Positions 1-64,000 of a DNA stretch of 64,000 nt are shown here, piece by piece. A program made the position numbers and the translations under genes. The stretch's first letter is position 1. Each line of letters starts with the position of its first letter. This DNA comes from Burkholderia sp. WP9. Lineage in GTDB: Bacteria; Pseudomonadota; Gammaproteobacteria; Burkholderiales; Burkholderiaceae. The DNA is taken from positions 2,418,001 through 2,482,000 of the forward strand of contig NZ_FNTG01000001.1 in NCBI RefSeq assembly GCF_900104795.1, in the 5' to 3' direction. The notes below the pieces were generated by a model. The model was not told the origin of the DNA. It saw only the letters and a program-made list of their open reading frames with translations, and did not search any database.

Positions 1-105
1 GATTGGCTAACTCGGGGCACTTATACGTGGCGCTCGGCGCTCCAAAGCGGTTGTACAGCCACTCGCCCCGACCATCCCAGAACCACTCAAGAAGGGAGGC
101 ACATC

Positions 106-609
106 ATGGCAGAATTCCGTCTCTGGTCCGACGAATTTCCCACCAACGGCTTCATGCCGAAAGCCCACGAATATCACGACAAGGCGTTCGGCGTAGACGG
201 CGAAAACATCTCACCGGCATTGCAGTGGGAAGCGCCGCCGCCCGACACCCAAAGTTTCGCGCTGACCGTTCACGATCCCGACGCGCCGACCGGCAGCGGC
301 TTCTGGCACTGGGTCGTGGTGAACATTCCGGCCGACGCCCGCTCGCTGCCGCGCAATGCCGGCAAGGCGGACGGCTCGTTGCTGCCGCAAGGCGCGCTGC
401 AGGTGCGAAACGATTACGGCACGGTCGGCTTCGGCGGCGCCGCGCCGCCGCGTGGCGACAAGGCGCACCGCTACATCTTCCGTCTGCACGCGCTGCGGGT
501 GCCGCATCTGCCGATCAACGCGGACACCACCAACGCAGTGGCGCGTTTCATGACGCATCTGAACGAACTCGACTCGACCACTCATACCGGCCTGTACGAA
601 CTCAAATAA
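106..609 (+). CDS. YbhB/YbcL family PEBP-like protein
   Basis: A 167-residue cytosolic protein of the phosphatidylethanolamine-binding / Raf-kinase-inhibitor family (bacterial YbhB/YbcL branch). The signature is clear: ISPALQWEAPPPDTQSFAL, then DPDAP with GFWHWVVVNIP, and later the ligand-loop motif APPRGDKAHRYIF. The length is normal for the family. The start is fixed by a strong GGGAGG ribosome site. No signal peptide is visible. Bacterial members have no settled biochemical role, so the family is certain and the function is not. It stands alone ahead of an efflux pump gene on the same strand, about 125 bases away. Confidence 0.93.
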   Translation: MAEFRLWSDEFPTNGFMPKAHEYHDKAFGVDGENISPALQWEAPPPDTQSFALTVHDPDAPTGSGFWHWVVVNIPADARSLPRNAGKADGSLLPQGALQVRNDYGTVGFGGAAPPRGDKAHRYIFRLHALRVPHLPINADTTNAVARFMTHLNELDSTTHTGLYELK

Positions 610-734
610 TGCGCGAGACGCGATGCCGGCGCGCCGGCATCGTCGTTGCGACGGCCGGCTGTTTCGATGGCGGCGCGCAACGCGCGTGACTCGTCGCGTG
701 ACCGCTGAGCCTTCCCCTACAACTCGAACAATCG

Positions 735-2192
735 ATGCACGCACAACCATCGCGCAAGGACGGCGCCCTTCCCCCCGAAGCGGCCGACACACTCGCCCCC
801 GACACCGCGTTATCGGACAACACCGAACAAGGCCTGCCGGTTCCGCAGCGCTACTGGGCAATGCTGGTCATTGCGCTCGCCCTCACGCTGGCGGTGCTCG
901 ACAGCGCGATCGCCAACGTGGCGCTGCCGACTATCGCGCGCAACCTGCACGCTAGCGCCGCGGGTTCGATCTGGGTCGTCAACGCCTATCAGCTCGCGAT
1001 CACCATCTCGCTGCTGCCGCTTGCCTCGCTCGGCGATCGCATCGGCTACCGGCGCATCTACCTCGGTGGGCTGATCCTGTTCACGGTGGCCTCGCTCGGT
1101 TGCGCAATGTCGACTTCGCTGCCGACGCTCGCGCTCGCTCGCGTGATTCAAGGCTTCGGCGCCGCGGGCATCATGAGCGTCAATACGGCGCTGGTGCGCA
1201 TGATCTATCCGCCCGGTCAGCTCGGGCGCGGCGTCTCGATCAACGCGATGGTGGTCGCTGTGTCGGCGGCGGTCGGGCCGACCGTCGCTTCCGGCGTGCT
1301 CGCCGTCGCCTCGTGGCCGTGGCTGTTCGCGATCAACGTGCCGATCGGCATCGCGGCCATTGTCGGCGGCCTGAAGGCGCTGCCGATGAACCGCGGCCAC
1401 GAATCGCCCTACGACTACCTGAGCGCGGTGATGAACGCGTTCGTATTCGGCCTGCTGATTTTTGCCGTCGACGGACTCGGCCACGGCGAGCGCGTAGGCT
1501 ACGTCGCGATCGAAGTGATTGCGGCCGTGGTGATCGGCTATTTCTTCGTGCGCCGTCAGTTGACGCAGCCGGCGCCGCTGCTGCCGGTCGATTTGCTCAG
1601 GATTCCCATCTTTGCGCTTTCGATCGGGACCTCGGTCTGTTCGTTCTGCGCGCAGATGCTCGCCTTCGTATCACTGCCCTTTCTGTTGCAGGAAACGCTG
1701 GGATTGTCGCAGGTGGAAACCGGGCTGCTCATGACGCCCTGGCCGGCCGTGATCATCATCGCGGCGCCAATTGCGGGCTTCCTGTCGGACAAGGTGTCGT
1801 CGGGATGGCTGGGCGGCGTCGGGCTGGCCGCCATGACGGCGGGGCTGATATTGCTCGCCACACTCGGCGCGCACCCCGACGCCATGCAGATTGCGTGGCG
1901 CATGGCGCTGTGCGGCGCGGGCTTTGGCATCTTCCAGTCGCCGAACAATCGCACCATGCTGTCCTCGGCGCCGCGCGAGCGCAGCGGCGGCGCGAGCGGC
2001 ATGCTGGGCACCGCGCGCCTGACCGGGCAGACGCTCGGCGCGGCGCTGGTCGCGCTGATCTTCGGCGTTGCGCCGCAACACGGGCCGACCATCGCGCTCT
2101 ATGTCGCCGCGTGCTTCTCGGCACTCGCCGCCGTGATCAGCACGATGCGGGTGGTGCAGCCGGGGCATCGCGCAAGCGGCCTGAATGCTTGA
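735..2192 (+). CDS. MFS drug-efflux transporter, DHA2 (EmrB/QacA) type
   Basis: A 485-residue inner-membrane drug:H+ antiporter. After a polar N-terminus of about 40 residues the first membrane segment leads into LDSAIANVALPTIARNL, the DHA-family motif D. GDRIGYRRIY is MFS motif A, and PTVASGVLA matches the antiporter motif C region. The length fits the 14-helix DHA2 family. There is no convincing ribosome site before the chosen ATG, so the start is less certain. No membrane-fusion partner (EmrA-like) or adjacent regulator is present, so the substrate cannot be inferred. It converges on otsA, with a terminator hairpin between them. Confidence 0.9.
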   Translation: MHAQPSRKDGALPPEAADTLAPDTALSDNTEQGLPVPQRYWAMLVIALALTLAVLDSAIANVALPTIARNLHASAAGSIWVVNAYQLAITISLLPLASLGDRIGYRRIYLGGLILFTVASLGCAMSTSLPTLALARVIQGFGAAGIMSVNTALVRMIYPPGQLGRGVSINAMVVAVSAAVGPTVASGVLAVASWPWLFAINVPIGIAAIVGGLKALPMNRGHESPYDYLSAVMNAFVFGLLIFAVDGLGHGERVGYVAIEVIAAVVIGYFFVRRQLTQPAPLLPVDLLRIPIFALSIGTSVCSFCAQMLAFVSLPFLLQETLGLSQVETGLLMTPWPAVIIIAAPIAGFLSDKVSSGWLGGVGLAAMTAGLILLATLGAHPDAMQIAWRMALCGAGFGIFQSPNNRTMLSSAPRERSGGASGMLGTARLTGQTLGAALVALIFGVAPQHGPTIALYVAACFSALAAVISTMRVVQPGHRASGLNA

Positions 2193-2219
2193 CCGGAGTC
2201 GTTCGGACGCAGCCATGCA

Positions 2220-2262
2220 AAAAGGGCGCGTTTCGCACCACGCGATTCGCGCCCTTCTTCTC
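2220..2262 (+). terminator. Rho-independent terminator between the convergent MFS gene and otsA
   Basis: AAGGGCGCG (2222-2230) pairs with CGCGCCCTT (2248-2256) across a 17-base loop and is followed by a pyrimidine run. A-rich bases on the left also suit minus-strand use, so it may serve both genes. Confidence 0.65.
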
Positions 2263-2340
2263 ATCCAGAACCATCACATTGATTCAGCGACGTGACCAGC
2301 ACGCGCAGCGCAACCGCAAGCCGCGCGGCCGCTAATCCGG

Positions 2341-3768
2341 CTACGACGATGCGGTCACGTCAGCGAGCTTTACCGCTTTAGCGGCCACCGAAGAGGCCGT
2401 CGCGACGTTGCGCAGATCGGCGAGGAATGTATCGCGCCAGACGGACAGATTGTTCTCGCGCATCGGCGCCATCATGTCGGCATGCCGCGCCTGTCGCTCG
2501 GCGAGCGGCATCGACAATGCGCGCTCCAGCGCTTCGGCCATCTGCGACAGATCGAACGGATTGACGACCAGCGCGCCCGGCAACTGCTCGGCGGCGCCGG
2601 CGAATTGCGACAGCACCAACACGCCCGGATCGGCCGGATCCTGCGAGGCGACATATTCCTTCGCGACGAGATTCATGCCGTCGCGCAGCGGCGTCACGTA
2701 GCCGACCTGAGATTGGCGGAATAGCGCCATCAACAGATTGCGCTCGTATTTGCGATTCAGATACTGAATCGGGGTCCAGTCGAGCTGCGCGAACCGGCCA
2801 TTGATGCGGCCGGCTTCGCCCTCGAGCGTTTGCCGAATCCGCTGGTAAGTCGTCACGTCCGCGCGCGTCGGCGGCGCGATCTGCACCAGCGACACGCGAC
2901 CGTGCCAACCCGGCGCGTTCAGCAGCAGCCGCTCGAAGGCCTGGAAGCGTTCCACCAGACCCTTCGAATAATCGAGACGGTCCACGCTCATGATCAGCTT
3001 GCGCCCGCGCATGCCGTCGCGCAGGCTGCGCACCGGCTTACGGTCGGTGAACTGTTCGGCGGCCTTGGCAATCGCGTCCGGATAGATTCCGATCGGATAC
3101 GCGCCCACTTTGAGGAAGCGGTTGTACGCGTGCACCATGCCGTCCTCGCTCGAGGTGCCGTGCTGGCCGCGCTCGATGAAGTCGACGAACGACTGGCGGT
3201 CCGCCTCCGTCTGGAAGCCGATCACGTCATAGCTGCACATGGCCTTGACCAGTTCTTCGTGCGGCGGAATGGTCCGCAATACTTCCGGCACCGGAAACGG
3301 AATATGCAGGAAGAAGCCGATCGGATTCTTCACCCCCAGTTCACGCAGACAACGCGCGAACGGCAGCAGGTGATAGTCGTGAACCCAGATGATGTCATCG
3401 GGTTTGAGCAACTCCTTGAGTTGCTTCGCGAGCGTCGCGTTCACACGCTGGTAGCCCGCATATTCCTGCCGGTCGTAGCGCGACAGGTCATTGCGATAGT
3501 GGAACGTCGGCCACAGCGTCGCATTGGAAAAACCGCGGTAATACTGGTCGTAGTCGCGCTTGGTGAGGCCCACCGTCGCGTACGTCACGTTGCCTTGTTT
3601 CTCGATCACCGGAGCGCTCGGCTCACTCACCGTCTCGCCGCTCCAGCCGAACCAGACTCCGCCGGTTTCCTTCAACGCGTCCAGCACGCCGATAGCGAGG
3701 CCACCCGCTGCGGGACGGCCTTCCTGGGTCGGCGCGACACGATTCGATACCACGATCAGTCTGCTCAT
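2341..3768 (-). CDS. otsA: alpha,alpha-trehalose-phosphate synthase (UDP-forming)
   Basis: Glycosyltransferase family 20 enzyme, 475 residues, joining UDP-glucose and glucose-6-phosphate to give trehalose-6-phosphate for osmoprotection. Visible motifs: the N-terminal glycine-rich loop GGLAIGVLDALKETGG, VHDYHLLPFA, FLHIPFPVPE, the nucleotide-sugar site SVDRLDYSKGLVERF, and RDGMNLVAKEYVA. The reading frame extends 36 codons upstream, but the ATG of MSRLIVVSNRVAP at 3768 has a GGTGGAG ribosome site and is where the family begins. The phosphatase otsB is not in the window, so its partner must lie elsewhere. Confidence 0.96.
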   Translation of the reverse strand: MSRLIVVSNRVAPTQEGRPAAGGLAIGVLDALKETGGVWFGWSGETVSEPSAPVIEKQGNVTYATVGLTKRDYDQYYRGFSNATLWPTFHYRNDLSRYDRQEYAGYQRVNATLAKQLKELLKPDDIIWVHDYHLLPFARCLRELGVKNPIGFFLHIPFPVPEVLRTIPPHEELVKAMCSYDVIGFQTEADRQSFVDFIERGQHGTSSEDGMVHAYNRFLKVGAYPIGIYPDAIAKAAEQFTDRKPVRSLRDGMRGRKLIMSVDRLDYSKGLVERFQAFERLLLNAPGWHGRVSLVQIAPPTRADVTTYQRIRQTLEGEAGRINGRFAQLDWTPIQYLNRKYERNLLMALFRQSQVGYVTPLRDGMNLVAKEYVASQDPADPGVLVLSQFAGAAEQLPGALVVNPFDLSQMAEALERALSMPLAERQARHADMMAPMRENNLSVWRDTFLADLRNVATASSVAAKAVKLADVTASS

Positions 3769-3980
3769 TGGTGCTCCACCTAGTTCAGTTGTTTCGTTGC
3801 ATACGGATATGTGCCAAAAAGGTGCATGCAAGTCGCGTGCCGTTTTTTGAGATGTTGGAAATAAAAATGTATGCAAATGTGACGAGCGAGCAAAAACGCG
3901 CAGCGCCGCTCCGCCACGAAGAAATTTTTTCTGCTTTATCTGACGAAACCGGAACGCCTCTTACCGGTCGTCGAACCGTC

Positions 3981-4193
3981 TCAGGCGTCCTGCTCCGAGC
4001 CCAGGTCGCGCTGATATTCAAGCCCTTCCGGCCGCACGCCGCCCTGGTTGTGCTCGCCGTCTGGCGGCGCATCGGGCGCGACGCGGTTCTGCCCTGCCGG
4101 ATCGGGCGACGCCGTCGCGCTGTCCTTGCTGCCGCCCGGCCGGGAATCGCGCTTCGAATGACGCGCTGAACGTCGCAGTGCTGGATGTCTCAT
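3981..4193 (-). CDS. Small hydrophilic hypothetical protein
   Basis: A 70-residue, highly charged protein rich in Arg, Ser, Asp and Pro, with no membrane segment and no recognised domain. The start (MRHPALRRSARHSKR) is supported by a TTGGAGG ribosome site seven bases upstream. An ATG five codons earlier lacks one. It lies between divergently oriented otsA regulatory DNA and the sigma54-associated cluster. It may be intrinsically disordered. Coding status is inferred from frame, ribosome site and strand consistency only. Confidence 0.5.
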   Translation of the reverse strand: MRHPALRRSARHSKRDSRPGGSKDSATASPDPAGQNRVAPDAPPDGEHNQGGVRPEGLEYQRDLGSEQDA

Positions 4194-4346
4194 GATCCAC
4201 GCCTCCAAGGGGAAGCCTGCCGCCAGTTTTGCGGCATCAATACAGTCTAGGGGCCGCCAAGGTAATTTGCCGGTAAAAGATGCGCCGGCTTTGTAACAAG
4301 TACATAAATTCTCGACGTCGGACTGTGGCGCAACGCACGGAACGCG

Positions 4347-4616
4347 TCAGAGTTGCATGCGTGGCGACGGTGACGGCCACCCCTGACTGGCTTGTGGCGT
4401 TTGCGTGGGCTGCGGCGGCGGATCGCCAATCGGCGGAGCGACTGGTTCGATGGGTTCGATCGGTTGCGGCCCCGGATCGGGACTCGGAACAGGAATGGTG
4501 TCGGGCTCGCCGGGACTCGGTGGCGCAATCGGAGGAGCTGATGGCGGCTCGATCGGCTCGGGGCGGTGAGCATGCATCGGCAGGGGAAGCACGGGAGCGG
4601 CAGCGTATTCCGGCAT
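4347..4616 (-). CDS. Small proline-rich protein, probable sigma54-dependent gene
   Basis: An 89-residue protein with Pro-Glu-Pro-Ile, Pro-Pro-Ser and Pro-Pro-Gln repeats from about residue 18 onward, so probably extended and unstructured. There is no clear signal peptide or membrane segment. The ATG at 4616 has a GAGG ribosome site and is only about 24 bases downstream of the predicted start of transcription from a -24/-12 promoter (4652-4665). It lies just downstream of the sigma54 response-regulator gene on the same strand. The function is unknown. Its placement suggests it is an output of that regulator. Confidence 0.6.
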   Translation of the reverse strand: MPEYAAAPVLPLPMHAHRPEPIEPPSAPPIAPPSPGEPDTIPVPSPDPGPQPIEPIEPVAPPIGDPPPQPTQTPQASQGWPSPSPRMQL

Positions 4617-4649
4617 GTTGTGTATCCTCGTTTGCGTTCCAACGGAATG

Positions 4650-4667
4650 CAGCAAGGCCTGTGCCGT
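4650..4667 (-). promoter_or_regulatory. Sigma54 (-24/-12) promoter of the proline-rich protein gene
   Basis: On the minus strand the sequence is CGGCACAGGCCTTGCTG. It has GG and GC with the required ten-base separation, a GGCAC -24 box and a TTGCT -12 box. Transcription would start near 4640, 24 bases before the ATG at 4616. It is one of three such sites within 4.2 kb. Confidence 0.65.
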
Positions 4668-4708
4668 TACGGATGCGCCCGGCAGGATCACATCGGCGGT
4701 GGTGAACG

Positions 4709-4741
4709 GTGTCAGCGGCGCGGGTGGCACGCCGCTGACAC
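4709..4741 (-). repeat. 11-bp perfect inverted repeat 3' of the sigma54 regulator gene
   Basis: GTGTCAGCGGC (4709-4719) and GCCGCTGACAC (4731-4741) form a perfect stem with an 11-base loop. It sits just after the stop codon of the regulator and 45-90 bases upstream of the predicted sigma54 promoter. No U-run follows. It could end the regulator transcript or be an enhancer-type binding site. Confidence 0.55.
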
Positions 4742-4751
4742 GCAGTGACGA

Positions 4752-6152
4752 TTAAGCGTCCGCGCCGCCCAGTGCGCGCGATTCGTCGGCGGCATCGCCG
4801 TCTTCGCGCGCGTCGTTGCCATACTCGACGAGGCGGTTGTACAGCGTCTTCAGGCTGATGCCGAGGATCTCGGCGGCCCGCGTCTTCACGCCGCCGCACT
4901 GCTCGAGCGTCGCCAGAATCAGTTGACGGTCCGCTTCGGCAAGCGACGTGCCGAACGGAATCGTAATCGCGGTGCCGGCTGCGGGCTTGGACAGCGTGAT
5001 CTGCAGCGGCACGGTCGCCGTGCTGTCCGAATCCGAACCCGACATGATGTGCGCGCGCTGCACGTAGTTCTTCAACTCGCGCACATTGCCCGGCCACGGG
5101 TACGACATCAGCATGTCCTTCACGGCTGCGGGGAAATGCTTTTTGGTACTGTGGCGTTCGTTGAGTTCGTCGAGGAAAGCCTGCGCCAGCAGTTCCACGT
5201 CCTTACCGCGTTCGCGCAACGGCGGCAAACTGATCGGAAACACGTTCAACCGATGGTAAAGGTCGAGCCGCAGCTTGCCTTCCAGCACGGCCTGCTCGGG
5301 ATCGCGGTTGGTCGCCGCGATCAGGCGCACGTCCGTTTCGATTTCCTTGGTCGTGCCGACCCGCATGAACATGCCGGTTTCCAGTACGCGCAACAGCTTG
5401 ACCTGCAACTCGATCGGCATTTCGGTGATTTCGTCGAGGAACAGCGTGCCGCCGTTCGCGCGCTCGAAATAACCCTTGTGCTGACGGTCCGCGCCGGTGA
5501 ACGAGCCGCGCTCGTGGCCGAACATCTCCGATTCGATCAGGTTCGGCGAAATCGCGCCGCAGTTCACCGCGAGAAACGCGTGCTTACGGCGCAAGCTGAG
5601 CTGGTGCAGCGTCTGCGCGGCGACTTCCTTGCCGGTGCCCGACTCGCCCACCAGCATGACCGAAGCCGCGGTCGGCGCGACGCGGCCGATCTGGTCATAG
5701 ACCTCCTGCATGGCCGGCGAATTGCCGAGCATCAGACCGAAGCGGCCCATGCGGCGCAGCTCGCCGCGCAACGTGCCGATTTCCGCTTTCAGGTCGCCGG
5801 CGCGCGGCAGGCGCGAGAGGATCGCCTTCACGCGCTGCATGTTGATCGGTTTGACCAGATAGTCGGTGGCGCCCATTTTCAGCGCGTTGACCGCCGACTC
5901 GACCGTGGCGTGGCCGGTAATCACGATCACTTCCACGCCGGAGCGCGGATCCAGATCTTCGAACAGATCGACCCCGCTGCCGTCCGGCAGCTTCAGGTCC
6001 GTAAAGACAACGTCCGGCATCTGCCGGACCAATTGAATGCGCGCTTCGCGCAAATCGCCCGCGGTGGCAGTGGTCAGGCCGTCTTCCCCGATGATGGCGG
6101 AAAGCGCCTCGCGGGTACCGGCATCGTCATCGACAATCAGTACATGTGGCAT
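4752..6152 (-). CDS. Sigma54-dependent response regulator (NtrC family)
   Basis: A 466-residue enhancer-binding protein. The receiver domain occupies residues 1-120, with the acidic pocket DDD at 8-10, the phospho-accepting Asp52 (TDLKLPDGSG) and Lys101. The AAA+ domain spans about 140-370, with Walker A GESGTGKE (169-176), the sigma54-contacting loop GSFTGA (216-221, Ser in place of the usual Ala), Walker B GTLFLDE (235-241) and the sensor sequence ATNRDP. A Fis-type helix-turn-helix ends the protein (RAAEILGISLKTLYNRL). No histidine kinase gene is adjacent, so it is an orphan regulator here. Its helix-turn-helix closely resembles that of the second activator at 7467-8525, suggesting related DNA sites. 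The start follows the family. Confidence 0.93.
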   Translation of the reverse strand: MPHVLIVDDDAGTREALSAIIGEDGLTTATAGDLREARIQLVRQMPDVVFTDLKLPDGSGVDLFEDLDPRSGVEVIVITGHATVESAVNALKMGATDYLVKPINMQRVKAILSRLPRAGDLKAEIGTLRGELRRMGRFGLMLGNSPAMQEVYDQIGRVAPTAASVMLVGESGTGKEVAAQTLHQLSLRRKHAFLAVNCGAISPNLIESEMFGHERGSFTGADRQHKGYFERANGGTLFLDEITEMPIELQVKLLRVLETGMFMRVGTTKEIETDVRLIAATNRDPEQAVLEGKLRLDLYHRLNVFPISLPPLRERGKDVELLAQAFLDELNERHSTKKHFPAAVKDMLMSYPWPGNVRELKNYVQRAHIMSGSDSDSTATVPLQITLSKPAAGTAITIPFGTSLAEADRQLILATLEQCGGVKTRAAEILGISLKTLYNRLVEYGNDAREDGDAADESRALGGADA

Positions 6153-6459
6153 CGCGTCTCGAAAGCCTGCAAGCGTGGGTGTGGGAATACATGCTAAGGC
6201 GCATGCTTAAAAGCGCGCCGACGGCCTGGCGCTTTGCCGGGCTGCCAGGTGCTCCAATGTGAGCGCCCACCAACCTGAACGAAACACGCCAACCACCGAC
6301 TTGATTCAATATTGCAACAATATCGAGCCAAAACCCCCGGTATAAACCGACATTGTTGTCTATTTACCTATTATACGGCTTTATCGAGGCAAAATTAACA
6401 AGGCACCCGGGCGCCGCCCGCTAGGGCGGCACACCGGCGACGCTGTTTAAACAGTGCCG
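6153..6459. other. AT-rich intergenic control region upstream of the sigma54 regulator
   Basis: About 300 bases without a gene. It contains a perfect palindrome, ATATTG-CAA-CAATAT (6309-6323). It also contains a minus-strand TATAAT (plus-strand ATTATA, 6370-6375) with TTAATT 17 bases upstream, a plausible sigma70 promoter for the regulator gene giving a leader of roughly 210 bases. The palindrome lies downstream of that start, where a repressor could act. Confidence 0.45.
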
Positions 6460-6729
6460 TCAGCTGCGAGGAAACGGCCATGCGCCGCCGTTGCCGTTCG
6501 GATACGCGGAGCCGTTGGCGCCATGCGCGCCCGGGCTCACATCGGCCGCCGGAGCCGCATTGGCCGCGGGGGTTGCCGGCGCCGCCACCGTACCGCCTTC
6601 GTTTTCCCAACGGCTCAATTCACGCGCCACCGGAATCTGAGCCGCGCGGCTGCGCTGCACATAACGGATAGCCAGAAAGCCACCGAGCGCCATCAGCGCG
6701 CCGAAGATGCCGATTTTAGGTCGTGCCAT
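6460..6729 (-). CDS. Small single-pass membrane protein
   Basis: An 89-residue protein. Residues 4-24 (PKIGIFGALMALGGFLAIRYV) form one membrane segment. A charged stretch follows, then a low-complexity tail rich in Ala, Pro, Asn and Gly. The frame is open further upstream, but the ATG at 6729 has an AAGGAG ribosome site. It lies 47 bases downstream of the DUF883-like gene on the same strand and is probably cotranscribed with it from the sigma54 promoter at 7241-7254. No family is recognised. A stress or envelope role is inferred from context only. Confidence 0.65.
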   Translation of the reverse strand: MARPKIGIFGALMALGGFLAIRYVQRSRAAQIPVARELSRWENEGGTVAAPATPAANAAPAADVSPGAHGANGSAYPNGNGGAWPFPRS

Positions 6730-6776
6730 CGTGAACTCCTTGTCTTCATGAAGCGGATTGGTACCGGAACGCGCGT

Positions 6777-7094
6777 TTAGCGCGTCGTCAGGACGCCGAG
6801 CACGAAGCCGACGCCCGCGGCAATGCCGATCGAACGCCAAGGGTTGTGGCGCACGTAGCGTTCGGTATTGACGGTGGCTGTCCGGTAACGACGTTGCGCA
6901 TTCTGCTGCGCGTCGCCCAGCGCCGATTGCAGGGTTTCGACGTGCGTACCCAGCTTGTCGCGCAGCGCGTCGACGCCCTCGCCAGGCACGTTGGCGGCAA
7001 GCCGCAGCATTTCTTCCGAGTCCTTCAGCAGCACCCGCAGATCTTCGACAATCTTCTGGCCGCCGAGTGCAAGCTGTTGCGTGGTGTCAGTCAT
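6777..7094 (-). CDS. DUF883 / ElaB-YqjD family membrane-anchored protein
   Basis: A 105-residue protein with the family layout. An amphipathic, helical N-terminal two-thirds (LALGGQKIVEDLRVLLKDSEEMLRLAANVPGEG and following) leads to a conserved RYVRHNPWRSIGIAAGVGFVLGVLTTR end carrying one membrane segment. E. coli ElaB and YqjD anchor at the inner membrane and bind ribosomes in stationary phase or stress; that role is from the family and is not shown here. Of two consecutive ATGs, the second (7094) has better spacing to the AGGAG site. A -24/-12 promoter lies about 135 bases upstream. Confidence 0.85.
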   Translation of the reverse strand: MTDTTQQLALGGQKIVEDLRVLLKDSEEMLRLAANVPGEGVDALRDKLGTHVETLQSALGDAQQNAQRRYRTATVNTERYVRHNPWRSIGIAAGVGFVLGVLTTR

Positions 7095-7466
7095 CATTCA
7101 CTCCTGGTCTGAGTTCGGCGTTCGCGTGAGCTTTCCGGCGAGCCTGCCGGGCCTGCGGATCGGCAAGCGCCACCCGCAGTGACGAGCCATCGAATGGCAT
7201 CGGATCGCGAGAAAAAGCACACGCGTGTCGGGTGGAATTCGCAAACACCGTGCCCGGTAACTTTGACCTTAAATCCCAAGGCGGTCGCTGCGCCAGGGAC
7301 TTTCGACCGACCAGAAACGAATGTATCCGCAGGCCTTCACATCGATTGCCGAAAACGGTGCCAAAGTGGTTAAATCAATCTTTGAGAGATAGCGGCTTGA
7401 CTGGTTTATCTCGTTCCCAGGCCTGCGCGCCGCAACAACGAACACATTTGCACAGGACCCCCGTTT
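7095..7466. other. Divergent intergenic region between the DUF883 gene and the second sigma54 activator
   Basis: 372 bases without a gene. It holds the sigma54 promoter for the minus-strand pair and upstream DNA where an activator could bind. GTGCCAAA at 7358-7365 recurs inside the inverted repeat upstream of the 8754 promoter (8663-8670). No convincing promoter for the plus-strand activator gene was found. Confidence 0.4.
7239..7256 (-). promoter_or_regulatory. Sigma54 (-24/-12) promoter of the DUF883 / small membrane protein pair
   Basis: Minus-strand GGGCACGGTGTTTGCG: GGCACG at -24 and TTGC at -12 with exact ten-base GG-to-GC separation (7253-7254 and 7241-7242). It is the best match of the three in this region. 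Transcription would start near 7229 and run into 7094 and then 6729. Confidence 0.72.
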
Positions 7467-8525
7467 ATGGCGTCAATCGACCTGGACTCGCCCGCCGTCT
7501 CCGCCGGCGGCAATGGTTCGGCACAGGCGAAGCAGCGCGTCGCGGACGGCATCGCGGGACTGAAGTCGTACGGCCTGCTGTACGGCTCGTCGCCGGTGAT
7601 GCTGGATCTGTACGAGCAGATCGAACGCGTCGCCGGCACCGACGCGACCGCGCTGATCATCGGCGAATCGGGCACGGGCAAGGAATTGATCGCCCGCACG
7701 ATTCACGATCAAAGCGGCCGTAAGGACGCGCCATTCGTCGCCGTGAACTGCGGCGCGATTCCCGACGAACTCATCGAAGCCGAACTGTTCGGCCACGAAA
7801 AAGGCAGTTTTACTGGCGCGGTGCAGGGCCGCATCGGCTACTTCGAACATGCGAACGGCGGCACGCTGTTCCTCGACGAGATTACCGAAATGGCGCCGGT
7901 GCGTCAGGTCAAGCTTCTGCGCGCGCTCGAAACGGGCACCTTTTATCGCGTGGGCGGCAATGACCTGATCAGCGGCAACGTGCGCGTGATCGCCGCGACC
8001 AATCGCGACCCGGCGGTCGCGGTCAAGGAAAACGGTCTGCGTGAAGACCTCATGTACCGGCTCGCGGTTTTCCCGCTACGCGCGCCGCCACTGCGCGAGC
8101 GTGAGAACGATCGCGAACTGCTCGCGCAGCACTTCCTCGCGCTGCTCAATCAGCAGGAAGGCACGAGCAAAAGCTTCAGCAAAAAATCGATCGAAACGCT
8201 GCGCACCTGGTCGTGGCCGGGCAATGTGCGCGAGTTGAAGAACGCGGTGTATCGCGCCTTCATTCTCGCGGAGAAGACGGTGGAGCTGCCGCATCCGCAT
8301 CTCGCGTCGCGCGTGAAAAAGCCCATGACCCAGGGCGATGCGATGAGCGTATGGATCGGCACGCCGCTCGCCGACGCGCAAAAACAGATCATTCTCGGCA
8401 CGCTCAAATATTGCGGCGGCGACAAACGTCGTGCGGCCAAAGCACTTGGCGTGAGTCTCAAGACGCTGTACAACCGTTTGAGCGCATACGGCGACGAAAG
8501 CGCGGAAGACGAGTCCGAGCAATAA
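7467..8525 (+). CDS. Sigma54 activator without a receiver domain
   Basis: A 352-residue enhancer-binding protein starting almost directly with the AAA+ domain: Walker A GESGTGKE (66-73), GSFTGA loop (113-118, Ser variant), Walker B GTLFLDE (132-138), ATNRDP sensor, WPGNVRELKNAV, and a C-terminal Fis-type helix-turn-helix (RAAKALGVSLKTLYNRL). Only about 40 residues precede the AAA+ domain, so there is no receiver, GAF or PAS sensor. It would be constitutively active unless controlled by level or by a partner, as in PspF-type activators. The 4752-6152 protein has the same architecture plus a receiver, and the two helix-turn-helix regions are very similar. Confidence 0.92.
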   Translation: MASIDLDSPAVSAGGNGSAQAKQRVADGIAGLKSYGLLYGSSPVMLDLYEQIERVAGTDATALIIGESGTGKELIARTIHDQSGRKDAPFVAVNCGAIPDELIEAELFGHEKGSFTGAVQGRIGYFEHANGGTLFLDEITEMAPVRQVKLLRALETGTFYRVGGNDLISGNVRVIAATNRDPAVAVKENGLREDLMYRLAVFPLRAPPLRERENDRELLAQHFLALLNQQEGTSKSFSKKSIETLRTWSWPGNVRELKNAVYRAFILAEKTVELPHPHLASRVKKPMTQGDAMSVWIGTPLADAQKQIILGTLKYCGGDKRRAAKALGVSLKTLYNRLSAYGDESAEDESEQ

Positions 8526-8536
8526 CTTCGTGACAC

Positions 8537-8567
8537 GGTACTCACGTGGAAAAGCCGCGTGAGTACC
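8537..8567 (+). terminator. Stem-loop 3' of the receiver-less activator gene
   Basis: GGTACTCACGTGG pairs with CCGCGTGAGTACC around a five-base AAAAG loop, giving 13 pairs with one G-U. It starts 11 bases after the stop codon. No U-run follows, so it could also be an RNA-stabilising or factor-dependent end. Confidence 0.5.
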
Positions 8568-8650
8568 GGCATCGTGCATCTGACAGCGCTTGCAAAAAGC
8601 CCTTGCTTGCGCGCGTCGAATTCCGAATCCAATCCCTTCGCACCACCAAT

Positions 8651-8685
8651 CAAAATCGATCTGTGCCAAACAGAAACCGATTTTG
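8651..8685. promoter_or_regulatory. Candidate enhancer (upstream activator) site for the 8754 sigma54 promoter
   Basis: CAAAATCG (8651-8658) and CGATTTTG (8678-8685) are a perfect inverted repeat separated by 19 bases. They are centred about 90 bases upstream of the -24/-12 element, the usual distance for a sigma54 activator site. Assignment to either activator is inference. Confidence 0.4.
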
Positions 8686-8751
8686 CTCGCACCATCTTTT
8701 GCAATTGCTTGCATTTTCCCTCTGCCAATTACAAATAGCATCCTGCAAAAT

Positions 8752-8769
8752 GCGGCACACGCATTGCCA
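8752..8769 (+). promoter_or_regulatory. Sigma54 (-24/-12) promoter of the lipoprotein pair
   Basis: GCGGCACACGCATTGCCA: GGCAC at -24 and TTGC at -12, with GG (8754-8755) and GC (8766-8767) separated by ten bases. Predicted start of transcription is near 8779, about 70 bases before the lipoprotein ATG at 8850. Confidence 0.65.
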
Positions 8770-8849
8770 GGTGGGGAACGCGTGTTATTCGTTCATTCGG
8801 TGTTTATCGAGCGTGAACGAAAGGCACTTGCAGGAGCAGAGACAGGGAA

Positions 8850-9428
8850 ATGCAAAAAAGTATGGTCTGGGCCGAATGGGCAAAACAATCCGCCGGGCGT
8901 GGTCGTCCCAACGCCACGGCACTCGTTGCTCTCGTCGTGGCGATCTCATCGGCGTTGAGCGGCTGTAGCTCGCTCTACTCTGAAGGCGCCACCGCCGGCG
9001 CCGGTATCGCAGGCGCCGCGCTCGCGGCAAAAGTGACGAACAACGCGGCCGTCGCAACCGGCATCGGCCTCGGCGCGGTCGCCGCGGCGCGGGCCGGCGT
9101 GCAGTATTCGGAGCGCGTGGTTCACACGAATACGCAGGACGGTATCGCCAAAATCGCCGGGCCGCTCGACGTCGGCGCAGTGGCGCCATGGAGCGTCACC
9201 CACTCTGTGCCGATCGAAGACGACGAACACGGCCGCGTCACCGTCAGCCGCATGATCAGCACGGGCGCGCTCAACTGCAAGGAAATCGTCTTCTCCGTCG
9301 ACCAGACCGCCACCAAGAATGTGCCGGCCAGCAGCGCGTTTTATGTCGCCTCGATCTGCCGCGACGGCGAGAACTGGAAATGGGCATCGGCCGAACCCGC
9401 CACCGAACGTTGGGGCGCGCTGCAATGA
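8850..9428 (+). CDS. Putative lipoprotein, first of a tandem pair
   Basis: A 192-residue secreted lipoprotein. A polar N-terminus of about 20 residues precedes a hydrophobic stretch and the lipobox LSGC at about residues 36-39, followed by SSLYSEG. Next comes a Gly/Ala-rich helical hairpin (AGIAGAALAAKV, GIGLGAVAAARAG). A folded domain with Cys residues then ends in WKWASAEPATERWGALQ. It is paralogous to the next gene, which ends almost identically, so the pair arose by duplication. The stop overlaps the next start (ATGA), so the two are translationally coupled. Its sigma54-type promoter ties it to the activators upstream. The function is unknown. Confidence 0.82.
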   Translation: MQKSMVWAEWAKQSAGRGRPNATALVALVVAISSALSGCSSLYSEGATAGAGIAGAALAAKVTNNAAVATGIGLGAVAAARAGVQYSERVVHTNTQDGIAKIAGPLDVGAVAPWSVTHSVPIEDDEHGRVTVSRMISTGALNCKEIVFSVDQTATKNVPASSAFYVASICRDGENWKWASAEPATERWGALQ

Positions 9429-9994
9429 CGGCGCGTTCGCATACGGCTGGACTCAAGGCGCGCCGCGTGCGCCTCGCTACGTGGTCCGGCAACCGGCTGC
9501 GGCTCGTGCTGGCCGGCGCGCTGTGCGTCGGCGCGAGTGTCATGACGAGCGGCTGCTCGTCGGTGGGCGCGGCAAGCGGCGCGGCGGCCGGTGTCGCGTC
9601 GGGTCTCGTGACGTCCAATCCGGCGATCGGCATCGGTGTCGGTATTGCCGTACAGGCGGCGACCGACGAGGCGGTGGGCCACTATATGCGCACCATGCAC
9701 ACCGATCAGCAGAACATGATCGCCGCGTTGGCTGGCGCCATGCCGGTCGGCGAGACGCGCCCCTGGGCCGTCAAGCACACGCTGCCGATCGAGAACGGCC
9801 ACGGCCAGGTTCGCGTGACGCGCGCATTCGGCTCGGCCCTCGCGCTCTGCAAGGAATTCGTGTTCTCGGTGCAGGACGGCGACGGCCCGAGCGCGCATGA
9901 GGACTGGTACACGGCGAGCGCGTGCCAACAGGACAAGGGCTGGAAGTGGGCGTCCGCTGAACCGGCCGTTCAGCGCTGGGGCAATCTGCAATAG
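9425..9994 (+). CDS. Putative lipoprotein, second of a tandem pair
   Basis: A 189-residue paralogue of the preceding protein. It has an Arg-rich N-terminus, a hydrophobic segment, the lipobox TSGC (about residues 39-42) and SSVGAASG. A Gly/Ala-rich stretch follows, then the same domain architecture: PWAVKHTLPIENGHGQVRVTRAF matches PWSVTHSVPIEDDEHGRVTVSRM in its neighbour, and both end in a WKWASAEPA-RWG-LQ motif. The frame is open far upstream, but the ATG overlapping the previous stop gives the lipoprotein signal. It is probably outer-membrane anchored. Its role is unknown. Confidence 0.8.
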   Translation: MTARSHTAGLKARRVRLATWSGNRLRLVLAGALCVGASVMTSGCSSVGAASGAAAGVASGLVTSNPAIGIGVGIAVQAATDEAVGHYMRTMHTDQQNMIAALAGAMPVGETRPWAVKHTLPIENGHGQVRVTRAFGSALALCKEFVFSVQDGDGPSAHEDWYTASACQQDKGWKWASAEPAVQRWGNLQ

Positions 9995-10003
9995 GCGCGC
10001 GGC

Positions 10004-10035
10004 AAAAAAAAAACGGCAGGGTCTCCCCTACCGTT
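10004..10035 (-). terminator. Strong terminator of the ABC transporter operon
   Basis: Read on the minus strand, AACGGTAGGG pairs with CCCTGCCGTT (10 pairs, one G-U) around a four-base loop, followed by a run of ten T. It lies 80 bases beyond the ATP-binding protein stop. On the plus strand it can also stop the lipoprotein transcript. Confidence 0.85.
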
Positions 10036-10084
10036 CCTCTTTCGCTTCGGCGCGAGGCGCGACGTTCAAACCGATCAGCTCGAA

Positions 10085-10120
10085 CGCGCTACTCAAGCGC
10101 GCTACTCAAGCGCGCTCAAG
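10085..10120. repeat. 13-bp tandem repeat at the 3' end of the ABC ATPase gene
   Basis: CGCGCTACTCAAG occurs twice in tandem (10085-10097, 10098-10110) and is followed by a shortened copy, CGCGCTCAAG (10111-10120), that overlaps the stop codon at 10116. Probably a slippage product. Confidence 0.7.
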
Positions 10121-11462
10121 ACTCCACGTCTTCCAGACTGAAGATTTCGGTCTGGTCGTTATACGAGAAGATCTCGCCATAACGACCCCAGTTGATGACC
10201 GCGTCGAGCGTCTCTTCCGCGGCGCTGTCCGACAGAAAATCCTCCAGCTCCTGTTCGAAGCGCACGCGCGGCGCGCGATGCCCCGGCCGTTCGTTGAGCA
10301 CCTTCTTGATTCGCGCGGCGAGCGGCACATGCCGCAGCAGATGCTCGGCGAACATCATCTTGCGTTCCTGCGTGCCGAACTCGGCGAACACGCGCGCCGG
10401 CGGCGTCAGGAAAATATCGCCTTCGCGCACGTCGGCGAAACCGAGATGCTGCAGCACTTCGGCGACCGGGAACAGATCGTCCACCTCCAGATGCAGCGAA
10501 CGGGCGATTTCCGGCATGTCGGCGCGGCCGTGGTACGGCGCCGCGGCCAATGTTTCGATCAGACCGGCCATCAGGTTGGTCGATACATGCGGCAACCAGC
10601 TGTGCAGCTCGAGGCCCTTCTTGGTCTTTTCGTCGGTCTGGCGCGCGGTCATCTTCGCGTAGATCTCGTCCACCAGCCGGCGGAACGCCGGGTCGAGACG
10701 ATTACGCGGATGCTTGAACGGCACCTTGATCTCGGCGATCACGCGGCCCGGATTCGACGACAGCACCAGGATCCGGTCGCACATGAACACCGCTTCCTCG
10801 ATGTTGTGCGTGACGATCAACACCGCCTTGATCGGCATGCGGCCTTGCGTCCACAGATCGAGCAGGTCGGTACGCAGCGTTTCGGCGGTCAGCACGTCGA
10901 GCGCGGAGAACGGTTCGTCCATCAGCAGCAGCGTGGGGTCGACCACCAGCGCGCGCGCAAAGCCGACGCGCTGGCGCATGCCGCCCGACAGTTCGCGCGG
11001 ATAAGCGTTTTCGAAACCGTCCAGACCGATCAGGTCGATCGCGGCGAGCGCGCGCGTGCGCCGCTCGCTCGCGCCGACGCCTTGCGCTTCGAGGCCCGCT
11101 TCCACGTTTTGCAGCACGGTCAGCCACGGGAACAGCGCGAAGGTCTGAAACACCATCGCGACGCCCTTTGCGGGACCGTTGAGCGGCTTGCCCATATACG
11201 TGACTTCGCCATCGGTCGGTTCGATCAGACCGGCGATGATGCGCAACAGCGTCGACTTGCCCGAGCCCGAACGGCCCAGCAAGCCGACGATCTCACCTTC
11301 GCGCAGCGACAGGTTCGCGTCGTCGAGGACGAGCAGTTCGCCCTGCGACTTGTTGAAACCGCGGCACACGTCCTTGACGCGCAGGATCTCTTCGCCGAGG
11401 CGCGGCGGCTTCGGCGGCGTCTGGATCGGCGCGGCGGTCATAGCAGCTTTAGGATTTTGCAT
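10116..11462 (-). CDS. ABC transporter ATP-binding protein with C-terminal AAA-associated domain
   Basis: A 448-residue ATPase of the nitrate/sulfonate/taurine importer class. Residues about 25-270 are the nucleotide-binding domain: Walker A GRSGSGKST, Q-loop FQTFALFPW, signature LSGGMRQRVGFARAL, Walker B LLLMDEPFSALD and H-loop VTHNIEEAV. Residues about 290-448 match the AAA-associated domain found on a subset of these ATPases, which makes the protein much longer than the usual 250-270 residues. It lies 19 bases downstream of the double permease. No periplasmic binding protein gene is adjacent. The substrate is unknown; an anion or sulfonate is a family-level guess. Confidence 0.92.
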   Translation of the reverse strand: MQNPKAAMTAAPIQTPPKPPRLGEEILRVKDVCRGFNKSQGELLVLDDANLSLREGEIVGLLGRSGSGKSTLLRIIAGLIEPTDGEVTYMGKPLNGPAKGVAMVFQTFALFPWLTVLQNVEAGLEAQGVGASERRTRALAAIDLIGLDGFENAYPRELSGGMRQRVGFARALVVDPTLLLMDEPFSALDVLTAETLRTDLLDLWTQGRMPIKAVLIVTHNIEEAVFMCDRILVLSSNPGRVIAEIKVPFKHPRNRLDPAFRRLVDEIYAKMTARQTDEKTKKGLELHSWLPHVSTNLMAGLIETLAAAPYHGRADMPEIARSLHLEVDDLFPVAEVLQHLGFADVREGDIFLTPPARVFAEFGTQERKMMFAEHLLRHVPLAARIKKVLNERPGHRAPRVRFEQELEDFLSDSAAEETLDAVINWGRYGEIFSYNDQTEIFSLEDVES

Positions 11463-11481
11463 CGCGTTTTGCCTTCAAATT

Positions 11482-13233
11482 TCAATCAAGCCGGAGCTTG
11501 GCTTCGGCGTAGGCGTACATCGGACGCCACAGCAGGCGGTTGAACAGTGTCACGAACAGGGACATCACGGCGATGCCCACGATGATCTTCGGATAGTCGC
11601 CCGCGGCGGTGGACTGCGCGATGTAAGCGCCCAAGCCGTGCGCGGCCACTTTGGTGTCGCCCCACTGCACGAATTCCGCGACGATGCTCGCGTTCCACGC
11701 GCCGCCCGACGCGGTGATCGCGCCCGTGACGTAATACGGGAAAATGCCCGGCAGAATCGCCTGACGCCACCACTGCCAGCCGCGGATATGGAAGTTCTTG
11801 GCCGCCTCGCGATAGTCGTTCGGATACGAGGTCGCGCCGGCAATCACGTTGAACAGGATATACCACTGGGTGCCGAGCACGATCAGCGGCGACAGCCAGA
11901 TGTCCGGGTTCAGGTGGAAGCGCACGATCGCGATCACGAACACCGGGAACAGCAGATTGGCCGGGAAGGCGGCGAGAAACTGCGCGAGCGGCTGGATCTT
12001 CTCGGCGAGCGCCGGGCGCAAGCCGATCAGCACACCAACCGGCACCCACACGACCGAGGCCAGCGCGATCAGCACCACCACGCGCAAGAGCGTAATGAGT
12101 CCGAGCACGAACACGTGCCAGACTTCATCCAGCGAGACGCCGGTGCGCACATACATGAAGACGCGGTACACCACGTAGACGGTGGTGAGCAGCACCAGCG
12201 CCGCCCATACGATATCGCCGACGCGCGAGCTTTTCTGCATCTGCGGGATCTGGAAGCGCGGCCCCTGGATGGCCGGCAGCCGCAACGGCACGCGCGCGGC
12301 TCGCGCGAACATCCAGCCGAGCGGCACCAGCAGCCGGTGGATCAGGCGGGTGCGGCGAATCAGATCGAGAAGCCACGATTCCGGCGCGTCGCCCGAACTG
12401 GTGTTTTCCATGCGGAACTTGTCCGCCCACGCGACGAGCGGCCGGAACAGGAACTGGTCGTACGCGAGAATCACGACCGTCATGGCGAGGATCACCCAGC
12501 CGATCGCATGCAGGTTCTTGTCCGAGATCGCCTGCGCCAGATACGCGCCGATGCCCGGCAGCGTGATCGTGCGGTTGCCGACCGTGATCGCTTCGGAGGC
12601 CACCACGAAGAACCAGCCGCCCGACATCGACATCATCATGTTCCAGATGAGGCCCGGCATCGAAAACGGCACTTCCAGTTTCCAGAAGCGCTGCCATGAA
12701 GTGAGGTGGAAGCCGCGCGACACTTCGTCGAGATCGCGCGGCACCGTGCGCAGCGACTGATAGAAGCTGAACGTCATGTTCCACGCCTGGCTCGTGAAGA
12801 TCGCGAAAATCGCCGCCAGTTCGGCGCCGAGCACACGGCCGGGAAACAATGCGAGGAAGAAGGTGACCGTAAACGATATGTAGCCGAGCACCGGCACCGA
12901 CTGCAGGATGTCCAGAATCGGCACCAGCACGAGCCCGGCGCGGCGGCTCTTGGCCGCCAGCGTGCCGTACACCAGCGTGAAGATCAGCGAGGCGACCATG
13001 GCCGCCAGCATGCGCAGCGTAGTGCGCATGGCGTACTCAGGCAGATTCGCCGGATCGAGCGAGATGGTCTGAGTCTTGAGCGTCGACATGGGCGCCAAGG
13101 TCTCGTGAAAACCGATCGCCGCCATGGCGATCACGCAGATGATCAGCGGGAAGGCGACGAAATCCCAGCGATTGGGCAGCACCCGCCATGCCGACGCATT
13201 GGCAGTGCGCTTGAGGTTGAAGCTGAAATCCAT
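11482..13233 (-). CDS. ABC transporter permease, two fused BPD_transp_1 domains
   Basis: A 583-residue inner-membrane protein holding two complete permease domains in one chain, so a single gene can provide both membrane halves of the importer. The first domain (about 25-270) has the EAA-loop region VPRDLDEVSRGFHLTSWQRFW. The second (about 340-583) has the matching DYREAAKNFHIRGWQWWRQAILP. Membrane segments cluster in each half, with a charged linker between. The start has a GGGAGGG ribosome site. It is the first gene of a two-gene operon with the ATPase. Fused permeases accompany the AAA-associated ATPases in related bacteria. Confidence 0.93.
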   Translation of the reverse strand: MDFSFNLKRTANASAWRVLPNRWDFVAFPLIICVIAMAAIGFHETLAPMSTLKTQTISLDPANLPEYAMRTTLRMLAAMVASLIFTLVYGTLAAKSRRAGLVLVPILDILQSVPVLGYISFTVTFFLALFPGRVLGAELAAIFAIFTSQAWNMTFSFYQSLRTVPRDLDEVSRGFHLTSWQRFWKLEVPFSMPGLIWNMMMSMSGGWFFVVASEAITVGNRTITLPGIGAYLAQAISDKNLHAIGWVILAMTVVILAYDQFLFRPLVAWADKFRMENTSSGDAPESWLLDLIRRTRLIHRLLVPLGWMFARAARVPLRLPAIQGPRFQIPQMQKSSRVGDIVWAALVLLTTVYVVYRVFMYVRTGVSLDEVWHVFVLGLITLLRVVVLIALASVVWVPVGVLIGLRPALAEKIQPLAQFLAAFPANLLFPVFVIAIVRFHLNPDIWLSPLIVLGTQWYILFNVIAGATSYPNDYREAAKNFHIRGWQWWRQAILPGIFPYYVTGAITASGGAWNASIVAEFVQWGDTKVAAHGLGAYIAQSTAAGDYPKIIVGIAVMSLFVTLFNRLLWRPMYAYAEAKLRLD

Positions 13234-13942
13234 CAGATGCCCTCCCCGTCGAGCCAGCAGTTCGCAAACAACAAGGAGGCCGCGGCTTCGGCGCGGCGGT
13301 CTGAAGATCGGTCCGGAAAGCGGAAATCAGGCATGGCAAAACGCGTGTGCGCGGTAAATCGTTAGCGTTGGAGACACGTGGACCGGTGAAGGATGTGTCC
13401 GTGGACGAGCCGCCCAGGACCGCAACCCTCAAACCCGACTCCTGTCGCCGCGGGCGCCGCCCGTAGGCTGGCGAGCTTTCCTTGTTTTGGACGGCACGAC
13501 ACTACACCATCCTATGTTTCAGGCACAACCTTTCGCGGTAAATCGCGATAAATAACGGGGGACGTGCCGCTATCGTCCTTGAGGGCCGCGCGCGCACGTC
13601 AAGCGGCAGGCCGTTCGTCGTCGCGCGCAGGCCACATCTTCAGCCGGGGCAGCGGCGACCCGGATCGCATCGGCGGCCCCCGGAAAACCCGTACTGCCAT
13701 TAAGAAACCGGCCGGGCCGCCGTTAAGAACCTGATGGGCGCGGTGCGGGTAGTTCGCTTTCCCGCAATAACAATGGCGTCTGGCCCCATGACGGTTAAAA
13801 TCAGAAGACGACGCCTGCCGTCGATTTATCCCGGGCCACAGCGGCGGCGTTTTGCCGAGCGCTTGCGCAGGGGCGAAACAGCGCCGGCGCGCTGCCACGA
13901 ATGAGCTAGTTGCATGTCACAGCCAGACGGATCAGAGAGTCG
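13234..13942. other. Long divergent intergenic region
   Basis: About 700 bases between the permease and the diguanylate cyclase. Open frames in it on both strands have unlikely, Arg-rich translations and no ribosome sites. It presumably contains promoters for both flanking genes, but none stands out by eye. Confidence 0.5.
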
Positions 13943-15634
13943 ATGAACAGGACAACCTTGCGCCAGGCAACCGGGCCGGTCAGCTTCATGCTGATCGTAC
14001 TGGTTTGCTGGTTCGTGGCCGGCATGGTCGCGGACCGGATGGTACAGCAAGAGCTGGACGCGGCCCTGCGTGCGCAGCGGCAAATGTCCACGTCGATCGT
14101 CGACAACATGGCGGAAGTGATCGCCAGCGACCTCGCGATGTCTCGGGCCATCCCCGCGACCATGGCCGAAATGGACGTGGTCCAGCGCGCTCTGGTGCAA
14201 TCCCAGAATTATGCCGTGAACGACCAAACGACGGAACCCGCCCTGCGCGCCGCGCTGCTAAAAGACGCGAAGATGACCGCCGTCAGCAACTTCCTGCACG
14301 ACGCACAAGGTTTCTCCGGACTCGACCAGATCTGGCTCGTCAATTCAAACGGCATCTGCGTCGCCTCCAGCAACTCGATCAACAACCCGTTCGCGGCCGA
14401 GCGCTCGTTCGTCGGCACCGACATGCGCGTGCGCGGCTACCTGACGAACGCGCTGCTCGGCGCTTTCTCCGAAGCCTATGGCGTGGGACGCTCGAGCGGC
14501 GAGCCCGGCATTTTCATTGCCGCGCCGGCTTATGCGGACGGTCTGCTGGTCGGCGTGGTCGTCGCCAAGGTTGGGATCGCGCGGCTGCGCCACTGGGTCG
14601 CGCATGCCGGCACCTTCGTCACCGACGACAACGGCGTCATCATCATGGCGCACAACAGCGCGCTCGAAGGCCGCGCGTTGCCGAACTCACGCGTCGCGCA
14701 GATGAGTCCCGCCGAGCGCAAGACCATCTATCTGCGCGACAGCTTCCCCGACATCCAGATCAGGGTGGACGCCCAGGTGCGCGAACAGGCGCCGTGGGTG
14801 CCGTCCGCCGTGGCCGGACAACTGTTCGGCATGTCCGAGCGCCCCGTGCCGTCGCTCTATCAGGCGCGCGGCGGCCTGAACTCCGGGCTGTCGGCGCATC
14901 TGGTCGATCCGCTCGCGGCCTGGCCGGAACTGCTGCGCAATCACAAGCGCGATCATTTGCTGGTGTTCCTCACGCTGGCCGGCACGGTCGCGCTGGCGTG
15001 GGTCATCACGGTGTCGTACGTGCGCGAGCGGCGCCACCATCGCGCGACCCGCGATCTTGCCGAACAATTGCAATCCGCCAACACGCTGCTTTCGGCCGAG
15101 GCCCGTCACGACGTGCTGACCGGCGCGCTGTCGCGGCGCTACTTCCTCGACTTGCTGCGTCATGAGATCGAGCGCGCGCACGTGAGCAACGAGCCGTTGT
15201 GCATGGCGATCGCCGACCTCGACCACTTCAAGCAGATCAACGACCGCTTCGGCCACGCAGCCGGCGACCGTGCGCTGGAGCATTTCGTCGACACCTGCCG
15301 CGCCGAGTTGCGCGGCGCCGATGCGATCGGCCGGCTGGGCGGCGAAGAGTTCGGCCTGCTGTTGCCGGCCACGGATCTGGCCGGCGGACGCGAAGTCGTC
15401 GAGCGCCTGCGGCTGCGCCTGAAAGCAATGCCTTCGCCGAAGTTGCCCGCTTCCGTGGGCTTGAGCGTGAGCATCGGCATCACCGAACTCTCGCCCGACG
15501 ATCTGCCCGAGCGCATCATGAGCCGCGCCGACACGGCCCTCTACGCGGCAAAATCGGGCGGTCGCGACCGCACCGAAGCCTTGCCGCCCGACGACACCGC
15601 GCCGCCCGCCCGCACCGTGGCCAACGTCTGGTAA
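13943..15634 (+). CDS. Membrane-bound diguanylate cyclase with periplasmic sensor
   Basis: A 563-residue protein making cyclic di-GMP from two GTP. One membrane segment at about residues 13-33 and a second at about 335-357 flank a periplasmic domain of about 300 residues. That domain resembles the double-Cache/DAHK-type sensors (repeated beta-rich pieces with GIFIAAPAYADGLLVGVVVAKVGIARL). The cytosolic GGDEF domain runs from about 380 to the end, with active-site GGEEF at 466-470 and the inhibitory I-site RGAD five residues before it, so product inhibition is likely. I chose the ATG at 13943, preceded by AGAGAG, over an upstream ATG with no ribosome site. No EAL domain is present. Confidence 0.92.
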   Translation: MNRTTLRQATGPVSFMLIVLVCWFVAGMVADRMVQQELDAALRAQRQMSTSIVDNMAEVIASDLAMSRAIPATMAEMDVVQRALVQSQNYAVNDQTTEPALRAALLKDAKMTAVSNFLHDAQGFSGLDQIWLVNSNGICVASSNSINNPFAAERSFVGTDMRVRGYLTNALLGAFSEAYGVGRSSGEPGIFIAAPAYADGLLVGVVVAKVGIARLRHWVAHAGTFVTDDNGVIIMAHNSALEGRALPNSRVAQMSPAERKTIYLRDSFPDIQIRVDAQVREQAPWVPSAVAGQLFGMSERPVPSLYQARGGLNSGLSAHLVDPLAAWPELLRNHKRDHLLVFLTLAGTVALAWVITVSYVRERRHHRATRDLAEQLQSANTLLSAEARHDVLTGALSRRYFLDLLRHEIERAHVSNEPLCMAIADLDHFKQINDRFGHAAGDRALEHFVDTCRAELRGADAIGRLGGEEFGLLLPATDLAGGREVVERLRLRLKAMPSPKLPASVGLSVSIGITELSPDDLPERIMSRADTALYAAKSGGRDRTEALPPDDTAPPARTVANVW

Positions 15635-15778
15635 CGCGCTCGCCGACGGCCGCCGGCGCCTCGGCCAGTACGCAAGAAACTGACTCAACGCAAGATCCGC
15701 CTTCGGGCGTCTCGTAGTGAAGCAGGTATGATCGACCTTGATATCGAGGTTGCCGCTACCGCTCTTACGGAGATTCGC

Positions 15779-16045
15779 ATGAAGGGAAATCTGGTCATCG
15801 TCTGTCGCGATCAGGATGCTGACGCGTTCGACCATCTGCTGGCCGAATACGGCGCGTTCCAGACGCGCCTGTCGTCCACCGCGTGGTATCTGAAGCTGGA
15901 CGTGGCGCCGGAACTGATACAGGAGGAGATCCTGGCGCGGCTCGGCAAATACACCACGCATTACATTTTCGAAGCCGAAACGGTGACGTGGAATACCGTG
16001 GATAGCGACGCGGCGAATGCGCTGAATACGTTGTTTTCAGATTAG
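15779..16045 (+). CDS. Small hypothetical protein
   Basis: An 88-residue protein (MKGNLVIVCRDQDADAF...) with alternating beta and alpha segments and no signal peptide. The ATG at 15779 has an ACGGAG ribosome site. The frame also contains an ATG 17 codons earlier with a weak site. The predicted pattern (beta-alpha-beta, then YLKLDV, then THYIFEAE) resembles small ferredoxin-like proteins annotated as SinR-like or Cas2-like, but I see no catalytic signature and no CRISPR genes nearby. It lies 145 bases after the diguanylate cyclase and converges on the histidine kinase. The function is unknown. Confidence 0.7.
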   Translation: MKGNLVIVCRDQDADAFDHLLAEYGAFQTRLSSTAWYLKLDVAPELIQEEILARLGKYTTHYIFEAETVTWNTVDSDAANALNTLFSD

Positions 16046-16132
16046 CGCGCCACCGTCTGGCCGCGCCTGCGAACCTTGCGTTCAAATCGCGGCGCGCGGT
16101 GCGGGCGGCTCAAGTTCGAGCCGCGCCGTCAA

Positions 16133-16167
16133 TCGCCAGTCGCCAATCGCCAGTCGCCAGTCGCCAT
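16133..16167. repeat. Five tandem 7-bp repeats (TCGCCAN) abutting the histidine kinase stop
   Basis: TCGCCAG, TCGCCAA, TCGCCAG, TCGCCAG, TCGCCAT occupy 16133-16167 without a gap. The stop codon of the minus-strand kinase gene begins at the next base. The array is noncoding and should be prone to slippage. Confidence 0.85.
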
Positions 16168-17487
16168 TCACGACCAGGCATTCTCCGAGGTTGCTGCTAC
16201 CCGCGGCAACACTTCGAACGGAAAGCTCATCAAGACTCGCAAACCACGGCCGCCGTGGTTGCCGATTTCCCATTCCCCGCCCGCACGCCGCACCAAGCGC
16301 TCGACAATGGCGAGCCCCAGGCCGCTATGGCCGTTGCCGCCGCGCGCCGGATCGAGCCGCACGAAGGGCCGGCTGGCGTTGATCAGATCCTGCGCCGCGA
16401 TGCCGCCGCCGTTGTCGCTCACCGACAAGGTGAAGCCTTGCGCAGTACGCGCCGTGGCCACGACGATCGGCGGGGCGCCGTACGCGTGCGCATTGTCGAG
16501 CAGGTTCGACAGAATCCGGTCGAGCGTGGCGGCAGGCAACAGGAACGCCGGCCCCGCGTTGAGTTCGGTCTGCACGGTGGGCGCGCCGGACGCCACCGCC
16601 CGATAACTGCGCACTACGCGCTCGCACTGTGCGTCCACTTCGACGGGCTCGCTGCGATCGGCGCCGTCGTGCGCAAACACCAGAAACTGGTCGACGATAT
16701 GCGTCATGGAATCGACGTCGCGCACCACGCCGTCGCGCACCTTTACTTCGTCCATCATCTCGGCGCGCAGCCGCAAACGCGCCAGCGGCGTTTTCAGATC
16801 GTGCGCGACACCTGCGAGCATGACAGCGCGGTCGTTCTCCGTGCGCGCCACTTCCTGGACCATCTGATTGAAACCGTGGGTCAGCTGACGCAACTCACGC
16901 GGGCCGCGCTCCGGCACCGGCGGCACCGGCAGGCCGCGGCCGAAGCGCGCCACCGCCTGGGCGAGCGAGCGCAAAGGCTGCTGCAGCGCCCACGCGGCGA
17001 AGAGCGCCGCCATGACCGCGAACGAGAAAATGATGGCAAGCCACAACACCGTGCGATCGAGCGAGCGCGGCGTGCGCAACGGCTGCACCGGCACCACGAT
17101 CCAGCTGCGATCGGAGATGGCACGCACCCACAGCGTGGGCGGAAGGCCCGGCACACCGACGCGCACCTGCGTGCCAGACGGCATGCGGTCGCGCACGTCT
17201 TCGACGAAACGTTCGAGCGGCGGCGGCATGTCCGCGCTCTCCGGCGGCACTTCCGGGCTCGCCGGATCGACCAGCTTCACGCGTGACGGCAACGGCTGAT
17301 CCGGTGTTCGGGCGACGTGCTGACGCACCGCGTCGACGAGGAAGGTGGCTTCCTCGACCGCGTAGCGTGTTTGCAGTTGACTGCGCTCGAGGCGCATGAG
17401 CGAGTACCACGCGAAATGCGACAGCAGCAGGACCGCGACGACTAGCAGCGCCAGCCGTCCGAACAGCGAATCAATGGGACGGCGCAT
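16168..17487 (-). CDS. Sensor histidine kinase, EnvZ/OmpB-like
   Basis: A 439-residue inner-membrane kinase. Membrane segments at about residues 10-30 and 147-168 enclose a periplasmic sensor of about 115 residues containing Pro-rich stretches. A HAMP linker follows. The dimerisation domain carries His229 in AGVAHDLKTPLARLRL. The ATP-binding domain shows an N-box (ILSNLLDNAHAYG), G1 (SDNGGGIAAQDL) and G2 (GHSGLGLAIV). It overlaps its response regulator gene by 17 bases and is the second gene of that operon. The Spy-like gene on the other side of the regulator suggests that envelope stress or a metal is the signal; that is inference. Confidence 0.95.
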   Translation of the reverse strand: MRRPIDSLFGRLALLVVAVLLLSHFAWYSLMRLERSQLQTRYAVEEATFLVDAVRQHVARTPDQPLPSRVKLVDPASPEVPPESADMPPPLERFVEDVRDRMPSGTQVRVGVPGLPPTLWVRAISDRSWIVVPVQPLRTPRSLDRTVLWLAIIFSFAVMAALFAAWALQQPLRSLAQAVARFGRGLPVPPVPERGPRELRQLTHGFNQMVQEVARTENDRAVMLAGVAHDLKTPLARLRLRAEMMDEVKVRDGVVRDVDSMTHIVDQFLVFAHDGADRSEPVEVDAQCERVVRSYRAVASGAPTVQTELNAGPAFLLPAATLDRILSNLLDNAHAYGAPPIVVATARTAQGFTLSVSDNGGGIAAQDLINASRPFVRLDPARGGNGHSGLGLAIVERLVRRAGGEWEIGNHGGRGLRVLMSFPFEVLPRVAATSENAWS

Positions 17488-18196
17488 GCTGTTCGCCGTC
17501 GGGCACGAACACGTAGCCGCGGCCGCGCACCGTTTGAATGAAGCGCGGCGTGGACGGGTCGGTTTCGAGAATGCGGCGCAGACGCCAGACCTGCACGTCG
17601 ATGCCGCGGTCGGTGCCGTCGTATTCCGGACCGTGCAGCAGTTCGAGCAGGCGCTCGCGCGTGAGCGTGCGCATGGGGTGATTGACGAAAATCTTCAGCA
17701 GCGCGAATTCGCTGCCCGACAACGTGAGCGGCTTGTCTTCCAGATGCAGCGTGCGCGACTGGAAATCCAGCGTGAAGCGGCCGAAGTTGAACGGCTCGCG
17801 CTGTTCCGGCGCCGCCGCCGACGGCAGCGTGCGGCGGCGGCGCAGCACCGCCTGCACGCGCGCCAGCAACTCGCGCGGATTGAACGGCTTGCCGAGGTAG
17901 TCGTCCGCGCCGAGCTCCAGACCGACGATGCGATCCACGTCGTCCGCGCGCGCCGTGAGCATGATCACGGGGATGTCGTCGCCCGATGCGCGCAGCTTGC
18001 GCAGCGCGGTGAGCCCGTCGACGCCCGGCATCATCAGGTCGAGCACGATCAGATCGGGACGCTCGCGTTCGAGCCTGCGCTCGAGCGAGCCCGCGTCGTG
18101 CAGCACCGATACTTCGATGCCCTGACGGGCCAGATAGTCGCGCAGCAGATCGCGCAATTCGACGTCGTCGTCGACAACAAGTATTTGAGTAGCCAT
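17471..18196 (-). CDS. OmpR-family response regulator
   Basis: A 241-residue regulator. The receiver domain (1-120) has the acidic pair at 10-11, phospho-accepting Asp53 in VLDLMMPG and a Lys in GKPFNPRELLARV. The winged-helix DNA-binding domain (about 140-235) includes LSGSEFALLKIFVNHPMRTLTRERLLELLHG and RGIDVQVWRLRRILE, ending with VRGRGYVF. No clear ribosome site precedes the ATG. Divergent from a Spy-like gene, with paired GTTAC boxes between them that suit a tandem-binding OmpR-type dimer. Confidence 0.96.
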   Translation of the reverse strand: MATQILVVDDDVELRDLLRDYLARQGIEVSVLHDAGSLERRLERERPDLIVLDLMMPGVDGLTALRKLRASGDDIPVIMLTARADDVDRIVGLELGADDYLGKPFNPRELLARVQAVLRRRRTLPSAAAPEQREPFNFGRFTLDFQSRTLHLEDKPLTLSGSEFALLKIFVNHPMRTLTRERLLELLHGPEYDGTDRGIDVQVWRLRRILETDPSTPRFIQTVRGRGYVFVPDGEQHAPSH

Positions 18197-18252
18197 GGGA
18201 TGAAGTTTAACGCGCAGCAGGAAGGGTTTTCGATTTCAGACGGGCCTCAAGG

Positions 18253-18317
18253 GTTACCGGGTGTTACGGTGAAAGGCATGCGTAATGTGCCGTAACGTCC
18301 GCGTCCAGCCACGTAAC
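18253..18317. promoter_or_regulatory. Candidate response-regulator operator: paired GTTAC boxes
   Basis: On the plus strand GTTAC-N5-GTTAC (18253-18267) has the ten-base periodicity of CpxR/OmpR half-sites. It is mirrored by GTAAT-N5-GTAAC (18282-18296). A further GTAAC at 18313-18317 is two helical turns on. GTTACGG and CCGTAAC also form a perfect inverted repeat. The sites lie between the regulator and Spy-like genes. Confidence 0.55.
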
Positions 18318-18416
18318 ACAGCCAATCGCGCAGTTCTCTACGCTGTGTCTTACCGAATGCAGGCCGTTCACTTTAACCGGTTGCATCGTCGGCTATTCCA
18401 TTACAGGGAGTCTCAC

Positions 18417-18962
18417 ATGTCCACCAAAAAGATGTCGCGCGTTCTCGCCGTTGCCGCCACCGCTCTCGCCATCGGCGCGGGCGCTGCTTATGCCGCACAA
18501 CCCGCTGACCATGGCGGGCCCGGCGGCCCCGGCGGTCCCGGCGGCTGGCACGGCCACTTCATGAAGGAACTGACTCAACTGCACGACCAGTTGAAGCTGA
18601 ACGCGGATCAGGAAAAGCAGTGGCAAGCCGCGCTGGACACCATGAAGCAGAACCACGAGGCCATGCGCGCCAACCATGACCAGATCAAGGACCAGTTCAA
18701 GGCCGCGCAGCAGCAGCCGATTCTGGACCTGAACGCCATGGCCGCCGCACACCAGCAGGTCGAGCAGAAAGACACGCAACTGCGTCAGCAAACCACGGAC
18801 GCGTGGCTCAAGTTCTATAACGGCCTGAACGACCAGCAGAAGACCACCGTCAGCACGGCACTCAAACAGCGCTTTGCGAAGATGGAGTCGCGTCATGAAA
18901 AGATGCACGAGCGCTGGGAGCATCGCAAGGGGCCGGCATCGGCGCCTGCGGCCAATCAGTAA
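18417..18962 (+). CDS. Spy/CpxP-like periplasmic protein
   Basis: A 181-residue secreted protein. The signal peptide (MSTKKMSRVLAVAATALAIGA..., ending AYA-A) is followed by a Gly-Pro-Gly linker and a long helical region with ELTQLHDQLKLNADQEKQW, the LTxxQ-type motif of the Spy/CpxP/CnrX group. The C-terminus is basic and Pro/Ala-rich. Family members are periplasmic chaperones or stress/metal sensors. The ATG at 18417 has a CAGGGAG ribosome site. It is divergent from an OmpR-type two-component system, the same arrangement as cpxP with cpxRA, so it is probably a target of that system. Confidence 0.85.
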   Translation: MSTKKMSRVLAVAATALAIGAGAAYAAQPADHGGPGGPGGPGGWHGHFMKELTQLHDQLKLNADQEKQWQAALDTMKQNHEAMRANHDQIKDQFKAAQQQPILDLNAMAAAHQQVEQKDTQLRQQTTDAWLKFYNGLNDQQKTTVSTALKQRFAKMESRHEKMHERWEHRKGPASAPAANQ

Positions 18963-19020
18963 GTAGACAGTTCACGGCAGGCAAGCGGCTGGCGCGGCCG
19001 CCTGCTCTGCCAGATGCAAA

Positions 19021-19056
19021 AACGCCACGGAGGTTGCCTTCCGTGGCGTTTCTTTT
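19021..19056 (+). terminator. Terminator of the Spy-like gene
   Basis: AACGCCACGGA (19021-19031) pairs with TCCGTGGCGTT (19040-19050) around an eight-base loop and is followed by TCTTTTGTT. Confidence 0.88.
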
Positions 19057-19133
19057 GTTACACAGCGGGCTCGCAGCGCGCGCGTCGATCGTCCTTTATG
19101 CGAAGACGGCCACGCTAGCCGGCAGCTTGCGAC

Positions 19134-19844
19134 TTAGCCGTTCAGCGGCCCAAGATCAAACAGCAGCACTTCGGCGTTATCGCCCTTCTCCAGTGTCACC
19201 GTGTCGGTTTCGCTGAGCTTGGCGGCGTCGCCCGTGCGCAGCGCTTCGCCGTTCACCGTCACCGCGCCCCGCGCCACATGCACGTACGCGAGCCGGCCTT
19301 TGGGCAGCGCGAAGGTGGCCGTTTCCGCGCCATCGAGCAGCGCCGCGTAAATCGACGCATCCGCGTGAATCGTCACCGAGCCGTCGCGACCGTCGGGCGA
19401 AGCGACCACGCGCAGACGGCCGCGCTTGTCGGCGGCGTCGAAGCGCCTTTCCTCGTAGCCCGGCTGGTCGCCCGCGCGTTGCGGAATCACCCAGATCTGC
19501 AACAGGTGCGCCGGTTCGTCCTGCGACGCGTTGAACTCGCTGTGCTGCACGCCCGTGCCGGCGCTCATGCGCTGCACGTCGCCGGGACGGATGGTCGAGC
19601 CGTTGCCCATGCTGTCGCGGTGGGCCAGCGCCCCTTCGAGCACATACGTGACGATCTCCATGTCGCGATGGCCGTGCGTGCCGAAACCCTGTCCGCCGGC
19701 GATGCGGTCTTCGTTGATGACCCGCAGCGGGCCGAAGTGGACGTGCTGGGGATCGCGGTAGTCGGCAAACGAGAAGCTGTGATACGAGTCGAGCCAGCCG
19801 TGGTTGGCGTGACCGCGTTCTTCGGAGCGGCGAATCTCGAACAT
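19134..19844 (-). CDS. Pirin family protein (bicupin)
   Basis: A 236-residue cytosolic protein of the pirin/YhaK group. The N-terminal cupin has [36 protein letters not shown], whose His residues are the usual metal ligands, and [20 protein letters not shown] is the second cupin motif. Residues 130-236 form the C-terminal cupin-like half. Some pirins oxidise quercetin; others bind regulators. The function here is undetermined. The frame continues upstream, but the ATG at 19844 ([11 protein letters not shown]) matches the family and has GGGAG and TCCTCC sequences before it. Confidence 0.93.
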
Positions 19845-20456
19845 GGAGGAACTCCCGGTGAGTAAATGGCGATGTCGAGAATGTATGGGCAGAGCCTGCG
19901 CTAAACAATCGGCGTGAGTGCACCGGATCGTTTCATCAATGAGTGCAATCGGCTCAGTTGGCGGTGGGCGTCGCTGTTTCGTTGTTGCGCAGGGTACGTC
20001 ATAGCGCGATTGCGAGGCCGAATCTGGGCTGAATTGCGCCACGCGCCCCGCAGACCGCGAGACCCACGCGTCGCGGTTTCGTGGCAAGCACGACCGGTCA
20101 CGGTCTACAAAGAACAGCAGCGTCGCGCTCGCACAACGTCCGCACCCGCCAGTTCACCGCCGCAGGCGCCCCGCACTGGCGCCCCGTCCCTGTTCGGGTA
20201 AAATACCGCGCTTTTCGAGATTGCGTGGGCGCCGAAGGCACGTCAGCGGGCCCGCCACGGCGGACCGTGATGGATGAGCGGCGGGTTCCAGACCCGCGCC
20301 AGACTCCATCGCGGCATCAAATGGACGCGGCTCGCCGCGAAGCAGGATCAGCGGGCGGCGCGACAATTTTGACCGCCTAGAATAGCGACGGCCGGCCACG
20401 AACCGGCGGTCGTCGAGATCGGAGCACCACGACGATCAGTTTGACCCAGGAGAAAC
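19845..20456. other. Divergent intergenic region upstream of the amino-acid ABC operon
   Basis: About 610 bases. A TAAAAT at about 20199-20204, without a clear -35, is the best -10 candidate for the plus-strand operon and would give a leader of roughly 245 bases. Open frames here are not supported by ribosome sites. No known riboswitch was recognised. Confidence 0.35.
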
Positions 20457-21233
20457 ATGAAGAAGCTCGCACTGTGCGTGGCCTTGGCGGTCATGGCCAC
20501 CGGCGCGATGGCCAAAGAGTGGAAGACCGTGCGAATCGGGGTGGACGCCAGCTATCCGCCGTTCGAATCCATGGCCCCCAACGGCCAGGTGGTCGGCTTC
20601 GACGCCGACCTGACCCGCGCCCTGTGCGCGAAGATGAACGTGAAATGCGTGTGGGTCGAACAGGATCTCGACGGCATCATTCCCGCGTTGAAGGGCAGGA
20701 AGTTCGACGCGATCGTGTCGTCGCTGACCATCACGGACAAGCGCCGCGAGCAGATCGACTTCTCCGACAAGCTGTTCGACGCCCCCGCCCGCATGATCGC
20801 CCGGACAGGTTCACCGCTGCTGCCCACGGCGGCCTCGTTGAAGGGCAAGCGCGTCGGCGTCGAGCAGGGTTCGACGCAGGAAGCGTATGCCAAGGTCTGG
20901 TGGGAGCCCAAAGGGGTGACCGTGGTGCCCTACCAGAATCAGGATCAGGTGTACGCCGACCTCGCCTCGGGGCGTCTTGACGCCGCGTTGCAGGACGAAG
21001 TACAGGCCGACGCCGGCTTTCTGAAGACGCCGCGCGGCAAAGGCTTCGGCTGGGCCGGCCCCGAAGTGAAGGATCCGAAGACGATCGGCGAAGGCACGGC
21101 CATCGGCCTGCGCAAGGACGACGCCGAGCTGAAGGCGATGTTCAACCAGGCGCTGGCGCAGGTTCATCAGGACGGCACGTTCAGGAAGCTCGAGAAGCAG
21201 TACTTCGACTTCGACATCTATCCTGGTCATTGA
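20457..21233 (+). CDS. Basic amino-acid ABC transporter periplasmic binding protein
   Basis: A 258-residue HisJ/ArgT-type binding protein. The signal peptide MKKLALCVALAVMATGAMA is followed by KTVRIGVDASYPPFESMAPNGQVVGFDADL, the SBP family 3 opening. LTITDKRREQIDFSDKLFDAP and GVEQGSTQEAYA are the second-lobe and hinge sequences. It probably captures lysine, arginine, ornithine or histidine. Strong AGGAG ribosome site. First gene of an operon with two permeases and an ATPase. The hairpin after it probably allows excess binding-protein synthesis relative to the membrane subunits. Confidence 0.93.
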   Translation: MKKLALCVALAVMATGAMAKEWKTVRIGVDASYPPFESMAPNGQVVGFDADLTRALCAKMNVKCVWVEQDLDGIIPALKGRKFDAIVSSLTITDKRREQIDFSDKLFDAPARMIARTGSPLLPTAASLKGKRVGVEQGSTQEAYAKVWWEPKGVTVVPYQNQDQVYADLASGRLDAALQDEVQADAGFLKTPRGKGFGWAGPEVKDPKTIGEGTAIGLRKDDAELKAMFNQALAQVHQDGTFRKLEKQYFDFDIYPGH

Positions 21234-21240
21234 GTCCGGA

Positions 21241-21271
21241 CCGGTGCCCGGACACTGAGCCTGGGCACCGG
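21241..21271 (+). terminator. Hairpin between binding-protein and permease genes
   Basis: CCGGTGCCC (21241-21249) pairs with GGGCACCGG (21263-21271), nine GC-rich pairs with no U-run. Placed eight bases after the stop, it is suited to protect the upstream message or to attenuate read-through into hisQ. The rest of the 300-base gap shows nothing else. Confidence 0.55.
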
Positions 21272-21533
21272 AAGCAGCACCCACGAAACTCGGGGCACGC
21301 CCGCATGGGCTTTCGCGAGGCTTCGTAATACAGTCGGCAGTAGATTCACCCGTAGCTTCACCCCAAGAGTCGAAAAGCGCGCTGCAAGACCGGCAACGGC
21401 CATGCAGTCATGATTTGCACAGCGGTGCGCTGTGCGCCGCAGGTCACAGCGAGCCACCAGCTCGCGGCAAACGCGGTGCAGAGTTGGCCGCGTCTTTCGC
21501 GGTGTGTCGCAAACGCATCGTCAAGGACCCCCT

Positions 21534-22223
21534 ATGTTCCTTCAAGGCTACGGCCCGCTGCTCCTCAACGGCACCTGGCAAACCGTCAAACTGGCGGTGT
21601 TGTCGCTGGCGTTCGCTTTCGTGCTGGGCCTGCTCGGCGCGGCGGCGAAACTGTCGAAAAACCGCATCTCGAACGGCGTAGGCACCGTCTACACCACGCT
21701 CGTGCGCGGCGTGCCCGATCTGGTGTTAATGCTGCTGCTGTTCTATAGCATCCAGATCTGGCTGAACAACCTGACCGACCTGCTCGGCTGGGATCAGATC
21801 GACATCGATCCGTTCGTGGCCGGCGTCGCCGTGCTCGGCTTCATTTACGGCGCGTACTTCACCGAGACCTTCCGCGGCGCGTTTCTCGCCGTGCCGCGCG
21901 GTCAGCTCGAAGCCGGCTCGGCTTACGGCATGACCGGCTGGCAGGTGTTCACCCGCGTGATGTTCCCGCAAATGATGCGCTTCGCGCTGCCCGGCATCGG
22001 CAATAACTGGCAGGTGATGGTCAAGGCCACCGCGCTGGTGTCGATCATCGGCCTCGCCGACGTGGTCAAGGCTTCGCAGGACGCGGGCAAGGGCACGCTG
22101 CGGTTCTTCTTCTTCACCCTGTTCGCAGGGGCGATCTATCTCGTCATCACCACAGTGTCCAACTTCGTGCTGATGTACCTCGAAAAGCGTTACTCGACCG
22201 GCGTGCGAAAGGCGGATCTATGA
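21534..22223 (+). CDS. hisQ: Amino-acid ABC transporter permease HisQ
   Basis: A 229-residue inner-membrane permease of the polar amino-acid uptake family. Membrane segments begin at about residue 12. The EAA loop is AVPRGQLEAGSAYGMTGWQVFTRVMFPQ at about 120-147. The frame is open upstream, but the ATG at 21534 has an AAGGA ribosome site and matches HisQ length and sequence (MFLQGYGPLLLNGTWQTVKLA). Its stop overlaps the hisM start by four bases. It pairs with HisM to form the membrane channel. Confidence 0.95.
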   Translation: MFLQGYGPLLLNGTWQTVKLAVLSLAFAFVLGLLGAAAKLSKNRISNGVGTVYTTLVRGVPDLVLMLLLFYSIQIWLNNLTDLLGWDQIDIDPFVAGVAVLGFIYGAYFTETFRGAFLAVPRGQLEAGSAYGMTGWQVFTRVMFPQMMRFALPGIGNNWQVMVKATALVSIIGLADVVKASQDAGKGTLRFFFFTLFAGAIYLVITTVSNFVLMYLEKRYSTGVRKADL

Positions 22224-22933
22224 TCGAGATCATTCAGGAATACTGGCGCAATTACCTCTATACCGACGGCTACCGCATCACCGGCGTGGCGATCACGCTG
22301 TGGCTGCTGGTGGTGTCGATCGGGCTCGGCTTCTGCCTGTCGATTCCGCTCTCGGTAGCCCGCGTGTCGAAGAAGAAGTGGCTCGCCGGTCTCGTGTGGC
22401 TGTATACGTATATCTTCCGCGGCACGCCGCTGTATGTGCAGCTGCTGCTCTGCTACACCGGCTTGTACAGCCTCGAGATCATCCGCAATCACGAGCTCAC
22501 CAACGCGTTCTTCCGCGACGGCATGCATTGCACGCTGCTCGCTTTCACGCTGAACACCTGCGCGTACACCACCGAGATTTTCGCCGGCGCGATCAAGGCG
22601 ACGCCGTATGGAGAAATCGAAGCGGCACGCGCTTACGGCATGTCGTCGTTCACGCTGTACCGGCGCGTGATTCTGCCTTCGGCATTGCGCCGCGCGTTGC
22701 CGTACTACAGCAACGAAGTGATCCTGATGCTGCATGCCACCACCGTCGCGTTTACCGCGACCGTGCCGGACATCCTCAAGATCGCGCGCGACGTTAACTC
22801 CGCAACGTATCAGTCGTTCAATGCGTTCGGTATCGCCGCCCTGCTCTATCTGTGCATTTCGTTCGCGCTCGTGTGGCTGTTCCGCCGCGCCGAGCGCCGC
22901 TGGCTCGCTTACCTGCGGCCGCAAGGCAAGTAA
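22220..22933 (+). CDS. hisM: Amino-acid ABC transporter permease HisM
   Basis: A 237-residue permease, partner of HisQ. It begins MIEIIQEYWRNYLYTDGYRITG, has FRGTPLYVQLLLCYTGLY (typical of HisM) and the EAA loop ATPYGEIEAARAYGMSSFTLYRRVILPSA. Its ATGA overlap with hisQ indicates translational coupling, which suits a one-to-one heterodimer. Full length, nothing unusual. Confidence 0.96.
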   Translation: MIEIIQEYWRNYLYTDGYRITGVAITLWLLVVSIGLGFCLSIPLSVARVSKKKWLAGLVWLYTYIFRGTPLYVQLLLCYTGLYSLEIIRNHELTNAFFRDGMHCTLLAFTLNTCAYTTEIFAGAIKATPYGEIEAARAYGMSSFTLYRRVILPSALRRALPYYSNEVILMLHATTVAFTATVPDILKIARDVNSATYQSFNAFGIAALLYLCISFALVWLFRRAERRWLAYLRPQGK

Positions 22934-22978
22934 CCCAAGGCACCGCGCCTCAGTAAGTCAGCACGCCCAAGGATTCAG

Positions 22979-23758
22979 ATGAACACCAAGAAGCAAAAGC
23001 TCTTCGTCGATGAGCTTCACAAACAGTACGGCGACAACGAAGTTCTCAAGGGCGTGTCGCTCCGGGCCAATGCCGGCGACGTGATCAGCGTGATCGGCTC
23101 GTCGGGTTCGGGCAAGAGCACGATGCTTCGCTGTATCAACTTCCTCGAACAGCCGAACTCCGGCCGCATCTTCGTGGATGGCGAAGAAGTCCGCACGCAG
23201 ATCGGCAAGAACGGCGCGTTGCGCGTGTCGGACCCGAAGCAGCTGCAACGCGTGCGCACCCGGCTGTCGATGGTGTTCCAGCACTTCAACCTGTGGTCGC
23301 ACATGAACGTGCTCGAGAACATCATCGAGGCGCCCGTGAACGTGCTGGGACTGAAGCGCAAGGAAGCCGAAGAGCGCGCGCGCGAATACCTCGAAAAGGT
23401 CGGGCTCGCGCCGCGCCTCGAAAAACAGTACCCGTCGCATCTGTCGGGCGGCCAGCAGCAGCGCGTGGCGATCGCGCGCGCCTTGGCCATGCATCCGGAT
23501 GTGATGCTGTTCGACGAACCGACCTCCGCGCTCGACCCCGAACTGGTCGGCGAAGTGCTCAAGGTCATGCAGACGCTCGCCGAAGAAGGCCGCACGATGA
23601 TCGTCGTCACGCATGAAATGGCGTTCGCGCGCAACGTGTCGAATCACGTGATGTTTCTGCATCAAGGCCGCGTGGAAGAAGAAGGCCATCCCGACGAAGT
23701 GTTCAGGAACACGAAGAGCGAACGGCTCAAACAATTCCTCTCCGGCAGCCTCAAATAA
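22979..23758 (+). CDS. hisP: Amino-acid ABC transporter ATP-binding protein HisP
   Basis: A 259-residue ATPase. Walker A is GSSGSGKST, the signature is [19 protein letters not shown], Walker B is [20 protein letters not shown] and the H-loop is [11 protein letters not shown]. The [18 protein letters not shown]-loop sequence is that of the histidine/ornithine importers. It ends the operon 45 bases after hisM and is followed by a strong terminator. Confidence 0.96.
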
Positions 23759-23806
23759 CGGCGCACGAATAACCCATTATCTGGGCTGTAGTCGAAGTAG
23801 TATTAC

Positions 23807-23833
23807 AAGGCGCTTACCGGCGCCTTTTTTGTT
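23807..23833 (+). terminator. Terminator of the amino-acid ABC operon
   Basis: AAGGCGC (23807-23813) pairs with GCGCCTT (23820-23826) across a six-base loop, continuing into a T-run (TTTTTTG). Confidence 0.88.
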
Positions 23834-24347
23834 TCGGTGACCTGTGCATTCCGGCGTTTTCGGCCACGAAATCCGCCTCCGCCTGCCTCGAACTCCCTCC
23901 TTTTCGCCCTACTCTGCCGCATCTAAGGCGTCAATAGTGGCAATCCTTAACGCTACCCGTGCCGAACCGTGATTCCCTTGTCGCATAAGGGTTTTCACGA
24001 TTTTCGCCGGTGTTGCGACGGGCCGTCCCGCACATTCTTATTGCAATTTGGAGACATCGATCGAGGCAGGTACTAATTTCTTCTCCCAGTGAAGTGTATT
24101 TTTGATAAATTAGTAACCAAAGTAGCAAAACAAAGTTCATTAAAAGTAGTTTTACTTCAAAGCACAGAGGAGAACCGGTCGGCGAGGGATCGGCATGACG
24201 ACCAGATAGCCCCAAGGCTACACGTCACGGCAGGAGACCCAATCCACCCGCTAATCTCCCTGGTACCGATTTCTGTTCGGCGCAACTCGCGGCCGAGCAC
24301 CATTCGCAGTACTGGGTTTCACTTTTTGACAGGGTATGGAGGAGAAG
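23834..24347. other. Intergenic region upstream of the porin gene
   Basis: About 510 bases, markedly AT-rich between 24060 and 24170, as expected for a strong porin promoter and its regulator sites. I could not fix the -35 and -10. A minus-strand frame at 23931-24215 has an unconvincing translation. Confidence 0.4.
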
Positions 24348-25499
24348 ATGAAGAAAGCTTTGCTCGCCGCTGCGCTGATGACAGCCGGTGTTGTTGCGCA
24401 CGCCCAAAGCAGCGTGACGCTGTACGGCCGCCTTGACGCCGGTATTGAGTACATGACGGGCGTTCCGCAAGGCGTGGGTGCAAATGGTCAGGCAACTGGC
24501 AGCACGAACCGCTGGCGCGCTGAAAGCGGCGACTGGGGTACCAGCCTGTGGGGCTTGAAGGGCGTTGAGGACATCGGTGGCGGCAACAAGGTCCTGTTCC
24601 AGTTGGAAGGCTCCTTCAACACCATGACGGGTGCAGGCCCTGGCGGCGGCGGTCTCTTCAATCGTTGGGCAACTGTCGGCCTGTCGAACGACCAGTACGG
24701 TACGTTCACGATGGGTCGCATGCTGTACATCTCGAACGGCGTGTGGGACTTCGACCCGTTCGGTCAATCGAACTGGTCGTCGGCATCGCTGGTGCGTGGC
24801 CGCAACTGGCCGCAATCGAGCAACAACTTCGCTTACCAGTCGCCGAAGATCGCGGGCTTTGACTTCTACGGTCAATACGCGCTGTCGAACGCAACGAGCT
24901 GGAACGGCAACGGCACGACCGCTCAAGGTCGCGAAGCTGGCGCACAAGTCACCTACACGAACTCGCTGTTCCAGGTTCGCGGTATTTACGACGAAATCCG
25001 CAATCCGGCTAACGGCACCCTGTACGGCCCGAACGCAAGCGCGGTCAATACGGCCAACATCGGTAACGGCGTGTTCGCAGCATCGCGTGAATACTCGGCT
25101 CTCGTGAACGTGTTCCTGGGTCAGTTCAAGATTCAGGCTGCTTACCAGGCTGTTCGTTCGGCAGGTGCACAGAACGTTCTGCCGGGCCAGCCGACCACGC
25201 TCGATCACGAATGGGGCGGTGTGACGTGGCAAGCAACGCCGGCAGCGGCGCTGATCGCTGCGGTCTACCACGTGAACGGCAACAATGGCGCGGGCAATGC
25301 GACGATCTACACGGTCGGCGGCTCGTACAACCTGTCCAAGCGCACGCTGCTGGACCTCCAGGTTGCAACGACGCAAAACAGCAAGACGGCTAACTACGGC
25401 CTGAATGCCAACAACGCAGGTACGGCAACCAGCACGGACAATCCGCTGCCGGGTCACAGCCAGACTGGCGTGTACGCAGGTATTCAACACTCGTTCTAA
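24348..25499 (+). CDS. Outer-membrane general porin (Burkholderia type, Gram-negative porin family)
   Basis: A 383-residue trimeric beta-barrel porin. The signal peptide MKKALLAAALMTAGVVAHA is followed by QSSVTLYGRLDAGIEYM, the standard opening of the Burkholderiales OmpC-like porins. The interior shows alternating amphipathic strands (GNKVLFQLEGSFN, GTFTMGRM, FDFYGQYALS). The chain ends in YAGIQHSF with the C-terminal Phe needed for barrel assembly. The start is the ATG at 24348, just after GGAGGAG; an ATG four codons earlier overlaps that site. Codon use is strongly biased, as for highly expressed genes. Confidence 0.95.
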   Translation: MKKALLAAALMTAGVVAHAQSSVTLYGRLDAGIEYMTGVPQGVGANGQATGSTNRWRAESGDWGTSLWGLKGVEDIGGGNKVLFQLEGSFNTMTGAGPGGGGLFNRWATVGLSNDQYGTFTMGRMLYISNGVWDFDPFGQSNWSSASLVRGRNWPQSSNNFAYQSPKIAGFDFYGQYALSNATSWNGNGTTAQGREAGAQVTYTNSLFQVRGIYDEIRNPANGTLYGPNASAVNTANIGNGVFAASREYSALVNVFLGQFKIQAAYQAVRSAGAQNVLPGQPTTLDHEWGGVTWQATPAAALIAAVYHVNGNNGAGNATIYTVGGSYNLSKRTLLDLQVATTQNSKTANYGLNANNAGTATSTDNPLPGHSQTGVYAGIQHSF

Positions 25500-25511
25500 T
25501 CGAACGGTGTT

Positions 25512-25534
25512 CCCCGGAGGAACTTCCTCCGGGG
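25512..25534 (+). terminator. First hairpin after the porin gene
   Basis: CCCCGGAGG (25512-25520) pairs perfectly with CCTCCGGGG (25526-25534) around five bases, 12 bases after the stop codon. It lacks a T-run and probably protects the porin message. Confidence 0.6.
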
Positions 25535-25590
25535 TGTAGTCAAGAATTCTTCAAGAGAATCTTTTTCACGCTGCTGCGAGAGGCGCGTAT

Positions 25591-25630
25591 CGGTGCGATG
25601 TCCGAAAGGGTATCGCACCGTTTTTTATTT
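25591..25630 (+). terminator. Rho-independent terminator of the porin gene
   Basis: CGGTGCGAT (25591-25599) pairs with ATCGCACCG (25612-25620) and is followed directly by TTTTTTATTT. The loop is 12 bases. Confidence 0.9.
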
Positions 25631-25762
25631 GAGCGGACGGTTTTGCCTTCTGCCTTGGCGCACCGCTAAGGTGCAGACTCGGCTCACGTCGCGCTTGTGA
25701 GCGCAGTGGGTTGATTCCGCCGCGCCCGGTCCCTGCTTCGAGGCGGCGAAGTCAGGCGGCTC

Positions 25763-26155
<393 letters not shown>

Positions 26156-26237
26156 CTACGCCGCGCCGGATGCGTTGCGGCAATCCGGCGCGTGGTTTGG
26201 TTGAGTCCGCAGCGATCGGCCGAGGGTTCGGCGCGGC

Positions 26238-27926
26238 TCACTCCACCGGTTCGGTGTAGCGCGACGTGATCGGATAACGCCAGTCGCGCCCGAACGCGCG
26301 ATGCGTGACGCGAATGCCGATCGGCGCCTGGCGGCGCTTGTACTCGTTGATCTTGATGAGGCGCGTGACGCGTTTCACGTCTTCCACCGCGTAGCCCGCC
26401 GCGATGATTTCGGCGAGCGAGCGGTCCTCTTCCATGTACATGCGCATGATCGCGTCGAGGACTTCGTACTCGGGCAAGCTGTCCTGATCGGTCTGGTTCT
26501 CGCGCAGTTCCGCCGACGGTGCGCGCGTCAGGATCCGTTCGGGAATGATGTCCTGCTTGCTGAAGGTGGTCGCCTGGTTGCGGTAGTGGCACAGCCGATA
26601 AACGAGCGTCTTCGCGATGTCCTTGATGACCGCGAAGCCGCCGGCCATGTCGCCGTAAAGCGTGCAGTAGCCCACCGCCATTTCGCTCTTGTTGCCGGTG
26701 GTCAGGACGATCGAGCCGAACTTGTTCGACAGCGCCATCAGCAAGGTGCCGCGAATGCGCGCCTGAATGTTTTCTTCGGTGGCGTCTTCGGCGCGGCCCG
26801 CGAATTCCTCCGCGAGCGAGCTGCGGAACGCGTCGAACATCGGCGCGATCGCGATTTCGTCGTAGCGCACGCCGACGCGGCGCGCCATCTCGGCGGCGTC
26901 CGTCGTGGAAATGTCCGCCGTGTAGCGCGAGGGCATCATCACCGCGCGCACGCGGTCCGCGCCGAGCGCGTCGCACGCAACGGCCAGCACCAGCGCCGAA
27001 TCCACGCCGCCCGACAGCCCGATCAGCGCGCCCGGAAAGCCGTTCTTGTTGATGTAGTCGCGCACGCCCATGACGAGCGCCGCATAAACCTGAGCCTCGA
27101 TCGACAGATCCGGCGCGATCGCCGCGGGCAACGGCTTGCCGTTTTCGAATTCGACGATCGCGGTCGCTTCCTCGAACTGCGCCATCTTGGCGACTAGTTC
27201 GCCTTGCGCGTCGAGCACGAACGAGCCGCCGTCGAACACCAGTTCGTCCTGCGCGCCGACCATGTTCACGTAGACCATCGGCAGGCCGGTCTCGCGAATC
27301 CGCGCGCGCAGAATGTCGAAACGCACCGCTTCCTTGTTCAGGTGATACGGCGAGCCGTTCGGAATCAGCACGACTTGCGCGCCCGCCGCTTTCGCCATTT
27401 GCGCCGCCGACGCATGCCATGCGTCCTCGCAGATCACCACGCCGTACTTCACGCCGTCGAGTTCGAACACGAACGGCTGCGGGTCGGACGCGAAGTAGCG
27501 CTTCTCGTCGAACACCTCGGTATTGGGCAAATCCTGCTTGCGATACGTGCCGCGCACTTCGCCATCCACGATCAGCGACGCCGCGTTGAACGTATCGACC
27601 GGCGGCACGCCGCGCTCGATCGGCGCGTTTGCATTACCATGGCCGTGCGCCACGTCACGGAAAGGATGGCCGACGATCACATGCAGGCCGGCGAACGGTT
27701 TCAGTTGCACAGCGAGGTCGGCCAGCGCCGCCGCGCTCGCGGCATAAAACGCGGGACGCAGCAGCAGATCTTCGGGCGGATAGCCGGAGAGCGCGAGTTC
27801 AGGCGCGATCAGCAGCTTCGCACCACCGTTGTGCGCGGTGCGCGCGGCGGCGACAATCTTTTCGACATTGCCGGCGAAGTCGCCGACGGTGACATTGATT
27901 TGGGCAAGAGCGATTCGGGTCTTCAT
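26238..27926 (-). CDS. nadE: Glutamine-dependent NAD+ synthetase
   Basis: A 562-residue two-domain enzyme making NAD+ from deamido-NAD, ATP and glutamine. The N-terminal nitrilase-type glutaminase (about 1-270) shows the catalytic triad context: LALSGYPPEDLL, YRKQDLPN and GVVICEDAWHAS. The C-terminal synthetase (about 280-562) has the PP-loop LSGGVDSALVLAVACDALG and the NAD-synthetase sequence LSNKFGSIVLTTGNKSEMAVGY. The ATG at 27926 (MKTRIALAQINVTVGD) fits the family better than a TTG six codons upstream. It shares a strand with the PII gene. Confidence 0.95.
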   Translation of the reverse strand: MKTRIALAQINVTVGDFAGNVEKIVAAARTAHNGGAKLLIAPELALSGYPPEDLLLRPAFYAASAAALADLAVQLKPFAGLHVIVGHPFRDVAHGHGNANAPIERGVPPVDTFNAASLIVDGEVRGTYRKQDLPNTEVFDEKRYFASDPQPFVFELDGVKYGVVICEDAWHASAAQMAKAAGAQVVLIPNGSPYHLNKEAVRFDILRARIRETGLPMVYVNMVGAQDELVFDGGSFVLDAQGELVAKMAQFEEATAIVEFENGKPLPAAIAPDLSIEAQVYAALVMGVRDYINKNGFPGALIGLSGGVDSALVLAVACDALGADRVRAVMMPSRYTADISTTDAAEMARRVGVRYDEIAIAPMFDAFRSSLAEEFAGRAEDATEENIQARIRGTLLMALSNKFGSIVLTTGNKSEMAVGYCTLYGDMAGGFAVIKDIAKTLVYRLCHYRNQATTFSKQDIIPERILTRAPSAELRENQTDQDSLPEYEVLDAIMRMYMEEDRSLAEIIAAGYAVEDVKRVTRLIKINEYKRRQAPIGIRVTHRAFGRDWRYPITSRYTEPVE

Positions 27927-28023
27927 GGCAGGATCGACAGGCAAGCCGACGTGGCTTGCGAGTACCGCGGCTGGTTAGCTCGACGGAATGGACAAATCGG
28001 ATAAACGAACGACGTAGCGCCTG

Positions 28024-29229
28024 ATGCGCCGCGCCGCTCATTGGGAACAGTCACACAGATTGAACCAGGAACGCTTTGATTATCGCACGGGCATTCTGGC
28101 GTCGCCCTCCGAGGTGGACGCCGCCGAATGGAATGCCCTCCTCGCCCAGCAGTCGCAGCCCACGCCGTTTTTGCGGCACGAGTTCCTGAGCGCGCTGCAT
28201 GCGACCCGTTGCGCGGTCGCCGATACCGGCTGGGCGCCGCAATTCGTCACGCTGACGGACCCGCGCACGGACAAGCTGGTGGCCGCCGCGCCGGTGTACC
28301 TGAAGGGGCACTCGTACGGCGAGTACGTGTTCGACTGGGCCTGGGCCGACGCCTACAAGCGCAACGGTCTGCCGTATTACCCGAAGCTGCTGTGCGCGGT
28401 GCCGTTCACGCCCGTGCAAGGCAACCGGTTGTTATCGGCGGATACGCATGCGCTCAAGCATCTGGCGGCCACGCTGATGGCGTTCGCGGAGCAGGCCGAC
28501 GTGTCGTCGCTGCATGTGCTGTTTCCCACCGAAACGGAAGCCAATGCGCTCACCGACATGGGCATGATGCAACGCGAAGGCGTGCAGTTTCACTGGCTGA
28601 ACGACGGCTACCGCGACTTCGACGATTTCCTCTCCACGCTCGAACAGAAGAAGCGCAAGAACATTCGCGCCGAGCGGCGCAAAGTGCAGGAGGCCGGCGT
28701 GACGATGCGCCGGATTCGCGGCGAGGACATTCAGGACGCGGACTGGCGTTTCTTCAGCAAGTGCTATCGGCAGACATATCGCGAGCACTTTTCGAGTCCG
28801 TATCTGAACCTCGATTTCTTCCGGATGATCGGCGCGTCGATGCCGGAGAATCTGCTGCTCGTGATCGCCGAATACGAAGGCAAGCCGATCGCGAGTTCGC
28901 TCGTGGTGTATCAGCGCGACGCGAAAACCGGCGGCACGCTGTATGGCCGCTATTGGGGCGCGCTCGAACACGTGCCGTGCCTGCACTTCGAAACCGCGTA
29001 CTACCAGCCGCTCGAATTCTGCATCGAGGAAAAGCTCGGCGCGTTTGAAGGCGGCGCGCAGGGTGAACACAAGATGGCGCGCGGTTTCCTGCCCACGGTG
29101 ACGCGCTCGGCGCACTGGCTCGCCCACCCTGCTTTCGCGGATGCGGTCGGCCACTTTCTCGACAACGAAAAGAACAGCATCCACGCGTATGTGGATGAGC
29201 TGCGCGAACACAATCCGTTCAAAGGCTGA
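28024..29229 (+). CDS. FemAB/GNAT-fold protein (DUF482, peptidogalycan biosynthesis/recognition family)
   Basis: A 401-residue cytosolic protein of the PF04339-type family, related to FemAB acyltransferases. Family sequences include TPFLRHEFLSALH near the N-terminus, GEYVFDWAWADAYKRNGLPYYPKLL, and in the C-terminal half YLNLDFFRMI, YGRYWGALEHVPCLHFETAYYQ and FEGGAQGEHKMARGFLPT. Its substrate is not established; many members sit near envelope or nitrogen genes. The first ATG lacks a ribosome site, and a TTG 12 codons on (LNQERFDYRTG) is an alternative start. It is followed nine bases later by a GIY-YIG gene. Confidence 0.9.
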   Translation: MRRAAHWEQSHRLNQERFDYRTGILASPSEVDAAEWNALLAQQSQPTPFLRHEFLSALHATRCAVADTGWAPQFVTLTDPRTDKLVAAAPVYLKGHSYGEYVFDWAWADAYKRNGLPYYPKLLCAVPFTPVQGNRLLSADTHALKHLAATLMAFAEQADVSSLHVLFPTETEANALTDMGMMQREGVQFHWLNDGYRDFDDFLSTLEQKKRKNIRAERRKVQEAGVTMRRIRGEDIQDADWRFFSKCYRQTYREHFSSPYLNLDFFRMIGASMPENLLLVIAEYEGKPIASSLVVYQRDAKTGGTLYGRYWGALEHVPCLHFETAYYQPLEFCIEEKLGAFEGGAQGEHKMARGFLPTVTRSAHWLAHPAFADAVGHFLDNEKNSIHAYVDELREHNPFKG

Positions 29230-29238
29230 AGCGCGTTT

Positions 29239-29565
29239 ATGGCGTGGTTTCTTTATCTGCTCGAATGCTCGGACGGCAGCGTTTATACCGGCATTGCCGT
29301 CGATGTGCAGGCGCGTTTCGACAAACACGTCAGCGGCGAAGGCGCGCGTTATACGCGTTCGCGCAAGCCGTTGCGCGTGCTGGCGTCGTTTGAATTGACG
29401 GACCGGTCGAGCGCGTCGCGCGCCGAGTATTGGGTCAAGCGGCTCGCGGCGTCGGAGAAGCGGGCGTTGGCGGCGGGATTGCGCACGCTTGAGTCTGTGA
29501 TGCCGTTGCCGGAGCCTGAAGCGGTTGTTGATGAGGCGACGGAGCAGGTGACCGGCGCGTCCTGA
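29239..29565 (+). CDS. GIY-YIG nuclease superfamily protein (YhbQ/UPF0213-like)
   Basis: A 108-residue single-domain protein: FLYLLECSDGSVYTGIAVDVQARFDKHVSGEGARYTRSRKPLRVL, with the GIY and YIG positions read as YLL and YTG, the conserved Arg of the first helix, and the Glu in SRAEYWVKRL. These are the YhbQ-type small proteins, some with weak nuclease activity; the cellular role is unclear. It lies nine bases after the FemAB-like gene, so it is probably cotranscribed. The C-terminal 20 residues are acidic and variable. Confidence 0.9.
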   Translation: MAWFLYLLECSDGSVYTGIAVDVQARFDKHVSGEGARYTRSRKPLRVLASFELTDRSSASRAEYWVKRLAASEKRALAAGLRTLESVMPLPEPEAVVDEATEQVTGAS

Positions 29566-29595
29566 ACGAGGGCCGTTCGGCTTCGTTCAGGCTCG

Positions 29596-31695
29596 CTACC
29601 CCCTCGCCTCCCGCATCCGCTCATTCAGCAGCCGATGCATCAACGCAAGCTCCCCCACCGCATCCGCTTCCAGCGAAGTCAGCCCATCCCGCGCCGGCAG
29701 CGCGTGACGCACCGGCCGCAAGGTCCGATCCAACGCGGCATCGATATCCGCGCTCACGGTCGCGATCCAAGCGTCGAGTTCGTCGTGCGTATCGCGCCGG
29801 TTCGTACTCAGCCGCAGTTGCGTCGCGGTGCCGGCCATCCTGCGCAACACGCTCAGCACCGTCAGCGTCACCGTATCGGCCATGGAGTCCTCGAGTTTCT
29901 CAAGGCGCATCCGGCCGATCGCTTCTTCCGCGTTATTGCTGCCCAGACCGGCAGCCCGGCGCAAGCGCTCCATATCCTTCTCGCTGCGGCGAGGCGACGC
30001 CAGCGCGGCTCGCAGATACGCGAGATTGGCGCGCACCGCTTCGCCCAGATACGCGCGATAGTCGATCTTTTCGCGCGTCGGCCATAGATAGAACGTGGCC
30101 AGCAGCGCCAATACGCAGCCGAGCACGTTGTTGCCGAGCCGCGTGATCGCATAAACGAATTCGCTGGCGCCCGGCGTCGCGAAGTCGGCCACCAGCACGA
30201 AGGTCGGCGTGAGAAACAGCACGAACAGACTGTAGCTGACGGGACGCAGCGCCATGGTCGCCATCACCAGCGGAAACACCGCGAGGGAAATGCCGAGCGG
30301 CGAATGAATCGCGTAGCCGATCGCCGCCGCCAACACGCCGCCGACGATGCTGCCCGCCGCCCGCTCGATACTGCGCGGCCAAGTCGCGGCAATCGAAGGC
30401 TGCAAGATCAGCAGCGTCGCCATGGTCGCCCAGTAGCCGAACGGCAGCCCGAGCGCGCGAATCACGAGAAAGCCGGCGGAGGTCGTTACGCCGACGCGGG
30501 CCGCATGCCGCAAGCCGACGGATTCGACCGACAGGTTCGCTTTGAACGTAGCCCAGATGCGCGTGAAGAGGCGCGTCGCGCTGTCGCGCCAACCTTCGGG
30601 CTGCGCATACACCGGCGCGAAGTCGACCAGTTCGAAATCGGACTTTAGTGACACAGGTTCTGACAACGCGGTTTCGAGCCGCTTCGCGAAGCGCCGCAAG
30701 CGCAATTGCAACGCAGTCAGACGTTCCCACTGCGCATCGTTGACGGCCGCGCCGATGTCGCGCAACAAGTCGCCCATCACGGCCAGCAGTCGCGCCGCGC
30801 GTTTCGCGCGCCATGCGTTATCCGGCGCTCGCTCACAGGCGCCGGACACGGCGATCAGATAAGCGAACAACGCTTCGCCATCGGTGAGCAAGCCGAGCAG
30901 CGTGTCGTAGGTTTCGCGGCCGCCGGTTCTCGAAGCGGGCACCCGCGCCAGCACTTTGCGCGAGCGTTCGAGCGCGGCTCGGGCATCGGCGCGAAACTTC
31001 GCGGCATGCGTGGCCCACTCGCCGCGCGCCGCGCGCCGTTCGAGCAGCCGCGCGCTATCCAGCGCGATATCGGCCAGACGCAGATAGACGGCACGCAGCG
31101 TCGAGCGACTCGTGCCGAACGGATGAATGCGCCAGACCGTCAGACTCAGCGCGACAGCGAACAGGCAGCCGACCAGGTAGATACCGAGAAACGCCATACC
31201 TTGCCGCACATCATGCATCGGCCGGTCGACCATCACGACGCACGCGGTCGCCACGAGAATCGTCACCTGCGACGTGGCCGCGCCCCAGATCCGGCCGAAC
31301 GCGCCGAGGCTCGTGAACAGCAGCACCGCGAGCGCGGCGACCACCGTTCCCTCTGCGGACGCGAAAGAGGTCAAGCCACCGCACAGCGTGGACAGCACCG
31401 CGAAGCCCATCATCGATGCAAAGCGGGCGCGGTTGGAGCCGGCGGCATCGGCGAGACAGGTCCAGAAGGCGCCAATGGCGGCCCACGCGAACATCGGTTC
31501 ATGCAGCACATTGCCGAGCGCGAGCATGGCCGTGGATGCGCAAGCCGCTCTCAAGCCTTCCGACAGACTGGCCTCGCTCGTCGAGAACGACACCATCCAG
31601 ACCGGCCGCTTGCGGTAGATCGCGCTCGCGACGGCATACAGCCAGTTCGACCAGCGCTGCGAAGACGACGACGGGTTGGACTTGCGATTCAGCAT
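29596..31695 (-). CDS. FUSC-family inner-membrane exporter (YccS/AaeB-like)
   Basis: A 699-residue membrane protein with the two-block FUSC architecture. About six helices at residues 40-200 are followed by a long cytosolic helical domain (about 210-400), a second block of helices from about 420 (FGYWATMATLLILQPSIAATWPRSIERAAGSIVGGVLAA, the fusaric-acid-resistance signature) and a cytosolic C-terminal domain. Members export aromatic acids or related compounds. No membrane-fusion protein is adjacent. A TTGGAT-N16-TATAAT promoter lies about 110 bases upstream. It converges with the GIY-YIG gene. Confidence 0.9.
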   Translation of the reverse strand: MLNRKSNPSSSSQRWSNWLYAVASAIYRKRPVWMVSFSTSEASLSEGLRAACASTAMLALGNVLHEPMFAWAAIGAFWTCLADAAGSNRARFASMMGFAVLSTLCGGLTSFASAEGTVVAALAVLLFTSLGAFGRIWGAATSQVTILVATACVVMVDRPMHDVRQGMAFLGIYLVGCLFAVALSLTVWRIHPFGTSRSTLRAVYLRLADIALDSARLLERRAARGEWATHAAKFRADARAALERSRKVLARVPASRTGGRETYDTLLGLLTDGEALFAYLIAVSGACERAPDNAWRAKRAARLLAVMGDLLRDIGAAVNDAQWERLTALQLRLRRFAKRLETALSEPVSLKSDFELVDFAPVYAQPEGWRDSATRLFTRIWATFKANLSVESVGLRHAARVGVTTSAGFLVIRALGLPFGYWATMATLLILQPSIAATWPRSIERAAGSIVGGVLAAAIGYAIHSPLGISLAVFPLVMATMALRPVSYSLFVLFLTPTFVLVADFATPGASEFVYAITRLGNNVLGCVLALLATFYLWPTREKIDYRAYLGEAVRANLAYLRAALASPRRSEKDMERLRRAAGLGSNNAEEAIGRMRLEKLEDSMADTVTLTVLSVLRRMAGTATQLRLSTNRRDTHDELDAWIATVSADIDAALDRTLRPVRHALPARDGLTSLEADAVGELALMHRLLNERMREARG

Positions 31696-31806
31696 CCGGA
31701 CGGTGGGCTCAGAAGAACAGGGATTGGCGCCGCATCAGCGCATCGAGAAAAGCCGGCGCAACAAGGTCAGCACGGGCGGCTGCTCCATGATAAGGGTTTA
31801 CCCCTA

Positions 31807-31834
31807 ATTATAAAAATGCATTCGGTTCATCCAA
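31807..31834 (-). promoter_or_regulatory. Sigma70-type promoter of the FUSC exporter gene
   Basis: On the minus strand TTGGAT is followed after 16 bases by a perfect TATAAT (plus-strand ATTATA at 31807-31812). Transcription would start near 31800, about 105 bases before the FUSC ATG. Confidence 0.6.
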
Positions 31835-31907
31835 TCGATGCGCTGCGTCTATGCGCCCTTTCTAAAGACTATGTAACGCGCCGCCCTCCCGCTTCGACTT
31901 GCAAATG

Positions 31908-31946
31908 AAAAAACCGCGCGGCCCTTGCAGGCTCGCGCGGTTTTTT
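31908..31946 (-). terminator. Bidirectional terminator after ppa
   Basis: AAAAAACCGCGCG (31908-31920) pairs with CGCGCGGTTTTTT (31934-31946). A-run on one side and T-run on the other allow function in both directions. It lies 21 bases after the ppa stop. Confidence 0.9.
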
Positions 31947-31967
31947 GCCCACCAAACGTAACGCAGC

Positions 31968-32495
31968 TTACTTCTTGTAGTTCGCCGCGCCTTCGGTGAT
32001 TTCCTTGTGCGCGGCGTCGATATCCGCCCAGCCTTCGACCTTCACCCACTTGCCCTTCTCCAGCGCCTTGTATTGCTCGAAGAAGTGCTTGATCTGATCT
32101 TTCAGGTACGACGGAACGTCGTCGATCGACTTCAGGTTGGCGGTCATCGGGCAGACCTTGTCGTGCGGGACGGCAACCAGCTTCGCGTCCACGCCGGATT
32201 CGTCGGTCATTTGCAGCATGCCGAGTGCGCGGGCACGCACCACGGAGCCAGCCAGCAGCGGGAACGGCGTGATCACCAGCACGTCGACCGGGTCGCCGTC
32301 GCCCGACAGCGTTTGCGGAATGTAGCCGTAGTTAGCCGGATAGCGCATGCCCGTGCTGATGAAACGATCGACGTGGAGCAGACCCGTTTCCTTGTCGGCT
32401 TCGTACTTCACCGGATCGCTTTGCGCCGGGATTTCGATGATGACGTTGAAATCTTGCGGAAGGTCTTTGCCTGCGGGGACGTTATTGAAGCTCAT
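31968..32495 (-). CDS. ppa: Inorganic pyrophosphatase (family I)
   Basis: A 175-residue hexameric Mg-dependent enzyme hydrolysing pyrophosphate to drive biosynthesis. The signature [10 protein letters not shown] holds the metal-binding Asp residues. [17 protein letters not shown] and [14 protein letters not shown] are family sequences, and [21 protein letters not shown] is the C-terminal active-site region. The frame runs 45 codons upstream, but the ATG of [13 protein letters not shown] has an AGAGAG ribosome site and is the known family start. Confidence 0.97.
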
Positions 32496-32748
32496 GAGCG
32501 CTCTCTGGTCGGGATGGAATTCGGAACACGGCGTGCGGCGCGCTTGCTCGAAGGGGATGCAACGTGAAACTCGCCTCGAGCAGCGGCGCTGCGGCCGGAC
32601 AGTGCTTAATACGCCATTATAGCCAATCACCTAATGGCATCCCTCGTATCATCGGGGTGATAATCGTCGGGCGTCTCTCGATTGTGCCTCTCGTTTGTGA
32701 ACACCACGTCACCGCCGCGCGGTGCTCGTGACATCTCAAGGAGCCTGC

Positions 32749-34188
32749 ATGGAAGAAGCCCGGCATTTCATCGGCGGCGAATGGTCCGCCGCATCAGGCG
32801 GCGAGACGATCGCCGTACTCGATCCCTCTGACGGCCAACCCTTTACCCAACTCGCACGCGGCACCGCGGCGGATATCGACGCTGCCGTGCACGCCGCGCG
32901 CCGCGCGTTCGAAGGCCCTTGGGGCCAAGCCAGCGCCGCCGAACGCGGCCGCATTCTGTACCGGCTTTCCATGCTGGTCGCCGCGCGCCAGGAGGAACTC
33001 GCCCAACTCGAAGCTCGCGACACCGGCAAGCCGCTCAAGCAGGCGCGCGGCGATTCCGCCGCCCTCGCCCGCTATTTCGAGTTTTACGCCGGCGCGGCGG
33101 ACAAGCTGCATGGCGAAACGCTGCCTTACCAGACCGGCTATACGGTGCTGACCATTCGCGAGCCGCACGGCGTGACCGGCCATATCGTGCCGTGGAATTA
33201 CCCCATGCAGATTTTCGGGCGCAGCGTGGGCGCGGCGCTCGCCGCCGGCAATGCGTGCGTCGTCAAACCGGCCGAAGATGCGTGCCTGTCCGTGCTGCGC
33301 GTCGCCGAACTCGCCGCCGAGGCGGGTTTACGCGCCGGCGCGCTGAATATCGTCACCGGCTACGGCCATGAAGCCGGCGCGGCGCTCGCGCGTCATCCGG
33401 GCATCGATCACATTTCGTTCACCGGCTCGCCGGATACCGGCAAGCTCGTCACGCAAATGGCCGCCGAGAATCACGTGCCGGTCACGCTGGAACTCGGCGG
33501 CAAATCGCCGCAAATCGTTTTCGCCGATGCGGACCTCGACGCCGCGCTGCCCGTGCTGGTGTCGGCGATCGTGCAAAACGCCGGGCAGACCTGCTCGGCG
33601 GGTAGCCGCGTGCTGATCGACCGGGCCATTTACGAGCCTTTGCTCGACCGGCTGAGCAGCGCGTTTCACGCGTTGCGCGTCGGCCCTTCGCAGGCCGACC
33701 TCGACTGCGGGCCGCTGATCAGCGCGAAACAGCAGCGTCGCGTGTGGGATTTCCTCAACGATGCGCAACACGACGGCATCGCCATGGCGGCGCACGGCGA
33801 GGTGATTCCCGAAGCGCCGGAAGCGGGCTTCTATCAGGCGCCCACGCTGTTGCGCGACGTGCCCGCGAGCCACCGCCTCGCGCGCGACGAAGTCTTCGGA
33901 CCGGTGCTGGCCGCCATGTCGTTCAGCGATGAAGACGAAGCTTTGAACCTCGCCAACGGCACGCCATTCGGTCTGGTGGCCGGTATCTGGACGCGCGACG
34001 GCGCACGGCAGATGCGGCTCGCGCGCCGCCTGCGCTCCGGCCAGGTGTTCATCAACAACTATGGCGCGGGCGGCGGCGTGGAATTGCCGTTCGGCGGCGT
34101 CAAGCATTCGGGCCACGGACGCGAAAAAGGCTTCGAAGCGCTCTATGGGTTCACCGTGCTGAAGACCATTGCCATCCGGCACGGTTAG
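32749..34188 (+). CDS. NAD(P)-dependent aldehyde dehydrogenase
   Basis: A 479-residue ALDH superfamily enzyme oxidising an aldehyde to its acid. The Rossmann/cofactor part has PWNYPMQIFGRSVGAALAAGNACVVKPAE. FTGSPDTGKLV holds the glycine motif, LELGGKSPQIVF the general-base Glu, and NAGQTCSAGSRVLI the catalytic Cys. The end FGGVKHSGHGREKGFEALYGFT is typical of betaine-aldehyde and aminobutyraldehyde dehydrogenases. The ATG at 32749 has an AAGGAG site; the frame opens nine codons earlier. It heads a cassette with an SDR and an MFS transporter, suggesting catabolism of one imported compound, not identified. Confidence 0.93.
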   Translation: MEEARHFIGGEWSAASGGETIAVLDPSDGQPFTQLARGTAADIDAAVHAARRAFEGPWGQASAAERGRILYRLSMLVAARQEELAQLEARDTGKPLKQARGDSAALARYFEFYAGAADKLHGETLPYQTGYTVLTIREPHGVTGHIVPWNYPMQIFGRSVGAALAAGNACVVKPAEDACLSVLRVAELAAEAGLRAGALNIVTGYGHEAGAALARHPGIDHISFTGSPDTGKLVTQMAAENHVPVTLELGGKSPQIVFADADLDAALPVLVSAIVQNAGQTCSAGSRVLIDRAIYEPLLDRLSSAFHALRVGPSQADLDCGPLISAKQQRRVWDFLNDAQHDGIAMAAHGEVIPEAPEAGFYQAPTLLRDVPASHRLARDEVFGPVLAAMSFSDEDEALNLANGTPFGLVAGIWTRDGARQMRLARRLRSGQVFINNYGAGGGVELPFGGVKHSGHGREKGFEALYGFTVLKTIAIRHG

Positions 34189-34239
34189 CGGGCGCGGCAC
34201 GCACTGGCATCACCATCCACAACGAACAACGGAGACATC

Positions 34240-34998
34240 ATGCGGTTGACAGGTAAAACAGCCATCGTCACAGGTGGCGGCTCGGGTTTCGGTGAAGGCA
34301 TTGCGAAGACCTACGCGCGCGAAGGCGCGAACGTGGTGGTCAACGATCTGAACGGCCCGGCCGCCGAGCGCGTGGCGAGCGAAATCGCGCTGGCCGGCGG
34401 CAAGGCGATCGCAGTGGCGGGCAACGTCGCCCAGCGCGAGGACTGGCAGACGCTGCGCGCGGCCGCGCTCGAAGACTTCGGCAGCGTGCAGATCGTCGTC
34501 AACAACGCCGGCACCACGCATCGCAACAAGCCGGTGATGGAAGTCACGGAAGCCGAATTCGACCGCGTCTACGCGGTGAACGTGAAAAGCATCTACTGGA
34601 GCGTGCAGGAATTCGTGCCGTATTTCCGCGAGCAAGGCGGCGGCTGCTTCATCAATATTGCGTCCACGGCGGGTGTGCGGCCGCGCCCCGGGCTCGTCTG
34701 GTACAACGGTAGCAAAGGCGCGGTGATTATCGCGAGCAAGTCGCTGGCGGTCGAGCTGGGTCCGGACCGGATTCGGGTGAACTGCGTGAATCCGGTGATC
34801 GGCGAGACGGCGCTGCTGTCCGAATTCATGGGCGTGGAAGATACGCCGGAAAATCGCCAGCGCTTTCTCGCCGGCATTCCGCTCGGGCGTTTCTCGACGC
34901 CGCAGGATATTGCCAACGCTGCGCTTTATCTGGCCTCGGACGAGGCGGAGTTCATCACCGGCGTGTGTCTCGAAGTGGACGGCGGGCGCTGCGTGTAG
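34240..34998 (+). CDS. SDR-family NAD(P)-dependent oxidoreductase
   Basis: A 252-residue classical short-chain dehydrogenase. The cofactor loop is TGGGSGFGEG (residues 12-21), the second strand ends VVVNDLNG with an Asp that favours NAD over NADP, and the structural motif is NNAG. The catalytic Tyr and Lys lie in YNGSKGA, with the Ser in NIASTAGVRP. The C-terminal GVCLEVDGGRCV is standard. Ribosome site CGGAG. It lies 51 bases after the aldehyde dehydrogenase and probably acts in the same pathway. The substrate is unknown. Confidence 0.94.
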   Translation: MRLTGKTAIVTGGGSGFGEGIAKTYAREGANVVVNDLNGPAAERVASEIALAGGKAIAVAGNVAQREDWQTLRAAALEDFGSVQIVVNNAGTTHRNKPVMEVTEAEFDRVYAVNVKSIYWSVQEFVPYFREQGGGCFINIASTAGVRPRPGLVWYNGSKGAVIIASKSLAVELGPDRIRVNCVNPVIGETALLSEFMGVEDTPENRQRFLAGIPLGRFSTPQDIANAALYLASDEAEFITGVCLEVDGGRCV

Positions 34999-35152
34999 CG
35001 CCGCGCCGGGCCATTCTAGCGAGGGCGGCCGCTGCGCCGCCCTCGCCGCAGTCAGTGTTTTCCCCCGGTATCGATTCGTCGTGCAAAGCACTGAGCGCGG
35101 ATAGAATCGATCGACGGCGGTACTTCAATTCCACAAGAAAAGAGGAGACACC

Positions 35153-36472
35153 ATGGCTAGTCCCGCAAATCCGCTCCACCATCCCGGCGCGGGTGCGCCA
35201 CCTTCCACTTTCGAAGAGGCCACCTACCGCAAGGTCACCTGGCGGCTCGCGCCGCTTCTGATGCTCTGTTACGTGGTCGCGTATCTGGATCGCGTCAACG
35301 TCGGTTTCGCCAAGCTGCAAATGACCAGCGATCTTGGGCTGAGCGATGCGGTGTACGGATTCGGCGCGGGGATTTTCTTTGTCGGCTATTTCATCTTCGA
35401 GATTCCGAGCAATGTGATTTTGCATAAGGTCGGCGCACGGGTGTGGATTGCGCGGATCATGGTGTCGTGGGGCGTGATCTCTATGCTGACCATGTTCGTG
35501 ACTACGCCGACGATGTTTTATGTGATGCGCTTTCTGCTCGGTCTGGCTGAAGCGGGGTTCTTTCCCGGGATCATTCTTTATCTGACGTACTGGTATCCGT
35601 CGCATCGGCGTGGTCGCATGACGACGTGGTTCATGACGGCGATTGCGTTGTCGGGTGTGATCGGCGGGCCGGTGTCGGGTTATATCCTGAAGACCTTTAA
35701 CGGCTTGAACGGCTGGCATGGCTGGCAGTGGCTGTTTCTGCTCGAAGGCATTCCTTCGGTGATCGTCGGGATCATGGTGTTCGCCATGCTGGACGATCGG
35801 ATCTCGAAGGCGAAGTGGCTGACCAAGGAAGAGCAGGAGATGCTCGAGCGGCATGTGTCCGCGGAGGAAGCGACCAAGCATGACATGCCGATTCGTCAGG
35901 TGCTCACGAGTGGGCGGGTGTTGATGCTCAGTCTGACGTACTTCTCGTTTGTGATGGGGTTGTATGGGGTGAGTTTCTGGTTGCCGACGATTATTAAGGC
36001 GACTGGGGTGACGGATGCTTTCATGATCGGGTTGCTGTCGGCGATTCCGTTCGCGGGGGCTGTGGTGGCGATGGTGTTTGTGTCGCGTAGTGCGGACCGG
36101 AAGCGGGAGCGGCGGTGGCATATTGCGCTGCCTGCGTTTGCGGGGGCGATTGGGTTGGTGCTTTCTGTCGTGTGGACGCATAACACTGTGTTGGCGATGG
36201 CTTCGCTTACGCTTGCGACGATGGGGATTCTTACTACCCTGCCGTTGTTTTGGAGTTTGCCTACGGCGATTTTGGCGGGGACTGGCGCGGCTGCTGGGAT
36301 CGCGATGATTAATTCGATTGGGAATCTGGCGGGGTTTTTGAGTCCTTACGCCGTGGGGTGGCTTAAGCAGGCGACGGCTGCGAATGATTCGGGGATGTAT
36401 ATGCTGGCGGCGTTTATGGTGCTGGGTGGGTTGCTGGCGGTTAGTGTGCCGGCGAAGATGGTGAATAAGTGA
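35153..36472 (+). CDS. MFS transporter, anion:cation symporter (ACS/phthalate permease-like) family
   Basis: A 439-residue inner-membrane transporter with 12 predicted helices. The opening FEEATYRKVTWRLAPLLMLCYVVAYLDRVNVGFAKLQM is diagnostic of the ACS family, as is AEAGFFPGIILYLTYWYPSHRRGRM. Substrates are typically organic acids such as phthalate, tartrate or glucarate. Ribosome site GAGGAG. The third gene of the ALDH-SDR-MFS cassette, it probably imports that pathway's substrate. From about 35900 to the stop the codon third positions shift from C toward G and T (for example GGGG and GTG runs), unlike the first half. Confidence 0.94.
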   Translation: MASPANPLHHPGAGAPPSTFEEATYRKVTWRLAPLLMLCYVVAYLDRVNVGFAKLQMTSDLGLSDAVYGFGAGIFFVGYFIFEIPSNVILHKVGARVWIARIMVSWGVISMLTMFVTTPTMFYVMRFLLGLAEAGFFPGIILYLTYWYPSHRRGRMTTWFMTAIALSGVIGGPVSGYILKTFNGLNGWHGWQWLFLLEGIPSVIVGIMVFAMLDDRISKAKWLTKEEQEMLERHVSAEEATKHDMPIRQVLTSGRVLMLSLTYFSFVMGLYGVSFWLPTIIKATGVTDAFMIGLLSAIPFAGAVVAMVFVSRSADRKRERRWHIALPAFAGAIGLVLSVVWTHNTVLAMASLTLATMGILTTLPLFWSLPTAILAGTGAAAGIAMINSIGNLAGFLSPYAVGWLKQATAANDSGMYMLAAFMVLGGLLAVSVPAKMVNK

Positions 36473-36766
36473 GGGGTGAGGCGCGAGCCTTAGCGGGTTA
36501 TTTACTGCTGAGGCTGTTCGTTAGTTTGCGAAGAAGCGACCATTTTCACCATTGAATACGTTAATGTGGACAAATGTTGGCCGGTTGCTGCCTTGGACGT
36601 AAGGCAACGGTCGGCCAACTATGGCTACTTGGCAATGGCGAATAACCCTTCAGGCTATGATCTCAAGCATTGAAGATACCAAACGGACGCGCACCGCGGT
36701 CATCTCCCTGACTCCGTAGCAGAGGCCGCCGTCACGCGAGGAGTATGCCTCGCACAGAATGTGTGA
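36473..36766. other. Left junction of the accessory island
   Basis: About 290 bases without a gene. Base composition falls from here and stays lower to about 45.4 kb. TTGGCCG (36573-36579) and CGGCCAA (36612-36618) could pair. No tRNA, integrase or clear attachment repeat was found. Confidence 0.4.
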
Positions 36767-37792
36767 TCACAACACCTCTTCACCCAATTCCACTCGGCGG
36801 TAGCTGATTGGCAAGTTCAATCTATTTTTCAGCGTCTCGATATATCGACCGCTCCCTTCATCTAGCGCTGCTTCGCCGACGATGACGAGTTCATTAGCAC
36901 AGTACGCGCCCGGCCAATAAGAATATTCCAATAACTGGCCAATTGCCTCGCGAATACAGCTTTTCAGAAAATGACCGACTTTTATCTCAAAAAAAACATA
37001 GCCATCATCGGTTCGAGCGACTGCGTCAATTCGACCTCCGCTGCCGTTCGATATCTCGGTCCCAATGTTTTCCTGCCCGTACTCGGTACAGAGTTCTGCA
37101 TAGAGCGCTAACTGCAATGCATTATGGCGCAGCTCAATTGAAAGTTGTCGCTCCGGCAGCGATGCACTCGCCCACGAGCTTTTAACACGATTTCCAGGTC
37201 GGAAGTTGAAGCCGATGGGAGAGTCTTTGTCAGGAGGAAGTTTCCCACCTGACTCTACAAAAGTGTAGAGCGGAAGAAGCAAGTCGAAGTCCCGAAGAAT
37301 TCTGTCAAGGTCCAATTGGTCAACGGGGGAAAGCGCACCCATGAACACGAAGGTACCCGTTTGAAACAGTTCGTGTGGGAGGGGCGCGACAGGAAGGGTT
37401 TTCGAACGGACACCTTTTCGGAAGTACCAAATTCTAAAATCTGCAGGCGCTTTAAACTCCGTCCTGATAAATTCGTTGAACAACCGCATTTTAGGCAACA
37501 GGGTGTCGATACTTGGAAGGGTTTGGCTCGGTTCCAAGGAAAAGGCAACGCCATGACGAATGTACTTCTTCCCGTCGCTCTCTTCCATGCCTATATTGAA
37601 CTGCAATTCCGCACGCCCACCAAAATGGAAAGCCCAGTCGTCGGAGATTGTTGCTGGCATAAATAACTTCTGTGACGGCAAACGCTTCTTATCTTTGAGC
37701 TTTACACGAAGGTGCTGAAGCCTGCCGACCTCGTATCCGTTAGCGCGTTGGTTTAGCAACTCTGCGACCTGCGGTATTGTTATCAAGTCCAC
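36767..37792 (-). CDS. Hypothetical protein with C-terminal PD-(D/E)XK nuclease-like domain
   Basis: A 341-residue cytosolic protein. The N-terminal 200 residues are unrecognised. The C-terminal part has the restriction-endonuclease fold pattern: ELCTEYGQENIGTEI, Asp256 in GGRIDAVAR, Glu269-x-Lys271 in VFFEIKVG, and REAIGQLLEYSYW, whose helix with Gln286 is common in this superfamily. It is therefore a candidate DNA or RNA nuclease. It is divergent from the SIR2-ATPase defence genes and has the lower-GC composition of the island. The first start is GTG, abutting an AGGGAG sequence; a TTG two codons later (at 37786) is better spaced. No partner gene is evident. Confidence 0.75.
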   Translation of the reverse strand: MDLITIPQVAELLNQRANGYEVGRLQHLRVKLKDKKRLPSQKLFMPATISDDWAFHFGGRAELQFNIGMEESDGKKYIRHGVAFSLEPSQTLPSIDTLLPKMRLFNEFIRTEFKAPADFRIWYFRKGVRSKTLPVAPLPHELFQTGTFVFMGALSPVDQLDLDRILRDFDLLLPLYTFVESGGKLPPDKDSPIGFNFRPGNRVKSSWASASLPERQLSIELRHNALQLALYAELCTEYGQENIGTEISNGSGGRIDAVARTDDGYVFFEIKVGHFLKSCIREAIGQLLEYSYWPGAYCANELVIVGEAALDEGSGRYIETLKNRLNLPISYRRVELGEEVL

Positions 37793-38375
37793 TCCCTGTC
37801 AGATTGGTAAGTTGCCGCGCTCCGGTCTCCGGAGGCAACGAACCATAAAAAATAGAAAATCACGCCATGCGTCACGTCGCGAGGCTGCGTGAAGATACAA
37901 CAAACTCTGCTCAGTTATTCCGACCATAAACCGACATCCATATAAAGCTTCGACACAAGCACAGCGGGTGCGGCGACTAATGTGAAGGGTACGGAGTTTA
38001 AAAGATGTAGCAAGCCTAGAATGCAAATCGGACTCGTGGCTCAAGGTGCCGCTTTGGGCCACAATGACTGGCTTCTTCGATGCACGCCAGTCGATCAGCG
38101 CCGGGCACTAGGCGACGCTGCACCGATGCCACCCGACCGAGACTCTTGGCGTAGTTACCAATCAGCCTTCCAAAATATCGAGAAGTCCATTTCGAGAGGA
38201 GTGTCTTTCGGTCCTCGGTTCAACCATATAGGTAGCCGATCGCTAATCGGGCATCGTATAAAAGCACTACTTGGACTGGATTTCGCCGTTATCATAACGT
38301 GCCAGACGAGTGCCCTACCACTGCCGTCTTTGCATCTCCGTCGCAGGAGAGGCGACGACCCACTTTTTTGACTTG
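37793..38375. other. Divergent region between the nuclease-like and SIR2 genes
   Basis: About 580 bases. Open frames here (for example minus 37799-38062 and plus 37982-38371) have no ribosome site and no recognisable family. Presumed promoters for both flanking genes were not resolved. AGGAGAGG at 38345-38352 lies too far from the chosen SIR2 start. Confidence 0.35.
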
Positions 38376-40361
38376 ATGAACAACACATCTAGTAGCGCTT
38401 TTCGATATGTAGTAGATCGAATACTGCATCGCAGATGCGTACCGCTTATTGGAGCGGGAATTTCGATGAACTCAACCCTGCGAGGCGCTTACTGGGACGG
38501 GCACAAGCTTCCTACAATGGTCGACAAGGTCGTCAACGCTACGCTGAAATTACGCATGAAGAGGCTCATGGGCGAATCGCGTGGCCCCCTTGTATTTTGC
38601 GAAAAATGTGCAGAACGCTTTTCCGAACACCTATCAAATCCAAAGATCGTGTTTGAAGTGTTCTCCAAGCTGAGTTGCAAACTCTGTGACTTGCGGTTGG
38701 CTAAAGAGAGAAGCGAGCTAACAAAGAGCTGTGAAACATTCCTTTGGGAATACCCGCAGAGTAATGACGAAGCCTATTGGAAACTTGCTGACGTGCTTCA
38801 AATCCGTGATTTCGCGGACCTGGATCCGACGCCTGCTCACTACTATCTGGCCTTCCTTGTCCGAGAAGGGTTGATTTCCGAGCTGGTGACGACTAACTAC
38901 GACTGCAATCTTGAACGAGCGTATCTCAACACGTGGCTGGGTTCCCAAACCCTGTCTTCCAACACGGTCATCCGTCGGATCTACGACTTGGATACCTTCG
39001 CCGAAAGCGCGGCGCTAAACGCGGAGTGGCATCCAGGCGAGGACACCCCTCACATTCTGAAAGCCTACAAGATCAATGGTTGTGCCGCACAACTCAAAGA
39101 ATGTTGTACGCATGCAGCAGATATCTTATTGACAGCATCTCAACTTCAGGACTGGAGAAAACGCAAGTGGGCTGCGGATTTTTTTCGAACCAAGGTGCGT
39201 AGCGCCGCACTCGTCACCATCGGATTTGGTAGTGACGAGCCACAAGTGGTTCACACGTTGCAGCAGGTTCTTGAGGAATTTTCTGGACTCGGACTTCGAA
39301 ACGACGGGCAGCCGCAACCCCTTTACGAGGCGGCGAACGCTCCTGTGGTCACCACCTACGAACACAATCCCAGCTTCCAGCAGATGCAACTGGTCTACGG
39401 CTTTTCGACTTGGTGGTCCGGCATCCCCACGAACGGGGCTGACCTTGTACTCGGTCCCTACCAGCGTGCAAAATCACTTACATCGTCCGACGAACCCGAG
39501 ACGGTTCCAGACTGCCTGCCGGCTGATGACCTATGGCGAGACATATTTCAAGCTGTCTACGCGCGGCTCGTGTCGAAAAAGTTGCGCGCCGCCGCAATCA
39601 GCCAAAACGCCGCATTTACAGCAGCTGTTCCTGACGCAGATAGACTGCTCGTCCTGCTTGCCGCTCAGCTCGACAGTTGCACCGAAAGCCAACTGACGAA
39701 CCCGGGAAGCCCGCCTCATTGGCTAGTATCCTTGGAATCGACAGACGACCCTAGAATGGCACGTCGCCCATGGTTGACTCGCTGCTTGACCCATATTCGG
39801 CTCGGCTCAACCGCGCCCACCAAGTATTGTGCGATCAACGACCACAGCAGTCTTATAGCAGAAATGGCACTTATATTTGAACTGCTCCAAATCGCTCAAG
39901 CACGCGCGCGGGACGAAAACACGGGAATCGGTGATTCAAGTCATCGCATATGGGACGAAGTGAGTCTCGCGCCAGATGCACGGATTGAAGTGCGGTCAAG
40001 TGGCGTCGGTGGAACGGCGAGCTTCTATATCAGCCGAAATACTCAGCCTAGCGTTCGTCAGTTTGACGAAATGATCTGTGAGTCTACGCCTGTACAACGT
40101 CTGGAATTGGTCGTTGGCGCGGCGGGAGCAAAGGTGCGCCAATTGGGAGAGCGGCGCATCTACCTAAAACAAGGTTCGGAGATCGTTCCGGTGGTAATCA
40201 CACGCGTCGACTGGCGCGCGCTGTTTCCTACTTCTACACGAGCTGGATCGATTGCTGAGGCAGCAGACCATCTGGCGGATGCCATATCATTCCCCACCAA
40301 ATATCGCCGCAGACTCGATTTGAGTATTCGGCGAAACCCAAGTTTTGAACGGAGGATCTAA
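38376..40361 (+). CDS. SIR2-domain protein, probable Lamassu/ABC-3C effector (LmuA-like)
   Basis: A 661-residue protein. Residues about 10-270 are a SIR2-like NAD-binding domain: CVPLIGAGIS (GAGIS at 26-30), TTNYD at 172-176 and a KINGC sequence at 232-236 where canonical sirtuins have HG. A CxxC (75, 78) plus CxxC (101, 104) pair probably binds zinc but precedes TTNYD, unlike sirtuins. The C-terminal 390 residues are unrecognised and probably regulatory. Prokaryotic defence SIR2 domains usually cleave NAD+ to stop phage growth. Directly followed by a 240-residue protein and an SMC-like ATPase, the layout of Lamassu-Sir2. The start is uncertain: the frame opens with a GTG at 38310. Confidence 0.78.
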   Translation: MNNTSSSAFRYVVDRILHRRCVPLIGAGISMNSTLRGAYWDGHKLPTMVDKVVNATLKLRMKRLMGESRGPLVFCEKCAERFSEHLSNPKIVFEVFSKLSCKLCDLRLAKERSELTKSCETFLWEYPQSNDEAYWKLADVLQIRDFADLDPTPAHYYLAFLVREGLISELVTTNYDCNLERAYLNTWLGSQTLSSNTVIRRIYDLDTFAESAALNAEWHPGEDTPHILKAYKINGCAAQLKECCTHAADILLTASQLQDWRKRKWAADFFRTKVRSAALVTIGFGSDEPQVVHTLQQVLEEFSGLGLRNDGQPQPLYEAANAPVVTTYEHNPSFQQMQLVYGFSTWWSGIPTNGADLVLGPYQRAKSLTSSDEPETVPDCLPADDLWRDIFQAVYARLVSKKLRAAAISQNAAFTAAVPDADRLLVLLAAQLDSCTESQLTNPGSPPHWLVSLESTDDPRMARRPWLTRCLTHIRLGSTAPTKYCAINDHSSLIAEMALIFELLQIAQARARDENTGIGDSSHRIWDEVSLAPDARIEVRSSGVGGTASFYISRNTQPSVRQFDEMICESTPVQRLELVVGAAGAKVRQLGERRIYLKQGSEIVPVVITRVDWRALFPTSTRAGSIAEAADHLADAISFPTKYRRRLDLSIRRNPSFERRI

Positions 40362-41084
40362 ATGGGTCCGTCAAACGAACTCCTAGCCACCTACTCACTA
40401 TCTAGCGATATTCTGGAAACAGACGTTAGTCAGGTACATCTCGGCAGTCACAGTTGGCTAAACTGGACAAGACTTTATGTCTCCCCAATCATGATCGTTG
40501 TACATGCGCGATCAATCGAAGGCAAAATCGCCGTCGAACAGTACGAGCACAACTTAAGCTTGCTTCGCGATGAGCTATGCGATCTATGTGATGCACTGTC
40601 CGCCTACGGGTATCAAACACCGCTCACGCTCCTTGTGGAATGCGACGAATTGAACTACCCCCAGTGGCACGAGATGGCGGGAAACCAAGATTCGCTGCGT
40701 GGAGCTTTTTCGATTCAGCCGTTCACTAAAAGCCGCTTCGCTCGGGCAAATATTGTCGACGCTGAAACGTTGACCTCTTTGTTGATCGATGCAACCGCCA
40801 TTCACGTTCACGCGTACAAACTCAAGAGTTTAACCGACCGGGAATATCTCGAATCGGTTGCGCGCCGTGTCGAGGAAGAGCCCGACCGAGCAGTTTTGAC
40901 GCGCCAACTTGGCTTGCGAGTCCTCAAAGCATATAACGAAGATGGAATTCTGCGTGCTGGCGGACCAATTGGAACAACGGTGGCGCAGCGCGGTGCCTCC
41001 GAATGGCTTAGGTACGACGTCGTCGCTCCTGCAGAACGTCTGTTGACCTCTACAAGCGGAGATCGCGCCAGGAGCCTTGAATGA
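40362..41084 (+). CDS. Middle component of the SIR2-SMC defence locus (LmuC-like position)
   Basis: A 240-residue protein without a recognised domain, predicted soluble and mixed alpha/beta. The ATG begins at the base after the SIR2 gene's stop, with a GGAGGATCTAA ribosome site, and its stop overlaps the ATPase start (ATGA), so the three genes form one tightly coupled unit. Size and position match LmuC of Lamassu or the middle component of ABC-three-component systems, which links the effector to the ATPase. That identity rests on context. Basic and Ser/Thr-rich at the C-terminus. Confidence 0.72.
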   Translation: MGPSNELLATYSLSSDILETDVSQVHLGSHSWLNWTRLYVSPIMIVVHARSIEGKIAVEQYEHNLSLLRDELCDLCDALSAYGYQTPLTLLVECDELNYPQWHEMAGNQDSLRGAFSIQPFTKSRFARANIVDAETLTSLLIDATAIHVHAYKLKSLTDREYLESVARRVEEEPDRAVLTRQLGLRVLKAYNEDGILRAGGPIGTTVAQRGASEWLRYDVVAPAERLLTSTSGDRARSLE

Positions 41085-41280
41085 CAACGAGACCAATCAG
41101 ACACCTCACCCTAGAAAACTTTCGAGGGTTTGTCGGGACAACATACGCTTGACCTCGACGCCGACCTCGTCCTGATTTCAGGAAAGAATGGAGTTGGAAA
41201 GACAAGCATACTTCTTGCGCTTGATATGCTTCTGAATGGTCAGACCGAATTACTCAAGGGGTCGGGCGAAGCAACTTAGG
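41081..41280 (+). pseudogene. 5' fragment of an SMC/Rad50-like ATPase gene (LmuB-like), frameshifted
   Basis: The ATG at 41081 overlaps the previous stop. It reads MTTRPIRHLTLENFRGFVG, the usual N-terminal strand of RecF/SMC ATPases, then hits TGA at 41150. One extra base at about 41138 is responsible. In the next frame the sequence continues as QHTLDLDADLVLISGKNGVGKTSILLALDMLLNGQ (in two pieces: QHTLDLDADLVLIS then the Walker A GKNGVGKTS). That frame runs to the edge of the IS30 element at 41281. The fragment therefore carries the P-loop of the ATPase whose C-terminal part resumes at about 42720. A sequencing error could explain the frameshift but not the insertion. Confidence 0.85.
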
Positions 41281-41292
41281 TTCAAGGGGTCG
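41254..41292. repeat. 11-bp direct repeat at the IS30 left boundary
   Basis: TCAAGGGGTCG occurs in the host gene (41254-41264) and again in the left inverted repeat of the element (41282-41292), 28 bases apart. IS30-family elements are known to insert beside sequences resembling their own ends. Confidence 0.7.
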
Positions 41293-42719
41293 TTGCAACA
41301 CCTAATGCTTATGACGCAAGTAGTAGATCTCTTAGTGCTTCTGCTGGTGATTTCCATCCAAGGCTTTTACGCGGTCTGCAATTTAGTGCGTCTGCGACGG
41401 CATCAAGTTCGCGCTGCGTGTACCGGCTGATGTCGGTGCCTTTCGGAAAGTATTGACGCAACAGACCATTCGTATTCTCGTTGGTCCCGCGTTGCCATGG
41501 GCTTTGAGGATCGCAGAAATAGATCTCCAGACCCGTATCGATTCGAAGTTGCACGTGCTGGGCCATCTCTGCGCCTTGATCCCATGTGAGCGATCGCCAC
41601 AAGTGCTCAGGCAATAATACGATCTTCGCAGCTATGGCATTGCGGACGGCCTCCGCTCCATGACCCGCCAAGGGTGGCCCATTCTTGGCCCGCACGCCAG
41701 TGCCATGTCCCTCCATAGGTGGGAGATGGAGCAACATTGTATAGCGGGTAGTCCGCTCGACCAGCGTACCCACTGCGGATCGATTAAGGCCGATGATCAG
41801 GTCACCTTCCCAGTGACCCGGAACGGCACGATCATCAGCCTCAGCCGGACGTTCACTGATCATGACCTCCGGAGTAATGAAATGCTTTCCTCGCTGTTGC
41901 GTCCTGGCTCGAGGCACACGAAGTGCACGGCCCGTACGCAAACAGGCAGTAAGCTCCTTGCGCAGAGCGCCACGGCCCTGAATGTAAAGCGCCTGATAGA
42001 TGGCTTCGTGAGAGATTCTCATGGATTGGTCTTCTGGATAGTCGGCCTCCAATCGTCGACTGATTTGTTCGGGACTCCAGCAGGTGCCCCAACGACGGTC
42101 CGCGCGGCGGCCTTGCCGTCGTCCTTTCCATGGTACGTTGGGTCCGGCAATCGGCCTGCCTTCTGAATCGGTGACCGCTCCCGCCAATCGACTCTGCACA
42201 TAATTCTTTAATCTATCGTTCTTGGTCAGTCTGGAAGCTTTCGGACGTTCCGCGGCCCGCTCAGCTTTCCACTGAGCAACTGTCGCCCTGTATATCAATG
42301 TGCCGCTACGGGTTGCAGCATTACGGCGCAACTCGCGCGAGATGGTCGAAGGTGAGCGCTGCAGTCTTCGCGCGATCTCACGGATCCCGCAATCCTGCGC
42401 CCGTAGCAGCGCAATTTCCTCGCGTTCAGAAAAAGACAGATAAGGCGCAGTGCCCGGCGTCAGCTCGATCGGCGGCATTCCGCCTGCATCACGAAACCAT
42501 CTTGGCCCCAAAGGTTGGGACACGCCACACGCGCGCGCCGCAGCCTCGCTCTCCATGCCTTGCGCGACACAAGTCCAGAACGCTCGCTTTGTATCTCGCT
42601 GATTGACACCTGGCCTGCCGGGCGATTGCATTATTGGTCTTCCTGTCTGTTCCGAACCCCAACCCTGTGCTCGTCCCATTTGGCACCTCCTTTAGGAGAT
42701 GTTGCAACGACCAGTTGAA
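41281..42719. mobile_element. IS30-family insertion sequence
   Basis: A complete element of about 1439 bases bounded by 20-base inverted repeats. The left end is TTCAAGGGGTCGTTGCAACA (41281-41300). The right end, read inward, is TTCAACTGGTCGTTGCAACA (42700-42719). They match at 18 of 20 positions. It contains one intact transposase gene on the minus strand. It interrupts the SMC-like ATPase gene of the defence locus. No clear target duplication is visible at the flanks (TTAGG on the left, TCCGC on the right), so rearrangement or deletion at the junction is possible. Confidence 0.88.
41309..42679 (-). CDS. IS30-family transposase
   Basis: A 456-residue transposase. The N-terminal DNA-binding part has LSFSEREEIALLRAQDCGIREIARRLQRSPSTISRELRRN, the IS30 helix-turn-helix. 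The catalytic DDE residues lie in GHWEGDLIIG, LTWDQGAEMAQH and SPWQRGTNENTNGLLRQYFPKGTD, the last being the family signature around the Glu. The ending DALNCRPRKSLGWKSPAEAL is also typical. Start ATG with a perfect AAAGGAGGTG ribosome site. The protein is full length with no frameshift, so the element may still be active. Confidence 0.95.
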   Translation of the reverse strand: MGRAQGWGSEQTGRPIMQSPGRPGVNQRDTKRAFWTCVAQGMESEAAARACGVSQPLGPRWFRDAGGMPPIELTPGTAPYLSFSEREEIALLRAQDCGIREIARRLQRSPSTISRELRRNAATRSGTLIYRATVAQWKAERAAERPKASRLTKNDRLKNYVQSRLAGAVTDSEGRPIAGPNVPWKGRRQGRRADRRWGTCWSPEQISRRLEADYPEDQSMRISHEAIYQALYIQGRGALRKELTACLRTGRALRVPRARTQQRGKHFITPEVMISERPAEADDRAVPGHWEGDLIIGLNRSAVGTLVERTTRYTMLLHLPPMEGHGTGVRAKNGPPLAGHGAEAVRNAIAAKIVLLPEHLWRSLTWDQGAEMAQHVQLRIDTGLEIYFCDPQSPWQRGTNENTNGLLRQYFPKGTDISRYTQRELDAVADALNCRPRKSLGWKSPAEALRDLLLAS

Positions 42720-42727
42720 TCCGCCCA

Positions 42728-44737
42728 ATGTGCAAGGGTCGCAATGAAGGCTCCATCTCTATGCAAGGTGTCGCTGCAAGAACGATTTCTTTGTCGTCAA
42801 TACCCACGGCGCGCATTCATGGCAATCTTCTAGAGAGAGCACACTTCTTCTTTCCGGAGGGACTTGCGTCGCCCGAGAATTCCGAAGACATCCTTAGTAT
42901 CATTTCGCCAACTTCGCGACTGTGGGACGAGATAAAAGCGGCTTTAGAGGTTACGCAGAGTGATTTAACTGAAGCCAGACGAAGACTGCTTGTCCGAGAC
43001 TTTGACGTCGATGGGAGTCGCCGACAAGCCGCGCAGGAATTTGAGCTCGCCAGAAGTGAATTGGCTGATTATGCAGAAAGCGGCGAATTGTGGGCTTCGC
43101 GCATCCGCAGCGAACAAAACCTGCTCCTGCAAGGCGGCAATCTGGTCAACCATTGGCAAAGCCAGTTGCGCAATATTCTAAAGATGCTTCAGGTCGACAC
43201 CGAGAGCGAACTCGCACTCGACGATGGAACATCTGGCGATACTCCAGCTGATCTTTTGTTGGCTATCTCAGTGGAACTCGACAAACTCCGTAGACAGACT
43301 GAGGTAAGGCACAGGCCAGACTTCCAGTCCTCTTCGGCAACTCCCTTACAACTTTCGGCGCTCCAACTCGCTCCAGCGCATATCCCGATTCGGTGGGTGC
43401 CCCCCGCTCCTAATGAAACAGGGGTGGTCGTTGATGACGACGCCGTGATTTTGGCCACAAGCGACGGGAATGCAAACTACGTAAAGAGGCTAGCCGCGTT
43501 GGAGAGTGACGCAGCCAAGCTCCGACACGAACTAAATGAGCTGCGTCTTCGCAGACCGATCATAGAAATCGGTGACGATTCGTTGAAGTCGTTTTTCAAC
43601 AGTTTTCCGGAGCGCTCTGCACGGTGGCTCGATACGCTCGAGCGACTTTCCCTCGGTCCGCAGGTGGACCGCGAGTTCATTCAACATTGGCTCAAGAAAA
43701 CGGATGCCGAAATCAGAGGCATGATGAGGCGATTGGAACCTGTCGCCCAAGCGATGCGGGAAAGCGAACTCAGGTGTAGCGAGCAACTAGCAGCCGTAAG
43801 CACCGAGATCGAGCAACTGCAGACGCGAATAAGACTACGCGAAATCGTCCTAGCACTGTCCGAACAATCTGAGGCACGTGGTGCTAGCACTGTCGGCGAG
43901 CTCGCGTCGCGGATCGAAAAGGTTCTTAGTCGCCGCAATGAAAAAGCTTCCAGCCTAAATCAACATTTCAGATCACTGCACCGCCTTTCGACGGCCGCCG
44001 CAGCGTGGGCCGAGACAGAACGTAAGATTGATCAGCAGCTAGCAAATGCGGCGAGCAAAGCGAACTTCACTGCGGCCGACAAACTTATGTCCGAGGCAGA
44101 AAGAACCTTAAAGCGTGGCCTCGGCAAGGAAAGCATTTTTAGCCTGAACTCGGCCATTGATGACCGCCAGCTCGGAACGCTATTAGTGACCCTGAACAGA
44201 TTGCTTGCCCGCTTTCACTTTCCAACCGAATTTCTTCCCATCCAATTACAGCCAGGTTCGGGCAGAGGCAAGTCAACCGCCTATCAATTCGCCTCAGCAG
44301 ACGGGCCAGGGTATCGAAGTCTCTCAACAGGCCAACGTACACAGCTTGCTGTGTGCTGGTCTGTCTGCCTAAGCTACGCACTGAGAGACCGACTTTCAGC
44401 GCCACTCCTTGGGTTCGACGACTTCACGACAGCCTTGGACATGGGACAGCTCATTCCAGCGGCTGGGATTTTACGACAACTGGCATATACAAGCTCCGAG
44501 GAGTATTACCGCCAAGTTATCGTGACCAGCCATCATGAGGACCTGACGAACAGACTTGTCGAATACCTCTTGCCACCTCGTGGCAAAACAATGAGGGTGA
44601 TCGAGATTCAGGAATGGTCGCCGGAACACGGTCCGCAAATGCAGGTATACGACGCTCGCGCTTCGCAGACGCAAATGCATTCGCGAGTTGAGCTTGGAGA
44701 TTGGTTAAACACCCAGCTCAGTCGTCGCGCGCCCTGA
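42728..44737 (+). pseudogene. 3' fragment of the SMC/Rad50-like ATPase gene (LmuB-like)
   Basis: An open frame of 669 codons starting at the right edge of the IS element. It encodes coiled-coil segments (DLTEARRRLLVRDF, YVKRLAALESDAAKLRHELNELRLRR, EQLAAVSTEIEQLQTRIRLRE) and the C-terminal ATPase lobe: ABC signature RSLSTGQRTQLAVCW, Walker B APLLGFDDFTTALD and H-loop VTSHHEDL. It lacks Walker A, which lies before the insertion. The piece between the two halves looks shorter than an intact SMC N-lobe, so some DNA may have been lost. It could be translated from an internal start, but not as a working ATPase. Family: LmuB of Lamassu / ABC-3C ATPase. Confidence 0.85.
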
Positions 44738-45375
44738 TATCAGCCGGCAAAACCTGCCGGCCACCCAAACGTTGCGAATTGACCCCGCCGACAAGGGCCG
44801 CTCTGCGAGGCCTCCGCTCACAATAGCGGCCTCGGAAGATCACGGGCCTAAAATCTCGCAACGCGTCCACGGTCAACAATAGTCAGTAGTCGCTGATTCA
44901 AGCCGGTGGGCGCACGACCGCCGCCAGTGGTGCTGGTGCAGAGCGTATATCTGCTTGATCCGACTACCTTGGCCGACTGGTCCCGCTAGGTTGAATGACC
45001 TGTATCGTTGCACCTTCGGCGAGGTGGGAAATCGGTGATTTCGCCAGTACAAGAGTTCTAGGCGGCGCTAGCGGGCTCACGGGAAGTCACCAAGAACTGT
45101 TGTAGCCGAAAGCGAAAAGAGGCGCCGCGTCGCGTTGGTTGGCTGAATCAAGTACTTCAGTCCTCTGAGGTTTCGAATCAAAGCACTCAAAATGGCGTGT
45201 CAATCAGAGCGTTGCAAATTACAAAGGGCAGTCAGCCGTCTACGGAATTGAGCTAGGAAGGCAAAAGCACCGATCAATACTCTCCCGCCCCACCCATCCT
45301 TATCCCTTCAGCCAATCCCAACATTTACCCCCCAACACTAAATCCAAGACAGCCCCACTCCCTTATAATTACCAA
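44738..45375. other. Low-coding stretch at the right of the defence locus
   Basis: About 640 bases between the ATPase fragment and the C4-type RNA. A hairpin GCCGGCA-N5-TGCCGGC (44743-44761) follows the ATPase stop and may end its transcript. The rest shows no open frame with a ribosome site; it may be decayed mobile DNA. At its right edge a perfect TATAAT stands at 45364-45369. Confidence 0.5.
45364..45369 (+). promoter_or_regulatory. -10 element of the C4-type RNA promoter
   Basis: Perfect TATAAT in an AT-rich spot of otherwise C-rich DNA. No good -35 box lies 16-18 bases upstream. Transcription would start near 45376, just before the conserved structured region. Confidence 0.5.
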
Positions 45376-45455
45376 GTCGCTGGGAAACACCCATCGACTA
45401 GGTTTAGCAGCCTAAACGTTGAAACCCGCACACCTGCTCAGGCAGGTTGTGCGTC
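45376..45455 (+). ncRNA. C4-type antisense RNA
   Basis: A structured RNA resembling the phage P1/P7 C4 antisense RNA class. It contains the hairpin GTTTAG-CAGC-CTAAAC (45402-45417) and a second hairpin GCACA/CCTGC-TCAG-GCAGG/TGTGC (45428-45452). Single-stranded parts have two complements downstream in the same transcript: GTTGAAACC (45418-45426) with GGTTTCAAC (45521-45529), and GGTTTAGCAG (45401-45410) with CTGCTAACC (45536-45544, one bulge). In P1, C4 pairs with such sites to block translation of the following gene. Recognition is from memory of the motif plus the complementarity. Downstream it would control 45621-46085. Confidence 0.62.
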
Positions 45456-45497
45456 TACCTCTGCGCGCTCGATTTCTATGGGCGGGCCTTGGTGGGG

Positions 45498-45544
45498 GAG
45501 CCGCAAGGCTCGCCGGTTTTGGTTTCAACGCCGGTCTGCTAACC
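45498..45544 (+). promoter_or_regulatory. Predicted C4 RNA target in the leader of the downstream gene
   Basis: Holds a GNRA-type hairpin, GAGCC-GCAA-GGCTC (45498-45511), then the two segments complementary to the upstream RNA (45521-45529 and 45536-45544). The translated frame RLAGFGFNAGLLTLL across it resembles the short leader frames found at C4/icd loci, though its own start is unclear. Confidence 0.5.
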
Positions 45545-45620
45545 CTACTTCGTGCCCGCTCACCCTCCCCCCAAAGAAGCGTGTCCGGGCGATCCACCCC
45601 ACCAACAAGGAGATCGCACC

Positions 45621-46085
45621 ATGACCAGGCCCGTCAAAACTCAACCGGCTTCGCGTCCGCCCGTCGACGCACTCCAGTACGAAAAGCTTGCCCTTTCCGC
45701 GTTCGATTTATGCGACCGGCAGTTGGGTCAACTGGACACTTTGATCACACTGGCGTCATCGATAGTTAGAAATCCTGCGATTACACACGACGAAAGAAAG
45801 CGTCGTCAGACGTTGCTCGAATTGCTGGTGGACACGGCCGAGCAGTATCAGCAGGATCTCGAATACGACCGCGAGTTGTTCCAGGTGATTGCACTCGACG
45901 CGAAGGGCGTCGCGCGCAGCCGCCTCACAGCGCAGCATGCGACGAACTTACTGACTAAAGCGTCGCAGCGAGCAGAGGCGTCGATCGAAGCAACGAAAGC
46001 GTCGCCCCGCAAAAAGCCCTCCACGAAGAGCGTGATCGAGTCGCCGTCCACAACCGTGCAACAGCCGTCCACCGCGCCGCACTAA
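45621..46085 (+). CDS. Hypothetical protein under predicted C4 RNA control
   Basis: A 154-residue soluble protein (MTRPVKTQPASRPPVDALQYEK...). Residues 20-105 are probably helical, with Leu and charged repeats (YEKLALSAFDLCDRQLGQLDTLITLASSIV). The last 45 residues are Lys/Ser/Thr/Pro-rich and probably disordered. The start has an AAGGAG ribosome site; the frame itself is open further upstream through the leader. GC content is back to chromosomal values. No family is recognised. Its placement behind a C4-type RNA suggests a phage-derived or addiction-like origin, which is inference. Confidence 0.7.
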   Translation: MTRPVKTQPASRPPVDALQYEKLALSAFDLCDRQLGQLDTLITLASSIVRNPAITHDERKRRQTLLELLVDTAEQYQQDLEYDRELFQVIALDAKGVARSRLTAQHATNLLTKASQRAEASIEATKASPRKKPSTKSVIESPSTTVQQPSTAPH

Positions 46086-46134
46086 GACCACACCAAGCGA
46101 TCAAATCGAGCCTCGCCTAACAGGCAACCGCCAG

Positions 46135-46171
46135 CACAAAAACAAATGGCCGCAGCATCCGCTGCGGCCAT
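46135..46171 (-). terminator. Terminator of the hem operon
   Basis: ATGGCCGCAGC (46146-46156) pairs with GCTGCGGCCAT (46161-46171) around a four-base loop. On the minus strand it is followed by TTGTTTTTG. It lies 86 bases beyond the hemY stop. Confidence 0.82.
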
Positions 46172-46256
46172 CAACACATCAACTCATGAACTAGAACCAG
46201 CCGTCTCAAGCTCTCAAAGCAGCGCACCAAGAACCCGCACGCCGCCCCAAAAACCC

Positions 46257-47447
46257 TCAAACAATATTCATCGCCAACGCACTCTCGCGATAATGCTGGC
46301 TCGCCTTCTCCGTATCGCCGAGCTGTTCATGCAAACGCGCCAACGCGCGATGCGAGCGAATCTTCAGCGTCTCGTTGTCCGCGAGTTTCAGCGCGCGTTC
46401 GAGGAACGATTGCGCCTTGCCCCACAGTTGCTGATGCAGGCACAAGCGACCCAGCGCGAACATCAGGTCCGCATCTTCCGGACGATCCTTCTGCCACGCT
46501 TCGGCCTTCTGAATCAGCGGCAACGCGTCGCCGCCCGCCGTATCCGGATAGCGGCGCAGCAAACGCGCGTCCCAGTTTTGCGCCAGCGCTTCCTCGACGA
46601 TCTTGCGCGCTTCCTGCGGACGGTTCAGCGCCACCAGCAACTCGGCGGCGAGATCCGCGAGACGCGGCGAATGGCGTTCCGTGGCCGACAGCGAATTCCA
46701 CAACTCCAGCAGCGCGTCGGCATTGTGGCGCCGGTCACGCAACAGGTTTTCCGCCGCGATCTGACGCAAGCGCACCGCCACGGCCGGATGAATCGCTTCG
46801 CGTTTTTCCAGCGTCTTGACGAGCTTGAGCACCTCGCCCCAGTTCTTCAACTGCTGTTGCGCGCGCAACGTGATCTGCTGCGCGTGAATCCGCCGCGCGC
46901 CCTGCGACTGCATTTCGGTCAGCGCGGTCAGCGCGCCGTCCGCGTCGCGGCCATCCGCGCGCATGTCGGCGGTGGCCATCAGGCGAGCGTCCTGCCAGTC
47001 GGCTTCGTTGATCTGCGCGAGCCATTCGTCGCGCCGCGCATATTCATGCATGCGATGCGCGGCCGTGGCCGCGATCAAACCGGCCGCGCCCTTGTTGTCG
47101 CCATTCGCGAGCGCATCTTTGGCCGCCTTTTCAGCGCGCGAAAAACGCCCCGCATACAGGTTGCCGATCGCATCACGCAGCGCGGCATGCGCTTTCGCGA
47201 CCCGCGAACGCGCGCGATACGCGGCCACGCGTTGCGGCATGCGCCAGATATTGCGGAAGATGCGCAGCAACGCATACAGCAGGATGAACAGCACAACCAG
47301 TCCGACCACGAACAGATTCAACGACATGTCCACGCGGTACGGCGGATAGATCAGCAGCACCTGCCCCATATCGAAGCGTCCCACCACCGCCAGCACCACG
47401 GCAATGGCGAACAGCAATGCAAGCCATAGAAGTCCCCGGATCGCCAT
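46257..47447 (-). CDS. hemY: HemY, TPR-containing haem-biosynthesis-associated membrane protein
   Basis: A 396-residue inner-membrane protein of the proteobacterial HemY family (not the Bacillus protoporphyrinogen oxidase). Two membrane segments lie at about 5-25 and 43-62, followed by a conserved region (FRNIWRMPQRVAAYRARSRVAKAHAALRDAIGNLYAGRFSRAEKAAKDAL) and TPR-like helical repeats to the end. It is thought to organise late tetrapyrrole steps; its exact function is unproven. It begins two bases after the hemDX stop and is the last gene of the operon. Confidence 0.94.
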   Translation of the reverse strand: MAIRGLLWLALLFAIAVVLAVVGRFDMGQVLLIYPPYRVDMSLNLFVVGLVVLFILLYALLRIFRNIWRMPQRVAAYRARSRVAKAHAALRDAIGNLYAGRFSRAEKAAKDALANGDNKGAAGLIAATAAHRMHEYARRDEWLAQINEADWQDARLMATADMRADGRDADGALTALTEMQSQGARRIHAQQITLRAQQQLKNWGEVLKLVKTLEKREAIHPAVAVRLRQIAAENLLRDRRHNADALLELWNSLSATERHSPRLADLAAELLVALNRPQEARKIVEEALAQNWDARLLRRYPDTAGGDALPLIQKAEAWQKDRPEDADLMFALGRLCLHQQLWGKAQSFLERALKLADNETLKIRSHRALARLHEQLGDTEKASQHYRESALAMNIV

Positions 47448-47449
47448 GA

Positions 47450-49468
47450 TTAACCTCGGCTCCGGTATTGATTGACGGCCTGCAAACTCGTGCTCAGATT
47501 CGGCAGTTCAACCGCGGCCGAGCCCGCCTGCACCTGCTTGACGAGATCGCTCACGGTCTGGGTTTTCTTCGACGAATTGTCGAAGTAGCGCGTCAGCGCA
47601 TTCTGCGCCGCGAGCAGGTCGGACTTCAGCGTAGTCTCGTTGCGCGAGAGCAAGGCAAGACGCGCGGACAGCAAGCGCAGCTTGAGATTCTCGCGCACGA
47701 AGTAGCCCTGATTGGGCGTGACCAGCATCGCGTCGGCATTGTCGATACGGCGCACCTGCACGAGGCTCGTCAACTGCTGGCCGATGCCGGTGCTCACCTC
47801 GCGCCACCACACCTTCCAGCGCGGCTCGCCGGTGGCCGCGGCCACCTTGGCCGTATCGGCCCACGTTGCGGCTTGCGGCGTGGCATGGGGGATCGGAGCT
47901 TCGCCGGAGAGCGGCAGATCGTCCACGTGGTCGATCGCGTTGTCGAGCTTGATGGCCAGACCCGTGAGGTCGGTGGACGGCGCGGCCTTCAGCTTGTCGA
48001 TGTCCTGCGCGATGGCCTTGCGCACGGCAACCGCTTGCGGGCTGTCCGACGCGGCGAGGCGCGTGTCGGCGCTTTGCAGCGCGAACAGCGCGAGCTGCGT
48101 GTTGCCGGTGAGCTGCAACTGCTGGCTCGCGGCGGAGAGCATCTGGCCGACTTCGGCGAGCGTCCAGTCGTCGCGATTGCGCGCGAGATCCGCGTACTGT
48201 TGTTGCAACGCCTGCTGCGCGCTTTGCGCATCGGCGAGCTTGCCTTCCAGTTGCGCGACCTGCGAGTCCGATTGATGCACGGTGGCGAGCGCCTGGTCCG
48301 TCTTGATGCGCAGCTCGTTGGTCTGCGTGTCGTTTGCCTGCTGGCGCTGCACGAGTTGCTGCTCAGTGCGCTCCACCTTGCGATTGAGCGCATAGCCGCC
48401 CACGCCCGCGGCGCAAGCAATGATCACGACGACAAACCACAGCAGCGGTCCGCTCGCGCTAGAACGCTTTTGCGCTTCGTAGGGCGTGAAGGGTGGATTC
48501 GGCGGCAACGCAGTGGTCGCGGCAGGCTGGGGTGAAGCGTTCGTGGATGCGTTCGTTTCAGTCATGCGTGATTTAGCCGGTGAATGAGCCGGGTTGGACG
48601 GTACCGGTTGAACTACGGTCGGGACGGCGGCAAGCAGGGTGCGGACAATGCGCTCATCGCCCGCGCCGGACACCCTAATGCTATCAAAACCCAATGCCCG
48701 CGCGGTCTGCGCGATTCGCGGATGCGGCGTGACGAGCGTGGCGCGTTTGAGCTGCACGATTTCGTCGACGGTGAGGTGGTCTTGCGCCAGTTCATGCAGA
48801 TTGCGCACGCCTTCGGAACTGGTGAGCAGCCACGCATGCGGCTCGCCCGCGAGCAGTTCGTGCACGCGCGCCCAGCCGCCTATCGACGGTTCCGGCACGA
48901 GGCGCCGGTACGCCGCGACGGTCTCGACTTCGGTGCCGGCTTCACGCAGACGCTCGGCGAGCCACTCGCGGCCGCCGTCGCCGCGCACGATCAGCACGCG
49001 CTTGCCTTCCAGGTTCGTCGCGCCGAGCGCCATGTCGATCGCCGCGAAGAGGCCTTCGGAATCGAAGCGCGCGGCTTCTTCATCCGCGCCCGAGGGCGGG
49101 CTGATCACGTTGTACGCCGGCGCGCTCACGCCGTGGCGCGCCAGCGCCTGCACGCTGCCGGGACCGACCACGCCGATCGGCAACGCATGCGGCCAGATCG
49201 TGTCGCTGTGGGCGAAGGCATGATCGACGGCATTCGGCGACACGAATACGACGAGCGCATAGCGTTCGAGCGAACTCAGCGCCGCGCGCAAGGGAGCGTC
49301 GTCCGTGACGGGTGCGACGTCGATCAGCGGAAAGTCGAGCGTGGCGAGGCCCACTTCGGCGAGCCGTGCGATCAGTTCGTTCGACTGACCGGCCGGTCGT
49401 GTAATCACGACCGTGAACGCCGCCTTGTCGACGGCTGGGGATGCGTTGCCGGGAGTATCGGCCGCCAT
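47450..49468 (-). CDS. hemDX: Fused uroporphyrinogen-III synthase (HemD) and HemX
   Basis: A 672-residue fusion. Residues about 15-285 are HemD, closing hydroxymethylbilane to uroporphyrinogen III: VVITRPAGQSNELIARL at the start, VSPNAVDHAF, VGPGSVQAL, LIVRGDGGREWL and LLTSSEGVRNL. A Pro/Ser/Thr linker follows, then HemX from about 335, with one membrane segment (GPLLWFVVVIIACAAGVGGYAL, about 340-361), a coiled coil (VERTEQQLVQRQQANDTQ...) and a periplasmic domain. The frame opens 112 codons earlier, but the ATG at 49468 overlaps the hemC stop by one base. An internal Met302 has no ribosome site, so a single product is favoured. HemX is often annotated as a methyltransferase, without a visible SAM site. 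Confidence 0.93.
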   Translation of the reverse strand: MAADTPGNASPAVDKAAFTVVITRPAGQSNELIARLAEVGLATLDFPLIDVAPVTDDAPLRAALSSLERYALVVFVSPNAVDHAFAHSDTIWPHALPIGVVGPGSVQALARHGVSAPAYNVISPPSGADEEAARFDSEGLFAAIDMALGATNLEGKRVLIVRGDGGREWLAERLREAGTEVETVAAYRRLVPEPSIGGWARVHELLAGEPHAWLLTSSEGVRNLHELAQDHLTVDEIVQLKRATLVTPHPRIAQTARALGFDSIRVSGAGDERIVRTLLAAVPTVVQPVPSNPAHSPAKSRMTETNASTNASPQPAATTALPPNPPFTPYEAQKRSSASGPLLWFVVVIIACAAGVGGYALNRKVERTEQQLVQRQQANDTQTNELRIKTDQALATVHQSDSQVAQLEGKLADAQSAQQALQQQYADLARNRDDWTLAEVGQMLSAASQQLQLTGNTQLALFALQSADTRLAASDSPQAVAVRKAIAQDIDKLKAAPSTDLTGLAIKLDNAIDHVDDLPLSGEAPIPHATPQAATWADTAKVAAATGEPRWKVWWREVSTGIGQQLTSLVQVRRIDNADAMLVTPNQGYFVRENLKLRLLSARLALLSRNETTLKSDLLAAQNALTRYFDNSSKKTQTVSDLVKQVQAGSAAVELPNLSTSLQAVNQYRSRG

Positions 49469-50466
49469 CACTCGCCGGTCACCGCGCTGTCCGCCGCAGC
49501 GGCGCCGCCGGCGGTGCCGAGTGCGCGAACGATGTCCATCGCGCCTTGCTGCGCGAGCGCGTCCGCGACTTCCTGGCCGAGCGCGAGCGCATGCTCGACG
49601 GTGGGCGCAGGCGCCGACGCGTGCGCGCTCAACACGCGCTGGCCGTCCGGCGTCGCGACGATGCCGCGCAGATGCAGCGCGCCGTCGTGCCAGGTGGCAT
49701 ACGCGGCGAGCGGCACTTCGCAACTGCCGCCAAGCGCGCGCGAGACCATGCGCTCTGCTTCGACGGCGGCCGCCGTGTGTTCGTGATGCAGCGGCGCGAG
49801 CCATGCCGCGAGGTCCGCACGGTCGGCGCGAATCTCAATGCCGAGCGCGCCCTGCCCCGCTGCGGGCAAGCTGTCTTCAGGATCGAGCAACGCGCGAATG
49901 CGCTCGCCGAGACCCAGACGCTTCAAACCAGCCGCCGCCAGAATGATCGCCGCGTAATCGCCGCGATCGAGTTTGGCGAGACGCGTGTCCAGATTGCCGC
50001 GCAACGGCCGCACTTCGAGATGCGGATAGCGCATGCGCAGCATGGCTTCACGGCGCAGGCTGGAGGTGCCGACCACGGCGCCTTCCGGCAACGCGGCAAG
50101 CGAGTCGTACGTGTTGGAGACCAGCGCGTCGCGCGGGTCTTCGCGCTCCATGATCGTGGACAACGCGAAGCCCTCGGGCAATGCCATCGGCACATCTTTG
50201 AGCGAATGCACGGCGAGGTCGGCGCGGCCGTCGGCCAACGCGGCTTCCAGTTCCTTGACGAAGAGGCCCTTACCACCAACCTTCGACAAAGTGCGATCGA
50301 GAATTTGATCGCCACGTGTTGTCATTCCGAGGATTTTTACGTCACAAGATGGATATAATTTGTGCAGCGCACATCGCACATGCTCCGCTTGCCACATGGC
50401 CAGGCGGCTCTCTCGCGACGCAATCACAAGCGTGTGGGGTGGCGTGGAAAACGTCTCGGTGTTCAT
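49468..50466 (-). CDS. hemC: Porphobilinogen deaminase (hydroxymethylbilane synthase)
   Basis: A 332-residue enzyme assembling four porphobilinogens into hydroxymethylbilane. [18 protein letters not shown] begins the domain, followed by [32 protein letters not shown] and [30 protein letters not shown]. The dipyrromethane cofactor Cys lies in [15 protein letters not shown] start at MNTETF; the frame opens 69 codons earlier. First gene of the hemC-hemDX-hemY operon, divergent from ppc. Confidence 0.96.
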
Positions 50467-50868
50467 TAGCTTGCTGATCGAATGACGGGATGTAATAACA
50501 ATCAATGTTAGCACGCGCTCTCGCGTCTCAAGACGCAGTGGAGCGCCGTGCTGAAGCGGTATCGATGGAGGAGACGGGCTTCGCGCGGCGCGCGTCGGCC
50601 CAGACCCCGCCTGTTCAAGCACGGTCGTTCGCGCACCGTGCTCCGGCATGCGGGATGATGCAATGCGGCGCAACGTGCCGCAAGCGCTTCACCTGGGCGT
50701 CGTGCAAATGCACGGCAGCATGAAGGCGCGCAGTTCCTCTCAGGCGTATCGCCATCGGCGCAGACCGCTTCTTGCAGTTCACTTGCTGTTCACGTTGCAG
50801 TTCATAGTGCAGTTCCGCAGTAGCAGTTCATCACTCAACAGACCCTGGCTTCCCTGAGGAAACCCATC
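50467..50868. other. hemC-ppc divergent intergenic region
   Basis: About 400 bases that should contain promoters for both operons. Short repeats of CAGTTCA-like sequence (GCAGTTCAC, GCAGTTCAT, GCAGTTCCGC, GCAGTTCATC) recur between 50774 and 50832. No -35/-10 pair stood out. Confidence 0.4.
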
Positions 50869-53800
50869 GTGACGTCTTCCGGACCGGCGCGCCCTGCCCG
50901 CCGCAACACTGCATCGCCCAACGCTCGAGCGGCCGACGCCGCCGCGGCGCCCACCGCTTCAGCCGCCGCTTCTGCTACCGCCAGTCAGCCCGCTCCGGCC
51001 AAACGCGCCGGCAAAGCCGCGCAGGCTGCTAACGCCGCCAAAGCCGGCAAGCCCGCCAAAACGTCCACGCCCGTCAAGTCGGACAAGGCTGTGAAGGCTG
51101 TCAAAACGGATAAGACGGCGAACAAGACAACGCAGCCCGCATCCAAGGCTCCGGCACAGAAATCGGCCAAGGCCGGCTCCACGAAGGTCAAGATCGTCGC
51201 CGCACCGAAGACCGCGAAGGCCGAGAAAGCCGCGCAAGCGCCCACGCTGCAAGCCGTGACGGAGCAGACCGCCGCGCCCGCGCCGAAAGGCAATGGCCGC
51301 ACGCGCGAGGACAAGGACCATCCGCTGTTCCAGGACATCCGTTATCTGGGACGCCTGCTCGGCGACGTGCTGCGCGAGCAGGAAGGCGACGCGGTGTTCG
51401 ACGTCGTCGAAACGATCCGTCAGACGGCCGTGCGCTTTCGCCGCGAAGACGACAGCGCCGCCGCGCAGACGCTCGACAAGAAGCTGCGCTCGCTGAGCCC
51501 GGAACAGACGGTCAGCGTGGTGCGCGCCTTCAGCTATTTCTCGCATCTCGCGAACATTGCTGAAGACCGCCACCGCAATCGCCGTCACCGGATTCACGAG
51601 CTGGCCGGCTCGACCTCGCAGCCGGGCACGATTGCGCACTCGCTCGAGCGCCTCGTCGAAGCGGGCGCGGCCGCCACGCCGGTCCTGCAAGAGTTCTTCA
51701 ACAACGCGCTGATCGTGCCGGTGCTCACCGCGCACCCGACCGAAGTGCAGCGCAAGAGCATTCTCGACGCGCAGCACGATGTCGCGCGCCTGCTCGCCGA
51801 ACGCGACCAGCAACTGACCGACCGCGAACGCGCGCACAACGAAGCGATGCTGCGCGCCCGCGTCACGTCGCTGTGGCAAACGCGCATGCTGCGCGATTCG
51901 CGTCTCTCCGTGGCCGACGAAATCGAAAACGCGCTGTCGTACTACCGCGCCACCTTCCTCGAAGAAATCCCGGCGCTCTACGCCGATATCGAAGAAGCGC
52001 TCGCCGAGCACGGCCTCGAAGCGCGCCTGCCGCCGTTCTTCCAGATGGGCAGCTGGATCGGCGGCGACCGCGACGGCAATCCGAACGTCACGGCCGAAAC
52101 GCTCGAAAACGCGATCACCCGCCAGGCCGCGGTGATCTTCGAGCACTACATGGAACAGGTGCACAAGCTCGGCGCCGAGTTGTCGGTGTCGAACCTGCTG
52201 GCCGGCGCCAGCGACGCCCTGAAGGAACTCGCGGAGATCTCGCCCGACCAGTCGCCGCATCGCACGGACGAGCCGTATCGCCGCGCGTTGATCGGCATGT
52301 ACACGCGGCTGGCGGCAAGCGCGCGCGTGCGTCTCGGCGAAGGCAGCGTGCCGGTGCGCAGCGCGGGCCGCGGCGCGGCGCCGATTCGCGCCAAGCCTTA
52401 CGCGGACTCGTCCGAATTCGTGCGCGACCTGCACGTGCTAATCGATTCGCTCGCCGAGCATCACGGTGCGCCGCTCGCCGCCCCGCGTCTGTCGCCGCTC
52501 GCGCGCGCCGCCGAAGTGTTCGGCTTCCATCTGGCGAGCATCGACTTGCGTCAGAGCTCCGACGTTCACGAAGCGGTGATTACCGAGCTGCTGCGTCGCG
52601 CGGGCGTCGAAGAAAACTATGCGGGGCTCTCCGAAGCGGACAAGCTCACCGTGCTGCTGTCGGAGCTGGCGCAGCCGCGTCCGTTGCGTCTGCCATTCGC
52701 GGAGTACTCGGACCTCGTGAAGAGCGAGCTCGGCGTGCTCGAAGAAGCCCGCCGCACGCGCGAGAAATTCGGTGCGCGCGCGGTGCGCAACTACATCATT
52801 TCGCACACGGAGACGGTGAGCGATCTGGTGGAAGTGATGCTGCTGCAAAAGGAAACCGGCCTGCTGCGCGGTTGCCTCGGCAACGCGAACGATCCGGCTC
52901 AGGCGGCCCTGATGGTGATCCCGCTGTTCGAGACGATCCCCGACTTGCGTAACGCGCCTCACATCATGCGCGATCTGATCGCGCTGCCGGGCGTCGATGC
53001 GCTGATCGAACATCAGGGCAACGAGCAGGAAGTGATGCTCGGCTACTCGGACAGCAACAAGGACGGCGGCTTCCTCACGTCGAACTGGGAGTTGTACCGC
53101 GCCGAACTCGCGCTGGTGTCGCTCTTCAACGAACGCGGCGTGACGCTGCGTCTGTTCCATGGACGCGGAGGCACCGTCGGCCGTGGCGGCGGCCCGACCT
53201 ATCAGGCGATTCTGTCGCAGCCGCCGGGCACTGTTGACGGCCAGATCCGTTTGACCGAGCAAGGCGAAGTGATCGCCAGCAAGTTCGGCAATCCGGAGAT
53301 CGGCCGCCGCAATCTGGAGACGGTGGTCGCCGCGACGCTCGAAGCGTCGTTGCTGCCGCACGGCATCGCCCCGGCGCAACTGCCCGCGTTCGAAGAAACG
53401 ATGCAGCAGTTGTCCGATGCGGCGATGGCGTCGTATCGCGCGCTGGTCTATGAAACGCCCGGCTTCAAGGAGTATTTCTTCGAGTCGACGCCGATCGCGG
53501 AGATTGCCGAATTGAATATCGGCAGCCGTCCCGCTTCGCGCAAACTGCAGGATCCGAAGCAACGCAAGATCGAAGATCTGCGCGCGATTCCGTGGGGTTT
53601 CTCGTGGGGCCAATGCCGTTTGCTGCTGACCGGCTGGTACGGATTCGGCAGCGCGGTGGCCGCGTATCTGGACGGCGCGCCGAGCGACGCCGAGCGCACG
53701 CGCCGTCTCTCGCTTCTGCGGAAAATGCACAAGACGTGGCCGTTCTTCTCGACTCTGCTGTCGAACATGGACATGGTGCTGGCGAAGACCGACCTCGCGG

Positions 53801-54108
53801 TCGCCTCGCGCTATGCCGCGCTCGTGTCCGACAAGAAGCTGCGCAAGCACGTGTTCGAGCGGATCGTCGCGGAATGGGAGCGTACGTCGAAGGTGTTGTC
53901 GGAGATCACGGGCAAGAGCGAACGGCTCGCGGAGAACCCGCTGCTCGCGCGTTCGATCAAGAACCGCTTCCCGTATCTGGATCCGCTGAATCACTTGCAG
54001 GTCGAGTTGCTCAAGCGTCACCGCGGGGGCGACACCAACGCCCGCGTGCGGCGCGGGATTCATTTGAGCATCAACGGGATTGCGGCGGGCCTGCGTAATA
54101 CGGGCTAA
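50869..54108 (+). CDS. ppc: Phosphoenolpyruvate carboxylase with Ala/Lys-rich N-terminal extension
   Basis: A 1079-residue enzyme making oxaloacetate from PEP and bicarbonate to replenish the TCA cycle. Catalytic motifs: [13 protein letters not shown] (His), [35 protein letters not shown] and [18 protein letters not shown], with the C-terminal RNTG. The first 145 residues or so are not part of the fold. They are Ala, Lys, Pro and Thr repeats (for example [15 protein letters not shown]) like histone-H1-type tails. Usual length is about 880-950, so the extension explains the size. GTG start with a GAGGA ribosome site. Confidence 0.95.
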
Positions 54109-54190
54109 GCGCGCAGGCCGTTAAGGGCAGGCAACTGAGTGCACACGTTGGGGCGCGCCTGGTTGACTGCTGCATTGGGCTAACTGCAGA

Positions 54191-54228
54191 AGCCGGGCGC
54201 GACGAATAACGTCGCGCCCGGCTTTTTT
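54191..54228 (+). terminator. Terminator of ppc, overlapping the convergent methyltransferase gene end
   Basis: A perfect 14-pair stem, AGCCGGGCGCGACG (54191-54204) with CGTCGCGCCCGGCT (54210-54223), a five-base AATAA loop and a T-run to 54228, where the minus-strand stop codon begins. Confidence 0.92.
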
Positions 54229-54980
54229 CATTGCGCCTCGATCATCAGCGCGTCGAGCTTGAACGAGCCGTCTTCCTGCACATCGAAATATTGACGGACT
54301 TCATCCGGTGCGGACGCCCACATCGAGCGAATCGCCACCACGCGCGGCTCCGGCGTGCGCATGCGCGCCACCCACGAGCTGAACTCGATATCGATGCGCC
54401 AACGCTCGCGAATCGATGCCTGAAGACCCGCCGCGGCGAATAACGCGAGCCATTCGTCGGCGCGGTAATCGCGGATATGCGACGCATCGCGCAGCAACTC
54501 GATCGCCTGAATATGCGTGTCGAGCAGCGGATGATCGCTGCCGGCGATGTCGATAAACAGCACCTTGCCGCCCGGCTTCAGCACGCGACGCACTTCGGCA
54601 AGCGCGAGCGGCACGTCGTGCCAGTGATGCGCGCTCATCCGGCTGATCACCCAGTCGAACGAATGATCGGCGAACGGCAGCACCTCGGCCGCGCCCTGCT
54701 GCGTGCGGATATTGCCGAGGCCGCGCTCTTTCGCGGCGCCCTCCACCGTCGCCAGCATTGGCGGCGCGATGTCGTACGCGACCACCGCTTTCGCGTGCGG
54801 CGCCACCGCGAAACTCGCGTGGCCCGCGCCGCAGCCCATGTCGAGCACCGTCGCATCCGGCGTCGCCGCAATCGCTTCGGCCAGCGTCCGCAGATCGGCG
54901 CCGGTGGCATGAGTCGGGCTCGTCAGATAAGCGGCGGCGGTCGAGCCGAAGGCGTCGGCGACCTGATCGTGATGCTTCAT
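54228..54980 (-). CDS. Class I SAM-dependent methyltransferase (UbiE/Methyltransf_11 type)
   Basis: A 250-residue cytosolic methyltransferase. Motif I is VLDMGCGAGHASFAV (about residues 45-59). VVAYDIAPPML is the acidic strand end, FDWVISRMSAHHWHD is motif IV, and LKPGGKVLFIDIAG is the post-motif region. It resembles YcgJ/YafE-like and MenG-type enzymes acting on small molecules; the acceptor is unknown. It is divergent from an XRE regulator with an inverted repeat in between, so it is probably controlled by it. Confidence 0.93.
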   Translation of the reverse strand: MKHHDQVADAFGSTAAAYLTSPTHATGADLRTLAEAIAATPDATVLDMGCGAGHASFAVAPHAKAVVAYDIAPPMLATVEGAAKERGLGNIRTQQGAAEVLPFADHSFDWVISRMSAHHWHDVPLALAEVRRVLKPGGKVLFIDIAGSDHPLLDTHIQAIELLRDASHIRDYRADEWLALFAAAGLQASIRERWRIDIEFSSWVARMRTPEPRVVAIRSMWASAPDEVRQYFDVQEDGSFKLDALMIEAQ

Positions 54981-55066
54981 GGAAGGCTCCGGTTAGGGGT
55001 GTCGGGTAGCGCTGGCAGGCGTCGTGCCGTTCCAGCCGCTACATCGCTACAATAGAGCCCGCCGTG

Positions 55067-55097
55067 TACCAGTACAAGTTAAGCAATTATTCTGGTA
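55067..55097. promoter_or_regulatory. Candidate operator between the methyltransferase and XRE regulator genes
   Basis: TACCAG (55067-55072) and CTGGTA (55092-55097) form an inverted repeat in a short AT-rich stretch, upstream of both divergent genes. Autoregulation plus control of the neighbour is the usual arrangement for this regulator type. Confidence 0.4.
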
Positions 55098-55149
55098 TCT
55101 CTATTACCTCCCTGCGCTTCGCCGGCCCAACACCAACCGCCCGCTCAGA

Positions 55150-55962
55150 ATGACCACGCCGTCTTCCGCCGACCACCCGCCACCGCTCGACGCCACGCCG
55201 GCCCGCGCGCTCGGCGACTTCATCCGCGCGCACCGTGAGCGGCTTTCGCCGCAAGCGGTCGGCCTGCCGCCCGGTCCGCGCCGCCGCACGCCCGGACTGC
55301 GGCGCGAGGAAGTCGCGCAACTGTGCGGCGTGAGTCCCACCTGGTACACGTGGATCGAACAGGGACGCCCGGTTTCCGCTTCCGCCGAGGCGCTCGCGCG
55401 CATCGCGGTGGCCTTGCAACTGTCGCGCGCGGAGCGGGCCTATCTGTTCGAACTGGCCGCCCAGCGCGACCCGGCAGAGCCCGATCCGGCCGCCGCCGAC
55501 GCCCCCGCCACCCTGCTGGAAACCGTGCAACTCGTGAACGCGCCGGCCTACGTGCTCGACCGTCAGTGGAATGCGCTTGCGTGGAATGCGCGCGCCGCCG
55601 ACCTGTTCGTGGGCTGGCTGGATGGCGCGCACGACCGCAATCTGCTGCGCTACACGTTCACCGAACCGGCCGCGCGCGAGCTGATCGTCGATTGGGAAAC
55701 GCGCGCGCGGCGGCTCGCCGCCGAATTCCGCGCCGACTCGATCCGCCATCTGAACGACGCGCCCACGCGCGGGCTGATCGACTCGCTCACTGCGGCGAGC
55801 GACGCGTTCGCGCGCTTCTGGGCCTCGCAGGACGTGGGCGGCCGCGAAGGCGGACGGCGCGAGTTCAACCATCCGCGCGAGGGCCGCATCGTGTATGACC
55901 AGATCACGTTCAAGCCGGCGCATCGGGAGGATTTGAAGCTCGTGGTGCTGGTGCGTGAGTAG
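55150..55962 (+). CDS. XRE-type regulator with MmyB-like ligand-binding domain
   Basis: A 270-residue transcription factor. The N-terminal helix-turn-helix (about 18-95) has LGDFIRAHRERLSP, GPRRRTPGLRREEVAQLCGVSPTWYTWIEQGRPVSASAEALARIAVAL, diagnostic of the MmyB/MLTR group. The C-terminal ligand-binding domain has APAYVLDRQWNALAWNARAADLFVGW. MmyB proteins bind fatty acid in known structures; the ligand here is unknown. The frame opens 42 codons earlier, but the ATG at 55150 gives the family N-terminus. Divergent from a methyltransferase gene. Confidence 0.9.
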   Translation: MTTPSSADHPPPLDATPARALGDFIRAHRERLSPQAVGLPPGPRRRTPGLRREEVAQLCGVSPTWYTWIEQGRPVSASAEALARIAVALQLSRAERAYLFELAAQRDPAEPDPAAADAPATLLETVQLVNAPAYVLDRQWNALAWNARAADLFVGWLDGAHDRNLLRYTFTEPAARELIVDWETRARRLAAEFRADSIRHLNDAPTRGLIDSLTAASDAFARFWASQDVGGREGGRREFNHPREGRIVYDQITFKPAHREDLKLVVLVRE

Positions 55963-55971
55963 GCGATGAAC

Positions 55972-55999
55972 TGGCTTGACGCCCCGCCGGTGTTAAAAT
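55972..55999 (+). promoter_or_regulatory. Promoter of argH
   Basis: Extended -10, TGTTAAAAT (TAAAAT at 55994-55999), with a weak TGGCTT 16 bases upstream. TTGACG at 55976-55981 is too close to serve as -35. Predicted start near 56006 gives a leader of about 95 bases. Confidence 0.45.
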
Positions 56000-56100
56000 C
56001 CCTGTCTTTCTCCGCTTAGGCGGCTGCTTCGCACGGTACGTGCATGCGCGCCGTCAGCCTCCTCACCGCTCGCTCAACTGCCGCTTAACTGCCCAACACC

Positions 56101-57507
56101 ATGACGTCCCAACTGCACAAAAAAGGCGAAGCCTGGTCGGCTCGCTTCTCGGAGCCGATGTCGGAGCTCGTCAAACGCTACACGTCGTCGGTTTTCTTCG
56201 ACAAGCGTCTGGCGCTCGTCGATATCGAAGGGTCGCTCGCGCACGCCTCGATGCTGGCCGCGCAGAAGATCATCGCCGCCGACGACCTCGCCGCGATCCA
56301 ACGCGGCATGGCGCAGATCAAGGGTGAAATCGAGCGAGGCGAGTTCGAGTGGCAACTCGATCTGGAAGACGTGCACCTGAATATCGAAGCACGCCTGACC
56401 GCGCTGATCGGCGACGCCGGCAAGCGCCTGCACACCGGCCGCTCGCGTAACGACCAGGTCGCGACGGATATCCGCCTGTGGCTGCGCGGCGAGATCGACC
56501 GGATCGGCGGCCTGCTCACCGAATTGCGCACGGCCCTGCTCGACATGGCGGAGAAGAACGCGTCGACCATCATGCCGGGCTTCACGCACCTGCAAGTGGC
56601 GCAGCCGGTCACGTTCGGCCACCACCTGCTCGCCTACGTCGAAATGTTTTCGCGCGACGCCGAGCGCATGATCGACTGCCGCAAGCGCGTGAACCGTCTG
56701 CCGCTCGGCGCGGCTGCGCTCGCCGGCACCAGCTATCCGATCGACCGCCACGCGGTGGCGAAGACGCTGGGCTTCGACGGCATCTGCGCGAACTCGCTGG
56801 ACGCGGTGTCCGACCGTGACTTCGCGATCGAATTCACGGCGGCGTCGGCGCTCGTCATGACGCACATCTCGCGCTTCTCCGAGGAACTCGTGCTGTGGAT
56901 GAGCCCGCGCGTCGGCTTCATCGATCTGGCCGACCGCTTCTGCACCGGTTCGTCGATCATGCCGCAGAAGAAGAACCCGGACGTGCCCGAACTCGCGCGC
57001 GGCAAGACCGGCCGCGTGAACGGTCATCTGATCGCGCTGCTCACGCTGATGAAAGGCCAGCCGCTCGCGTACAACAAGGACAATCAGGAAGACAAGGAGC
57101 CGCTGTTCGATACCGTCGATACGGTTGCGGATACGCTGCGCATTTTCGCGGAAATGGTCGCTGGTATTTCGGTGAAGCCGCAAGCCATGCGCGACGCTGC
57201 GCTGCAAGGCTTCTCGACGGCAACCGATCTGGCCGACTATCTGGTCAAGCGCGGCCTGCCGTTCCGCGACGCGCACGAAGCGGTGGCGCTCGCCGTGCGC
57301 GTGTGCGCGGATCGCGGCTGCGACCTGGCGGATCTGACGCTCGAAGAAATGCGCAAGGAGCTGCCGAACGTCGCGCATCTGATCGGCGAAGACGTGTTTT
57401 CGTATCTGACGCTGGAAGGGTCGGTGGCGAGCCGCAATCATCCGGGCGGCACAGCGCCGGAGCAGGTGCTCGCAGCGGTGAAGGCGGCGCGTGAAGCGTT
57501 GAAGTAA
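56101..57507 (+). CDS. argH: Argininosuccinate lyase
   Basis: A 468-residue tetrameric enzyme, last step of arginine synthesis: argininosuccinate to arginine and fumarate. The superfamily signature [12 protein letters not shown] is intact. [19 protein letters not shown] holds substrate-binding residues, and [25 protein letters not shown] contains the catalytic His context. Begins [19 protein letters not shown]. It is monocistronic as far as visible and ends in a good terminator. Confidence 0.97.
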
Positions 57508-57595
57508 GGGAGGCGCACGGCATGCAGTGAGCCAGCGACATGTGCTCATTAATTGCTGCGCACCTTCTTGCGTAGGGCTTGCGGCTTGCAAACAG

Positions 57596-57632
57596 AAAGG
57601 CGAACTCGTTATCGGGTTCGCCTTTTGTTTTT
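57596..57632 (+). terminator. Terminator of argH
   Basis: AAAGGCGAAC (57596-57605) pairs with GTTCGCCTTT (57616-57625) and continues TGTTTTT. Confidence 0.9.
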
Positions 57633-57645
57633 CCGCTGCGCACAA

Positions 57646-57669
57646 GAAAAAGCCCGCGCGAAGCGGGCT
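57646..57669 (-). terminator. Minus-strand-oriented terminator hairpin downstream of argH
   Basis: AGCCCGC (57651-57657) pairs with GCGGGCT (57663-57669). On the minus strand it is followed by TTTTTCTT. No minus-strand gene nearby needs it; it may stop antisense transcription into argH. The rest of the 57508-57845 gap shows no gene. Confidence 0.6.
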
Positions 57670-57845
57670 AAATGAAAGACTTCCACCGATGCCTCTCGAA
57701 AGAGGCCATCGAAGTGTAGGCGTGTTTTCGCCGCGCACCAATCCGCTCATATTTCAGGCTATTACAGGGGCTCGGCCACGAACACCGGGCGAACGCCAAT
57801 TGCTTCCTGGCGTATTTTGACTACCATCAAGTTAGACCCTGCCCC

Positions 57846-58400
57846 ATGTTTTCTCCAACGACGATGCTCACCCGCACACGTCACCTTCGCCGCCTCACTG
57901 CACGCCGTGCATCAGGCTTCAGCGCCTGGCAGGCGCCTATGCGCGGCATGCTGTTCGCCGCAGCGCTGGGCATCGCGCTGGCCGGCTGCACCATTACGCC
58001 GCCGCCCCACCCGGTCGTCTCGACACCCGCGGCCGCCGTCAACAGCGCGACGCTGGACCAATATCGCGATGCCGTGGCCAGACGCATCATCGAACGCAAT
58101 CCGTCTTATGTGCTGCGCGGCACGCCGCAAGCCATGCTCCGCTCGCTCGTCGTGGTCTCGTTCACGGTGGACCGCAACGGTCACGTAGTGCAGTCGTCGG
58201 TGTACCGCACCAATGGCGACGACGAAGCCGAGAGCACCGCGCTTGCCACCTTGCGCCGCGCCGCACCGCTGCCGCAACCGCCCGGCAAATTGCTGAACGG
58301 CCGCGGTCAGCTCGAGCTTTTCGAAGACTGGCTCTTCAACGACGACGGCAAATTCCAGCTCCGCGAACTCGCTTCGCCGCAAGCACTAACCATCGATTGA
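57846..58400 (+). CDS. Lipoprotein with TonB C-terminal-like domain
   Basis: A 184-residue protein. A basic N-terminus of about 32 residues leads to a hydrophobic segment (MLFAAALGIALAGC) and lipobox LAGC with Cys at about 48. The remainder, LVVVSFTVDRNGHVVQSSVYRTNGDDEAESTALATLRRAAPLPQPPGKLL, matches the TonB-C/TonB_2 fold that forms the periplasmic end of energy transducers. There is no N-terminal membrane anchor with a long Pro-rich spacer, so it is not a classical TonB and no exbBD genes are near. The start is uncertain; a Met at 57864 is possible. Confidence 0.82.
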   Translation: MFSPTTMLTRTRHLRRLTARRASGFSAWQAPMRGMLFAAALGIALAGCTITPPPHPVVSTPAAAVNSATLDQYRDAVARRIIERNPSYVLRGTPQAMLRSLVVVSFTVDRNGHVVQSSVYRTNGDDEAESTALATLRRAAPLPQPPGKLLNGRGQLELFEDWLFNDDGKFQLRELASPQALTID

Positions 58401-58888
58401 ACGCGCTTAAACTCTCGCAACGCACGCGGCCAAACCGCAGCCGCCTTGCTGCGCCGCCGCCGCGCTCGCTATAATTTTCCGATTCCCTGCGCCGGAGCCT
58501 TCCGGCACGGCTCACGCCGCCCGCTCACCCGCCGGCGCGGCAAGAGTCCGATTGCGGCCGCCGCCCGCGCCATCCGCGAGCGCCGCCTGCTTGATGCACG
58601 ACGCGCGCCCCGTGATCCCACATAGTCAGTGCGTTGCGCCGCACCGGCCGCCTCGGCTTGCTGGCCGCCCACATCCCGCCTGGTTATTCCCCTGGTGTGG
58701 CCGCGTTCGCGGGCTGACTTTGCCGGTTGCCGTTGTAAGCTGTCGCTTAGTCGCCCGCACCCCACGTGACCGCCCACCGGCCGCGCGAGAAGCGAGGCGC
58801 GAACCCAAACAAAGATGCCGCCCCTCACGCGCACCGCCCGCTCACGCACCGGGGCGCTTTACGGCATCACGACACATGGAGACCCTGC
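58401..58888. other. Intergenic region and long predicted leader of the MHS transporter gene
   Basis: About 490 GC-rich bases. A promoter, TTGCTG-N18-TATAAT (58446-58475), would start transcription near 58482 and leave an untranslated leader of roughly 400 bases. No known riboswitch pattern was recognised in it, and frames within it lack ribosome sites. Confidence 0.45.
58446..58475 (+). promoter_or_regulatory. Sigma70-type promoter, TTGCTG-N18-TATAAT
   Basis: -35 TTGCTG at 58446-58451 and a perfect -10 TATAAT at 58470-58475, followed by an AT-rich TTTT discriminator. Confidence 0.6.
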
Positions 58889-60196
58889 ATGTCCACTTCG
58901 CCGATTTCCGCGGCCCAGCCCAACGCGGCCGGGCAGAACAAGAGTTCGCGGATCATCTTCGCGAGCTTTATCGGCACCGCGATCGAGTTCTACGATTTCT
59001 ACGTCTATGCGACCGCCGCGGCGCTCGTCATCGGACCGGTGTTTTTCCCGCATGGCTCGGCGACGGCTCAGGCCTTGTCGGCCTTCGTCACGTTCGGCAT
59101 CGCCTTCGTGGCGCGGCCGATCGGCTCGTTCCTGTTCGGTCACTTCGGCGACCGCATCGGCCGTAAATCGACGCTCGTCGCGTCGCTGCTGGTGATGGGC
59201 GTATCCACCACGCTGATCGGCTTCGTGCCGGGCTACGATTCGATCGGCAGCCTCGCGCCGATCCTGTTGTGCATCCTGCGTTTCGGCCAAGGCATCGGCC
59301 TCGGCGGCGAATGGGGCGGCGCGGCGCTGCTCGCCACCGAGAACGCCCCGGCCGGCAAACGCGGCTGGTTCGGCATGTTCCCGCAGCTCGGGCCGTCAAT
59401 CGGCTTTCTGGCGTCCAACGGCCTGTTCTTCGCGTTGGCGCTCTCGTTGAGCGACGAGCAATTCCGCAGCTGGGGCTGGCGCGTGCCGTTCCTCGTGAGC
59501 GCCGTGCTGGTCGCGCTCGGCCTGTACGTGCGCCTGAAAATCGCCGAGACCCCGGCATTCCAGGCGGCGATCGAGCGCCAGGAACGCGTCAAGGTGCCGA
59601 TCGCCACGCTGCTGTCGCAACACTGGGTGCCGACACTGCTCGGCGCGCTTGCGATGGTGGTCTGCTACACCCTCTTCTATAACGCCACCACGTTCTCGCT
59701 GTCGTACGGCGTCTCCGTGCTGCACATTCCGCGTCCGACATTCCTCGGCCTGCTGTGCATAGCCGTGGTGTTCATGGCGCTCGCCACGCCGCTGTCGGCC
59801 TGGGCCGCCGACCGCTATGGACGCAAGCCGGTGCTGATCGTCGGCATCATCGCGGCGATCCTGTCGGGCTTCACGATGGCGCCGCTGCTCGGCAGCGGAC
59901 AGACGTCGCTCGTGCTGCTGTTCCTCGTCATCGAGCTGTTCCTGATGGGCGTGACCTTCGCGCCGATGGGCGCGCTGCTGCCGGAACTGTTCCCGACCAA
60001 CGTGCGCTATACCGGCGCGGGCGTGTCGTATAACCTCGGCGGGATTCTCGGTGCGTCCGTGGCGCCGTATATCGCGCAAATGCTCGCCGCGCGCGGCGGG
60101 CTGCCGTGGGTCGGCGCGTATGTGTCGATCGCTGCGGCGGTCAGCATGATCGGCGTGCTGTGCATGCGTGAAACGCGCGATACACGCTTGATGTAA
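58889..60196 (+). CDS. MFS transporter, metabolite:H+ symporter (MHS) family
   Basis: A 435-residue inner-membrane symporter with 12 helices. The opening SSRIIFASFIGTAIEFYDFYVYATAAALVIGPVFFP and GHFGDRIGRKSTLV are MHS-family signatures, as is RFGQGIGLGGEWGGAALLATENAP. Family members import citrate, ketoglutarate, proline/betaine or shikimate. The substrate is not inferable, as no catabolic genes adjoin. The frame is open upstream, but the ATG at 58889 has a GGAG ribosome site and the family start. Confidence 0.94.
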   Translation: MSTSPISAAQPNAAGQNKSSRIIFASFIGTAIEFYDFYVYATAAALVIGPVFFPHGSATAQALSAFVTFGIAFVARPIGSFLFGHFGDRIGRKSTLVASLLVMGVSTTLIGFVPGYDSIGSLAPILLCILRFGQGIGLGGEWGGAALLATENAPAGKRGWFGMFPQLGPSIGFLASNGLFFALALSLSDEQFRSWGWRVPFLVSAVLVALGLYVRLKIAETPAFQAAIERQERVKVPIATLLSQHWVPTLLGALAMVVCYTLFYNATTFSLSYGVSVLHIPRPTFLGLLCIAVVFMALATPLSAWAADRYGRKPVLIVGIIAAILSGFTMAPLLGSGQTSLVLLFLVIELFLMGVTFAPMGALLPELFPTNVRYTGAGVSYNLGGILGASVAPYIAQMLAARGGLPWVGAYVSIAAAVSMIGVLCMRETRDTRLM

Positions 60197-60397
60197 CGAC
60201 AGGCGCCGCCTTGGCGCCCGCTTCTCCCCCCGATGCCGCTGCAGAGTGCAATTCTCGCGCTGCTGCGGCGGCATCCACCGCCCCCGCTTCACACCCGCCG
60301 CTTACCGAGCATTCCTGAGTAAATTCCCTGCCTTGCGCGTCTTTTTGACATGCCTATACTCGACTCAAATAACCCTATGGCGAGCAGGGAGGCACGC

Positions 60398-60577
60398 ATG
60401 AACATTCATCTTCACAACGCGGATATCGTGATGATCATTGCGCTGGCGCTGCTAGGTTCATTGTTGCTTGCATTGCGCTTTCGTCCTGCGACATGGAAGG
60501 GCATTGTCGTCGAAGCGTTGGCGGCGAATGCCGCGGCCATCGCCGCGGTCGTCGCGTTTGAAATGCTGCTGGCCTGA
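60398..60577 (+). CDS. Small two-helix membrane protein
   Basis: A 59-residue protein, MNIHLHNADIV then two hydrophobic segments (about 9-26 and 36-57) separated by FRPATWKG. The ATG at 60398 has a GGGAGG ribosome site; the frame opens 16 codons earlier. No family is recognised. Between it and the MHS gene are 200 bases with nothing recognisable. Confidence 0.72.
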   Translation: MNIHLHNADIVMIIALALLGSLLLALRFRPATWKGIVVEALAANAAAIAAVVAFEMLLA

Positions 60578-60612
60578 CAAGCGCTGAGGGCCGCAGCCCT
60601 CAGCAGGAAACC

Positions 60613-60750
60613 TTATCGGTAGTAGTAGCCGCCGTGATGGTAGTAGCCACCACCACCGCCGTAGTAGCCGGGTGCGGGTGCGACGATGCAGCCACCGAGT
60701 GCCGTTGCGAGCAGCGTGCCTGCGATCAGGCTCAAGACTAAACGTTTCAT
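60613..60750 (-). CDS. Tiny Gly/Tyr-rich lipoprotein
   Basis: A 45-residue precursor: signal MKRLVLSLIAGTLLATALGGC with lipobox ALGGC, and a mature part of about 25 residues ending in repeats of Gly, Tyr and His (YYGGGGGYYHHGGYYYR). Ribosome site GGAG eight bases before the ATG at 60750. Similar very short Gly/Tyr-rich lipoproteins are common in Burkholderia and have no known function. The His-Tyr tail could bind metal, which is speculation. Confidence 0.78.
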   Translation of the reverse strand: MKRLVLSLIAGTLLATALGGCIVAPAPGYYGGGGGYYHHGGYYYR

Positions 60751-60913
60751 TTTGTTCTCCATCGAGTCAGATTCATTCGAGCCGAAACCCCGAATGACTC
60801 GATTGGACACGACGGCGCCTCGCGCAAGCGTTGCCATTTGTAAGGGAAGATCACGAAGGTGTTACATGATCGTCGCCTGCAACACACTGCGTTCCGTGTG
60901 GGCTCCAGACGAA

Positions 60914-60943
60914 TTCACATCAGAGGAAAACACCGCCTATACT
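60914..60943 (+). promoter_or_regulatory. Promoter TTCACA-N18-TATACT
   Basis: -35 TTCACA (60914-60919) and -10 TATACT (60938-60943), each one mismatch from consensus. No convincing gene follows on the plus strand, so it may drive a noncoding RNA ending at 61185. Confidence 0.5.
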
Positions 60944-60949
60944 GGTTTG

Positions 60950-61186
60950 AATGTGTCGGGGCGGCGCGGCCCTTGCTGGCAGCGCATACGCAATGCAAAC
61001 TGCAAACGCGACCCGGCTTGCGGCGAAACGAATGCACAGCGGTAACGCCTTCGCACGACGCGCGAATTAGCTGCGTAGGCAATTAGGCACTCAACGAAAA
61101 GCGACAGATTTAACAGGCGTGTAATGCGCGGCGCCTGTTGCGACGATTCCTCTCCGCCCGCTGTTCCCCGACGCGGGCGTTTTTTG
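60950..61186 (+). ncRNA. Candidate orphan small RNA
   Basis: A possible transcript of about 235 bases from the promoter at 60914-60943 to the terminator at 61155-61185. It contains an internal hairpin AACAGGCG (61112-61119) with CGCCTGTT (61132-61139). Open frames across it are short, change codon character and lack ribosome sites. Existence is inferred only from the promoter-hairpin-terminator arrangement. Confidence 0.35.
61155..61185 (+). terminator. Rho-independent terminator upstream of waaC (opposite strand)
   Basis: CGCCCGC (61155-61161) pairs with GCGGGCG (61173-61179) and runs into TTTTTT. It points on the plus strand, where no gene ends, which supports a noncoding transcript here. 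Confidence 0.75.
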
Positions 61187-61286
61187 GAGGCGTTACGAGG
61201 CAGCGCTCATTGGTTTGGGCACTGTAAGTCACGCCTCTTTTCTTTTCGAGCAAACGATTGCGTGAGAAAAACCGCGCACGCTGCGC

Positions 61287-62291
61287 TCAGGCAGCGGTCG
61301 AGCCGTGCTGCACGGCCACGTCATGCGGCTCGGTATGAACGTAGTCAATCGCTTCGAGCGCGTCGCTGATGGACGGCACTGACTTGCCGTCGCCGATCGA
61401 AATGGAGCGGAACGGCGATTCGATGCCGTAGTGCGCCGGCGGGGTCGCCACGAAGATCATCACCGTGCGCTTCTGCAGCGCATGCGCGAGATGCACGAAG
61501 CCGGTGTCGGTGCCGATCACGAGGGCGCACGCGTCGATCATCTGCGCGATTTCGGTGACGCTCATTTTGGGCAACACGGTCGCGCCCGGCAATTGCGATG
61601 CGATCTGCTCCGCTTCGAGCCGCTCGCCTTCCGAACCCCACGGCAACACCAGTTGAAAACCGCGCTGCGTCAACTCGCGGCCGATTGCAACCCAATGGCC
61701 CACGGGCCACTTCTTGTCGTCTTTCGACGTGGCGTGAAAGAACGCCGCGACCGGCTTACCGGTCGATGCGAACGGCAGCTTCCCAGCCTCCGGCAAACGC
61801 AGCTTGAACACCGCCGGCCCTTCTATCTGATAGCCGAGCGCCTCGCCCGCGTTGATCCGCATGCCATGCCACGCGTTGCACTTCGGACGCCGGCCGAAGC
61901 GCCCGGTATAAGCGAACGCGGCGCCGCGCTCTCCCAGGTCCGGTGCCTGATAACCGATGCGCCGCGACGAGCGTGCCAGAAACGCGATGATCGCGCTCTT
62001 GTACACGCCCTGAATGTCGATGATGAAATCGTAGCGATACGCGCGCAATTCGGCGATGGACGCCCAGATCGATTTGAAATCGGCCCAACGGCGCGCTTTC
62101 TTGAAGCGGCGCAACGGCGCGCACAGCACGCGGTCCACGTTCACGCTCCAGTGCACCACTTCGGCGAATGCTTCGTCGGCGGCCCAATCCACCTGAACGC
62201 CGGGAAACGCGCGTTTGATATCGGCGACGACGGGCAGAGCCTGCACGATATCGCCGAGTGAAGTGACCTTGACGATAAGGACGCGCTTCAT
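61287..62291 (-). CDS. waaC: Lipopolysaccharide heptosyltransferase I
   Basis: A 334-residue glycosyltransferase family 9 enzyme adding the first L-glycero-D-manno-heptose to Kdo2-lipid A at the inner face of the inner membrane. MKRVLIVKVTSLGDIVQALPVVADIKRAFPG is the standard start, followed by VDWAADEAFAEVV and DFIIDIQGVYKSAI. AAFFHATSKDDKKWPVGHW begins the donor-binding half and LVIGTDTGFVHLAHAL is the conserved GT9 motif. The frame opens 30 codons upstream; the ATG at 62291 is preceded by an AGGT site. Divergent from the ClC gene. Confidence 0.95.
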   Translation of the reverse strand: MKRVLIVKVTSLGDIVQALPVVADIKRAFPGVQVDWAADEAFAEVVHWSVNVDRVLCAPLRRFKKARRWADFKSIWASIAELRAYRYDFIIDIQGVYKSAIIAFLARSSRRIGYQAPDLGERGAAFAYTGRFGRRPKCNAWHGMRINAGEALGYQIEGPAVFKLRLPEAGKLPFASTGKPVAAFFHATSKDDKKWPVGHWVAIGRELTQRGFQLVLPWGSEGERLEAEQIASQLPGATVLPKMSVTEIAQMIDACALVIGTDTGFVHLAHALQKRTVMIFVATPPAHYGIESPFRSISIGDGKSVPSISDALEAIDYVHTEPHDVAVQHGSTAA

Positions 62292-62501
62292 TGAAGACCT
62301 GTGAGTTGTTCGAACATCAAGACATTTTAGCCGACGGAAGGGACAACCTTTACCGAACCGCGCAGCGCGGACGTCGGTCATTAATACGGGGGCTTACGTC
62401 GGAGCCATACACGCAGCCTTTTACACCATTTCAAAATACTTTCACACCGATTTATGGGCCTCGCGCGCCTTATACTGGCCCCTTTGCGCCAGCACTCGCC
62501 C

Positions 62502-64000
62502 ATGTCCGTGCCACTTCCGCTTCGCTCGTCCAGCATCGTTCGCCGCGCACGACGACTCTGGCGCCAATACGGCGTCTTCTGGCTCGGCGCGATCGCCGTC
62601 GGCCTCGTCGCCGTGCTGTACGCGAGGTTGATCGACTGGGGTTACGGCGAATTCCGCTTGCTTCAACACGAGCATGTGTGGGCGCCACTGATCGTCACGC
62701 CCGCTGTCGGCGCGCTGGCCGTCTGGCTCACACGCAAGTTTTTCCGCGGTGCCGAAGGCAGCGGCATTCCGCAGGTCATCGCCATCCTTCACTCGAAACC
62801 CGGCGAATACGGCGCGCGGCTGCTGTCGTTTCCGATTCTGTTCGGCAAGATCGCCGTGTCGTTTCTGGCGATTCTCGGCGGCTTCACGATTGGCCGCGAA
62901 GGTCCGACCGTGCAGGTCGGAGCCGCGCTGATGTTCAATCTGCGGCGGCTCTATCCGCGCTCGAACGCATTGATCGAACGGCAACTGGTGCTGGCCGGCG
63001 CGGCGGCGGGCTTGTCCGCCGCGTTCAACACGCCGCTCGCCGGGATCGTCTTCGCGATCGAGGAATTGACGCGCAGTTTCGAGGCACGCACGAGTGGCGT
63101 GCTGATTACCGCGATCATCATCGCCGGCGTGATCGCGCTCGGGCTGAACGGCAATTACACCTATTTCGGCACCATTCAGATCGGCGCGCACTTCCCCGAT
63201 CTGATGGCGCTTGCCGTGCTGCTCACGGCGGTCGTCACCGGCCTCGCGGGAGGCGCGTTCGGCTGGCTGCTGCTGAACACCGCGCGCTGGATTCCGGAGC
63301 CGCTGCGTCAGTTGCATAGCGAACGTCCCGTTACGTTCGCGGCGCTGTGCGGGTTGGTCATCGCGGTCGTCGGTCTGATGTCGGGCGGCACGACTTTCGG
63401 CAGCGGTTACGCGGAAGCGCGCGGCTTGCTCGACGGGCACGCGCAGTTGTCGGTGTTCTATCCGTTCATGAAGATGATCTCCATGGTCAGCTCATACCTG
63501 CCGGGCATTCCGGGCGGCATTTTCGCGCCGTCGCTGTCGATCGGCGCGGGCTTCGGCAATCTGCTGCACGGGGTGTTCGGCTCGATGGATTTACCCATGC
63601 TGATCGCGCTCGGCATGGTCGGCTATCTGGCCGCCGTCACGCAATCGCCGATCACCTCGTTCGTGATCGTGATGGAGATGATCAACGGCCATGCGCTGGT
63701 GATCTCGCTGATGGCCACTGCGCTGATTTCGAGCCGCGTGTCGCGGGTGTTCGCGCCGCCGTTGTATGAGTCGCTGGCGGCGCGTTATATGGCGCCGCTG
63801 CCGCAGCCGGCGCCCGTATCGGTGCCGGAAGTGCCTGAAGTCGGAACGCCTGAAGTGGAAGCGACTGAAGTCAAAGCACCCGAAGGCGAAGCACCTGAAG
63901 CCAATTCGCCCGAAGTCGTAGCACCCGGAGCCGAAGCACCCGAAGCCCTTGCGCCCGGCTCGAGCAACGCGGAAGTCGACGAAGACCCTCGCACCGAAGG
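62502..64000 (+). CDS. ClC-family chloride channel/antiporter (3' end beyond the window)
   Basis: The first 499 codons of an open frame reaching the window edge. Selectivity-filter motifs are present: GSGIPQ (about residue 87), GREGPT with the gating Glu (about 135) and GIFAPSLSIGAG (about 340). Helices cover about 20-430. The tail from about 435 is low-complexity, with repeats of the type PEVxAPE. The ATG at 62502 gives MSVPLPLRSSS. No CBS domains are seen before the edge. Cl-/H+ exchange, as in acid-resistance ClC proteins, is likely but not certain. Confidence 0.92.
   Translation, partial: MSVPLPLRSSSIVRRARRLWRQYGVFWLGAIAVGLVAVLYARLIDWGYGEFRLLQHEHVWAPLIVTPAVGALAVWLTRKFFRGAEGSGIPQVIAILHSKPGEYGARLLSFPILFGKIAVSFLAILGGFTIGREGPTVQVGAALMFNLRRLYPRSNALIERQLVLAGAAAGLSAAFNTPLAGIVFAIEELTRSFEARTSGVLITAIIIAGVIALGLNGNYTYFGTIQIGAHFPDLMALAVLLTAVVTGLAGGAFGWLLLNTARWIPEPLRQLHSERPVTFAALCGLVIAVVGLMSGGTTFGSGYAEARGLLDGHAQLSVFYPFMKMISMVSSYLPGIPGGIFAPSLSIGAGFGNLLHGVFGSMDLPMLIALGMVGYLAAVTQSPITSFVIVMEMINGHALVISLMATALISSRVSRVFAPPLYESLAARYMAPLPQPAPVSVPEVPEVGTPEVEATEVKAPEGEAPEANSPEVVAPGAEAPEALAPGSSNAEVDEDPRTE

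Follow-up and report, generated by a model that had tools for sequence, protein, structure and literature searches.

We propose, at a probability of roughly 60%, that the locus described here is one island of a σ54-dependent general-stress regulon that has its own σ54 (RpoN2) and two divergently encoded activators (EBP1 and EBP2). The locus lies in the window, i.e. the whole 64-kb stretch of DNA analysed, which probably carries one half of a stress-protection gene set that is conserved in Paraburkholderia and its relatives and would be switched on by a second σ54 and its linked activators. General stress regulons are usually credited to RpoS, SigB or EcfG. In the excerpted accounts, the second σ54 of Ralstonia and Burkholderia so far has no clear role, being called "enigmatic" in one (PMC4371752) and connected with katE in another (PMC4745423); the regulon reading may explain its purpose and, if true, would make it the σ factor of a general stress regulon.

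Results

Promoter motifs and gene map of the locus

The first-pass annotation had described a compact σ54 locus with two activators, three GGCAC-N5-TTGC sites and a stress-type programme. A pattern scan returns the three sites at exactly the same positions and strands, and the four genes that carry them answer to its description, otsA being an addition; conservation and gene content support the locus, its activators and the character of the programme. The extent of the programme seems to exceed that first view, with otsA, a further island on a separate contig and a second σ54 among its parts. The features, in positions of the window, are:

2341..3768, minus: otsA, trehalose-6-phosphate synthase (Pfam Glyco_transf_20; TIGR02400 above cut-off)
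3827..3842, minus: −24/−12 site CGGCACGCGACTTGCA upstream of otsA, overlooked at first (exact match 3828-3841)
3981..4193, minus: hyd70, hydrophilic, 70 aa, between PRP and otsA; without family match
4347..4616, minus: PRP, proline-rich, 89 aa; without family match
4651..4666, minus: −24/−12 site CGGCACAGGCCTTGCT upstream of PRP; exact pattern match
4938..4953, minus: fifth exact match, within the EBP1 coding sequence (in-frame GTSLA)
4752..6152, minus: EBP1, receiver, σ54 AAA+ domain and Fis-type HTH (Pfam)
6460..6729, minus: TM89, small protein encoded 3' of DUF883, with a single hydrophobic stretch at the N-terminal end (from sequence); without family match
6777..7097, minus: DUF883 protein, ElaB/YqjD-like (Pfam DUF883, DUF883_C; NCBIfam ElaB model under cut-off)
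7240..7255, minus: −24/−12 site GGGCACGGTGTTTGCG upstream of DUF883-TM89; exact pattern match
7467..8525, plus: EBP2, σ54 AAA+ domain and Fis-type HTH, without receiver, divergent from EBP1 (Pfam)
8671..8757, plus: conserved block 5' of the lipoprotein genes, containing an inverted repeat of its own, TGCAA-N4-TTGCA (alignment)
8753..8768, plus: third site of the first-pass annotation, CGGCACACGCATTGCC; exact match, not conserved
8850..9428, plus: lipo1, lipoprotein-like, 192 aa (lipobox-like LSGC); without family match
9425..9994, plus: lipo2, lipoprotein-like, 189 aa, overlapping lipo1 (lipobox-like TSGC); without family match

GGCAC-N5-TTGC has five exact matches in the 64-kb window, all within 3828-8767 (4.9 kb), including two on the minus strand that had been missed (3828-3841 and 4939-4952); the 16-mer of the otsA site starts 74 nt ahead of the otsA start. 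Such matches had been held to be rare by chance, and for their clustering this stands: none of 100 dinucleotide shuffles of the window reached five (mean 1.0, largest 4), and 154 positions placed randomly put any five inside 4,940 bp in 0.03% of 20,000 runs. The looser TGGCACN5TTGCW shows no enrichment genome-wide at one mismatch (283 against 282) or in the window at two mismatches (33 vs 33.6 expected), so that a single match proves little. The whole genome (9.02 Mb) contains the exact pattern 154 times, with places available for the first 100, vs 86 times for the reversed control. The 30 loci inspected among the 283 places with an exact or near TGGCACN5TTGCW hold mixed genes, among which one regulon member was recognised, the 94-aa ORF of the rpoN2 island.

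Conservation of the sites

Conservation was scored as a sense-strand site with at least 8 of 11 letters in the upstream regions of orthologues, with the antisense strand and control genes as the baseline. The search required GG and GC, which fixes those columns in advance; the information lies in whether a site is present, how it is oriented, where it lies and which of the seven remaining scored letters it has. Orthologue rows were excluded if the tblastn match began beyond N-terminal residue 12, 25 or 3 (by analysis) or if the flanks were short, which removed L078, L081 and L083 from the DUF883 set, L085 having no tblastn match; gene calls in the fetched loci came from a purpose-made ORF caller, and several genes were named by visual inspection of their sequences.

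The otsA site is the best conserved of the locus: it is kept in 46/46 orthologues (at least 8/11), 49-87 nt before the start, vs 3/46 on the antisense strand. The PRP site is present in 13/13 orthologues and forms the main conserved block of that intergenic region; and the DUF883 site is found in 16/16 usable rows of L070-L089 (at least 8 letters, within 260 nt; antisense 2/16) and, on the same terms, in just 6/21 rows beyond them. In L098, a site precedes an extra gene rather than DUF883. At 8 letters or more, sites occur before 1/43 copies of hyd70, which has no site of its own, before the control genes in 1/15 (MFS), 0/42 (ABC ATPase) and 1/47 (ABC permease) cases, and in 10.6% of random 150-nt windows. 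A −24 GG and −12 GC at fixed spacing before the same gene, as in a σ54 promoter, are found for otsA, PRP, DUF883 (L070-L089), rpoN2 and the genes of its island.

The expectation that the GG and GC would be conserved between species is borne out for PRP and DUF883 (L070-L089) and fails for the tandem lipoproteins. The lipo1 site is absent in 13/13 aligned orthologues and occurs in 0/37 relatives with a locatable conserved block (109 loci tried); the lipoprotein promoter falls by the conservation test that the first-pass annotation had itself set, because the relatives do not keep the −12 GC at the required distance, and on these alignments the 8753..8768 site is probably not a σ54 promoter. The repeat TGCAA-N4-TTGCA lies 5' of lipo1 in 22/23 rows and is not common to the other promoters. 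The 4939-4952 match was rejected as a promoter: it consists of in-frame G-T-S-L-A codons of EBP1, and we take it to be a coding coincidence.

The activator pair

Both EBPs have an AAA+ domain with Walker motifs, the GSFTGA loop and a Fis-type HTH (Pfam, motif counts), the features of NtrC-family activators; in EBP1 the receiver Asp52 is present in 72/74 rows, and the GSFTGA loop and recognition helix are kept. Among the 25 best NCBIfam models for each protein, every bit score for a named equivalog (NtrC, AtoC, PspF, NifA, etc.) fell below the cut-off. The HTH regions had been called near-identical, which is right for the recognition helix (SLKTLYNRL, 9/9) and too strong for the HTH as a whole (28/42 identical). 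EBP1 and EBP2 form a divergent pair in 34/70 family genomes, a count read by eye from genome listings that leaves out G062 and G120, both above the EBP2 cut-off. The two proteins would be expected to act on the promoters of the locus. EM search, word counts and palindrome enumeration returned no enhancer motif common to the promoters, despite the recognition helix that the two EBPs have in common, and this counts against the regulon reading.

A second σ54 linked to the pair

A second σ54 gene, rpoN2, lies near the EBP locus in 34/80 fetched loci (L143 and L123, where the divergent pair is unconfirmed, included), each with a site of at least 9 letters upstream, vs 3/34 on the antisense strand. 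Among 70 family genomes, 34 have the pair, 33 the RpoN2 class (at least 518 bits; next match 452) and 29 both, within 10 kb of each other in 23 of the 29 (read by eye; in draft genomes, "different contigs" is no proof of distance); the co-occurrence has a Fisher p of 3e-10, uncorrected for kinship. RpoN2 occurs without the pair at cut-off in four genomes of one genus, and the pair without RpoN2 at cut-off in five, of which four belong to one genus and the fifth is 70% complete. The window's genus has the pair and rpoN2 on different contigs, rpoN2 being on the second large contig; 2/34 same-genus genomes are missing the second rpoN, and a search outside the genus at E 1e-130 gave 0/24, which is no proof of absence. 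In a midpoint-rooted tree of 76 proteins, in which long branches in other families are flagged, the EBP-linked rpoN fall together with rpoN2 of the window genome's second contig and the other island copies, apart from RpoN1. The branch that sets off the EBP-linked and island copies has support of 100/88 (99/97 without L143), and the branch between the two sides 100/96.

The rpoN2 island encodes PRC-barrel, topoisomerase IB (TopIB), DJ-1/PfpI with DUF4142, BON and small proteins (Pfam). Its −24/−12 sites are found in 21/21 rows for rpoN2, 12/12 for PRC, 11/12 for PfpI, 21/21 for BON (at two distances), 11/11 for the 94-aa ORF and 4/4 usable rows for TopIB, with site placements of 66 sense vs 40 antisense over the island loci; antisense sites of at least 8 letters lie 5' of rpoN2 in 10/21, BON being divergent there. 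TTGTAAA recurs in the rpoN2/BON intergenic region (21/21 rows) and is not common to other promoters. Over 29 loci from outside the Burkholderia group, placements are 86 sense vs 36 antisense, and rpoN, BON, DJ-1, PRC, SDR and hemerythrin-like genes recur (some named by eye, a few Pfam-checked). katE of the window genome has a candidate −24/−12 site. The base preceding the −24 GG is the canonical T in 55/55 copies of the rpoN2 promoter; in the window's genus, most candidate target promoters have no T there.

Discussion

One promoter type precedes stress-protection genes of the kind found in general stress regulons, alongside PRP, TM89, hyd70 and the 94-aa ORF, which have no known function; the stress function of the regulon is suggested by this gene content, and its phenotype is likewise a prediction. 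A signal, presumably stress or starvation and possibly passed on by EBP1 phosphorylation, would lead RpoN1 or existing RpoN2 to fire the rpoN2 promoter; RpoN2 holoenzyme, which would read these promoters in place of RpoN1, would then fire the stress genes together with the EBPs: otsA (trehalose), PRP and DUF883-TM89 in the window; and, on the second large contig, the genes for PRC-barrel, topoisomerase IB, DJ-1/PfpI with DUF4142, BON and the small proteins, along with rpoN2 itself and, probably, katE. More tentatively, and at somewhat less than even odds, the general stress response of Burkholderiales may run on σ54 as a two-step cascade of RpoN2 and a co-inherited divergent activator pair, in which RpoN1 could start the T-bearing rpoN2 promoter, RpoN2 would read the T-less targets (most of them in the window's genus), and activators with the same helix, with and without a receiver, would determine the level, perhaps by forming mixed oligomers. 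σ54 promoters are closed without an AAA+ activator, so growing cells could keep such a regulon tightly shut, and the EBP pair is a concrete handle on it.

Several observations count against the regulon reading: the RpoN2-only and pair-only genomes; the separate contigs of pair and rpoN2 in the window's genus and the two same-genus genomes missing the second rpoN; the thin DUF883 record beyond L070-L089 and the displaced site in L098; the weak sense excess in the island loci and the antisense sites 5' of rpoN2; and, from the literature, an R. solanacearum rpoN2 mutant without phenotype in the excerpted account (PMC4371752), an earlier tie of KatE to RpoS (told in PMC4745423) and the silence of a P. 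phymatum σ54 paper, by term search, on rpoN2 and trehalose (PMC5979394).

It is possible, though unlikely, that the sites are real σ54 promoters used by RpoN1 with other activators (e.g. NtrC) in nitrogen or nutrient limitation, with the pair and RpoN2 directed elsewhere. In R. solanacearum, minimal medium induces rpoN2, which depends on rpoN1 (PMC4371752); an E. coli rpoN strain can be complemented with rpoN2 of B. pseudomallei, so that the two sigmas may overlap (PMC4745423); RpoN2 falls short of the cut-off in the five pair-only genomes; and no enhancer connects the pair with the promoters. However, the sites cluster round the EBP pair and round rpoN2, which are themselves linked in other genera; the genes are of stress type, not nitrogen genes; and the rpoN2 mutant of B. 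pseudomallei was normal in its use of nitrogen sources, its loss being in katE expression (less katE; PMC4745423). Less probable still is that the pair and RpoN2 mainly regulate their own genes plus a few adjacent ones, with otsA and the stress genes having other main promoters (e.g. RpoS-dependent) and minor −24/−12 sites: the site upstream of rpoN in 34/34 linked and 21/21 island copies would fit feedback, as would the KatE-RpoS tie fit such promoters, but the otsA and PRP sites are conserved as well as that of rpoN2. A chance origin of the cluster, very improbable in our judgement, draws on the unenriched loose pattern and on the failure of the lipoprotein site (conservation) and the 4939 match (coding), but is rejected on the shuffles and the random-placement simulation, runs against site conservation in excess of the antisense strand and control genes, and for the otsA and PRP sites is regarded as refuted by that conservation.

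The regulon reading invites comparison with known systems. RpoS, SigB and EcfG regulons include trehalose synthesis, catalase, and BON/OsmY-like, DJ-1/YhbO-like and ElaB-like proteins; the gene content here overlaps with theirs, but would be run by σ54 and depend on an AAA+ activator. HrpR/HrpS are related EBPs encoded together and PspF is an EBP without a receiver; our pair resembles the former in kinship and co-location and EBP2 the latter in domain content (although it scores under the PspF model cut-offs), whereas the EBP genes are divergent here and EBP1 has a receiver. The duplicated σ54 of Rhodobacter sphaeroides serves other processes, flagella and nitrogen fixation. There, too, paralogous σ54 factors share out the work (told in PMC3162934, which cites an R. 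sphaeroides study whose title names cognate activators), with a reported promoter difference at −11; here the candidate for such a difference is the base that precedes the −24 GG. As in B. pseudomallei and R. solanacearum, RpoN2 is a second σ54, encoded on the other large replicon and preceded by a σ54 site (TGGCACAGCCTTTGCA in R. solanacearum), whereas the excerpted accounts of those systems describe no activator pair and no general-stress regulon (PMC4371752, PMC4745423, PMC13192269). A trigger-factor mutant shows a joint decrease in KatE and RpoN2 (PMC13192269), and in B. pseudomallei the gene numbers of katE (BPSS2214) and rpoN2 (BPSS2218) are close (PMC4371752, PMC4745423, PMC13192269).

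No σ54 general-stress regulon of this kind is named among the matches listed, in a literature mostly without subscription journals. Two further sources report two RpoN homologues in Burkholderia species and are, in their excerpts, otherwise silent on the regulon (PMC12802281, PMC12322963). A Bordetella sRNA paper describes the σ54 activator BP2158 and a σ54-like site ~75 bp upstream (PMC11722255).

Clustered -24/-12 sites and their conservation

Our pattern search showed that GGCAC-N5-TTGC has five exact matches within the 64-kb window, all of them inside 3828..8767; the three sites proposed as promoters in the first-pass annotation are present among these five, and the matches at 3828-3841 and 4939-4952 had been missed.

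3828-3841, minus strand: ahead of otsA (trehalose-6-phosphate synthase)
4652-4665, minus strand: ahead of PRP (proline-rich protein)
4939-4952, minus strand: within the coding sequence of the activator EBP1, on in-frame codons
7241-7254, minus strand: ahead of DUF883
8754-8767, plus strand: ahead of the lipoprotein genes lipo1/lipo2

The whole genome has 154 exact matches vs. 86 for the reversed control, and looser versions of the pattern gave no enrichment either genome-wide or in the window; five matches fell within 4,940 bp in 0.03% of simulations. A single match has little meaning and the cluster is meaningful; conservation therefore has to decide on each site separately.

We fetched 80 named loci around EBP2 (the second activator), mapped the window genes by tblastn, and scored upstream sites over the 11 letters of the -24/-12 element. 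The otsA site is the best kept: a sense site of at least 8/11 letters stands 49-87 nt ahead of the start in 46/46 usable orthologues, vs. an antisense site in 3/46. The PRP site is retained in 13/13 orthologues, where it forms the main conserved block of the upstream region. For DUF883, a site lies within 260 nt in all 16 usable rows of loci L070-L089 (antisense, 2/16), vs. 6/21 of the other rows, and within 150 nt in 15 of 34 rows; in the Caballeronia locus L098 it precedes an extra small gene rather than DUF883. Among random 150-nt windows, 10.6% contain a site of at least 8 letters; at the same threshold and distance, control genes gave 1/15 (MFS), 0/42 (ABC ATPase), 1/47 (ABC permease), 1/43 (hyd70), 2/48 (EBP2), 4/29 (PEBP) and 8/75 (EBP1). 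TM89 scored 25/45, but the stretch scored there is largely DUF883 coding sequence. The hyd70 gene itself (3981-4193, between PRP and otsA) encodes a hydrophilic 70-aa protein that most relatives within the genus group share and for which no family match was found.

Conservation thus backs the PRP and DUF883 promoters of the first-pass annotation and leaves the lipoprotein one unsupported, and the better promoter, that of otsA, had been overlooked. At lipo1, the -24 half lies where a conserved block ends, and a correctly spaced -12 half exists in the window only (0/13 aligned orthologues; 0/37 relatives in which the block was detected, of 109 loci tried); given this non-conservation, the site is probably not a σ54 promoter.

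The block ahead of the lipoprotein genes (8671-8757) is strongly conserved and, unlike the σ54 promoters here, contains inverted repeats: TGCAA-N4-TTGCA in 22/23 rows and exact TGCCA-N8-TGGCA in 8/23. It is perhaps a candidate binding site of another regulator.

A second σ54 often accompanies the activator pair

A σ54 gene lies within ~8 kb of EBP2 in 34/80 loci (Caballeronia, Trinickia, Pararobbsia, Ralstonia, Pigmentiphaga, Verticiella, Achromobacter and MAGs), and each of these 34 genes has an upstream -24/-12 site of at least 9/11 letters (antisense in 3). The window genome has two σ54 genes, one per large contig, as do 32/34 same-genus genomes. In a midpoint-rooted tree of 76 σ54 proteins, some of whose long branches were flagged, the EBP-linked copies share one side of a branch with the copies from the rpoN2 island of the window genome and of 20 same-genus genomes (RpoN2); the opposite side holds RpoN1 together with most of the single copies from other families (branch support 100/88; 99/97 without the protein of locus L143).

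Among 70 family genomes, an RpoN2-class gene is found in 33, in 29 of them together with the EBP pair, and the two lie no more than 10 kb apart in 23 of these 29. At the cut-off used, RpoN2 occurs without the pair in four genomes, all of one genus (G069, G090, G106, G120), and the pair without RpoN2 in five; RpoN2 and the pair are on different contigs in five same-genus genomes of the sample, including the window's, and more than 1 Mb apart in one further genome.

Conserved sites in the rpoN2 island

In the window genome, the 9-kb stretch ahead of rpoN2 (L181) carries PRC-barrel, DUF3175, topoisomerase IB, DJ-1/PfpI, DUF4142 and BON genes. Sites precede PRC, topoisomerase, PfpI, a 94-aa ORF, BON and rpoN2, and four of these sites match GGCAC-N5-TTGC exactly. 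Across 21 genomes (the window's and 20 others of its genus), sites are kept ahead of rpoN2 (21/21), BON (21/21, at two distances), PRC (12/12), PfpI (11/12), the 94-aa ORF (11/11) and topoisomerase IB (4/4 rows with a usable start); a weaker site (8/11 letters) precedes the gene for a small GPSDSSDSG protein in 8/8, and for the aminotransferase gene that follows rpoN2, 8 rows gave no site of at least 9 letters. On the antisense strand, sites with 8 or more letters occur upstream of rpoN2 in 10/21 and of the GPSDSSDSG gene in 8/8, both genes being divergently paired with other island genes. The 20 island loci gave 66 sense vs. 40 antisense placements; sites also stand repeatedly ahead of these classes of gene in 29 loci from more distant genera (86 sense vs. 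36 antisense placements, not every one of which is meaningful).

The katE gene, ~50 kb from the island, has a candidate site, GGGTACACCGCTTGCT, 84 nt ahead of its likely start; a single site scoring like this one is expected by chance in ~2% of 150-nt windows.

The activators

EBP1 contains a receiver domain, which is absent from EBP2; EBP1 is the nearest relative of EBP2 within the genome, and the two are divergent neighbours in 34/70 family genomes. Both carry the motifs required for σ54 activation. They share one recognition helix, SLKTLYNRL, every position of which is kept in 72-73/74 EBP1 rows and 78-80/81 EBP2 rows. Because the helix is the same, a common enhancer would be expected; that no enhancer motif common to the promoters was found speaks against the regulon proposed below. 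Such a motif may be too degenerate or may sit within a coding region, or few of these promoters may be targets of the pair.

No kinase is present among the genes scanned over 2341..9994 of the window. One Noviherbaspirillum and one Herbaspirillum locus have a gene for a hybrid PAS histidine kinase in convergent orientation to EBP1 (L121 5332-7413 and L127 4120-6999); these kinases may be partners of EBP1 that were lost from its side in the window's group.

A putative σ54-run stress regulon

The conserved -24/-12 sites before otsA, PRP, DUF883 and the island genes, together with the linkage and co-occurrence of the EBP pair with RpoN2, suggest from sequence that the whole would be, if expression bears it out, a σ54-run stress regulon with its own σ54 and activator pair: RpoN2 and the pair would act on the otsA, PRP, DUF883 and island promoters, and the triggering signal would probably be stress or starvation.

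All 55 rpoN2 promoters have T immediately before the -24 GG, and most stress-gene promoters of the window's genus lack it: T is present in 1/45 otsA, 0/14 PRP, 0/17 DUF883, 1/11 PRC, 1/21 BON and 0/11 PfpI promoters, with the 94-aa ORF promoters as the exception (8/11). Several target promoters of distant genera do carry this T. As a hypothesis only, the pattern would be compatible with a cascade: rpoN2 could be started by RpoN1, and RpoN2 would read the other promoters.

Two σ54 variants are reported for some Burkholderiales (PMC3162934). In B. pseudomallei, loss of rpoN2 lowers both the katE transcript and catalase activity, with normal use of nitrogen sources, and KatE is said to have been linked earlier to RpoS (PMC4745423); KatE (BPSS2214) and RpoN2 (BPSS2218) drop together in a trigger-factor mutant (PMC13192269); and PMC4371752 describes an R. 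solanacearum rpoN2 mutant without a phenotype and terms the role enigmatic. No σ54-run stress regulon of such a kind was found described among the matches listed in a literature search that covered few subscription journals.

The motif GALGPSDSSDSGSD turns up repeatedly in small acidic proteins, whose genes lie close to rpoN2 in the window genome (L181 4072-4413; no Pfam match for this copy), to otsA in the Caballeronia locus L098, and to the EBP pair in the Verticiella (L134) and Achromobacter (L148) loci. The rpoN2/BON intergenic region (L181 9000-9130) contains the word TTGTAAA in 21/21 same-genus copies.
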